From positions 1 to 40,703 of the forward strand of contig JALETK010000035.1 of NCBI GenBank assembly GCA_022781505.1: a stretch of DNA of 40,703 nucleotides. The letters are read 5' to 3'. The notes beneath the pieces are model-generated. The model had not been told where the DNA came from. It saw only the letters and a program-made list of their open reading frames with translations, and did not search any database. Source of the DNA: Clostridiales bacterium (GTDB lineage Bacteria; Bacillota; Clostridia; Oscillospirales; Oscillospiraceae). Shown piece after piece: positions 1-40,703 of the stretch (position 1 is its first letter; the number at the start of each line of letters is the position of its first letter). The position numbers and the translations under genes are program-made.

Positions 1-555
1 CTGAAACCCATGGGTTCCGGCGGTCAGGGCCCCGGGGGCAACGGCGTTTCCGCCGCCGTCCACAATGGGGGCGGTGTAGCCCATAAAGGTGAGCGTCGGA
101 TTTCCCGCCGTGTTTGCCGCCTCAAATTTCACATACACCAGGCCCCCCTCCACAGGGCTGGCCCCCGGGCTGACAGATTCCACAACCTTCGCCGGAATGT
201 CCGCCCCGATGCTGCAGACCCCGGAGGCGGGGGTGGGAATCTGCACCGCGCCGGTCTGGCTGTTGACGGACGCAACCTTTCCGGCCCCGTCCGCGCCGTT
301 GTACACAGTGAATGCCGCCGTGGAGCCGTCCGTCATGGTAATGGTGTAGGTGTCCGTGGCGCCCGGAGCACCGGTGCCGGAGGTGCGGGCAATGGAGGCG
401 ATGCCAACGCCTGTGTCGCCCTTCGGCCCCTCCACGGAGCCCAAATCCAAAACCGTTCCGTCTGTCAGGGTGAACATCAGGTGACCGTTTTCATCCACGG
501 TCACGGAGCGGATGCCCCGCTGAATCACCCCGTTGATTTTTGCCGTAATGTCCAA
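1..555 (-). CDS. Phage-tail/collagen-like structural protein, 3' end outside window (partial)
   Basis: Minus-strand open frame LDITAKINGVIQRGIRSVTVDENGHLMFTLTDGTVLDLGSVEGPKGDTGVGIASIARTSGTGAPGATDTYTITMTDGSTAAFTVYNGADG..., with a collagen-like GPKGDTG segment typical of phage tail/fibre proteins. TTG start preceded by GAGGTGAT. Runs off the window edge. Confidence 0.6.
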   Translation of the reverse strand, partial: MDITAKINGVIQRGIRSVTVDENGHLMFTLTDGTVLDLGSVEGPKGDTGVGIASIARTSGTGAPGATDTYTITMTDGSTAAFTVYNGADGAGKVASVNSQTGAVQIPTPASGVCSIGADIPAKVVESVSPGASPVEGGLVYVKFEAANTAGNPTLTFMGYTAPIVDGGGNAVAPGALTAGTHGFQ

Positions 556-559
556 ATCA

Positions 560-919
560 TCACCTCACAATCATTTTGTTTTCCCAGGCCACGGTGGTTC
601 TGCTGCCGCCGTGGGTCACCGCGATGCGGTAGGTATAGGCCCCGGCGGGGAGCCTTTCGCTGAGTTCCTCCGTCATCACCAGGGCAATTCTGCCCTCGGT
701 CACACCGGCGTAGGTCATCCGCTCCACCAGCTGGTGCCGCCAGTCGAAAATATCCAGAGTCACCACGTCCTCCTCCGCCACGGGCACCGGCGTCCCGTCC
801 TGGTCGGCCAGCTCCAGAACGAAGGTCACCGTGAAGGTGTCACCCTGGCAGAACCGCAGCTCCCCCGCCGCAATCTCCGGGCTGAGCCGGGCTCCCGGTA
901 CGCTGCACATAAAAATCAC
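560..919 (-). CDS. Small phage baseplate/tail-like protein (BppU-N-like beta-sandwich), hypothetical
   Basis: 119-aa ORF MIFMCSVPGARLSPEIAAGELRFCQGDTFTVTFVLELADQDGTPV...; immediately upstream of the tail-like ORF in the same orientation. Confidence 0.55.
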   Translation of the reverse strand: MIFMCSVPGARLSPEIAAGELRFCQGDTFTVTFVLELADQDGTPVPVAEEDVVTLDIFDWRHQLVERMTYAGVTEGRIALVMTEELSERLPAGAYTYRIAVTHGGSRTTVAWENKMIVR

Positions 920-985
920 CCCCCTTCCATCTGCATTCTAGCAAAGGGAAGGGGGGCGTCGTCACCCACACAACCGGGTATTTTT

Positions 986-2188
986 TTAGAGAATTTCCGT
1001 GCAGCCCTGCTCCCGGGGCGTGACCACCTGGCAGGCGCCCTTGCCCAGGGCGTCCTCCATGCCGGACTGGAAGGCCTCCAGCCGGTTCTTGGGCACATAG
1101 GCCTGAACCGTCCCCGCAAAGCCGCCGCTGTGCACCCGGCAGGCGCCACGCCCGGCCAGATAGTGCTCGCACAGGGCCAGGGTCACCGCCACGGACTGGT
1201 GCTCCACCGCACCGGCGGGAATCACATTCTGCAAATACATGTAGGAGGAGTCCCCGGACAGGCGCACCAGGCGCAGGAAGGTCTCAAAGTCTCCGGCCTC
1301 CAGGGCGTCGGCCTGCTTCTGCACCCGGCTGTCCTCCCGGAAGAAGTGGACGGCCCGGAGCACCGCCCGGTCTCCGAATTTCTTCCGGAGGGTGGGCAGG
1401 ACAGCGTAGAACTCCGAGGGGGCTACCTCGCTGAGGACGCTCTTTTCAAAGTAGCCGCTGATCTCCCCCATCTCCCGGGGGATGGCGTCGTACTCCCGGG
1501 CCAGCTCCCCCAGGCCCGCTCCGGAGTTCACGATGCACAGGGCGTAGCCGCAGGCGGAGAAATCAACCCGCAGCCTCTTGATGTGGGGCTTGGCCGGATT
1601 GCCCAGGTCGATGGAGAGGAGGCCCCCGGTGGCGCTGGTAAGCTGATCCATGAGGCCGCTGGGCTTGCCGAAATAGCGGTTCTCAGCGGTGTGACCGGCC
1701 ATGGCCAGCTCCATGGGGGTGCGCTGGCCCCCGCAGAACAGGCCGTTCAGAATGGCGCCCAGGAGCACCTCAAAGGCCGCCGAGGAGGACAGGCCGAAGC
1801 CGGGGAGCACCTGGGAGGTCACATAGGCGTCAAAGCCGGACACGGGGCAGCCCATGGCCAGAAATCCGGCGGCCACCCCCCGGATCAGGGCCGCAGGGGT
1901 ATTCTCCTCCCCGGGGACAGGCTCCCGCCGGGACAGCTCCACCTGGCACATTGGGTAGCCCTGGGACAGAACCCGGATGACCCCAGTTCCCGTGGCCCGA
2001 ACCGCCGCCACCGTGTCCAGGTCGATGGCCGCCGCCAGAACGTGGCCCCCCTGGTGGTCCGTATGATTGCCCCCCAGCTCCGCCCGGCCGGGGGCGGAAA
2101 AGAACCGCTCCGGAGCCGCGCCAAAGGCATCCTGAAACCCACGGCACAACGCCTCGCGCCGGGCCCCATCCAGTAACAATTGAGACAT
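986..2188 (-). CDS. galK: Galactokinase (GHMP kinase family)
   Basis: MSQLLLDGARREALCRGFQDAFGAAPERFFSAPGRAELGGNHTDHQGGHVLAAAI carries a galactokinase-like signature; also LPGFGLSSSAAFEVLLGAILNGL (GHMP ATP-binding) and a C-terminal GGFAGTVQAYV motif. Start chosen at 2188 after a GGAGGG SD. Confidence 0.9.
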   Translation of the reverse strand: MSQLLLDGARREALCRGFQDAFGAAPERFFSAPGRAELGGNHTDHQGGHVLAAAIDLDTVAAVRATGTGVIRVLSQGYPMCQVELSRREPVPGEENTPAALIRGVAAGFLAMGCPVSGFDAYVTSQVLPGFGLSSSAAFEVLLGAILNGLFCGGQRTPMELAMAGHTAENRYFGKPSGLMDQLTSATGGLLSIDLGNPAKPHIKRLRVDFSACGYALCIVNSGAGLGELAREYDAIPREMGEISGYFEKSVLSEVAPSEFYAVLPTLRKKFGDRAVLRAVHFFREDSRVQKQADALEAGDFETFLRLVRLSGDSSYMYLQNVIPAGAVEHQSVAVTLALCEHYLAGRGACRVHSGGFAGTVQAYVPKNRLEAFQSGMEDALGKGACQVVTPREQGCTEIL

Positions 2189-2486
2189 AGAGAATACCCT
2201 CCTTTGGGCCTCGCCCAAAATCACGGGCCTATTATATACGGCCAGGGGGGAAAAGGAAAGCCAAATCTTTCCCCCGGACCGAAAATTCTTCCAAAACGGA
2301 GGCAAAAAAATTGTGCAGACTGCACTGATTTCCGGGAGGACATTTCCCGCCGGTGGGGCGCCGGATGCTCCCGGGAGACGGAAATTAATATTTCCGAAAC
2401 AATTCCCAAACAGAGTGCAAATAAAAGGCCGGTATGGTATACTGAACACGAAATCCGGCGGAAAGGCCGGGGGAGGAGGGGGATTT

Positions 2487-3422
2487 GTGGAGCGATTGGG
2501 GAAGGTGCTGGGCCGGCTTCTGTTTCCGGGGCTGGAGGTGGTGCTGGTCTGTGTGCCTGTGGCGGCGGCGCTGCTGGGGTACACCTTCGGATTCGGGCAG
2601 GAGGAGGGCCCTGTTGCCTGGCTGCCCTATGGGTTTTCCGCCTACGCCCTCACCATCCTGTGCGCCTGGACGGCGAAAAACGCCGGGCGGGCCCGCCGGG
2701 AGGTTCACGCGGCCATTCACCGGGTCCCGGTGGCGCACCGGTATGTCACGGACGTGTCCTTTAAGCTGCACGTCTCATTGTACCTGTCTCTGGGGCTGAA
2801 TCTTCTTTACGCGGGGATGAAGCTGGTTTACGGGGTGCGGTTCCGCTCCGTTTGGTTTGGCACCCTGGCCGTCTACTATATGACCCTGGCCCTCATGCGC
2901 TTTTTGCTGCTGTGGCAGGTGAACCGCACCGGCTTCGACGGGGAGACGGCCTCCCAGCTGAGGCGGTACCGCCTGTGCGGCTGGATTCTGCTGCTCATGA
3001 ACATCGCCCTGTCCGGGGTGGTGGTGCTGATGGTGCGCAGGGAGGAGGGCTTTGCCTATCCGGGCTACCTCATCTATGTCATGGCCATGTACGCCTTTTA
3101 CAATATCATCACGGCGGTGCGGGACGTGGTGAAGTACCGGAAATTTCAGAGCCCCCTGATGTCCGCCGGAAAGGCCATCAAGCTGGCGGCGGCGCTGGTG
3201 TCCATGCTGTCCCTGGAGACCGCCATGCTGACCCAGTTTGACAACGGGGAAAATCCCGCCGCCTTCCGGCGGGTGATGACGGGCGCCACCGGCGGCTGCG
3301 TCTGCCTGGGGGTGCTGGCCATGGCGGTTTATATGATTGCCACCGCAACCGGGCAGCTGCGCCGTATGGAATATCAAAAAGGAGGGACTACCAATGGTGA
3401 ACATTCTGGTGCTGGAGGATGA
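2487..3422 (+). CDS. Multi-pass membrane protein of unknown function, upstream of a two-component system
   Basis: GTG start with strong upstream GGGGGAGGAGGGGG; hydrophobic segments throughout; 3' end overlaps the response regulator start at 3394. Confidence 0.75.
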   Translation: MERLGKVLGRLLFPGLEVVLVCVPVAAALLGYTFGFGQEEGPVAWLPYGFSAYALTILCAWTAKNAGRARREVHAAIHRVPVAHRYVTDVSFKLHVSLYLSLGLNLLYAGMKLVYGVRFRSVWFGTLAVYYMTLALMRFLLLWQVNRTGFDGETASQLRRYRLCGWILLLMNIALSGVVVLMVRREEGFAYPGYLIYVMAMYAFYNIITAVRDVVKYRKFQSPLMSAGKAIKLAAALVSMLSLETAMLTQFDNGENPAAFRRVMTGATGGCVCLGVLAMAVYMIATATGQLRRMEYQKGGTTNGEHSGAGG

Positions 3423-4065
3423 CGGGAAGCTGAATCAGACGGTGTGCACCTACCTGAACGACTGTGGCTTCCACGCCAAGGGCTGCCTGGACGCCCAGAC
3501 GGCCTACGAGGAGCTGTACAACAGCATCTATGAGCTGATCATCGCGGACATCATGATGCCGGGGGTGGACGGCTTTACCTTTGCGGAGAATGTGCGGCGG
3601 GTCAACCGGCACATTCCCATTCTCTTCATGTCCGCCAGGGACGACCTGCCCTCCAAGCAGCGGGGCTTCCAGCTGGGCATTGACGATTACATGGTCAAGC
3701 CCATCTCACTGGACGAGCTGCTGCTGCGGGTCCGGGCTCTGCTGCGCCGGGCCAACATTGAGATGGAGCGGAAGCTCCGGGTGGGAAACCTGGAGCTGGA
3801 CGCGGACGCCATCAGCGCCGTCGTGGGCGGCCAGGAGATTCCTGTGACCACCCGGGAATTCAACATTCTCTATAAGCTCCTGTCCTATCCCAACAAGACC
3901 TTCTCCCGGACTCAGCTCATGGACGAGTTCTGGGGCATCGAGACGGAGACCAGCCTGCGGGCAGTGGACGTTTATATCACCAAGCTCCGGGACAAGTTCT
4001 CCCAGTGTGACGGCTTCACCATCAAGACCGTCCGGGGTCTGGGCTACAAGGCGGTGCTGCTATGA
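3394..4065 (+). CDS. OmpR/PhoB-family response regulator
   Basis: MVNILVLEDDGKLNQTVCTYL...ADIMMPGVDGFTFAENVR...KPISLDELLLRVRALLRRAN receiver plus winged-helix C-terminus (TREFNILYKLLSYPNKTFSRTQLMDEFWG...VDVYITKLRDKF...IKTVRGLGYK). Confidence 0.93.
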   Translation: MVNILVLEDDGKLNQTVCTYLNDCGFHAKGCLDAQTAYEELYNSIYELIIADIMMPGVDGFTFAENVRRVNRHIPILFMSARDDLPSKQRGFQLGIDDYMVKPISLDELLLRVRALLRRANIEMERKLRVGNLELDADAISAVVGGQEIPVTTREFNILYKLLSYPNKTFSRTQLMDEFWGIETETSLRAVDVYITKLRDKFSQCDGFTIKTVRGLGYKAVLL

Positions 4066-5144
4066 AGGGGCGGCCTCTGGAGCGGACGGTGCGGCAGTCC
4101 CGGTTTCCCATCTCCCTGTTCGGGGTGTTCTGGGGGACGCTGCTGCTCATGTCCGGCATTCACATGGGGCTGCTTCTCCTGGCCGACGAGAGAGGCTGGA
4201 ACAGCCTGGTTCAGACCCTGATTCCCATGACCTACTGGGCATTGGTTGCCGCCGTGCTGACCCTCTACACCCGCTGGCGGGTGCAAAGGGCCTATGAAAA
4301 GCCCATGAAGGAGCTGGCGAAAGCCACGGCCAAGGTGGCCCAGGGGGATTTTTCCGTCTATGTCCCGCCTCTGCACACCCCGGACAAGCTGGACTACCTG
4401 GATGTGATGATTGCGGATTTCAACAAAATGGTGGGGGAGCTGGGGAGCATCGAGACTCTGAAGACCGACTTCGTCTCCAATGTGTCCCACGAAATCAAGA
4501 CGCCCCTGGCGGTCATTCACAACAACGCGGAGCTTCTGAACCGGGCTGGGGTGCCGGAGGCCCAGCGCCGGGAGTACGCCGAGAACATCCTCCACGCCAC
4601 CCGGCGGCTGTCCAACCTGGTGATGAACATGCTGAAGCTGAACAAGCTGGAAAAGCAGGTGATTCAGCCGGCGCCCCAGTCCTATGACCTGTGCGCCCAG
4701 CTCTGCGACTGCGCCCTGCAGTTTGAGGACATGTGGGACAAAAAGGACATCGCCTTTGAGGCAGAGCTGGAGGACCGGGCCATGATTCTGGCGGACCCGG
4801 GGCTTTTGGAGCTGGTCTGGACGAACCTTCTGTCCAACGCCATGAAGTTCACCCCCGCCGGGGGAACCATCACCATCAGGGAGACCTCCGACGGGGAGCG
4901 GATTACAGTCTCCGTCTCCGACACCGGCTGCGGCATGGACGAGGAAACCCTTAAGCGTATTTTTGACAAATTTTATCAGGGGGACCCCTCCCACGCCACA
5001 GAGGGCAACGGCCTGGGCCTGGCCCTGGTGCAGCGGATTTTGCAGCTGTCCGGGGGAACCGTGGCGGTGCGCAGCGCCCCGGGCAAGGGCTCGGCCTTTA
5101 CGGTCACGCTGCCGGTGTCCCCCCGGGATGAGGAAGAGATCTGA
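4062..5144 (+). CDS. Sensor histidine kinase (TM, HAMP, HisKA, HATPase)
   Basis: ATGA overlap with the RR; FVSNVSHEIKTPLAVIHNNAEL (H-box), LVWTNLLSNAMKFTP (N-box), VSDTGCGMDEETLKRIFDKFYQGD (G1/F), GNGLGLALVQRI (G2). Confidence 0.93.
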   Translation: MKGRPLERTVRQSRFPISLFGVFWGTLLLMSGIHMGLLLLADERGWNSLVQTLIPMTYWALVAAVLTLYTRWRVQRAYEKPMKELAKATAKVAQGDFSVYVPPLHTPDKLDYLDVMIADFNKMVGELGSIETLKTDFVSNVSHEIKTPLAVIHNNAELLNRAGVPEAQRREYAENILHATRRLSNLVMNMLKLNKLEKQVIQPAPQSYDLCAQLCDCALQFEDMWDKKDIAFEAELEDRAMILADPGLLELVWTNLLSNAMKFTPAGGTITIRETSDGERITVSVSDTGCGMDEETLKRIFDKFYQGDPSHATEGNGLGLALVQRILQLSGGTVAVRSAPGKGSAFTVTLPVSPRDEEEI

Positions 5145-5671
5145 TGGAGCAGAAAAAGGAAAATCCCTTTGTGGGATATGAGTACAAGGAGGTGGCCGTC
5201 CCCGGGGAGCAGGCCTCCATGTATCTGGATTGCTATGAAAACTTCGGCTGGGAGCCAGACGGGAGCATGGCCCCGGTGAGAGGGCCGGGCCCCGTCCGGC
5301 TGCGCCTGAAGCGGGACCGGAAGATTATGAACAAAATGGAGCTGACCCGGCTGCAGCGGCATTTTGAGGCCTGCGCCCGGGAGATTGACCAGCTGGAGCG
5401 CTCCAAGACCTCCGCCGCCACCGCCTGGGCCCTGGGCACAGGCGTCCTGGGCACGGCGTTCATGGCGGGCTCCGTTTTCGCCGTGACCGCCCAGCCGCCG
5501 GTTTACTGGCTGTGTGTCCTGCTGGCCGTCCCGGCCTTCGCCGGGTGGATCGCCCCCTGGTTTCTGTACCGCCGCATCGCCCAGGCCCGGGCCCGGAAGC
5601 TGCAGCCCATGATCGAGGCAAAGCAGGACGAGCTCTACGAGGTCTGCGAAAAGGGCCACGCCCTGCTGTAG
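5144..5671 (+). CDS. Conserved hypothetical membrane protein (two predicted TM helices)
   Basis: Translationally coupled (TGATG) to the histidine kinase; hydrophobic segments TAWALGTGVLGTAFMAGSVFAV and VYWLCVLLAVPAFAGWIAPWFLY. Confidence 0.75.
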   Translation: MEQKKENPFVGYEYKEVAVPGEQASMYLDCYENFGWEPDGSMAPVRGPGPVRLRLKRDRKIMNKMELTRLQRHFEACAREIDQLERSKTSAATAWALGTGVLGTAFMAGSVFAVTAQPPVYWLCVLLAVPAFAGWIAPWFLYRRIAQARARKLQPMIEAKQDELYEVCEKGHALL

Positions 5672-5785
5672 CGGGAGCCGCCCGAGGCACCGTGGGGAAG
5701 GGGACTTTGGCGGCTTGTCAGAAGCTCCCTGCCTGCTTTCCGGAACCACTGCACTCCATCCAAAGGGATTGCACCCCCAAGTCTG

Positions 5786-5925
5786 TCATTGTTATGAAAC
5801 AACCGCCGCACCCCCGACATGTCATCCTGAGCCATAGGCGAAGGAGCTCGCGCAGGAGGGTTTCCACACGGAGCCCCGGTGCATGAGGTCCTTCGGCTTC
5901 GCCTCGCCGATGGCAAGGGAGGCCT
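5786..5925. repeat. REP/MITE-like palindromic repeat, family B copy 1
   Basis: TGTTATGAAACAACCGCC...GTCATCCTGAGCC-AGGCGAAGG...GCGCAG...CCCCGGTGCATGAGGTCCTTCGGCTTCGCCTCGCCGATGG; homologous to copies near 13911, 18318, 24560 and 35038. Confidence 0.8.
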
Positions 5926-5954
5926 TTCGGTTATCGTGGTGTAAAAACACGCGA

Positions 5955-6054
5955 TGATTGCGAGACCCCGCAGGGGTCGTGGCAATCCGCCTCCCCGCAA
6001 GCCGTGAGGCTGCAGCGCCCCGTCAGGGGCGCAATGCGGGTCCGGACATATGAC
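5955..6054. repeat. MITE-like repeat, family C copy 1
   Basis: GATTGCGAGACCCCGCAGGGGTCGTGGCAATCCGCCTCCCCGCAAGCCGTGAGGCTGCAGCGCCCCGTCAGGGGCGCAATGCGGGTCCGGACATATGA; near-identical to 13696-13797 and present in reverse at 24723-24826. Confidence 0.8.
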
Positions 6055-6095
6055 CAATGTCACGAACTTAAGCGGGCAGGTTGGGTGGTGTGCCT

Positions 6096-6123
6096 GTAGG
6101 GGAGGGTCATGACCCTCCCCTAC
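6096..6123. repeat. 28-bp perfect palindrome, family A (GAG/CTC subtype)
   Basis: GTAGGGGAGGGTCATGACCCTCCCCTAC; identical copy at 23128-23155; variant at 13507-13534. Confidence 0.9.
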
Positions 6124-6174
6124 GGGCAGAATCGGGGGCTGCGGAACAGGTGTGCCGGTTTTGGAAATCTTATA

Positions 6175-6203
6175 TCGACGATTGCCTCCTTCTGTGATAT
6201 AAT
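6175..6203 (+). promoter_or_regulatory. Candidate extended -10 promoter for the TetM-like/NYN fusion gene
   Basis: TCGACG (6175-6180), 17-nt spacer, TGATATAAT with TATAAT at 6198-6203. Confidence 0.6.
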
Positions 6204-6232
6204 GGGCGCAGCTCACAATCACAGAAGGAGGC
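6184..6232 (+). promoter_or_regulatory. Perfect 15-bp inverted repeat spanning promoter and Shine-Dalgarno
   Basis: GCCTCCTTCTGTGAT (6184-6198), 19-nt loop, ATCACAGAAGGAGGC (6218-6232). The right arm contains the SD AGAAGGAGG of the gene starting at 6239; the left arm overlaps the -10 region. Confidence 0.85.
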
Positions 6233-6238
6233 GCTTTT

Positions 6239-8866
6239 ATGGGGGAACAAACAGGCGCGAAGCATATTTGTGCGGGTCTGCTGGCCCATGTGGACGCGGG
6301 GAAAACCACCCTGTCCGAGGCTCTTTTGTACTGCGCCGGGGCGCTGCGCCGCCTGGGGCGGGTGGATCACGGGGACGCCTTTCTGGACACCCACAGCCTG
6401 GAGCGGGCCCGGGGCATCACCATTTTCTCCAAGCAGGCCCGGCTCACCGTTGGTGACACGGAGCTCACCCTCCTGGACACCCCCGGCCATGTGGACTTCT
6501 CCACGGAGACCGAGCGCACCCTCCGGGTGCTGGACTATGCCATTTTGGTGGTCAGCGCCACCGACGGGGTGCAGGCCCACACCAAGACCCTGTGGGAGCT
6601 GCTCCGCCGGTATCAGGTGCCCACGATTATTTTTGTGAACAAGACCGACCTCCCCGGCCTGGGGGCGGAGGGGGTCATGGAGAATCTGCACCGGAATCTC
6701 TCCTCCGGCTGCGTCAGCTTCTCCCGGGAGCGGGAGGCGGTTTTTGAGGAGGCGGCCCTGTGTGATGAGGCGGCCCTGGAGGAGTATCTGGGGACGGGGC
6801 GTCTCCGGGAGGAGACCCTGAGAAGCCTTATCTCCCGGGAGAAGCTCTTTCCCTGCTTCTTCGGCTCAGCCCTGAAGCTGGAGGGAATTGAGGCGTTTCT
6901 CCGGGGGCTGGACTGCCTTACGGAGGCTCCGTCCTATCCGGAGGCCTTCGCCGCCAGGGTTTACAAAATCGCCCGGGACCCCCAGGGGAACCGGATCACC
7001 TATCTGAAGGTCACAGGAGGGGCCCTCCGGGTTCGGAGCGCCCTGTCCTACTGCCGCCGGAACGGAGAGCCGGTGGAGGAGAAGGTGAAGGAGCTGCGCC
7101 TCTACTCCGGGGCCAGGTTCACCCAGACGGAGGAGGCAGGCCCCGGGGAGATCTGCGGGGTGCTGGGCCTCAGCGGCACCTGGCCGGGCCAGGGCCTGGG
7201 AGCCGAGCCCCAGGGGCCGGCGCCGGTGCTGGAGCCGGTGATGACCTTCCGGCTGGAGCTTCCCCCGGAGACGGACCCTGCCCGGCTGCTCCCCCGGCTC
7301 CTGGAGCTATCGGAGGAGGACCCTCAGCTGCACATCGCCTGGGATACCCGGCTCCGGGAGATTCAGGTGCGGCTCATGGGCCGGGTGCAGACGGAGGTGC
7401 TGTCCGCCCTGATCCGGGAGCGGTTCGGGGTGGAGGTCTCCTTCGGGGCCGGGCGGATTCTCTACCGGGAGACCATCGCCCAGGCGGTGGAGGGGGTGGG
7501 CCACTATGAGCCCCTGCGCCACTACGCGGAGGTGCACCTCCTCCTGGAGCCGCTGCCCCGGGGGGCGGGCCTGGTCTTTGACACCGCCTGCTCCGAGGAC
7601 CAGCTGGACCGGAACTGGCAGCGGCTGATTCTCACCCACCTGGAGGAGAAAACCCACCTGGGAGTTCTCACCGGCTCCCCCATTGGGGATATGAAAATCA
7701 CCCTGGTCTCCGGCCGGGCCCACCTGAAGCACACCGAAGGCGGGGACTTCCGCCAGGCCACCTACCGGGCGGTGCGCCAGGGGCTTATGCAGGCCCGGAG
7801 CATCCTCCTGGAGCCCTATTACCGGGTGCGGCTGACGGTGCCCCTGCCCCAGGCGGGCCGGGCCCAGAGCGACCTGCGCACCATGGGGGCGGAGCCAGAC
7901 CAGGAGGTGCAGGGGGATCTGGCGGTGCTCACGGGCCGGGTGCCCGTGGCCGCCCTGGGGGACTATGCCGCCCAGGTGGCCGCCTACACCCGGGGCCTGG
8001 GGCGGCTCAGCTGCCTGCCCGACGGCTACGAGCCCTGCCGGAACCAGGAGGCGGTGGTGGAGGCCCTGGGCTACGACCCGGAGGGGGATCTGGAGAACAC
8101 GCCCGACTCCGTGTTCTGCGCCCACGGGGCGGGCTTTGCCGTGAAGTGGCGGGATGTGCCCAGGTACATGCACCTGGAGCCTGCCCTGAAGGTGCGCCCT
8201 GCCCCGCCTCCCGCCCCCAGCCGGGGGCCCAGCCAGGAGGAGCTGGAGAAAATCATGGAGCGGGAGTTCGGCCCCATCCGCCGCCCCTTGTACGGCGCCC
8301 CCAGGGCTGCCCCTCCGGAGCGCCCGGCGATGGAGGCGCCCCGGGGGAAGGAGTACCTGATTGTGGACGGGTACAACGTGCTCTTTGCCTGGGACGGCCT
8401 CCAGGACCTGGCAAAGGAGGATCTGGAGGCCGCCCGGGAGCGGCTCATGGACATCCTCAGCAATTACAGCGCCTACACCCACCGGGAGGTGGTGCTGGTT
8501 TTTGACGGCTACAAGGTGCGGGGCAGCCGGGGGGAGCGGTTCCTGCGGAACAACCTCCTGGTGGTCTACACCCGGGAGAACGAGACCGCCGACGCCTACA
8601 TTGAGGCACTGGCCGGTTCCATCGGGAAGAACGACCGGGTGTGGGTGGCCACCTCCGACTCCCTCATTCAGCTCTCTGCCTTCCGCTCCGGCCTCCTGCG
8701 CATCTCCGCCCGGGAGCTTCAGGATCAGATTCAGCGGGCCGGGGCGGACATGGCCGCCTATTTGAAGCATTTGGACAACACTCAGAAAATAAAAGAACAG
8801 GAGGAGCGTAAAAAAGAATGGAGCAGAATTTTGAGCAGGCTGCACTTGCCCTCAGAGCCGTGCTGA
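6239..8866 (+). CDS. EF-G/TetM-like translational GTPase fused to a C-terminal Rae1/YacP-like NYN ribonuclease domain
   Basis: 875 aa. GTPase motifs AHVDAGKTTLSE (G1), RGITIFSKQA (G2), DTPGHVDF (G3), NKTDLPG (G4), FGSALKLEGI (G5). RPP/EF-G-like domain IV-V (HTEGGDFRQATYRAVRQGL...ILLEPYYRVRLTVP). Pro-rich linker, then EYLIVDGYNVLFAWDGLQDL...REVVLVFDGYKVRGSRG...VVYTRENETADAYIEALAGSIGKNDRVWVATSDSLIQLSAFRSGLLRISARELQDQI, a YacP/Rae1-type NYN domain. Confidence 0.92.
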   Translation: MGEQTGAKHICAGLLAHVDAGKTTLSEALLYCAGALRRLGRVDHGDAFLDTHSLERARGITIFSKQARLTVGDTELTLLDTPGHVDFSTETERTLRVLDYAILVVSATDGVQAHTKTLWELLRRYQVPTIIFVNKTDLPGLGAEGVMENLHRNLSSGCVSFSREREAVFEEAALCDEAALEEYLGTGRLREETLRSLISREKLFPCFFGSALKLEGIEAFLRGLDCLTEAPSYPEAFAARVYKIARDPQGNRITYLKVTGGALRVRSALSYCRRNGEPVEEKVKELRLYSGARFTQTEEAGPGEICGVLGLSGTWPGQGLGAEPQGPAPVLEPVMTFRLELPPETDPARLLPRLLELSEEDPQLHIAWDTRLREIQVRLMGRVQTEVLSALIRERFGVEVSFGAGRILYRETIAQAVEGVGHYEPLRHYAEVHLLLEPLPRGAGLVFDTACSEDQLDRNWQRLILTHLEEKTHLGVLTGSPIGDMKITLVSGRAHLKHTEGGDFRQATYRAVRQGLMQARSILLEPYYRVRLTVPLPQAGRAQSDLRTMGAEPDQEVQGDLAVLTGRVPVAALGDYAAQVAAYTRGLGRLSCLPDGYEPCRNQEAVVEALGYDPEGDLENTPDSVFCAHGAGFAVKWRDVPRYMHLEPALKVRPAPPPAPSRGPSQEELEKIMEREFGPIRRPLYGAPRAAPPERPAMEAPRGKEYLIVDGYNVLFAWDGLQDLAKEDLEAARERLMDILSNYSAYTHREVVLVFDGYKVRGSRGERFLRNNLLVVYTRENETADAYIEALAGSIGKNDRVWVATSDSLIQLSAFRSGLLRISARELQDQIQRAGADMAAYLKHLDNTQKIKEQEERKKEWSRILSRLHLPSEPC

Positions 8867-9630
8867 AGGAAAGACCCCAGGTGGGGGTGATTCTGGGCAG
8901 CGGCCTGGGAGGCCTTGCGGACCGGCTGGAGGCGCCGGTGTCCCTCCCCTACGGACAGGTGCCCGGTATGAAGGCCAGCACCGCCCCGGGCCACGCGGGC
9001 CGGTTTGTGGCGGGGTACCTGGGGGGCAAGTACGTCCTGTGTATGCAGGGGCGGCTTCACTTCTACGAGGGCCACGCCATGGAGGACATTGTCTTTCCCG
9101 TGCGGCTTATGAAGTGCCTGGGGGTGGAGACCCTGATCGTCACCAACGCCTGCGGGGCGGTGAACCGGGATTTTGCCCCGGGGGATCTGTGCCTCATTAC
9201 GGATCATATCAACCTCCTGGGCACCAATCCCATGATCGGCCCCAACCGGGACGAGTTCGGCCCCCGGTTCTTTGACATGTCCGAGGCCTACAGCCCGGCC
9301 CTCCGGGAGCTGGCCCTGGCCTGCGGCAGGGAGCTGGGCATCGGACTCCGGCAGGGGGTGTACCTGGGCTACACCGGCCCCAGCTACGAGACCCCGGCAG
9401 AAATCCGGGCCTTCCGGGTGCTGGGGGCGGATCTCGTGGGCATGAGCACCGTCCCGGAGGTCATCGCCGCCCACCACTGCGGCCTCAAAACCATGGCCAT
9501 CGGCCTTGTCACCAACATGGCCGCCGGAGTTACGGAGAAAAAGCTGGACGAGCAGGAGGTCATCGACACCGCCGCCGCCCGGGCCCTGACCCTCCAGGCT
9601 CTGGTGGAGGCCGTGATTGAAAGGCTCTGA
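8818..9630 (+). CDS. Purine nucleoside phosphorylase (trimeric PNP family)
   Basis: GVILGSGLGGLADRL, MQGRLHFYEGHAMEDIVFPVRLMKCLGVETLIVTNACGAVNRDFAPGDLCLITDHINLLGTNPMIGPN, YTGPSYETPAEIRAFRVLGADLVGMSTVPEVIAAHHCGL. SD AGGAGG upstream; overlaps the previous CDS by 49 nt. Confidence 0.93.
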   Translation: MEQNFEQAALALRAVLKERPQVGVILGSGLGGLADRLEAPVSLPYGQVPGMKASTAPGHAGRFVAGYLGGKYVLCMQGRLHFYEGHAMEDIVFPVRLMKCLGVETLIVTNACGAVNRDFAPGDLCLITDHINLLGTNPMIGPNRDEFGPRFFDMSEAYSPALRELALACGRELGIGLRQGVYLGYTGPSYETPAEIRAFRVLGADLVGMSTVPEVIAAHHCGLKTMAIGLVTNMAAGVTEKKLDEQEVIDTAAARALTLQALVEAVIERL

Positions 9631-9640
9631 GCATATGAAG

Positions 9641-9680
9641 AAAGCCCTCCCGCAAGCGTCAGCGCTTGCGGGAGGGCTTT
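9641..9680. terminator. Strong rho-independent terminator-like hairpin
   Basis: 18-bp perfect stem AAAGCCCTCCCGCAAGCG-TCAG-CGCTTGCGGGAGGGCTTT immediately after the PNP gene. Confidence 0.85.
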
Positions 9681-9847
9681 CCGTTTGCAGGGAACAGTGT
9701 TGACCAGATCTGTTGATTGGGGTTACAGGTTATCCTGCATTGTGCGATTAAGTTCGTGACAAGGCGCACGGGTCAGCTCCTGCGAATCGGGATGGAGGTG
9801 TGTGCCTCCCCTGGGGACGCGGAACCGGCTTTTTCAAATTCTGTGGC

Positions 9848-10786
9848 CTACGCCTCTTTCTTTTGTTTTCCACAGGCGATGGGCAGGAGGCACCACAGGA
9901 GGATGGCGCCTGCCGCCAGGAGCCAGGGGGGCGCCTCCCTCCCCCAGGGCATTAAGGCGGCGGCCCCCAGGGCGGACAGCCACACCCCGGGGCGGCCCCA
10001 GCCGGTGTGCAGCGTCTCCGCCATTTTCCCGGCGGCGGTGAGAAGGAGGCTCAGGAGGCAGAACCAGCCCAGGGTCATGGCCGCTGCCACCACGGCCTCA
10101 AACCGCTCCGCCACCCCCAGGATGCTGATGCCCCGGGCCATCTCAAAAAAGGCCCCCTGGGTTCTTCCCGCCACAGCCGGAGACAGGGCTCCCACTGTGA
10201 GAAGGGACACCGCCACCCCCCCAAGACCCAGGCCCAGGGCCCAGGGCCAGGGGGAGCTTCCCCGTTTTCTGGGGAGCAGCCCGCCAACGGCGGGCACCAG
10301 CAGCAGGGCGGCGGGCAGTCTGGGGCCCTCCTCAGCCGGAGCCAGCCACGCCCACTTTACATCGGGCAGGGCGAAGGCGCACAGCAGCAGGAGCATCCCC
10401 GCCAGGAACCAGAACACCACCGCCCCGCACCGGGCCCCCGCCTGGGGGCCTGTCTCGGAGGCGCAGGCGGCCAGCACCAGGAGCACCCCGGGGACGGTCC
10501 AGGGGCGCTCCGCCCCAATCCAGCAGGCGCCGCTCCAGGCCGCCGCCGCCCCGGCACACACAATCAGGAACAGCAGCTGCACCGCTGCCGCAGGCTTCCA
10601 CCGGCACACGCCCCCGGCCCGCTCCGCCAGAAGCCACAGGGCCCCCGCGCCCAGACCTCCCAAAAGGCTCCAGTGCCAGGGGACGCTCCCCAGGAACTGG
10701 AGCATGGGGGCGGACACCGCCGCCGCCGTCCAGGCCCACAGGCTGTGGCCCTCAATTTCCCGGTTGAACAAGCAGATACCTCCCAT
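9848..10786 (-). CDS. GerAB-like spore germination permease (short, divergent)
   Basis: 312-aa, highly hydrophobic multi-TM protein encoded downstream of GerA- and GerC-like genes; divergent sequence, so assignment relies mainly on context. Confidence 0.55.
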   Translation of the reverse strand: MGGICLFNREIEGHSLWAWTAAAVSAPMLQFLGSVPWHWSLLGGLGAGALWLLAERAGGVCRWKPAAAVQLLFLIVCAGAAAAWSGACWIGAERPWTVPGVLLVLAACASETGPQAGARCGAVVFWFLAGMLLLLCAFALPDVKWAWLAPAEEGPRLPAALLLVPAVGGLLPRKRGSSPWPWALGLGLGGVAVSLLTVGALSPAVAGRTQGAFFEMARGISILGVAERFEAVVAAAMTLGWFCLLSLLLTAAGKMAETLHTGWGRPGVWLSALGAAALMPWGREAPPWLLAAGAILLWCLLPIACGKQKKEA

Positions 10787-11234
10787 CCTCCTCCAGAAGC
10801 CGGGGCAGGGCCCCTCCCTCCGCCCGCATCAGGCGGAGATTTTTCTCCGGCTCATGGGCCCGGAGGTAGGCCCCCGCCGCCTCCAGATCCATTCCGCGCC
10901 TCCCCAGGCACAGGCTGCAGGCGGGATTGATCTCCTGGCGGGTGAGAATCACCGGCAGCAGCTCCAGGGCGCTGTCGTCCAGCAGCAGGAAGCTGACGGT
11001 TCCCAAAAAGACGCTTCCCGGGGCGGTGGCCTTCAGATTCTCCATGGCCGCCTCCCAGGTGCTCCCGGCTCCCCGGTCCCCGGCGTCGGTCTCCAGCACC
11101 ACGGTGCCCTCCTCCACCGCCACGGCCAGGGTCTCCACGGGCTGGAGCTTTCCCACGTCGTGGTTGGAGAAGGGGAGGCTCCCGGTGAGAATCACCGCCG
11201 CAGCCAGTACCATATAAATAACCCCGTGCTTCAT
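10752..11234 (-). CDS. Minimal GerAC-like protein (N-terminal portion only, no lipobox Cys)
   Basis: MKHGVIYMVLAAAVILTGSLPFSNHDVGKLQPVETLAVAVEEGTVVLETDAGDRGAGSTWEAAMENLKATAPGSVFLGTVSFLLLDDSALELLPVILTRQEINPACSL...; resembles the GerAC N-terminal domain and sits between GerA-like and GerB-like genes. Confidence 0.55.
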   Translation of the reverse strand: MKHGVIYMVLAAAVILTGSLPFSNHDVGKLQPVETLAVAVEEGTVVLETDAGDRGAGSTWEAAMENLKATAPGSVFLGTVSFLLLDDSALELLPVILTRQEINPACSLCLGRRGMDLEAAGAYLRAHEPEKNLRLMRAEGGALPRLLEEDGRYLLVQPGN

Positions 11235-11238
11235 GGCC

Positions 11239-12696
11239 TCACCTCTGATTTCTCCCGTCCTGGGGGGACAGGCTGGGGTCCCGGAACTTGCTCCGGAACA
11301 GCCTCCGGCGCAAAATGCCCGGGTGGGCGGAGCCGGAGAAGGGGGCGAGATAGGCCACGTCCATGCAGGTCAGCCGGGACAGATGAATGAGCAGGGCCAG
11401 AAATCCCGCCGTGAGGCCGAAGAGCCCCGCCAGGCTGGCGGTCACGGTCAGGGCAAATCTCCACATCCGCACCGCGTCGGCAAAATCCCTGCCGGGAAGG
11501 GCAAAGCCGCAGATTCCCGCCACGGACACGGCGATGAGGGCCGCCGGGGAGACCAGCTTGGCCTCCACCGCCGCGGTGCCCACCACCAGGCCGCCGATGA
11601 TGGACACCGCCTGGCCGATGGACTGGGGCAGGTGGATGCCTGCCTCCTGCAAAATTTCAAAGGCCAGGAGCAGCCCCAGCACCTCCACCACCGTGGGAAA
11701 GGGGACGGACTCCTTGCTCTCAATCATGGCCTTGAGAAGGGGCAAGGGGATCATCTCCTGGTGGAACGCGGCCATGGCCACATAAAACCCGGGGAGCAGC
11801 AGGCTCAGGAGCATGGCCCCGTACCGGAGCACCCGCACCGCCGAGGCGGAGACATAGTCCATGCCCAGATCCTCGGGACTGGTCATGAGGCAGCCCAGAT
11901 CCGCCGGGGCCAGGTAGCCCAGGGGCAGCCCGTCCACCAGGAGGCCCACCCGCCCGGCCAGAAGGCCCTGGCAGAACTTGTCCGCCCGCTCCGTGTACTG
12001 AAGCAGAGGGAAGGCCGTGGGCCGGGAGCCGGTGACGTACTCCTCCACCGCCGCCGGGGACAAAAAGCCGTCGATGTCGATGCTGTCCAGGCGGCCCTTC
12101 ATTTTCTCCACCAGCGCCGGGTCGGTGATTCCCTCCACATAGGCCACGGTGACGTTGGTAAGGCTCCGCCGCCCCACCAAGGTCTCGTACAGCCGCAGGT
12201 CGGGAGACCGCATGTGCCGCCGGATGAGGCTGGTGTTGGTGCGGACGGTCTCCGTAAAGGCGTCCTTGGGGCCCTTGACGGTATTTTCCACCTCCGGGGC
12301 GGACAGGCCCCGCTTTTCCCCGGTTTTGACCTCAAAGGCAATGGCCCCCGCCCCGGGAAACAGAACCACGCAGAAGCCGTTTACCAGCTTCTTTGCCACG
12401 GTGTCCAGATCCTTGCAGGGGTCGGCCACGGAGTTGTACACCGCCCCCCCAAGGGCCCGGTCATAGAGCTCCTCCATGGAGCCGCCCCGGAGGTGCTCGG
12501 TGATGGGCTTGAAGATATACTCCGAGGCATCTCCCCCGGACACCAGGCCGTCAATCATGTAGGCATAGAGGACGGCCTCTCCGCAGGTTAAGACCCGGTG
12601 AATAAAATCCCCCGCATCCCGGAAAATATGACAGATGTTCCCGTCGGTCAGCTCCCCGGGGTACATAGGCTGGGGCCGGGGGGTGGGCTTTTCCAT
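11239..12696 (-). CDS. Spore germination protein, GerA family (GerAA-like)
   Basis: 485 aa: YAYMIDGLVSGGDASEYIFKPITEHL, NTSLIRRHMRSPDLRLYETLVGRRSLTNVTVAYVEGITDPALVEKMKGRLDSIDIDGFLSPAAVEEYV, FPLLQYTERADKFCQGLLAGRVGLLVDGLP, then a C-terminal TM domain. Characteristic GerA-family protein. Confidence 0.93.
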   Translation of the reverse strand: MEKPTPRPQPMYPGELTDGNICHIFRDAGDFIHRVLTCGEAVLYAYMIDGLVSGGDASEYIFKPITEHLRGGSMEELYDRALGGAVYNSVADPCKDLDTVAKKLVNGFCVVLFPGAGAIAFEVKTGEKRGLSAPEVENTVKGPKDAFTETVRTNTSLIRRHMRSPDLRLYETLVGRRSLTNVTVAYVEGITDPALVEKMKGRLDSIDIDGFLSPAAVEEYVTGSRPTAFPLLQYTERADKFCQGLLAGRVGLLVDGLPLGYLAPADLGCLMTSPEDLGMDYVSASAVRVLRYGAMLLSLLLPGFYVAMAAFHQEMIPLPLLKAMIESKESVPFPTVVEVLGLLLAFEILQEAGIHLPQSIGQAVSIIGGLVVGTAAVEAKLVSPAALIAVSVAGICGFALPGRDFADAVRMWRFALTVTASLAGLFGLTAGFLALLIHLSRLTCMDVAYLAPFSGSAHPGILRRRLFRSKFRDPSLSPQDGRNQR

Positions 12697-12782
12697 GGCT
12701 TCATCACCTCCCGGTTAGTATGGCCCAAGGGAGGAGAACTATTCCGGGAGCCTCCGGTCTTTTGCCGGGGAGGCAGGCTGGG

Positions 12783-12826
12783 TGCATAAGATCCTTCGCC
12801 TTTGGGCTCAGGATGACATTGAAGGG
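12783..12826. repeat. Half-copy of REP/MITE-like family B
   Basis: GCATAAGATCCTTCGCCTTTGGGCTCAGGATGACATTG matches one arm of the family B palindrome. Confidence 0.65.
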
Positions 12827-12853
12827 GGCGGCCTATGACAGCAAAAAAGGGGG

Positions 12854-12882
12854 TTGCCTCGCCGGGGGGGATGTTGTAAAAT
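12854..12882 (+). promoter_or_regulatory. Candidate sigma-A promoter for DHFR gene
   Basis: TTGCCT (12854-12859), 17-nt spacer, TAAAAT (12877-12882). Confidence 0.55.
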
Positions 12883-12907
12883 GGCCTTGTAAAAAGGAGG
12901 GCGGTCT

Positions 12908-13390
12908 ATGGAAGCCATTGTTGCCGTGTACGGAGACTGGGGAATCGGGTGCGGAGGTACGCAGCCTGTGACTCTTTCTGCGGATCGGAAATATTTTCTG
13001 AAAAGAACCAAGGGAACCTGCGTCATTGTGGGCAGGCGAACCCTGGAGGATTTCCCCGGGGGGCGTCCCCTGCCCAACCGGCGGAATCTGGTGCTCACCC
13101 GCCAGTCCGCCCCCATTCCCGGGGCGGAGCTGGTTCACAGCCCGGCCCAGGCGCTGGAGGCCTGTGAGGGGGAGGCCATGGTCATTGGGGGCGCCTCAGT
13201 CTACCGGCAACTGCTGCCCTGGTGCACCCGGGTTTATGTCACCCGGCTGGACGTCTGCCCGGAAAGCGACGTCTTTTTCCCCAACCTGGACGAAGACCCC
13301 GCCTGGGTCTGCACCGACCCGGGGGAGCCCGCCTGGGAGAACGGGGTGTGCTACCGGTTTTGCGTGTACGAAAGGCGTAGGGAGGGCTGA
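12908..13390 (+). CDS. folA: Dihydrofolate reductase
   Basis: MEAIVAVYGDWGIGCGGTQPVTLSADRKYFLKRTKGTCVIVGRRTLEDFPGGRPLPNRRNLVLT...AMVIGGASVYRQLLPWCTRVYVTRLD: DHFR fold motifs. Confidence 0.9.
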   Translation: MEAIVAVYGDWGIGCGGTQPVTLSADRKYFLKRTKGTCVIVGRRTLEDFPGGRPLPNRRNLVLTRQSAPIPGAELVHSPAQALEACEGEAMVIGGASVYRQLLPWCTRVYVTRLDVCPESDVFFPNLDEDPAWVCTDPGEPAWENGVCYRFCVYERRREG

Positions 13391-13407
13391 CCGGTCAGAC
13401 CCAAAAA

Positions 13408-13440
13408 ATCGCCGTATGGGAGGCACTCCCATACGGCGAT
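13408..13440. terminator. Terminator-like hairpin downstream of folA
   Basis: 15-bp perfect stem ATCGCCGTATGGGAG-GCA-CTCCCATACGGCGAT. Confidence 0.7.
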
Positions 13441-13506
13441 GGCTTTATAGATATATGTCGGTTCCCCGGCCCTCTGTGCAAGAAACCAATGCAGCCGGTT
13501 TTTTTC

Positions 13507-13534
13507 GTAGGGAACGGTCTTGACCGTTCCCTAC
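13507..13534. repeat. 28-bp palindrome, family A (AAC/GTT subtype)
   Basis: GTAGGGAACGGTCTTGACCGTTCCCTAC; same length and ends as 6096-6123 with compensatory arm changes. Confidence 0.85.
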
Positions 13535-13695
13535 GGTATCAAAAGCGGGTGCCTGCTTTTGATGGCCGGGCAGGGAGCTGCTGAACAGTTACAAAAAAAA
13601 CAATTATCGAACCCGCACAGCAGGGGGCTGGTTATCTCTCACCGCCCGCTTTCCGGAACCAGGATACTTCCGCTACAGGCGCTGCACCGCCAAGC

Positions 13696-13797
13696 ATGTC
13701 ATTGCGAGACCCCGCAGGGGTCGTGGCAATCCGTCTCCCTGCAAGCCGCAGGCTTGCGCGCCCGCCAAGGGCGCAATACGGCCCCGGACATATGATG
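13696..13797. repeat. MITE-like repeat, family C copy 2
   Basis: TGTCATTGCGAGACCCCGCAGGGGTCGTGGCAATCCGTCTCCCTGCAAGCCGCAGGCTTGCGCGCCCGCCAAGGGCGCAATACGGCCCCGGACATATGATG; matches 5955-6054. Confidence 0.8.
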
Positions 13798-13910
13798 AGC
13801 CTCACAGCCGGTGCAATGCACTCGCGTTGCAAGGGGACGGATTGCCATGTCGCTGCGCCCCTCGCAATTATCCTGTGTTTTCACACCACCATAAACGAAA
13901 GGCCCCCGAT

Positions 13911-14131
13911 TGTCATCAGCGAGGCGTAGCCGAAGGATCTTATGCACCGGGGCTTGTTGTGTCGGAACCCTTCTGCGCGAGATCCTTCGCTGCCCGCTCA
14001 GGATGACAAATCGGGGGTGCGGCGGTTGTTTTATAACAATGACGGGGCCGGGGGTCTGGTGGGTTTGGATGGAGCTGCAGGGCAGATTTGCGAGTGCCCG
14101 GCGGGGGCGAGCCCCCGCCCTACGGGTGCAT
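13911..14131. repeat. Composite repeat: family B element plus conserved ~90-bp tail ending in a GTAGGG-type palindrome
   Basis: ...TCAGGATGACAAATCGGGGGTGCGGCGGTTGTTTTATAACAATGACGGGGCCGGGGGTCTGGTGGGTTTGGATGGAGCTGCAGGGCAGATTTGCGAGTGCCCGGCGGGGGCGAGCCCCCGCCCTAC; reverse complement of the arrangement at ~24475-24690. Confidence 0.8.
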
Positions 14132-14203
14132 AGTCGGGAGCCGGTACGCTGGGATGAGGTTGCTAATCAGATTTGCAGATGCCCGGCGGAATGATTATGT
14201 ATG

Positions 14204-14842
14204 CTACAGGGTGGAGTAGCCGTTGCCGGTGACCAGGGCGTCGATCTTCTCGCCACGGCGGCACATGGGGCAGTTGTGGGCGCTGTAGCCCGCGTAGTCC
14301 GGCAGATCCGCCACATGGAACAGGGCGTTGATGGGGGTGCCGTCCTCGGTGGTGTCGATGGCGCTGTAGATGGCGGAGAGGCCTGCCACACAGCCGCCGT
14401 AGTACCGGACGCAGTCGGCGCTGCGGCTGGCGGTGATGCCCGTGGTGGCGGAGGCCAGGAGAATCAGAACATGCTTGCCCCGGATCATGGGCTGGAGGCT
14501 CTCCCGGAAGAACAGCTGGGACTCGCTGCTGGTCTCCGGCGTCACCACATAGATGGTCTGGTGGGCGTTGATGGACATGACCCCGGCCTTGGTCAGCTCC
14601 TCGGCCAGGCAGGTGCCCACCACCTCCATGCCGTCCAGGCACAAGATGGTGTCCACAATGGTGGTGTTCACATATTGCCGGGCCAGCGCCTTGGCCGTGG
14701 CCTGGGCCTCGCTGAGACGGGACTTCTGGAAGGTGACGTCGATGTAATAATTGATGTGGGAGTGGTTGGTGACGAAATGTCCCTTGGACACCCGCAGGGC
14801 GACGTTGCTCTTCAGCACGGGGAGTTTTACCAGGTTCAGCAT
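14204..14842 (-). CDS. Phosphoribosyltransferase-like protein (orotate PRTase-like) with degenerate PRPP loop
   Basis: 212 aa MLNLVKLPVLKSNVALRVSKGHFVTNHSHINYYIDVTFQKSRLSEAQATAKALA...GKHVLILLASATTGITASRSADCVRYYGGCVAGLSAIYSAI...NCPMCRRGEKIDALVTGNGYSTL; SD GGAGG upstream of ATG at 14842. Confidence 0.75.
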   Translation of the reverse strand: MLNLVKLPVLKSNVALRVSKGHFVTNHSHINYYIDVTFQKSRLSEAQATAKALARQYVNTTIVDTILCLDGMEVVGTCLAEELTKAGVMSINAHQTIYVVTPETSSESQLFFRESLQPMIRGKHVLILLASATTGITASRSADCVRYYGGCVAGLSAIYSAIDTTEDGTPINALFHVADLPDYAGYSAHNCPMCRRGEKIDALVTGNGYSTL

Positions 14843-14861
14843 GTTTACTTCCTCCAATTCC

Positions 14862-14908
14862 AAAAGGCGCCATGCCCGGAGGCAACCCCGGGCAAAACGC
14901 CTTTTTTT
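14862..14908 (-). promoter_or_regulatory. Structured 5' UTR hairpin / possible attenuator of the PRTase-like gene
   Basis: + strand: AAAAGGCG-CCAT-GCCCGG-AGGCAACC-CCGGGC-AAAA-CGCCTTTT: two stacked stems separated by a symmetric internal loop, between a TATAAT-like -10 (minus strand) and the SD. Confidence 0.55.
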
Positions 14909-15005
14909 CATTATACAATATTTTTTGCCACCTCCGCAAGGGAAAAGTGCAAATTCTCCCTCGCCAAGGCGCACAAAGATTGTCCCCGGTTTTTGTGCAG
15001 AACAT

Positions 15006-15359
15006 CTAGAGGAAGTTATAATAGTGTGGCATCTCCGACTGGGCCAGGCCCCGGACCCGGGAGGCCAGGGCGCTGCAGCGGGTGGTGAAGTCCTCCGGGG
15101 CCGTCTCCAGCTCCGCGAAGACCTGGCGGATTTCATCCAGATCCTCATGGTCGGTGAGGGCCGCCATGAGGCCGTACCGCCGGTCCCACAGGGCCCGGGC
15201 CTTCTCCACCCGCTCCATGGCCGCCTCCGGCTCCAGATCCCGGGCCGCCTCCAGGAGGGCCGCCACCTGATCCGTTGTGGTGTCCATAAACACCAGGGCC
15301 CCAATGGACAGAGCCAGGAGCACCGTCAAAACCGTAAAGCCAATCCAGAAGTGCTTCAC
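15006..15359 (-). CDS. DUF4363-like small membrane-anchored protein
   Basis: MKHFWIGFTVLTVLLALSIGALVFMDTTTDQVAALLEAARDLE...; single N-terminal TM; overlaps the end of the DUF421-like gene. Confidence 0.65.
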   Translation of the reverse strand: MKHFWIGFTVLTVLLALSIGALVFMDTTTDQVAALLEAARDLEPEAAMERVEKARALWDRRYGLMAALTDHEDLDEIRQVFAELETAPEDFTTRCSALASRVRGLAQSEMPHYYNFL

Positions 15360-16033
15360 GCCCCCGCCTCCTTCCGCACAAAATACACATGGTCAAGGCC
15401 GTCCACCGTGAGAAGGTACACCTCCCGCAATGGGCACTCCCGCCGCTTCAGCTCCTTTCCCAGCCAGGCCCGATCCCTTCCGGAGAGGGTCAGGTTCTCC
15501 TCCAGCACCCGGCCGTCGGAGACGATGGTCACCGGGAGGCTCTGGGGCGACGCGGGAACGCCCGCGTCCTTAGCGCTGGCGGGCCTGTCCTTGGGGTACA
15601 GGAACACGGAGATTTTTCCGTTGGTCTCCAGGATGGCATACTGGACGGTGTTTAAGTCCAGCACCTCCCGCTGGCGCAGGTGCTCCGTCAGCTCGTCCAG
15701 GGTGATGCGGGTTCTCACAAGGTTTTTCTGCTGAATGACCCCCTGGGAGATGAGAATCACCGGCTTTCCGCACAGGGCCCGGCGCACGGGAATCCACCGC
15801 ATGGAGGCCACGGCCAGAAGAAGCTGCACCCCCAGCACCGTGAGAATGGGCACGAGGCCGGAGAACAGGGGGATTCCCCCGTCCTGCATGGGAATGGCCG
15901 CCAGGTTTGCAATGAGCATGGTCACCACAAACTCCGCCGGCTCCATCTCCCCAATCTGGCGCTTGCCCATGAGCCGCACCACCAGAATCAAAATCAGATA
16001 CAAAACCACGGTTCGCACATAGGAAAGAAGCAT
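15356..16033 (-). CDS. DUF421 (YetF-like) membrane protein
   Basis: VVLYLILILVVRLMGKRQIGEMEPAEFVVTMLIANLAAIPMQD...LCGKPVILISQGVIQQKNLVRTRITLDELTEHLRQREVLDLNTVQYAILETNGKISVFL: DUF421 signature. Confidence 0.9.
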   Translation of the reverse strand: MLLSYVRTVVLYLILILVVRLMGKRQIGEMEPAEFVVTMLIANLAAIPMQDGGIPLFSGLVPILTVLGVQLLLAVASMRWIPVRRALCGKPVILISQGVIQQKNLVRTRITLDELTEHLRQREVLDLNTVQYAILETNGKISVFLYPKDRPASAKDAGVPASPQSLPVTIVSDGRVLEENLTLSGRDRAWLGKELKRRECPLREVYLLTVDGLDHVYFVRKEAGA

Positions 16034-16082
16034 TTACTCCACCTCGCCCATAGCATCTCCCAAAGGGCGCAAACTATACCGG

Positions 16083-16111
16083 TTGCAAATGCCGTCGAGA
16101 TCTGCTATACT
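16083..16111 (+). promoter_or_regulatory. Candidate sigma-A promoter for DEAD-box gene
   Basis: TTGCAA, 17-nt spacer, TATACT. Confidence 0.65.
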
Positions 16112-16152
16112 GAGGGAAATTACATTATTTTTGAGATAAGGAACGCTTTGCC

Positions 16153-17340
16153 ATGTCAGATACGAACATTTCTTTTCAGGATCTGGGCCTCTCCCAGGCC
16201 ATGCTGAAGGCCCTGGAGCAAAAGGGGTACGGCTACCCCACCTCCGTCCAGCGGGAGGCCATTCCGCCCCTTCTCCAGTGGAAGGACGTGATTGCCAAGG
16301 CCCCCACGGGCACCGGCAAGACCTTTGCCTTTGGAATTCCCATGATTGAGCATGTGGACCCGGAGCGGCCCGAGGTACAGGGCCTGATTCTGGCCCCCAC
16401 CCGGGAGCTGGCCATTCAGATCTGTGACGAGCTCCGGAGCCTCCTGTCCTTCTACAAGGGCATCCGGGTGACGGTGCTCTACGGCGGGGCCTCCATTGTG
16501 ACCCAGGCCAAGGCCCTGGAGAAGAAGCCCCAGATCGTGGTGGCCACCCCGGGCCGCCTCATGGATCACTACAACCGGAAGAACATCCGCTTCGACCAGG
16601 TGCAGACCATCATCCTGGACGAGGCCGACCGGATGCTGGACATGGGCTTTTTCAAGGATGTGACCCGGATTGTGGAGAAGGTGAAGAACCGGAAAAATCT
16701 GGGTCTGTTCTCCGCCACCATCTCCCAGGAGGTCATGACCGTCAGCTGGATGTACCAGCGGGACGAGGTGGAGATCACCGTGGAGCCCAAGCTGGAGGAC
16801 AAGCCGGACATCGACCAGTACTCCATCACCACCACCCCCCTCTCCAAGGCGGAGACCACCCTGCGGCTGATTCGCTCCCAGGGCTTTGAGCGGGTGATGA
16901 TCTTCTGCAACACCAAGCACATGTGCCAGCGGCTGTGCGACGACTTCCAGCGGGCCGGCGCCCCCGCCGAGTGCATCCACGGGGACATCAAGCAGTCCCT
17001 CCGGGAGAAGACCATGCAGAAGTTCCACAGAGGAGAGCTGCCCATCCTCATCGCCACGGACGTGGCCTCCCGGGGCATCGACGTGGACGACGTGGACTGC
17101 GTCATCAACTATGACATTCCCGAGGAGAACGAATACTATATTCACCGCATCGGCCGCACCGGCCGGGCAAAGCGGAAGGGCGCCGCATATTCTATTATAA
17201 GCAACTTCCCGGAGAAGGCGAAGCTGGACGAGATCGCCAAATACTCCAACTTCACCGTCCGCCCCATGCTTCTGGGCGAGGACGGGAGCCTCACCGAAGA
17301 GGTGGTCAAGGCCCCCGTGGTCAAGAAGCGCTTCCGTTGA
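16153..17340 (+). CDS. DEAD-box RNA helicase
   Basis: Q-motif (FQDLGLSQAMLKALEQKGYGYPTSVQREAIP), APTGTGKT, PTRELAIQ, VATPGRLMDH, DEADRMLDMGF, SATIS, HRIGRTGRAKRKG. Confidence 0.95.
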   Translation: MSDTNISFQDLGLSQAMLKALEQKGYGYPTSVQREAIPPLLQWKDVIAKAPTGTGKTFAFGIPMIEHVDPERPEVQGLILAPTRELAIQICDELRSLLSFYKGIRVTVLYGGASIVTQAKALEKKPQIVVATPGRLMDHYNRKNIRFDQVQTIILDEADRMLDMGFFKDVTRIVEKVKNRKNLGLFSATISQEVMTVSWMYQRDEVEITVEPKLEDKPDIDQYSITTTPLSKAETTLRLIRSQGFERVMIFCNTKHMCQRLCDDFQRAGAPAECIHGDIKQSLREKTMQKFHRGELPILIATDVASRGIDVDDVDCVINYDIPEENEYYIHRIGRTGRAKRKGAAYSIISNFPEKAKLDEIAKYSNFTVRPMLLGEDGSLTEEVVKAPVVKKRFR

Positions 17341-18206
17341 CCCGCAAGGAGGCGGGGCTCCTGCTGCTCACCTCCAGCCTGGGAGACCCGGGGCGGCGGC
17401 CCCTCACCCCCACCCAGTACAGCCGCCTCCAGAGCCGGGTGCTGGCCGCCCGGGAGGTGGGTCACGGGGGAGAGGTGGAGCTTCCCTTCCTCCTCTCCCT
17501 GGGCTGCACCGCCCGGGAGGGAGAGCATGTGCTGGCGCTTCTGTCCCAGATGGGCCGGCTGGAGGCCTATCTGGAGAAGGCCCGGAGCCGGGGCTACGAC
17601 TGCATCACCCGGCTGAGCCCCCGGTACCCGAAGCGGCTGCTCCGGGTCATGGGCCCGGAGGCCCCCACGGTGCTGTGGGCCTGGGGAGACCCCGGCCGCC
17701 TGGAGGACCGGTGCCTGGGCCTGGCGGGGAGCCGGGATCTCCTGCCCCCAAACGCGCTGTTTGCCCAAAAGGCCGGCCTGGAGGCCGCCCGGCAGGGCTA
17801 TACCCTGGTGACCGGTGGCGCCCGGGGGGCAGACCGGGTTTCTTTGGAGCGCTGCCTTGCCGCCGGAGGCCGGGTGATCACCGTGCTGCCCGACGGCTTT
17901 CTGGGGCACCTGCCGGAGAAAAACACCCTGTACCTCTGCCACGACAGCTTTGACCTCCCCTTCTCCTCCGGCAGAGCCCTGGCCCGGAATCACATCATCC
18001 ACGCCATGGGCGGCCTGACCCTGATTCCCCAGTGCAGCCTCCGCCGGGGGGGCACCTGGTCCGGCGCCGCCGCCAACCTGGAGCACCGGTGGAGCCGCCT
18101 GGGGGTCTATGGGGACGGCTCCCCCGCCGCCCTGGCACTGGCGTCCCAGGGCGCGGTGCCCCTCTCCCCGGAGGATCTGGAAAACCTCTCCGCCCTGTGC
18201 CTGTAA
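17337..18206 (+). CDS. Divergent DprA/Smf-like (SLOG/Rossmann) protein
   Basis: GYDCITRLSPRYPKRLLRVMG..PTVLWAWGD...LAGSRDLLPP...GYTLVTGGARGADRVSLERCLAAGGRVITVLPDG...LARNHIIHAMGGLTLIPQ...GGTWSGAAANL. TTG start overlaps the helicase stop (TTGA). Confidence 0.75.
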   Translation: MTRKEAGLLLLTSSLGDPGRRPLTPTQYSRLQSRVLAAREVGHGGEVELPFLLSLGCTAREGEHVLALLSQMGRLEAYLEKARSRGYDCITRLSPRYPKRLLRVMGPEAPTVLWAWGDPGRLEDRCLGLAGSRDLLPPNALFAQKAGLEAARQGYTLVTGGARGADRVSLERCLAAGGRVITVLPDGFLGHLPEKNTLYLCHDSFDLPFSSGRALARNHIIHAMGGLTLIPQCSLRRGGTWSGAAANLEHRWSRLGVYGDGSPAALALASQGAVPLSPEDLENLSALCL

Positions 18207-18317
18207 CCCCCGTGGTCACGGGCGGCTCCCCACAGATACCGCAGGGAACAGTCTTGACCGTTCCGCAAGCCCCCGGAATCCGCAGCACCTGCGGCAACCT
18301 GTACCGGCCAGCCCCAC

Positions 18318-18445
18318 TTGTCATTCTGAGGCGCAGCCGAAGAATCTCATGCACCGGGCACCCGCATCGGACCCCTCCTGCGGGAGATCCTTCGCTTTTG
18401 GCTCAGGATGACAAGTCGGGGGTGGGGCGATGACTTCATAACAAT
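18318..18445. repeat. REP/MITE-like family B copy
   Basis: TGTCATTCTGAGGCGCAGCCGAAGAATCTCATGCACCGGGCA...CCTGCGGGAGATCCTTCGCTTTTGGCTCAGGATGACAAGTCGGGGGTGG. Confidence 0.8.
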
Positions 18446-18522
18446 ATGATAAGCGATTGCCCGCGTTTTCTCTGCTGCACGGCTCTTTTTTGAGGGTCGT
18501 GCAAAAAAAGATAAATTGGTAG

Positions 18523-18552
18523 TTGATTTTTGCACATCAAAAGTTGTATAAT
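18523..18552 (+). promoter_or_regulatory. Candidate sigma-A promoter for glmS
   Basis: TTGATT (18523-18528), 18-nt spacer, TATAAT (18547-18552). Confidence 0.65.
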
Positions 18553-18639
18553 GAACCAGCCCCCATTTATATGGGCCTTTGCTTTTGTCTTATCTCACAA
18601 CAACATTACCGCCCTAGGCGGGGTTTTGGAGGTTTTCCT

Positions 18640-20481
<1,842 letters not shown>

Positions 20482-20555
20482 GAGCCACCCTGCGCCACTG
20501 CAGGGCGGGGCACGCCCCAATGTCACGAATCAATGCAAAAACCTTCCATCCCGTC

Positions 20556-20712
20556 CGTAGGGGCGGGCCCATGTGTCCGCCCGCGGCAGGGGGGATCATT
20601 TGTGAAAATGTTGGGCGAATTCGCACATGCTTTGATATTGTCTGCGGTTTCGCATTGGATTTTGCGGGACGGTTCCTTTCTCTGCGGGCGGACACATGGG
20701 TCCGCCCCTACG
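20556..20712. mobile_element. MITE-like element, family D copy 1 (157 bp, 29-bp TIRs)
   Basis: Left end CGTAGGGGCGGGCCCATGTGTCCGCCCGC (20556-20584); right end GCGGGCGGACACATGGGTCCGCCCCTACG (20684-20712): inverted repeat with one mismatch in 29. Internal region is homologous to 22910-23071 in reverse. Confidence 0.8.
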
Positions 20713-20795
20713 AACATGCCGGGGGCCGTTGCCGATGGGCCGGGCGTATTGTGGTGAAAAATCAACTTCAAAATTCCCATCGCCTCAGGAAGCCG

Positions 20796-20824
20796 TTGCA
20801 CTTCCCCCGAAATCGTGGTATAGT
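20796..20824 (+). promoter_or_regulatory. Candidate sigma-A promoter for Nudix gene
   Basis: TTGCAC, 17-nt spacer, TATAGT. Confidence 0.6.
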
Positions 20825-20858
20825 GGGGAGGACAACATGCGAAAGAGGCGATTTTTTC

Positions 20859-21467
20859 ATGGCGGATGTGCGGAATGTGAAAAAGCTCACGGACAACCGG
20901 TTTTTGAATCTGTATCAGCTGGACGCCGTCCACAGGGACGGCACCGTCTCTCCCTATTATGTGGCCTCCCGAACCAAGACCACGGAGAATCTCAAGGCCC
21001 TGGCCCATCACAATCACCCCGACGGGGTGATTCTCTATGGGGTCTGGGGGGCGGCAAAGGATCATGTGGTGCTGATCCGGCAGTACCGGTACCCCATCGG
21101 GGGCTATGTGTACGAGTTCCCCGCCGGGCTGGTGGAGCCCGGGGAGAATCTTCTGGAGGCGGGAGTCCGGGAGATGTTTGAGGAGACGGGCCTGACCTTC
21201 CATCCCGTGGAGGGTGGAAGCTACATGCGCCCCTTCTTCACCACTGTGGGCATGACCGACGAGAGCTGCGGCACGGTCTACGGCTACTGTGAGGGAACCC
21301 CCACCAATGCCAACCAGGAATCCTCCGAGGACATCCAGGTGGTTTTGGCGGACCGGGCGGAGTGCCGCCGGATTCTCCGGGAGGAGAATGTGGCCATTAT
21401 GTGCGCCTATATGCTCATGCACTTCATCGCCGGAGAGGGCGACCCCCTGGCCTTCCTCCGGGCCTGA
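20859..21467 (+). CDS. Nudix hydrolase (ADP-ribose pyrophosphatase-like)
   Basis: EFPAGLVEPGENLLEAGVREMFEETGLTF approximates the Nudix box; RQYRYPIGGYVYEFPAG is typical of ADPR pyrophosphatases. Confidence 0.88.
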   Translation: MADVRNVKKLTDNRFLNLYQLDAVHRDGTVSPYYVASRTKTTENLKALAHHNHPDGVILYGVWGAAKDHVVLIRQYRYPIGGYVYEFPAGLVEPGENLLEAGVREMFEETGLTFHPVEGGSYMRPFFTTVGMTDESCGTVYGYCEGTPTNANQESSEDIQVVLADRAECRRILREENVAIMCAYMLMHFIAGEGDPLAFLRA

Positions 21468-21485
21468 GGGAAAGGAGCGGGTTTT

Positions 21486-22847
21486 ATGTCTCACGTCATT
21501 GCCGCCGTGTCCACAGGCCCGGGGGTCAGCGCCATCGGCATTCTCCGCCTCTCCGGAGAGGGCTGCGCCCGGGTGGCCGGGCAGGTGTTCCGCCCCAAAA
21601 GCGGACGCCCCCTGGAGGAGGCCCCCAACCGGAAGCTGATTCTGGGAACCCTTCTGGATGAAGGGGGCCGGGTTCTGGATCAGTGCATGGCCGTGTACAC
21701 CCGGGGCCCCCACAGCTACACCGGGGAGGACACGGTGGAGCTCCACTGTCACGGCTCCCCCCCAGTCCTGGCCGCCGGGCTGGAGGCCCTGTACCGGGCG
21801 GGAGCCCTGCCTGCCCGCCGGGGGGAGTTCACCAAGCGGGCCTTCTTAAATGGGCAGATGGATCTGACCCAGGCGGAGGCGGTGATCGACCTCATCGAGG
21901 CGGAGACCGCCGACGCCGCCGCCAACGCCGCCGGGCAGGTGGGCGGGGCCCTGGTTCGCCGGCTGGAGCCCATTTACCACAGCCTCACCGACCTGTGCAG
22001 CCATTTCCACGCGGTGCTGGACTACCCCGACGAGGACATTGAGGACTTCCGCCTCCCCGCCTACCTGGGAACTCTGGAGGCCGCCCGGGAGACCTTAGAC
22101 CGGCTCCTGGCCACCGCTGCCCGGGGCCGGATTCTCCGCCAGGGCATCCGGGCGGTGATTTTGGGGAAGCCCAACGTGGGAAAGTCCAGCCTCCTGAACG
22201 CACTGGCCGGGTTCCGGAGGGTGATCGTCACGGAAATCCCCGGCACCACCCGGGACACGGTGGAGGAATCGGTGCTCCTGGGGGGCCTGCGGCTGCGGCT
22301 GGTGGACACGGCGGGCATCCGGGACACCGGGGATGAAATCGAGGCCATGGGCGTGGCCCGCTCCCTGGAGGCCGCCCGGGAGGCGGAGCTGGCCCTTTTC
22401 GTCTGCGACGGCAGCCGCCCCCTGAGCGGGGAGGATTGGGAGGCCATAGAGGCCGCCAAGGCCGCCCCCCACGCCCTGTGTCTGGTGAACAAGGCCGACC
22501 TTCCCCAGGCGGTGGATTTTGCCGCCCTCCCCTTTGACACCGTCCTTCCCATCAGCGCCAAAGAGGGCACGGGGCTGGAGGCCCTGACCGCCGCCCTCGG
22601 GGCCATCTTCGGCACGGAGACCCCCTGCGACGGCTCCATTTTGACCAACGCCCGGCAGACCGGGGCCGTGGCCCGGGCCCGGGACGCGGTGAGCCGCACC
22701 ATAGAGGGCCTCGCCGCCGGCCTCACCCCCGACGCCCTCCTCACGGACGTGGAGGAGGCCCTGGAGGCCATGGGCGAGCTCAGCGGCCGAACCGTCCGGG
22801 AGGACATCACCAACCGGATTTTTGAACGCTTTTGTGTGGGAAAATAA
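21486..22847 (+). CDS. mnmE: tRNA uridine-5-carboxymethylaminomethyl(34) synthesis GTPase MnmE
   Basis: MSHVIAAVSTGPGVSAIGILRLSG, YTGEDTVELHCHG, GKPNVGKSSLLNALAGFRRVIVTEIPGTTRDTVEE, DTAGIRDTGDEIEAMGVARS, C-terminal IFERFCVGK. Confidence 0.97.
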   Translation: MSHVIAAVSTGPGVSAIGILRLSGEGCARVAGQVFRPKSGRPLEEAPNRKLILGTLLDEGGRVLDQCMAVYTRGPHSYTGEDTVELHCHGSPPVLAAGLEALYRAGALPARRGEFTKRAFLNGQMDLTQAEAVIDLIEAETADAAANAAGQVGGALVRRLEPIYHSLTDLCSHFHAVLDYPDEDIEDFRLPAYLGTLEAARETLDRLLATAARGRILRQGIRAVILGKPNVGKSSLLNALAGFRRVIVTEIPGTTRDTVEESVLLGGLRLRLVDTAGIRDTGDEIEAMGVARSLEAAREAELALFVCDGSRPLSGEDWEAIEAAKAAPHALCLVNKADLPQAVDFAALPFDTVLPISAKEGTGLEALTAALGAIFGTETPCDGSILTNARQTGAVARARDAVSRTIEGLAAGLTPDALLTDVEEALEAMGELSGRTVREDITNRIFERFCVGK

Positions 22848-22909
22848 TCCCAAAAACAGCTCTATAACAGCAAATGCCGCCAAAATAAAGAAAAACTCTC
22901 ATACCCGTC

Positions 22910-23071
22910 CGTAGGGGCGGACCCAAGTGTCCGCCCGCAGAAAAGGGAATCGTTCCACAGAAATCCAATGCGAATCCGTAGAGAACATCGAAAAATATCC
23001 GAATTCGCCCAACCTTGTTGGGGGTTGTTCTCTTGTACCGCAGGCGGACACATGGGGCTGCCCCTGCTGCG
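22910..23071. mobile_element. MITE-like element, family D copy 2 (162 bp, degenerate right TIR)
   Basis: CGTAGGGGCGGACCCAAGTGTCCGCCCGC...CGCAGGCGGACACATGGGGCTGCCCCTGCTGCG. The reverse complement of the interior aligns with copy 1 (TTGGGCGAATTCG...TTCGCATTGGATTT...TCTGCGGGCGG). Confidence 0.75.
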
Positions 23072-23127
23072 TTGTAACTTCTAAAAATCGACTACAGATC
23101 GCTATAAGGGCCGTGATTCTATGAACC

Positions 23128-23155
23128 GTAGGGGAGGGTCATGACCCTCCCCTAC
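23128..23155. repeat. 28-bp palindrome, family A (GAG/CTC subtype)
   Basis: GTAGGGGAGGGTCATGACCCTCCCCTAC, identical to 6096-6123. Confidence 0.9.
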
Positions 23156-23304
23156 AATGCACCAAAGTGATATTTTAAAAGCTACAACGTACTATGGGCA
23201 CTCAGGTGCGTTTTTCGCTTTCATCTAACATTGCACATGGCCCTGTCCCTATGGGTTGGGGCGTTTTTCCGTACATTTGAATTTTTACACAGGAAGGAAC
23301 CGAT

Positions 23305-24429
23305 ATGCTGGTATATCTGGACAATTCCGCCACCACCAAGCCCTGTCCCCAGGCGGTGGCGGCGATGGTGGAGGCTTTGGAGGAGGGCTGGGGGAATCCC
23401 AGCGCCCTGTACCGCTTTGGCATGGACGCCGCTCACCGGCTGAAGGCCGCCCGGGAGCAGGTGGCCAAGGCCCTGGGGGCCGAGGCCGACCGGGTGTTTT
23501 TCACCTCCGGGGGCACTGAGGCGGACAACTGGGCTATTTTCTCCTCCCTGGCCCGGATGGGGAAGCGGGGAAAGCATGTGATCACCACCGCCGTGGAGCA
23601 TCACGCCGTCCTCCATCCCATGAAGCGCCTGGAGGAGCAGGGCTTCCGGGTCACCTATCTCCGGCCCGACCCCCTGGGCCGGGTCACCCTGGAGGCCCTC
23701 CGGGAGGCCCTGACCCCGGACACGGTGTTCGTGTCCGTGATGATGGTGAACAATGAGTCCGGGGCGGTGATGCCCATCTCTCAGATGGCGCGGCTCACCC
23801 ACCGGGTGGCCCCCGACGCCATTTTCCACACCGACGCCGTCCAGGGCTTTCTGAAGCTCCCCTTCCAGGCCAAAACCCTGGGGGCAGACCTGATTTCCGT
23901 CTCCTCTCACAAGGTTCACGGCCCCAAGGGGGCGGGGGCCCTGTACATCCGCCGGGGGCTTCCCCTGCCTCCCTTCCTCCTGGGCGGCGGCCAGGAGCTG
24001 GGGGAGCGCAGCGGCACCGAGGCCATGCCCGCCATTGTGGGCTTCGGCGCGGCCTGCGCGGCGGCCCTGCCCACCTTAAAGGAGGATCTTACCCGGGAGG
24101 CCGGACTCCGGGATCTGGCAATCTCCCTTCTGGGGGAGATTCCCGGGGTGGAGCTCCTGGGAGCCCACGACGCGCCCCACATTCTCTCCGCCTCCCTTCC
24201 CGGGGTTCCCACCCAGAACACCATTAACCTGCTCCAGGACAAAGGGGTGTGCGTCTCCGCCGGCTCCGCCTGCGCCAAGGGCCACCGGAGCCATGTGCTG
24301 GAGGCCATGGGCCTTTCACCGGAGACCATCGACGGCGCCTTCCGGATCTCCCTCAGCCGCTACACCACCGAGGAGGAAATCCGCACCCTGGCCGAAGCCG
24401 TCACCGCCGCCGCCCAACGCTGGCGCTGA
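23305..24429 (+). CDS. Cysteine desulfurase (NifS/IscS-like, class V aminotransferase)
   Basis: MLVYLDNSATTKPCPQAVAAMVEALEEGWGNPSALYRFGMDA, FTSGGTEADNWAI, ISVSSHKVHGPKGAGALYIRRG, VCVSAGSACAKGHRSHVLEAMG (active-site Cys). Confidence 0.95.
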   Translation: MLVYLDNSATTKPCPQAVAAMVEALEEGWGNPSALYRFGMDAAHRLKAAREQVAKALGAEADRVFFTSGGTEADNWAIFSSLARMGKRGKHVITTAVEHHAVLHPMKRLEEQGFRVTYLRPDPLGRVTLEALREALTPDTVFVSVMMVNNESGAVMPISQMARLTHRVAPDAIFHTDAVQGFLKLPFQAKTLGADLISVSSHKVHGPKGAGALYIRRGLPLPPFLLGGGQELGERSGTEAMPAIVGFGAACAAALPTLKEDLTREAGLRDLAISLLGEIPGVELLGAHDAPHILSASLPGVPTQNTINLLQDKGVCVSAGSACAKGHRSHVLEAMGLSPETIDGAFRISLSRYTTEEEIRTLAEAVTAAAQRWR

Positions 24430-24474
24430 GACCCGCCCCTCCGGTGCACCGGAGCGCGAACTGTGAAGCACAAT

Positions 24475-24690
24475 GTAGGGCGGGGGTATGACCCCGCCGG
24501 GCACTTGCAAATCTGCCCTGCAGCTCCATCCGAACCCACCAGGCCCCCCACCCTGTCCTTGTTATGAGACAACCGCCCCCCGACTTGTCATCCTGAGCCA
24601 AAGGCGAAGGATCCCGCGCAGAAGGGTTCCGACACGGAAGCCCCGGTGCATGAGATCCTTCGGCTGCGCCTCGCCGATGACAAAAAGGGG
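24475..24690. repeat. Composite repeat: GTAGGG-type palindrome, conserved spacer and family B element
   Basis: GTAGGGCGGGGGTATGACCCCGCCGGGCACTTGCAAATCTGCCCTGCAGCTCCATCCGAACCCACCAG...CTTGTTATGAGACAACCGCC...TGTCATCCTGAGCCAAAGGCGAAGGATCC...GTGCATGAGATCCTTCGGCTGCGCCTCGCCGATGACA; inverse of 13911-14131. Confidence 0.8.
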
Positions 24691-24722
24691 GCGGGTGCAT
24701 GAGATCCTTTGGTTCCGTCCTC

Positions 24723-24826
24723 AGGCTGGCATTGCGCCCCTGGTGGGGCGCGCAAGCCTGTGGCTTGCGGGGGAGACGGATTGGCACACCAGCGTGCCCG
24801 CTGGTTCCCAATGACAGACTTGGGAG
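24723..24826. repeat. MITE-like repeat, family C copy 3 (reverse orientation)
   Basis: GGCATTGCGCCCCTGGTGGGGCGCGCAAGCCTGTGGCTTGCGGGGGAGACGGATTGGCACACCAGCGTGCCCGCTGGTTCCCAATGACA; reverse complement resembles 13696-13797. Confidence 0.75.
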
Positions 24827-25049
24827 TGCGGTGCGTGTGGCGGGAGTGCCTGGGTTCCGGGAAGCGGGCGGCGGGGGACAGACAGCCGCCCTGCGGTGCT
24901 GCAAATCATTATGGCTCTTGCCTAAGTTCATCCCATTGTCTCGTGCCAGTTAGACCTTTGCAACTGTAATCAACACCCCTGGTCCAGACCGTTCCCTGCA
25001 GTGTGTACCGGCAGCTTGCGCAGCGCCGTTGGCTTACCTGATAAAAAGT

Positions 25050-25101
25050 CCCCCTTGAGGGCGGACGCTTTTGGCGTCCGTCCTCAAGGGGGTTGTTTTT
25101 T
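25050..25101. terminator. Bidirectional-looking terminator hairpin downstream of the surface-protein operon
   Basis: CCCCCTTGAGGGCGGACGC-TTTT-GGCGTCCGTCCTCAAGGGGG followed by TTGTTTTTT (+); on the minus strand the stem is followed by ACTTTTTAT. Confidence 0.85.
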
Positions 25102-25143
25102 GCCGCCGGTTGGGAGGCAGGGGGGCCTGCCTCCCGGGGAAGC

Positions 25144-28100
25144 TTATCCGGCGGAAATGCAGATGGCGTTGTTCTCCGTATCCAGGCGGAAGGTGACGCC
25201 CTCGGCGGTGGGGATCAGCTTGGCAAGATCCGCCTCGGTGAGGGTGTAGTCCTCCGTGCCCTTTGCCACCACGAAGCCGTCGGTGGGGTACTGGCTGTAC
25301 ACCGTCACGGTGTGGGTCAGGGGGCCGGTGATGACCGCCCAGGTGTTGTTCAGGCTCTTGCTCTGGTCATAGAGGAGCAGGGTGATGTCCTGATTCAGCT
25401 TGTTCAGGTTGACGGTGGCGGTGTACTTCGTGCCGGGACTTCTCAGGGTGATGCCGTCGCCCCTGGCTCCGGTGAGGGGAGAGGCCTCGTTGCCGGTGAA
25501 GGTGCCGCCGCTGAAGTTCACCTCCGTCTGGAGCTTCAGGTAGGCGATGCCGCCGTAGCCATAGGAGGCGCTGGTGGAGGCGCTGCGGTTGTTTGTGTAG
25601 GTGCCGCCGTTGATGTCCAGCACCGTGTTGGCCACGTTGGCGGTGTAGGAGCCCAGGAACACCGCGCCGGGGCCCAGCACCTCGTTGCCGGAGAAGGTGC
25701 AGTCGTTGAACACCAGGTGGTTGCTGCTGTTGTAGGTGACATACAGCAGCCGGGCCTCGTTGCCGGTGATGGTGCCTCCGTTCACGGTCAGGTTCACCGT
25801 GCCCCCCGCCGCGCCGGTGATGAAGAAGATGGAGGGGCCGGAGGTCTCGCTCATGGTGGTGACATAGGACTCAATGCCGCTGGCCACCGTGAGATCATCC
25901 ACATTCACCGTGTTCACCGTGTCCTTCGCGCCGTAGACGTAGACCACGCTCTGGGAGGAGCCCCGCATGTTCCGGGCCACGGTGCCCTTCTGCAGGTTCA
26001 GGGTGCCGCCCTTGTCCACCCGGAACATGGCGCTGTGGGTGCTGGAGTAGGGGAAGGCCTGACGGTTGCCGTCCAGCACCACGTCGTGGACGTTGGCCGT
26101 GCCGTAGACGTAGAAGAAGTAGCTGCTGTTGGTGGTGTACCGCAGGATTGCGCCGTTGGGAATGTCCTCCATGGTGATCTCCTGGGTGGTGTCCGCCGGG
26201 ATGGTGACGTTCTGCATGATGAAAATCACGTTCTCCCCGGTGCCCGAGAGGTTGGCCTTCAGAACGGCCTTGGCCCTGTCGAAGGTGGCCACGGGGGTGT
26301 CCGGGGTGAGGCCGTCGTTTTCATCGCTGCCCTTGGTGCCGCTGAGGTACACCGCGGAGCCGATGTTCCGGCTGTAGGCCACCTTGTAGGCTCCGTCCAG
26401 GGGGTCCAGGAGGGTGGTGTAATAGGTGGAATCCAGCCCGCTTTGGAGGCGGCAGGCCTGGGTGTCCGCCTCGGTGAGGAGGTAGGTGCCATAGCCCCGG
26501 AGGAGGACGGTGTTAATGTCCACGCCGTCATAGTAGACGTCGATGCCGCCGCCTTTGACGTAGCTCAGGGGCTTGGCGGCGTAGATGCCCGCCGTGCCGG
26601 AGGCGCCGTCGGTGTAGGCCACATAGATGCCGTCCATGTCCACATCGTCCTTGGCGCCGTTCAGAACCACCTTGCCGGCCTTCATCACGTTCACGGCGCA
26701 GTTGCCGAAGCCCTCGCCGCTGGTGTTGTCCCGGATGGTGCAGCCGTTCAGGCTGAGGGTGGCGATGTCGGACTTGCTCTTGTCGCCCACGCCGATGCCT
26801 GCGGAGGCGCCGCCGGAGGTGTTGCCGGTGACGGTGCCGCCGTTAAACTGGCACAGGATGTTGCCGCTGACGTTGATGGTGGCGCCCACGCCTGCGGTGT
26901 TGTTCGTGAAGGTGGCGCCGTTGATCACCAGGCTGGAGGGCTCCTCACTGGTGCCGTAGATCCGCAGAGCGGAGCCGTTGGCCCCCATGAGGCTGGCGGT
27001 GGTGCCCACCTGCTGGTTGCCGGAGAACTCCACGGCGTTGAGAATCACCGTGCTGCCGCTGGAGACGGACATGCCGCCGGTGTAGTTGCCGGTGTTGTTC
27101 AGAATCTTCACGCCGTCGTTCATCACCACGGTGTTGCAGCCCCAGCCGTAGATGGCGCCGGTGGTGCTCTTCTGGTTGCCGCAGTTCTGAATCACCACGC
27201 CCTCATTCAGAATCAGGCTGCCGCCGGTGTCGGAGGTGCTGTCCGCGTCCTCCAGGGAGATCATGTGGGTGAGGATGGAGGCCGTCTGCAGGGAGGGGAA
27301 CATCTCCGTGCCGCCGTCCAGAATCAGGTGATCCATGGTGAGGGTGACCCCGGGCTCCACGATGATACCGGCGGTGGTGAAGCCGCTGGCGGCCCGGACC
27401 ACCTTGCCGCCGGGCAGATCCGCCATGGACCAGGTGGTGTCCTCGGTGAGGGTCATGGTGCCGCAGAGGAGAATCACCGGGTTCTTGGCGTCCTTCAGCA
27501 GCTCCTTGGCCCGCTCAAAGGTGCGCACGGCCTGCTCCACGGAGGAGCCGTCGTTGGCATCGTCGCCCAGAACGCCATAGTTGGTGTTGCCGGACTCGTT
27601 GCCGCCCAGGTAGATGTAATCGGAACGGTCATCCACCAGCCAGGAGGCGTAAATCCGGGTGTCCTCGTGGATGGCGCTGTAGAAATTGTAGGCGGTGGTG
27701 AGCTCCGGGTCGGCGTACCACCCGGCGAAGAGGAAGCCCTCCTTCTCCGGGGAGGCGGGGCGCTCCACCCGGGCGCCGTAGCGCACCTCCTGGGTGAACA
27801 GCACCTCCTCGCCGTCCATGAAGCTGACGGTGTAGACCCTTGCGCCCCACTTGGCGTACAGGGTGACGCTCTCATACACGGGCTGGGAGAAGTCGAATTG
27901 GTTCTCGAAGGTGGGCTCTGTGTACCAGCCCTCCAGGCCGTAGCCATCCCGGGTGGCGGTGGCCGGAGTCACGGTTCCGCCCCAGGGCACCTGCACGGAG
28001 GCAGGCTCAATGGTGGCCGCCTGGGCGGAGACGAATTTCACGGTGAGCACCATGTCCTTGGTGGTGAAGCTCACGGTCACATCCCGGTCGATGTTCTTGA

Positions 28101-29352
28101 GAACGAAGGCGGAGCCGTTTTTGCTCAGGGTACCTGCGGTGACCTGCACATCATCCAGCTCAAAGCCCTGGGACTTGTCCCCGAAGAGGCTGAAGGTCAG
28201 CCAGGTCTGGCCGGGCTCCAGGGTCACGGCGTCCACCTTCTCCCCGTCCACCTTGGCATAGCCCTGGTCGCCCACAAAGGTGACGGTGTAGGCGGGGGCG
28301 GGCTCCGTGGGGGTGGGAGGCTCCGTGGGGTCGGGCTCCGTGGGGGTGGTGGGCTCGGGAGGCGCAGGCTCTTTGGGGAGGCAGCCGTGGAAGACCACCA
28401 TGATCTTGGCCACCTCCGCCCGGGTAATAAGGCCCTTGGGCCGGAAGGAGCCGTCGGGGTAGCCCTCCACGATACCGGCCCCAGCGCACAGCTTGACGGC
28501 GTCCTTCGCCCATCTGCTGATGGAGGCCTCATCGGTGAAGGTCTTGGAACCGGCGGTGTTCTCCAGCTCCGCGCCGCTGTAGGCGGCGAACCGGGCCAGC
28601 ATGGTCACAGCCTCTTCTCTTGTGATGCTGCCTCCGGGGATAAACAGGCAGTTTCCGTAGCCGTAGACAATCTTGTTCTCCGCCGCCCAGGTCACGGCGT
28701 TGGTGTACCACTTCCCGGCGGGCACATCGGTGAAGGGGTTCTCCCCGGCGGGGGCGGGGGAACCGGCCATGCGGTAGAGCATGGTGGCCATCTGGGCCCG
28801 GGTCACGTTCTCACCCGGGGCGAAGCGGTCCTGGCCCATGCCCACCATGAGGCCCAGGTCGTAGGCCTCGTAGACGTAGGAGAAGTACCACTTGCTCTCG
28901 TCGGTCACGTCCACAAACCGATAGGGGGTCTTCAGCTCGATGGTCACAGGAATGGGATCGATTCCCAGCTCCGGAAGCTCGATGCTTCCCTCGTAGGCGC
29001 CGGGGGCGCCCGTGAAGGTCAGCTCCAGAATGGCCGTCTCGACGGTGTAGTCCTCATAGGAGGCCCAGGCGAAGCTGACGGTGGTGCCGGTGGTGCTGAG
29101 GTTGCTGACGCCGGTGCTGCCCACCAGGGACTTGGCGCTTTTGAGGGTCAGCTCCTCCGGGAAGGTATACACCAGGCGTCCGCTGCCGGAGTCCGCGCCT
29201 CCGGGGATGAACAGCTGGAGGGTGACGCTGTCCTGGGTCTGGGCCGTCAACTTTTGGGTGACCGGCGCAGGCGCCTCCAGGGCCCATACGTTTGCGCTCA
29301 GGCTGAAAATCATGACGATTGCCAGCAGAGACGCAAAAATCCGTTTCTTCAT
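25144..29352 (-). CDS. Large SLH-domain surface protein: signal peptide, cohesin-like N-terminal domain, 3 SLH repeats, Pro/Thr linker, InlB/Flg_new-like repeats, two beta-helix modules
   Basis: MKKRIFASLLAIVMIFSLSANVWA signal peptide; SLH repeats FVDVTDESKWYFSYVYEAYDLGLMVGMGQDRFAPGENVTRAQMATMLYRMAG, FTDVPAGKWYTNAVTWAAENKIVYGYGNCLFIPGGSITREEAVTMLARFA, FTDEASISRWAKDAVKLCAGAGIVEGYPDGSFRPKGLITRAEVAKIM; EPTTPTEPDPTEPPTPTEP linker; GYGLEGWYTEPTFENQFDFSQPVYESVTLYAKWG repeats; two NDG..TP..AV-TF-RAK..L modules. Confidence 0.88.
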   Translation of the reverse strand: MKKRIFASLLAIVMIFSLSANVWALEAPAPVTQKLTAQTQDSVTLQLFIPGGADSGSGRLVYTFPEELTLKSAKSLVGSTGVSNLSTTGTTVSFAWASYEDYTVETAILELTFTGAPGAYEGSIELPELGIDPIPVTIELKTPYRFVDVTDESKWYFSYVYEAYDLGLMVGMGQDRFAPGENVTRAQMATMLYRMAGSPAPAGENPFTDVPAGKWYTNAVTWAAENKIVYGYGNCLFIPGGSITREEAVTMLARFAAYSGAELENTAGSKTFTDEASISRWAKDAVKLCAGAGIVEGYPDGSFRPKGLITRAEVAKIMVVFHGCLPKEPAPPEPTTPTEPDPTEPPTPTEPAPAYTVTFVGDQGYAKVDGEKVDAVTLEPGQTWLTFSLFGDKSQGFELDDVQVTAGTLSKNGSAFVLKNIDRDVTVSFTTKDMVLTVKFVSAQAATIEPASVQVPWGGTVTPATATRDGYGLEGWYTEPTFENQFDFSQPVYESVTLYAKWGARVYTVSFMDGEEVLFTQEVRYGARVERPASPEKEGFLFAGWYADPELTTAYNFYSAIHEDTRIYASWLVDDRSDYIYLGGNESGNTNYGVLGDDANDGSSVEQAVRTFERAKELLKDAKNPVILLCGTMTLTEDTTWSMADLPGGKVVRAASGFTTAGIIVEPGVTLTMDHLILDGGTEMFPSLQTASILTHMISLEDADSTSDTGGSLILNEGVVIQNCGNQKSTTGAIYGWGCNTVVMNDGVKILNNTGNYTGGMSVSSGSTVILNAVEFSGNQQVGTTASLMGANGSALRIYGTSEEPSSLVINGATFTNNTAGVGATINVSGNILCQFNGGTVTGNTSGGASAGIGVGDKSKSDIATLSLNGCTIRDNTSGEGFGNCAVNVMKAGKVVLNGAKDDVDMDGIYVAYTDGASGTAGIYAAKPLSYVKGGGIDVYYDGVDINTVLLRGYGTYLLTEADTQACRLQSGLDSTYYTTLLDPLDGAYKVAYSRNIGSAVYLSGTKGSDENDGLTPDTPVATFDRAKAVLKANLSGTGENVIFIMQNVTIPADTTQEITMEDIPNGAILRYTTNSSYFFYVYGTANVHDVVLDGNRQAFPYSSTHSAMFRVDKGGTLNLQKGTVARNMRGSSQSVVYVYGAKDTVNTVNVDDLTVASGIESYVTTMSETSGPSIFFITGAAGGTVNLTVNGGTITGNEARLLYVTYNSSNHLVFNDCTFSGNEVLGPGAVFLGSYTANVANTVLDINGGTYTNNRSASTSASYGYGGIAYLKLQTEVNFSGGTFTGNEASPLTGARGDGITLRSPGTKYTATVNLNKLNQDITLLLYDQSKSLNNTWAVITGPLTHTVTVYSQYPTDGFVVAKGTEDYTLTEADLAKLIPTAEGVTFRLDTENNAICISAG

Positions 29353-29371
29353 AGTATGATGCACCGTCCTT

Positions 29372-32300
29372 TCATCGGTTCCCGGCAATCCCTGCCGGGA
29401 CATCCTCTGTATCCAGGGTGGCGGGAGCGGTCAGCAGGGAGGCGTCCATGGCGTTTACCAGGAGGGCGCCGTCCGCCGCGTCGGAAGCGTCCACCTCCAG
29501 ACCGGCCACGGGCCAGACCTCGTCGCCGAAGCTGCCCAGGTTGGCGGTGGCGCCGCTGTTCAGATCCAGGGCAATGAGCTGGGTCTTGTCCCCGGTCCAC
29601 AGGGAGCAATAGACATACTTGCCGTTGGTGGCAATGGAGGAGAAGTACCACTTGCCCCCGGTGGTCATGCCGATGCTGCCCAGCCGCTGGGGGGTGGTGC
29701 GCAGGAAGTCCCCCTCGGACTGGGCAACGCCCATGAGCCAGAGCTGGCCGTTGGAGTCCAGAAGGATGCAGGAGTCAATGTACCCGTACTGATTGTTCTC
29801 CTGACTGGAGACGTAGCAGATGCCCACGGCGCTGGCGCCGCTTCCCAGGACGGCGGACAGATCCCAGGCTCCGTCATAGCCGCCGGTGGTGGTGTTCACC
29901 ACGGCCACATAGTTGCCATAGGTGGCCAGGAGCAGGCCGTTTGCCACATTGGGGCACCAGGCGAGATCGGTGTAGCCAATCTCCGAGGTGCCAATTTTGG
30001 TTAGATCGTAGGTATCGGAGACGGTGTACAGAGAGGAGATCAGACTACCGTCGGAGTTCTCCTCATAGGTGGCGGCATAGCCTCCCGCCAGGGCCATAAG
30101 CTGCTGGCTGCAGGCCTTCTCCGTGAGCTTGGTGTAGGCGGGGATGGTGTCGGTGTTGAAGGTGCTGAACCAGACCTCGCTGTTCTCGTCCCAGACAAGG
30201 CCCGTGAGCGCCTGGTTCAGGGCCGTGACGGTGACGGTGCAGGAGGCGGTGACCTCCGGATTCAGAACCGAAGCGGCGGTGACGGTGCAGGTGCCCACGC
30301 CTGTGGCGGTGATGACGCCCTCCTCCACGGTGGCCACTGTGGGATCGGAGGTGGTCCAGGTGCAGGCCCGGTTCACCACGGTCCAGGGCTTGGCGGAGAC
30401 CTCCAGGGTGTGGGTGCCGCCCTTGAGCATGGAAACCGCGTCCTCGCTCAGGGAGATCTCCTGCACATCCGTGGAGGGGCCGAAGGTGGTGGTGGCCTTC
30501 TTGGGGATGAACATGCCGCACATCTCGTTCATGCCGAAGCTGCCCAGGACGGTGGCCTTGCCGCTGGCCAGGTCATAGGTCACCAAGCGGCACTCGTAGG
30601 AGGTTCCGGCGGCATTGGTGCCATAGTTCAGGTGATAGAGGGTGCCGGTGTTGTGGTCATAGGCCATGGACTGGATGTAGGCCGCGCTGAGGCCCGAGGG
30701 ATTGGGGGCGGCCTTCACAGTGAAGCCCTCCTCGCCCAGGGTGAAGGTGTACAGGCGGGAGCTGTAGGTGCTGTTGGTGGCGCCGTAGAAGGTTCCGTCG
30801 GTGGCGCAGGCCAGGGTTTGCAGGGTGCCCGAGGGCAGGGGAATCACACCCACCAGGGTGGTGTCGCCCATGAGGGGATCGATGGTATAGAGGTAGTTGC
30901 CGGAGCAAAGGGCGTAGAGCTTTCCGTCGGCGTAGTTGTAGGCCATATCCAGGGTCACGCTGGGCAGGCTCAGGGTCTCGATGTAAATCTGATCCTCCAG
31001 GTCCTCCAGGGGCGCGACGCAGAAGCGGCGGTTGGAGTCAGCGGTGAACACATAGCCGTCGATGTACTCCGCGGCGTAGACGCTGCCCTCGGCCACAGCT
31101 TTGGCGCTGCCCGGATCGTCGGGCTTGAAGGCCAGCCAGGCATCGTCAAACAGGTCGTTGGCATAGATATAGGCAGAGGCGTCGTCTCCGTCCCCATCGC
31201 CGCCGCCGATGTTCACCAGGTAGCCTGTGGTGTTGCCGGCGTAGTCCACGGCCAGCACCACGATCTCGGAGGCGGTGACGCCGGAGATGTCCACGTCCAC
31301 ATCCACGGCCTGGCCCGGCTGGGTGCTGCCGGCAGCCTGGCGGGCCAGAATCTCCGTCTGGCGAGCGTTGGTCACCAGAACGGCGGCCACATACCGGTCA
31401 TCCTGGGCGGTGATGCTCAGCCGGGCGCTGCCAGTGATCAGGTTCCGGGAGATGGAGGCGTCCAGAATCTCCGGGGCGGTGTCGTCCACCGTGAGGGTGG
31501 TCTCCCACACCGCGCCGTGGGACAGGGTTCCCTTCACCGCCTGGGTCTCCCGATCCCAGTTGTACTCGGGAATGGCATAGACGGAGACCTTCACCTTTGT
31601 GCCCTCGGGGAGCTTGTTGCCGCCGGCATCGGTCACCTTCCAGCCCAGGGAGGTGACGATGTTGGTATTGGCCCAGACGCCCGCATTGGAATTGTAGTAA
31701 GCGCCGTACTGGGCACCCTTGTTCACGGTCTTGTACACCTCGCCGGTCTCGGCGTTGGTGATCTCCGCATACATGCTGCCGCCGGCGTTCCGGATGAGGG
31801 TGGCGTAGGCGGCGGTGATGGTGCTGTCCGTGCTGACGGCCGTCCGATCCGCCAGGAAGGTCTCCTCCTGGGCGTAGGGGTTGCCGGTGAGATAATAGGC
31901 GTTGTCCATCACCAGGGCGTTGGTGTAGGAGGAGCCCACATAGGGGTAGGCATCGGGGTCGCCGCTGTCCTCCAGGGTGATGAACTTGTCAAACATGGAG
32001 GGCTCGGTCCAGCTGCCGTAATAGGCCAGCATGGGAAGGGACAGGGCCGCGTTCTGACCCTCCGGGTCCTCGGCGTACACAAAGCCCTCTACATAGCAGC
32101 CGTTTTCGTAGTTCTCCGCGAAGTAGGCCCGGTCGGCCTCGGAGAGAGTCACCTTGACGTGAACCCCGATGGCCTTTCCGGCCTCCACCACATAGGCGGT
32201 GGCGCGCACGTCCACCAGATCCTTCTCGCCCTTCAGGCTCCGGAGGTAGATCTTGGCGTCCCGGCTGGTGATCTCCCCGTCGCCGTCAAAGTCGTATTTC

Positions 32301-34816
32301 ACCGCGTCCCCGTCGGACAGAGGCGCCACGGCCCGGTTGGCCACCGCCAGAAGAACCTCCGCGTCCTTCTCGTCGGGCTGCCCGTCGCCGTTCAGGTCAT
32401 ACACATACCGCTCCGCCGCGTCGGTGGTGAAGACCACCTCCGGGGCAAGGGCGTAGGAGGAATCGGACATAAAGTCCTCGCCGCCGATGGCTTCCACGTC
32501 CATGGTGTTGACGGAGGCCCGGAACCGGTAGCTGAGCGTCTCCTGCGAGAGGTTGTTCACCGTGAAGTCGAATTCATAGACACCGGTGCGCTCCGGGTCG
32601 TCTCCCAGGCAGGCTTTGACCTTGCCGTCGGTGACATTCTTGTCCTCCGTCAGAAGATAGGCGGGGGTTGTCACCGCCTGGTAGACGTTGGCGAGACCCG
32701 AGCCCTGCTTTCTGGGGGAGTATTCCACGCCGTCCTCCTCCAGGAGTGGCACGGAGGTGGACATGAGAAGCGCCTGGGACAGAGCCCGAACCGTCAGGCC
32801 CTCCTGCTCCGCAAGGCCATTCTCCTTCACATACTGGGCAGCCACCGCCGCCATGCCCGTGACGCTGGGGGAGGACATGGAGGTGCCGGACATGGAGCCG
32901 TAGCTGCCGTCCGTCAGGGTGGACCAGATGTTGCCGCCGGGGGCGGTGATCTCCGGCTTCAGATCCAGATTCCCGGGCACGCCCCAGGAGGAGAAGCTGC
33001 TGGGGGCAGAGCCGCCGGGCACATTCTGGACGGTCTGCACCTTGTCGGCGATGACCATGGTTCCGCCCCAGACTCCGTCCTCTCCCTGCTGGGAGGCGGC
33101 CAGAATCATGTCTCCGTAGACCTTTTCAATGGAGATGGCGGGATTTTTGTACTTATAGCCGGTCATATTCATATTGATGGAACCGGCTGCGTTGTTGTAG
33201 ACCACGGCGGCCACGGCTCCGGCCTCCACGGCCCGGTTACCCTTTTCAAAGAAGGACACACCGCCGCCCCGGGAGATGAGGACGATTTTCCCGGTGAGAT
33301 CCAGATTTTGGAAGTCCTCCTCCGCGCCGTAGATGTGCTCCCCGGTCACGGGATCTCCCAGGAACACATATTCATAGGCCGTGCCGGAGGCATCGCCGGA
33401 GGTGTCCAGGGAGGCGAAGGACTGCATACCGTAGCTGCTGTAGGTGTCGGCATAGGCCGTGACCACGCCGCTGAACACTGGCATCACGCCGGTTAGCCCA
33501 GCGTTGTCCACAGAGGCCACGGTGAAGGCGTTGCCGAAGGCGCCGGGGGAGCCCACGGTGTTGATCACCGTGTCCCCGGTGAGCTGCAGCTTCACGCCGG
33601 TGTTGTTGAACTCCGCGTAGCTGTACTTGTTGCCCGCGGAGATGGTAACCACGGTGTCCGAGTCCACCAGGCTTTTAAACAGGGCGTCATAGTCTCCGTA
33701 GGTGTGGCCGGGCATGGAGGAGCCCAGGGACAGGTTCACCGTGTCGCAGCCTAAGAGGATGGCGTCCTCAATGGCGGCCATGTAATCGGAGTCATAGGCG
33801 CCGCCGGTTTTGCCGAAGACCTTCATGGTGAGAATCTGGGCGTCTGGGGCCACGCCCACCACGCCGTTTTCCTGCTGGGCGGCCACCAGATCCCCATCGG
33901 CGTCCTTGGACCAGACATAGGTGTTGGCCGTGGCGATGCCGGAGACGTGGGTGCCGTGATCCCCCTGGGTGTCATTGTCGTGGGTGACATCCAGATCCTC
34001 GTCCACATAGTTGAAGGCGAAGGGGACCTTGGCGGAGCGGTAGAGCTCCTGGGCGGTGAGGCCGCTGTACAGCTCCGCCGCGTGGAGCTTGGGGAGCACC
34101 TGGCTGATCTCCTGGTCGGTCAGGAGGTTGTAATCGTCCACCTCCTTGCCGAAGCGGGCGGCGGAGAGCTCCAGACCGTAGAGGAAGCAACCCTCGTCAA
34201 AGCTGGGGTGATCCAGATCCAGCCCCGTGTCAATGATGGCAATCCGGGAGCCTGCGCCGGTGTAGCCGTCGGCCCAGGCGCTGTAGGAGCCCACCATGGT
34301 TCCGGCGGTGGAGGTGTCCGGCTCCTCCGTGTCAGGCAGATACTGGTTCTCTATGTACACGGCCCTGACGCTGTCCAGAGCCTCGACGGTGTCAATCTGG
34401 CTGGCCAGCAGGGTGGTGGCCACACCGTTGACGCCAATGGAGAACCGGTACCGGAGCTCCAGCTCCTGGCCCAGGGCCTTGCTCACCTTGGCCATAGCCG
34501 CGTCCTGGCGTTTTTCCAGGGTGGCGCGGTAGGCCATGGCTCCCTGGTTGGAGGCCAGGCCCATGGTGGAGTAGCCCCGCTCCACCAGGGCCGCATCCTG
34601 GAAGATGATGATCACCCGCAGGCTCTCCTCCTCTCCGGGCGTATCCGGCTCCTGGGGGGCGGGGGCGTCCGTCAGACCCTCCGCCGTCACGGGAACCTCC
34701 TGCAGCCCCAGCTCCTGGGTCTGCGAGGCCGCCAGCACTGCGGGAACGCAGGTCAGCAGCAGGCAAACCGCCAGAATCCAGGCCACAAGATGGCGCATTC
34801 TTGGGTTTCTTCTCAT
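29372..34816 (-). CDS. Very large secreted S8 (subtilisin-like) serine protease with PA-type insert, dockerin-like module, Big2-like domain and C-terminal propeller-like region
   Basis: Triad motifs IAIIDTGLDLDHPSF (Asp), GDHGTHVSGIATA (His), GTSMSSPSVTGMAAVAAQ (Ser); dockerin-like DLNGDGQPDEKDAEVLLAVANR...DFDGDGEITSRDAKIYLRSLKG; Big2-like CTWTTSDPTVATVEEGVITATGVGTCTVTAAS. ATG at 34816 chosen for spacing from AAAGGA; alternative ATG at 34825. Confidence 0.9.
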   Translation of the reverse strand: MRRNPRMRHLVAWILAVCLLLTCVPAVLAASQTQELGLQEVPVTAEGLTDAPAPQEPDTPGEEESLRVIIIFQDAALVERGYSTMGLASNQGAMAYRATLEKRQDAAMAKVSKALGQELELRYRFSIGVNGVATTLLASQIDTVEALDSVRAVYIENQYLPDTEEPDTSTAGTMVGSYSAWADGYTGAGSRIAIIDTGLDLDHPSFDEGCFLYGLELSAARFGKEVDDYNLLTDQEISQVLPKLHAAELYSGLTAQELYRSAKVPFAFNYVDEDLDVTHDNDTQGDHGTHVSGIATANTYVWSKDADGDLVAAQQENGVVGVAPDAQILTMKVFGKTGGAYDSDYMAAIEDAILLGCDTVNLSLGSSMPGHTYGDYDALFKSLVDSDTVVTISAGNKYSYAEFNNTGVKLQLTGDTVINTVGSPGAFGNAFTVASVDNAGLTGVMPVFSGVVTAYADTYSSYGMQSFASLDTSGDASGTAYEYVFLGDPVTGEHIYGAEEDFQNLDLTGKIVLISRGGGVSFFEKGNRAVEAGAVAAVVYNNAAGSINMNMTGYKYKNPAISIEKVYGDMILAASQQGEDGVWGGTMVIADKVQTVQNVPGGSAPSSFSSWGVPGNLDLKPEITAPGGNIWSTLTDGSYGSMSGTSMSSPSVTGMAAVAAQYVKENGLAEQEGLTVRALSQALLMSTSVPLLEEDGVEYSPRKQGSGLANVYQAVTTPAYLLTEDKNVTDGKVKACLGDDPERTGVYEFDFTVNNLSQETLSYRFRASVNTMDVEAIGGEDFMSDSSYALAPEVVFTTDAAERYVYDLNGDGQPDEKDAEVLLAVANRAVAPLSDGDAVKYDFDGDGEITSRDAKIYLRSLKGEKDLVDVRATAYVVEAGKAIGVHVKVTLSEADRAYFAENYENGCYVEGFVYAEDPEGQNAALSLPMLAYYGSWTEPSMFDKFITLEDSGDPDAYPYVGSSYTNALVMDNAYYLTGNPYAQEETFLADRTAVSTDSTITAAYATLIRNAGGSMYAEITNAETGEVYKTVNKGAQYGAYYNSNAGVWANTNIVTSLGWKVTDAGGNKLPEGTKVKVSVYAIPEYNWDRETQAVKGTLSHGAVWETTLTVDDTAPEILDASISRNLITGSARLSITAQDDRYVAAVLVTNARQTEILARQAAGSTQPGQAVDVDVDISGVTASEIVVLAVDYAGNTTGYLVNIGGGDGDGDDASAYIYANDLFDDAWLAFKPDDPGSAKAVAEGSVYAAEYIDGYVFTADSNRRFCVAPLEDLEDQIYIETLSLPSVTLDMAYNYADGKLYALCSGNYLYTIDPLMGDTTLVGVIPLPSGTLQTLACATDGTFYGATNSTYSSRLYTFTLGEEGFTVKAAPNPSGLSAAYIQSMAYDHNTGTLYHLNYGTNAAGTSYECRLVTYDLASGKATVLGSFGMNEMCGMFIPKKATTTFGPSTDVQEISLSEDAVSMLKGGTHTLEVSAKPWTVVNRACTWTTSDPTVATVEEGVITATGVGTCTVTAASVLNPEVTASCTVTVTALNQALTGLVWDENSEVWFSTFNTDTIPAYTKLTEKACSQQLMALAGGYAATYEENSDGSLISSLYTVSDTYDLTKIGTSEIGYTDLAWCPNVANGLLLATYGNYVAVVNTTTGGYDGAWDLSAVLGSGASAVGICYVSSQENNQYGYIDSCILLDSNGQLWLMGVAQSEGDFLRTTPQRLGSIGMTTGGKWYFSSIATNGKYVYCSLWTGDKTQLIALDLNSGATANLGSFGDEVWPVAGLEVDASDAADGALLVNAMDASLLTAPATLDTEDVPAGIAGNR

Positions 34817-34867
34817 GTTCGTCATCCTTTCCGTTTTTTTACCTGCCCATGGAGCAGGCTTGCTTTT

Positions 34868-34895
34868 ATTATACAATGTGTCTCCGAAAAAGCAA
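34868..34895 (-). promoter_or_regulatory. Candidate sigma-A promoter for the protease/SLH operon
   Basis: Minus strand TTGCTT, 16-nt spacer, TATAAT. Confidence 0.6.
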
Positions 34896-35037
34896 TATAG
34901 TTTTTTGCCGTCATATTCAAACAGAAATCTACATAGATGAACATTTTTCTGCATTTTCCGTTAAAAGCCGGAAGAATCGGACAAGGTTTGACAAAAGCCC
35001 CGGAGCCCGTGGCGCCCCCCGGCTTTGCTCCCCCCCT

Positions 35038-35152
35038 TTGCCATCCTGAGGCGCAGCCGAAGGATCTCATGCACCGGCTCTCATTTTCGAGGCCCTTGTG
35101 CATAAGATCCTTCGCCTTTGGCTCAGGGTGACAAAGGGGGGGTGAGGCGGTT
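35038..35152. repeat. REP/MITE-like family B copy
   Basis: TTGCCATCCTGAGGCGCAGCCGAAGGATCTCATGCACCGGCTC...TTGTGCATAAGATCCTTCGCCTTTGGCTCAGGGTGACAAAGGGGGGGTGAGGCGGTTG. Confidence 0.8.
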
Positions 35153-35201
35153 GCTTTCCGGCGGGGGCAGAGGAAAAGAGCGAAAAAATCCAAGTTTATC
35201 C

Positions 35202-35230
35202 TTGACTTTCGGGAAAAAATCCGGTATACT
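35202..35230 (+). promoter_or_regulatory. Strong sigma-A-like promoter for rpsF-ssb-rpsR
   Basis: TTGACT (35202-35207), 17-nt spacer, TATACT (35225-35230). Confidence 0.8.
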
Positions 35231-35234
35231 ATTC

Positions 35235-35280
35235 GGGCCTGTGAAATTTCAGGCCCTTGCCGCCGTTGCCGCGGCGGCCA
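35235..35280 (+). promoter_or_regulatory. Structured rpsF leader, candidate S6:S18 autoregulatory element
   Basis: Hairpin GGGCCTGTGAAATTTCAGGCCC followed by GCCGCC-GTTGCCGC-GGCGGC in the 5' UTR of rpsF; contains a CCG-rich element. Confidence 0.45.
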
Positions 35281-35305
35281 AAAGTCCAAAAGGAGGTGCA
35301 ATAAC

Positions 35306-35602
35306 ATGGCTAAGATTTCCGCCAAGTACAAGGTGATCTACATCATCGATCCCGCTGTGGGCGAAGAGGGCATCACCGCTCTTGTGGAAAAGTTCAAGGC
35401 GATGGTAGAAGCGGAGGGTACCCTCATCAGCGTGGATGAGCTGGGCAAGCGCCGGCTGGCCTACCCCATCAACGATCTGCCCGAGGGCTACTACGTCCGG
35501 ATGATCTGCGAGTGCAAGCCCCAGCTCCCCGCTGAGCTGGATCGTGTGCTGGGCATCACCGAAGGCGTGATCCGTCACATCATCACCAACGAAGAAGCGT
35601 AA
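35306..35602 (+). CDS. rpsF: 30S ribosomal protein S6
   Basis: KYKVIYIIDPAVGEEGITALVEKFKAMVEAEGTLISVDELGKRRLAYPINDLPEGYYV; operon context. Confidence 0.97.
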   Translation: MAKISAKYKVIYIIDPAVGEEGITALVEKFKAMVEAEGTLISVDELGKRRLAYPINDLPEGYYVRMICECKPQLPAELDRVLGITEGVIRHIITNEEA

Positions 35603-35614
35603 GGAGGGTCCACC

Positions 35615-36154
35615 ATGCTGAACCATATTGTTCTCATGGGCCGCCTTACCCGGGATCCGGAGCTTCGCCGCACCGGCACAGGAATTGCCGTTGCGTCCTT
35701 CTCCCTGGCCGTGGACCGGGATTTCGGCTCCAAGGAGACCGGCGAGAAGGAAACGGATTTCATTGACATTGTGGCATGGCGGAATACGGCGGAGTTCGTC
35801 TCCAAGTATTTCACCAAGGGCCGCATGGCAGTGGTCTCCGGCAGGCTTCAGATCCGGAACTGGAACGATAAAGATGGCAACAAGCGCCGCAGCGCCGAGG
35901 TGGTGGCGGATAACGTCTACTTCGGCGACAGCAAGCGGGACGCAGACGCCGGTGGCAGCTACAGCACCGGCGGCTACAACGCCGCGCCCCCTGCCTCCGG
36001 CTACAACGCCGCCCCCAGCTACAATGCCGCTCCCGGCTACGGCGCAGCCCCCGGCTACAGCCCGGCTCCCGCTTATGGTGCAGCCCCGGCCACCCCGGCT
36101 CCCGCCGCCGACAGCTTCGCCATGCTGGAGGACGACGATCAGCTCCCGTTCTGA
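35615..36154 (+). CDS. ssb: Single-stranded DNA-binding protein
   Basis: MLNHIVLMGRLTRDPELRRTGTGIAVASFSLAVDRDF...EKETDFIDIVAWRNTAEFVSKYFTKGRMAVVSGRLQIRNWNDKDGNKRRSAEVVADNVYFGDSK; acidic C-terminal tip EDDDQLPF. Confidence 0.97.
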   Translation: MLNHIVLMGRLTRDPELRRTGTGIAVASFSLAVDRDFGSKETGEKETDFIDIVAWRNTAEFVSKYFTKGRMAVVSGRLQIRNWNDKDGNKRRSAEVVADNVYFGDSKRDADAGGSYSTGGYNAAPPASGYNAAPSYNAAPGYGAAPGYSPAPAYGAAPATPAPAADSFAMLEDDDQLPF

Positions 36155-36202
36155 GGTTCCGTCTCATTTTTCCAAAAGAGTTTTTAACGAAGGAGGATTA
36201 CC

Positions 36203-36436
36203 ATGGCTAACGATCGTGTCCGTCCCCGCAAGCGCAAGAAGGTATGCAGCTTCTGCGTGGACAAGCTGACCCACATCGATTACGAAGACACTGCGAAGCT
36301 CCGCCGTTACCTGTCCGAGCGCGGCAAGATTCTGCCCCGCCGTACCACCGGTACCTGCGCCGCCCATCAGCGCCAGCTGACCGTCGCCATTAAGCGCGCC
36401 CGTCAGATCGCCCTGCTGCCCTATGTGGCCGACTAA
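36203..36436 (+). CDS. rpsR: 30S ribosomal protein S18 (Cys-containing, C+ form)
   Basis: [63 protein letters not shown]. Confidence 0.97.
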
Positions 36437-36450
36437 TCAAAGATGCTCTC

Positions 36451-36482
36451 AGGAGCCGCCTTTGCAGGCGGCTCCTGTTTTT
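36451..36482 (+). terminator. Rho-independent terminator of rpsF-ssb-rpsR operon
   Basis: AGGAGCCGCC-TTTGCA-GGCGGCTCCT-GTTTTT. Confidence 0.88.
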
Positions 36483-36536
36483 CTGCCATTATCTTCCTCC
36501 TGCCTGTGGTTTTCCCAGAAAAAGGCGATTTTTCAG

Positions 36537-36565
36537 TTGCGTTTTCTGGGAAAGCGTGGTATATT
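36537..36565 (+). promoter_or_regulatory. Candidate sigma-A promoter for trkA-like gene
   Basis: TTGCGT, 17-nt spacer, TATATT. Confidence 0.6.
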
Positions 36566-36603
36566 GTTCTGGAACGCGGTTTTGTCCGAAAAGAGGTTTG
36601 ACC

Positions 36604-37965
36604 ATGAAAATCATCATTGTAGGCGACGGCAAGGTGGGCAGAACCTTTGCCCAGCAGCTGTCCCAGGCCGGTCACGACGTCACCATCATTGACCGCCAGG
36701 CCTCCGCCCTGCAGCACACCAGCGAGAGCCTGGACATTATGAGCATTCAGGGCAATGGCGCCACCCTGGCCATCCAGCAGGAGGCCGGCGTGGAGCAGGC
36801 GGATCTGCTGATTGCCGCCACGGATACGGACGAGCAGAACCTGTTCACCTGCCTCATCGCCAAGCGGGCCGGAGCGAAGCACACCATCGCCCGGGTGCGC
36901 AGCCCGGAGTACACCCGGGAGATCAGCCTCATCCGGGAGGATCTGGGCCTGAGCCTGGCCATCAATCCGGAGCTGGCCTGCGCCACGGAGATGGCCCGGG
37001 TGCTGCGCTTCCCCTCCGCCGTGAAGATCGACACCTTCGCCGGGGGCAAGGTGGAGATTCTCAAGCATCTCATCGGCCCCGCCTCCCCTCTGGTGGGCAT
37101 CCGGCTGATGGATCTCAACAAATTCAAGGCCAATGTCCTGATCTGCGCCGTGGAGCGGGGCAAGGAGGTGCTGATTCCCAACGGCAGCTTCACCCTGGCC
37201 GCCGGGGACCGGATCAGCATCGTGGCCCAGCCCAGAGACGCCTCTTTGTTCTTCCGGAAAATCGGCGCCCCTGTCTCTCCCGCCCGGCGGATCATGCTCA
37301 TCGGCGGCGGGCGGATCGCCTTTTACCTGGCCAGCCAGATGGCTGACTTCGGGGCGGATGTGAAGATCATCGAGGAGAACGGCACCGTGTGCAAGGCCCT
37401 GGCCGCCCTGCTGCCGGGCGTCACCGTGATTCACGGGGACGGCACGGATCACCAGCTTCTCAGCCAGGAGGGCATCGAGGAGATGGACGCCGTGGCCACC
37501 CTCACGGGCCTGGACGAGCTGAACATCCTCATGAGCCTGTACGCCGGTCAGGTTTCCAAGGCCAAAATCATCACCAAGATCAACCGGGACTCCTACGAGG
37601 ACATTGTGGAGAACATGGACATCGGCAGCGTCTTCTACCCCCGCTACATCGCCGCGGAGGTGGTGGTGCGCTACGTCCGGGCCATGGAGAACTCCGCCGG
37701 CTCCAACGTGGAGGCCCTGTACAGCATCGTGGGAGACAAGGCGGAGGCCCTGGAATTCCGGGTGTCCCGGGGCTCCAAGGTCTGCGGCATCCCTCTGCAG
37801 GATCTGTGCACCCGCCCGGGCATCCTCTTCGGCTCCATCTTCCGCCGTGGCAGGGCCTTTATCCCCAGAGGCCAGGACACCATCGAGCCGGGAGACACGG
37901 TTGTGGTGGTGACCACCCTCCCCAATCTCAACGATCTGGACGACATTCTGGAGCGCCGCCGCTGA
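36604..37965 (+). CDS. trkA: TrkA-type potassium uptake regulatory protein (duplicated RCK/NAD-binding domains)
   Basis: MKIIIVGDGKVGRTFAQQLSQAGHDVTIIDRQ and a second nucleotide-binding repeat RRIMLIGGGRIAFYLASQMADFGADVKIIEEN; two TrkA_C-like regions. Confidence 0.9.
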   Translation: MKIIIVGDGKVGRTFAQQLSQAGHDVTIIDRQASALQHTSESLDIMSIQGNGATLAIQQEAGVEQADLLIAATDTDEQNLFTCLIAKRAGAKHTIARVRSPEYTREISLIREDLGLSLAINPELACATEMARVLRFPSAVKIDTFAGGKVEILKHLIGPASPLVGIRLMDLNKFKANVLICAVERGKEVLIPNGSFTLAAGDRISIVAQPRDASLFFRKIGAPVSPARRIMLIGGGRIAFYLASQMADFGADVKIIEENGTVCKALAALLPGVTVIHGDGTDHQLLSQEGIEEMDAVATLTGLDELNILMSLYAGQVSKAKIITKINRDSYEDIVENMDIGSVFYPRYIAAEVVVRYVRAMENSAGSNVEALYSIVGDKAEALEFRVSRGSKVCGIPLQDLCTRPGILFGSIFRRGRAFIPRGQDTIEPGDTVVVVTTLPNLNDLDDILERRR

Positions 37966-38047
37966 TACCTTTGATACATATGGGACGGGGTTCCGGGGGA
38001 AATTCTGTGGAAATCGTAAAAATGTCCTGTAAAATCCATTTTCCGGA

Positions 38048-38076
38048 TTGATTTTACGGGAAGTTTGCCTTACAAT
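38048..38076 (+). promoter_or_regulatory. Candidate sigma-A promoter for trmL
   Basis: TTGATT, 17-nt spacer, TACAAT. Confidence 0.6.
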
Positions 38077-38114
38077 ATAGGACAGAGCCTGCGGGCCCGG
38101 AAGGAAGTGCGCCA

Positions 38115-38624
38115 TTGCTGCATGTGGTTTTGGTGGAGCCGGAGATTCCGGCAAACACGGGAAATATCGCCCGCACCTGCGCCGCCACCGGCAGCGTGCT
38201 GCACCTGATCCGTCCCCTGGGCTTTGACATCTCCGACAAGGCCGTAAAGCGGGCGGGCCTCGACTACTGGCATCTGGTGGATGTGCGGGTGTATGACAAT
38301 CTGGAGGAATTCTTCGCCAAAAATCCGGTGGAGCAGATGTGGTGCCTTTCCACCAAGGCTCCCCGGGCCTACAGCGAGGCCTCCTTCTCCGACGGCTGCT
38401 ATCTGTTCTTCGGCAAGGAGACCAGGGGGCTGCCCGAGGAATTTCTGTCCCGGCACCGGGACTGCTGCCTGCGCCTGCCCATGCGGCCGGAGGCCCGGAG
38501 CCTCAACCTCAGCAACTCCGTGGCCATCACCGTCTATGAGGCCCTGCGGCAATTGAATTTTCCAAACCTACAGGAATCCGGCAAGATGAAGGACCGGGAC
38601 CTTCCCGGCCCCCACAATGAATAG
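38115..38624 (+). CDS. trmL: tRNA (cytidine(34)-2'-O)-methyltransferase, SPOUT family
   Basis: MLHVVLVEPEIPANTGNIARTCAATGSVLHLIRPLGFDISDKAVKRAGLDYW...FGKETRGLPEEFL...RLPMRPEARSLNLSNSVAITVYEALRQ; TTG start with AAGGAAG SD. Confidence 0.93.
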   Translation: MLHVVLVEPEIPANTGNIARTCAATGSVLHLIRPLGFDISDKAVKRAGLDYWHLVDVRVYDNLEEFFAKNPVEQMWCLSTKAPRAYSEASFSDGCYLFFGKETRGLPEEFLSRHRDCCLRLPMRPEARSLNLSNSVAITVYEALRQLNFPNLQESGKMKDRDLPGPHNE

Positions 38625-38636
38625 GAGGAATCTATC

Positions 38637-39836
38637 ATGAACTATAATAAGAAGTCCATTGAGGATGTGGAAGTCTCCGGCAAGCGGGTGCTGTGCCGCT
38701 GCGACTTCAACGTGCCCACCAAGGACGGCAAGATCACTTCCGACAAGCGGATCGTGGCCGCCCTGCCCACCATCGAGTACCTGGTAAAGCACGGTGCCAA
38801 GGTCATTCTCTGCTCCCACATGGGCAAGCCCAAGGGCGAGTGGAAGCCCGAGCTGAGCCTGAAGGTGGTCGCCGCCCGGCTGAGCGAGCTCCTGGGTCAG
38901 GAGGTCATCATGGCCGCCGACGTGGTGGGCGAGGACGCCAAGGCCAAGGCCGCCGCTCTGGAGAACGGCCAGGTCATGCTCCTGGAGAACACCCGCTTCA
39001 TGAAGGGCGAGACCAAGAACGATCCCGAGCTGAGCCGTGAGCTTGCTTCCATGGCCGACCTGTTTGTGAACGACGCCTTCGGCTCCGCTCACCGGGCCCA
39101 CTCCTCCACCGCCGGTGTGGCTGACCATCTCCCCGCCGTCTGCGGCTACCTGGTGCAGAAGGAAGTTTCCATCATGGGCAAGGCCCTGGCCGATCCCGAG
39201 CGTCCCTTCGTGGCCATCCTGGGCGGCGCCAAGGTCTCCGACAAGCTGAACGTCATCAACAACCTCCTGGAGAAGGTGGACACCCTGATCATCGGCGGCG
39301 GCATGGCCTTTACCTTCCTGGCCGCCAAGGGCTACTGCACCGGCAAGAGCCTGCTGGACGCCGAGAAGGTGGACTACTGCAAGGAGATGATGGCCAAGGC
39401 CGAGGCCAAGGGCGTGAAGCTCCTGTTGCCGGTGGATGCCGCCGTGGCCGCCGCCTTCCCCTCTCCCATCGACGCCCCCATCGATGTGGACATTGTGGCC
39501 GCCGACGCCATCCCCGCCGACAAGATGGGCCTGGACATCGGCCCCAAGACCATGGAGCTGTACGCGGAGGCCGCCAAGAACGCCAAGACCGTGGTTTGGA
39601 ACGGCCCCATGGGCGTGTTTGAGAACCCCGTCCTCGCCAAGGGCACCATCGCCGTGGCTCAGGCTCTGGCGGAGTCCGACGCTGTGACCATCGTGGGCGG
39701 CGGCGACAGCGCGGCTGCCTGCGAGCAGCTGGGCTTCGCGGACAAGATCACCCACATCTCCACCGGCGGCGGCGCCTCCCTGGAGTTCCTGGAGGGTCTG
39801 GCCCTGCCCGGCATCGCCTGCCTGGAGGACAAGTAA
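38637..39836 (+). CDS. pgk: Phosphoglycerate kinase
   Basis: [55 protein letters not shown]-terminal [38 protein letters not shown]. Confidence 0.98.
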
Positions 39837-39854
39837 ACATCCGTTATTTCAGGC

Positions 39855-39882
39855 CAGCGGGGAGGCCTGGGCTTCCCCGCTG
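39855..39882 (+). terminator. GC-rich hairpin between pgk and tpiA (weak terminator/processing hairpin)
   Basis: CAGCGGGGAGGCCTGGGCTTCCCCGCTG without a long U-tract. Confidence 0.5.
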
Positions 39883-39933
39883 CCTTCTCTATGCATATTT
39901 ATCGAGACACAGATTTTTGGAGGCATAAAAGAA

Positions 39934-40703
39934 ATGAACAGAAAGTATCGCAAGACCGTCATCGCTGGCAACTGGAAAATGAACAAGACCCCCAGTGAGA
40001 CCAAGGAATTCATGACCACCTTCAAGACCCTGCTGCCCAAGGGCCGCTGGTGCGACGTGGTGTTCTGCGTTCCCGCCGTCTGCATCCCCGCAGCCGTCCG
40101 TGCCATGCGGGAGACCCGGGTGGGCATCGGCGGTGAGAACATGAACGCCAACGCTTCCGGCGCTTACACCGGCGAGATCGCCGCCAACATGTTGGTGGAC
40201 GCCGGCTGCAAGTATGTGATCATCGGCCACTCCGAGCGCCGCGCCATGGGCGAGACCGACGCCGACGTGAACGCCAAGGTCCTGGCCGCCCTGGAGGCTG
40301 GCCTCACCCCCATCATGTGCTGCGGCGAGTCCCTGGAGCAGCGGGAGTCCGGCATCACCGAGGAGTGGATCACCATGCAGATCAAGACCGGCCTGCAGAA
40401 CGTCCCCGAGGACAAGATCCGCAAGGTCATCATTGCCTACGAGCCCATCTGGGCCATCGGCACCGGCCGCACCGCCACCCCCGAGCAGGCCGAGGAAGTC
40501 TGCGAGAGCATCCGCACCGTGATCCGCAAGCTGTACAGCTCCAAGAACGCCCGGGCCATCTCCATCCTCTACGGCGGCTCCATGAACGACAAGAACGCCT
40601 TTGAGCTCCTGGCCCAGCCCGACATCGACGGCGGCCTCATCGGCGGCGCCTCCCTGGTTCCCGAGAAGTTCGTGAAGATCATCGAAGCGGCCAACCAGCC
40701 CGC
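39934..40703 (+). CDS. tpiA: Triosephosphate isomerase (3' end runs to window edge)
   Basis: MNRKYRKTVIAGNWKMNKTPSE...YVIIGHSERRAMGETD...IIAYEPIWAIGTGRTATPEQAEEV...SILYGGSMNDKN; no stop before window end. Confidence 0.97.
   Translation, partial: MNRKYRKTVIAGNWKMNKTPSETKEFMTTFKTLLPKGRWCDVVFCVPAVCIPAAVRAMRETRVGIGGENMNANASGAYTGEIAANMLVDAGCKYVIIGHSERRAMGETDADVNAKVLAALEAGLTPIMCCGESLEQRESGITEEWITMQIKTGLQNVPEDKIRKVIIAYEPIWAIGTGRTATPEQAEEVCESIRTVIRKLYSSKNARAISILYGGSMNDKNAFELLAQPDIDGGLIGGASLVPEKFVKIIEAANQP

Follow-up and report, generated by a model that had tools for sequence, protein, structure and literature searches.

Cohesin-dockerin pairing is best known as the glue of carbohydrate-digesting complexes, the cellulosomes, and S-layer homology (SLH) domains hold proteins on the cell wall. 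The cellulosomes of Acetivibrio possess the SLH anchoring scaffoldins ScaB, ScaC, ScaD and ScaF (PMC11557425, PMC12484212). In Clostridium (Acetivibrio) thermocellum an S8 protease carries a double dockerin, dDoc_0689, that reportedly prefers the cohesin of ScaD, one of these scaffoldins (Chen et al. 2024, reviewed in PMC12484212), and its proposed role is to anchor the protease to the surface. Furthermore, an S8 domain is drawn among the cohesin-containing proteins of Acetivibrio mesophilus (PMC11557425), and the mucinolysome of Limousia includes dockerin-bearing peptidases (PMC12997984). Our search of the open-access literature revealed no account of a protease-dedicated 1:1 dockerin-cohesin system in gut Firmicutes.

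Here we describe a gene pair from a member of the Oscillospiraceae, located on a stretch of 40,703 nucleotides that was analyzed as a whole and is referred to as the window. The two genes quite probably encode a dedicated 1:1 pair of protease and anchor that is joined by a cohesin and a dockerin and is not part of a multi-enzyme scaffold.

Results

Gene arrangement and the dockerin-bearing protease

The coordinates of the two genes and their Pfam matches agree with a preliminary description of the locus, according to which a huge S8 protease is followed after 19 nt by an SLH protein (Table 1). From this spacing we infer that protease and anchor genes may be co-transcribed. A strong terminator had also been placed behind the SLH gene, and the hairpin at this site is real (z = -6.35) and reads as terminator-like, though a consensus scan yielded no more terminator-like sites in the region than expected by chance.

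Table 1. Features of the protease-anchor gene pair in the window.
Feature	Position	Strand	Evidence
S8 (subtilisin-like) protease gene, signal peptide, dockerin-bearing, 1,814 aa	29372-34816	-	ORF list, Pfam, catalytic motifs
Peptidase_S8 catalytic domain, PA-domain insert at about 33125-33325	32696-34258	-	Pfam
fn3_5-like beta domain (C5a-peptidase/SpyCEP type) holding the dockerin as insert	31961-32623	-	AF2, Foldseek
Type-I dockerin-like module, two Ca-binding loops DLNGDGQPDEKD and DFDGDGEITSRD	32240-32401	-	
Big_2 Ig-like domain of the protease	30269-30466	-	Pfam
19-nt gap, protease stop codon to anchor-gene start codon	29353-29371	-	
SLH anchor gene (1,402 aa) encoding a signal peptide, a cohesin-like domain, three SLH and two List_Bact repeats and a long beta-rich tail	25144-29352	-	ORF list, Pfam, profile search
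Cohesin-like domain, anchor residues 26-145	28918-29277	-	profile, AF2, Foldseek
Three S-layer homology repeats	28408-28920	-	Pfam, 131.7 bits
Two List_Bact_rpt (Flg_new) repeats, approximate positions	27646-27957	-	Pfam
Repetitive tail, beta-rich; a separate SLH protein encoded on contig C64 is homologous to it	25147-27621	-	alignment
Hairpin with T runs on both strands, terminator-like, downstream of anchor gene	25050-25092	unassigned (.)	

The protease matches the Pfam families Peptidase_S8 (143.8 bits), PA and Big_2, and has the catalytic motifs of Asp, His and Ser, located at residues 193, 286 and 644. The dockerin-like module comprises two 12-residue calcium-binding loops of the pattern D-x-N/D-x-D-G...D at 32363-32401 and 32258-32296, the starts of which are 35 residues apart and each of which is followed by a helix, as in type-I dockerins. 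With Dockerin_1 (PF00404; cut-off 22.9 bits) it fell short at 19.3 bits in a scan of the whole protein and passed at 26.7 bits in a scan of the genome; when the dockerins of this genome were used for a PDB profile search, those of C. thermocellum ranked first (2.8e-11). The type-I dockerin that had been proposed from two successive calcium loops is corroborated by the genome scan and by the PDB ranking. In the AF2 model of the fn3_5-like domain (pLDDT 81.8) three dockerin helices are situated between its strands, and SpyCEP and ScpA/C5a peptidases are the best structural matches of this domain in Foldseek. Relatives from several genera carry the dockerin at the same insertion point after the catalytic domain. 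Neither an SLH repeat in the Pfam scan nor a hydrophobic C-terminal sorting tail upon inspection of the sequence was found in the protease, in line with the earlier remark that it lacks sortase motif and SLH domain.

The anchor protein and its N-terminal domain

The architecture of the anchor, with a signal peptide (read from sequence only), a cohesin-like domain and three SLH repeats, is that of an SLH-anchoring cohesin protein. Its N-terminal domain gave no direct Pfam hit and stayed below the cut-off for cohesin (PF00963), and its identification consequently needed profile and structure work. A profile seeded with six cohesins that match Pfam and come from the same genome, from which the window domain was left out, found the latter with an E-value of 0.19 in the first pass and of 2e-8 after one iteration still lacking the window domain. 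In the PDB, the first cohesin profile found just one weak cohesin (E 0.021) and a broader profile was stronger; when the window domain and fifteen relatives were combined in one profile, the PDB cohesins 1g1k, 2vn5, 4ums and 2xdh took the top four places. AF2 predicts a nine-strand sandwich (pLDDT 80.4, pTM 0.73), and all six Foldseek matches in the PDB at E<=1e-3 are cohesins (TM 0.53-0.64); they belong to Archaeoglobus and Clostridium perfringens. With PF00963, homologues at the equivalent place score 41 bits (L109), 26 bits (L100) and 26.8 bits (C175). A cohesin-SLH protein that adjoins an S8-dockerin protease in an uncultured Pseudoflavonifractor reaches 41 bits with Pfam's cohesin model. 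Homology to recognized cohesins and the predicted nine-stranded sandwich fold thus support, on the indirect evidence of profiles, AF2 and Foldseek, the assignment of the domain as a putative cohesin; the resemblance noted in the preliminary description held up in the iterated profile search, and the structural search, which might have pointed to an unrelated fold, returned cohesins.

Among the neighbors encoded on contig C64, the anchor aligns at 42% with a cohesin-SLH protein and at 32% over 1,318 columns with a beta-tail SLH protein. The part of the anchor encoded by 25147-27957 (List_Bact, then beta-helix-like repeats) is common to the SLH protein G000:C64:41961-45899 and is adhesin-like.

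Paralogous pairs in the same genome

The assembly (G000; 2.47 Mb, 186 contigs, 96% complete) contains 15 cohesins and about 15 dockerin-bearing S8 proteases, a few of the latter being partial and located at the end of a contig, which provides the count of further cohesin and dockerin genes that the preliminary description had asked for. A Pfam scan of the genome for cohesins gave seven matches, four of them above the cut-off. Every cohesin whose 3' side is assembled is directly followed by three SLH repeats. A separate cohesin-SLH gene adjoins the protease in the window (C40) and on C64, C90, C99 and C175 as well as, with frameshifts, on C162 and C114. Protease, dockerin, cohesin and SLH repeats form a single chain in C18, C21, C43, C68, C96 and C162b, cohesin and SLH being located at the C-terminus of the protease in this fused form. 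The dockerin-less S8 proteases C44 and C99:2060-7183 carry SLH directly and have no cohesin. Genome scans revealed a single cohesin per protein and no multi-cohesin scaffoldin in this genome, which is about 96% complete, such that a multi-cohesin gene has possibly been missed.

All dockerins of the genome reside on S8 proteases but one, which forms the C-terminus of a purple-acid-phosphatase-like protein (L030:7479-9524, minus strand) and is preceded by a weak cohesin-like stretch. An S8 fragment on C162 (L027:9770-11479) has its dockerin inserted in the catalytic domain, where it separates the His motif from GVAPDAQ, and the frameshifted cohesin-SLH gene lies upstream; this arrangement is possibly decaying or an assembly error. 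The 137 SLH matches in the genome correspond to some 45-50 SLH proteins and thus to an SLH-rich surface.

Relatives and evolutionary history

The cohesin profile matches 21 of the 151 genomes of the family, including that of the window, mostly once per genome, and the expansion to 15 is therefore peculiar to this lineage. The cohesin domain alone as a query led to no confirmed named relatives, and the protease was used instead, in a query of which the dockerin made up about 7% of the length. Pairs in other genera occur in trans in L092, L101, L109 and G049 and about 20 times in cis, so that the two genes, for which adjacency might have proven rare, recur as neighbors or as a fusion. A cohesin is present in cis or next door for 17/18 dockerin-bearing proteases and for 0/10 dockerin-less ones (Fisher p = 8e-7), counts that stem from phylogenetically non-independent named relatives. 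The sole exception, L110, has a dockerin without a cohesin; as this dockerin occupies another site of the protease it looks like a separate insertion, but L110 still counts against the pairing within the 17/18. In relatives the cohesin is constant and the anchor type beside it changes: it may be three SLH repeats or a C-terminal segment that is hydrophobic and has a basic tail, and in other cases no anchor is recognized.

Cohesins and dockerins may also occur apart from proteases. In L088 (G007:C20:118616-120535) a cohesin-SLH gene (414-aa frame) is directly followed by the gene for a secreted protein of 225 aa with a dockerin at its end, in which no S8 motif and, by eye, no obvious enzyme domain is seen; the two constitute a minimal pair. 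The family relatives L090 (G012:C25) and L087 (G103:C19) encode proteins with two or three cohesin-like domains and, next to them, a dockerin protein; these may be small scaffold systems that have no connection with proteases.

In a tree of protease domains the fused forms constitute one clade (100/100, 23 rows) that spans Oscillospiraceae, Lachnospiraceae and Erysipelotrichaceae. Both dockerin and cohesin are found in 23/23 members of this clade, membership in the tree having required both, and none of the named relatives retrieved with the protease showed a fused form with only one of the two. The fusion arose once. When an outgroup is included, the gene order of the window, in which the protease precedes the cohesin gene, takes a position basal to the fused clade, which suggests that pairing in trans came first, and a two-gene system that fused once is the simplest account. 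L106 and L107 carry SLH directly and neither dockerin nor cohesin; their position inside the dockerin/cohesin group fits a joint loss of both domains. Dockerin and cohesin distances correlate beyond what is explained by the protease (partial r 0.29, permutation p 0.0002), a modest signal of co-divergence that hints at pair specificity.

Discussion

The proposal of a dedicated protease-anchor pair builds on what the sequences show: the two domains are present, their genes are paired, the dockerin is inserted at a conserved site, dockerin and cohesin co-occur almost without exception, and the fusion has a single origin. Going by the known role of SLH domains, the anchor would be exported, attach to the cell wall through its three SLH repeats and present its N-terminal cohesin at the surface. 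The protease has no anchor itself; once exported, it would be captured in trans by this cohesin through its dockerin, presumably in a calcium-dependent manner. The outcome would be a 1:1 surface-bound protease that may digest proteins or peptides outside the cell. In the fused homologues the dockerin is kept despite covalent anchoring, and the pair must therefore act in a way other than, or beyond, anchoring; here it probably serves as an intra-chain clasp or as a link between neighboring proteases.

Could such a clasp be the main function throughout, whether it closes a single protein or bridges the two parts of a nicked one, so that dockerin and cohesin stabilize or regulate the protease and the split pair of the window is a variant? 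The fused forms, a single well-supported clade (100/100) over three families whose members all retain both domains, speak for this idea. We nevertheless judge it improbable, because the separate pairs, that of the window included, have a recognized anchor only on the cohesin protein and the protease would be released without binding in trans, and because the basal position of the two-gene form relative to the fused clade suggests that trans pairing preceded fusion. The opposite extreme, an incidental neighborhood of EF-hand-like loops that merely bind stabilizing calcium and of a beta domain that belongs to an unrelated adhesin or stalk, appears very improbable. Tandem calcium loops are indeed common to many secreted proteins, Pfam does not directly recognize the window domain, and the dockerin of L110 sits at another site without any cohesin; against this stand the co-occurrence (17/18 versus 0/10 among non-independent relatives), the cohesins returned by Foldseek for the window domain, and the fact that L106 and L107, inside the dockerin/cohesin group, lack both domains together and carry SLH directly.

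The preliminary description had pictured a possible 'proteosome' on the cell surface, and this part of it needs correction: every protease is matched by a single cohesin, and a scaffoldin with several cohesins did not turn up in the genome, for which reason 'dedicated docking' is the more fitting term. The 'multi-enzyme scaffold' was set aside on the same grounds, and a 'cellulosome fragment' was rejected since no dockerin was found on a carbohydrate-active enzyme in this genome. Mixed surface arrays, and with them a true multi-enzyme assembly, could still arise if the dockerins and cohesins of the approximately 15 proteases bound each other crosswise. This appears unlikely to us. One genome does hold about 15 cohesins and an equal number of protease dockerins from one protein family, and fused forms that bear both domains could chain; however, cohesins occur singly per protein without a scaffoldin in the genome, and dockerin and cohesin sequences diverge together, which hints that partners are specific. 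Starting from the dedicated 1:1 pair, a wider picture can be drawn to which we give somewhat less than an even chance: a protease-only cohesin-dockerin system apart from cellulosomes would extend over gut Oscillospiraceae, Lachnospiraceae and Erysipelotrichaceae, consisting of 1:1 pairs that fused once and whose fused halves may now clasp each other or link neighboring proteases into surface arrays.

Cohesin-dockerin pairing thus appears to be devoted to proteases here, in an unusually simple 1:1 logic that is realized in about 15 copies in a genome of 2.5 Mb. It offers a testable account of how large proteases are retained on the surface of some gut Firmicutes. The split and fused versions form a natural series for studying how a protein-protein interaction turns covalent, and the pairs are a possible source of new orthogonal cohesin-dockerin combinations for protein engineering.

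With regard to domain architecture, the protease resembles streptococcal S8 proteases of the C5a peptidase/SpyCEP type (PDB 3eif, 6vjb), which likewise combine S8, PA and fn3_5-type domains; its match to NCBIfam SGO_0316 lies far below the cut-off. To our knowledge, these streptococcal enzymes lack a dockerin insert. The closest solved folds to the window domain are the cohesin-like modules of C. perfringens (PDB 2jh2, 2w1n, 2vo8), with a sequence identity of only 9-12%. These are non-cellulosomal, single modules of secreted enzymes and reside on glycoside hydrolases, whereas the cohesins described here are located on an SLH anchor or at the C-terminus of a protease. The Limousia mucinolysome shares with our system the occurrence in gut Firmicutes and the peptidases with dockerins, but it comprises multi-cohesin scaffoldins, glycoside hydrolases and a sortase-anchored scaffoldin (PMC12997984), none of which is found here.

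As in the SLH scaffoldins of Acetivibrio, cohesin and SLH are united within one protein, yet the partner is a single protease of the same gene pair, and neither a primary scaffoldin nor dockerins on carbohydrate enzymes were found in this genome. The closest precedent is the dDoc_0689 protease of C. thermocellum with ScaD, in which an S8 protease with a dockerin is likewise reported to prefer a cohesin on a cell-bound SLH partner. There, the dockerin is double and operates within a cellulosome alongside numerous further dockerin enzymes; here, a single dockerin is inserted into an fn3-like domain, its partner is encoded next door, and about 15 paralogous pairs exist together with fusions of protease and anchor.
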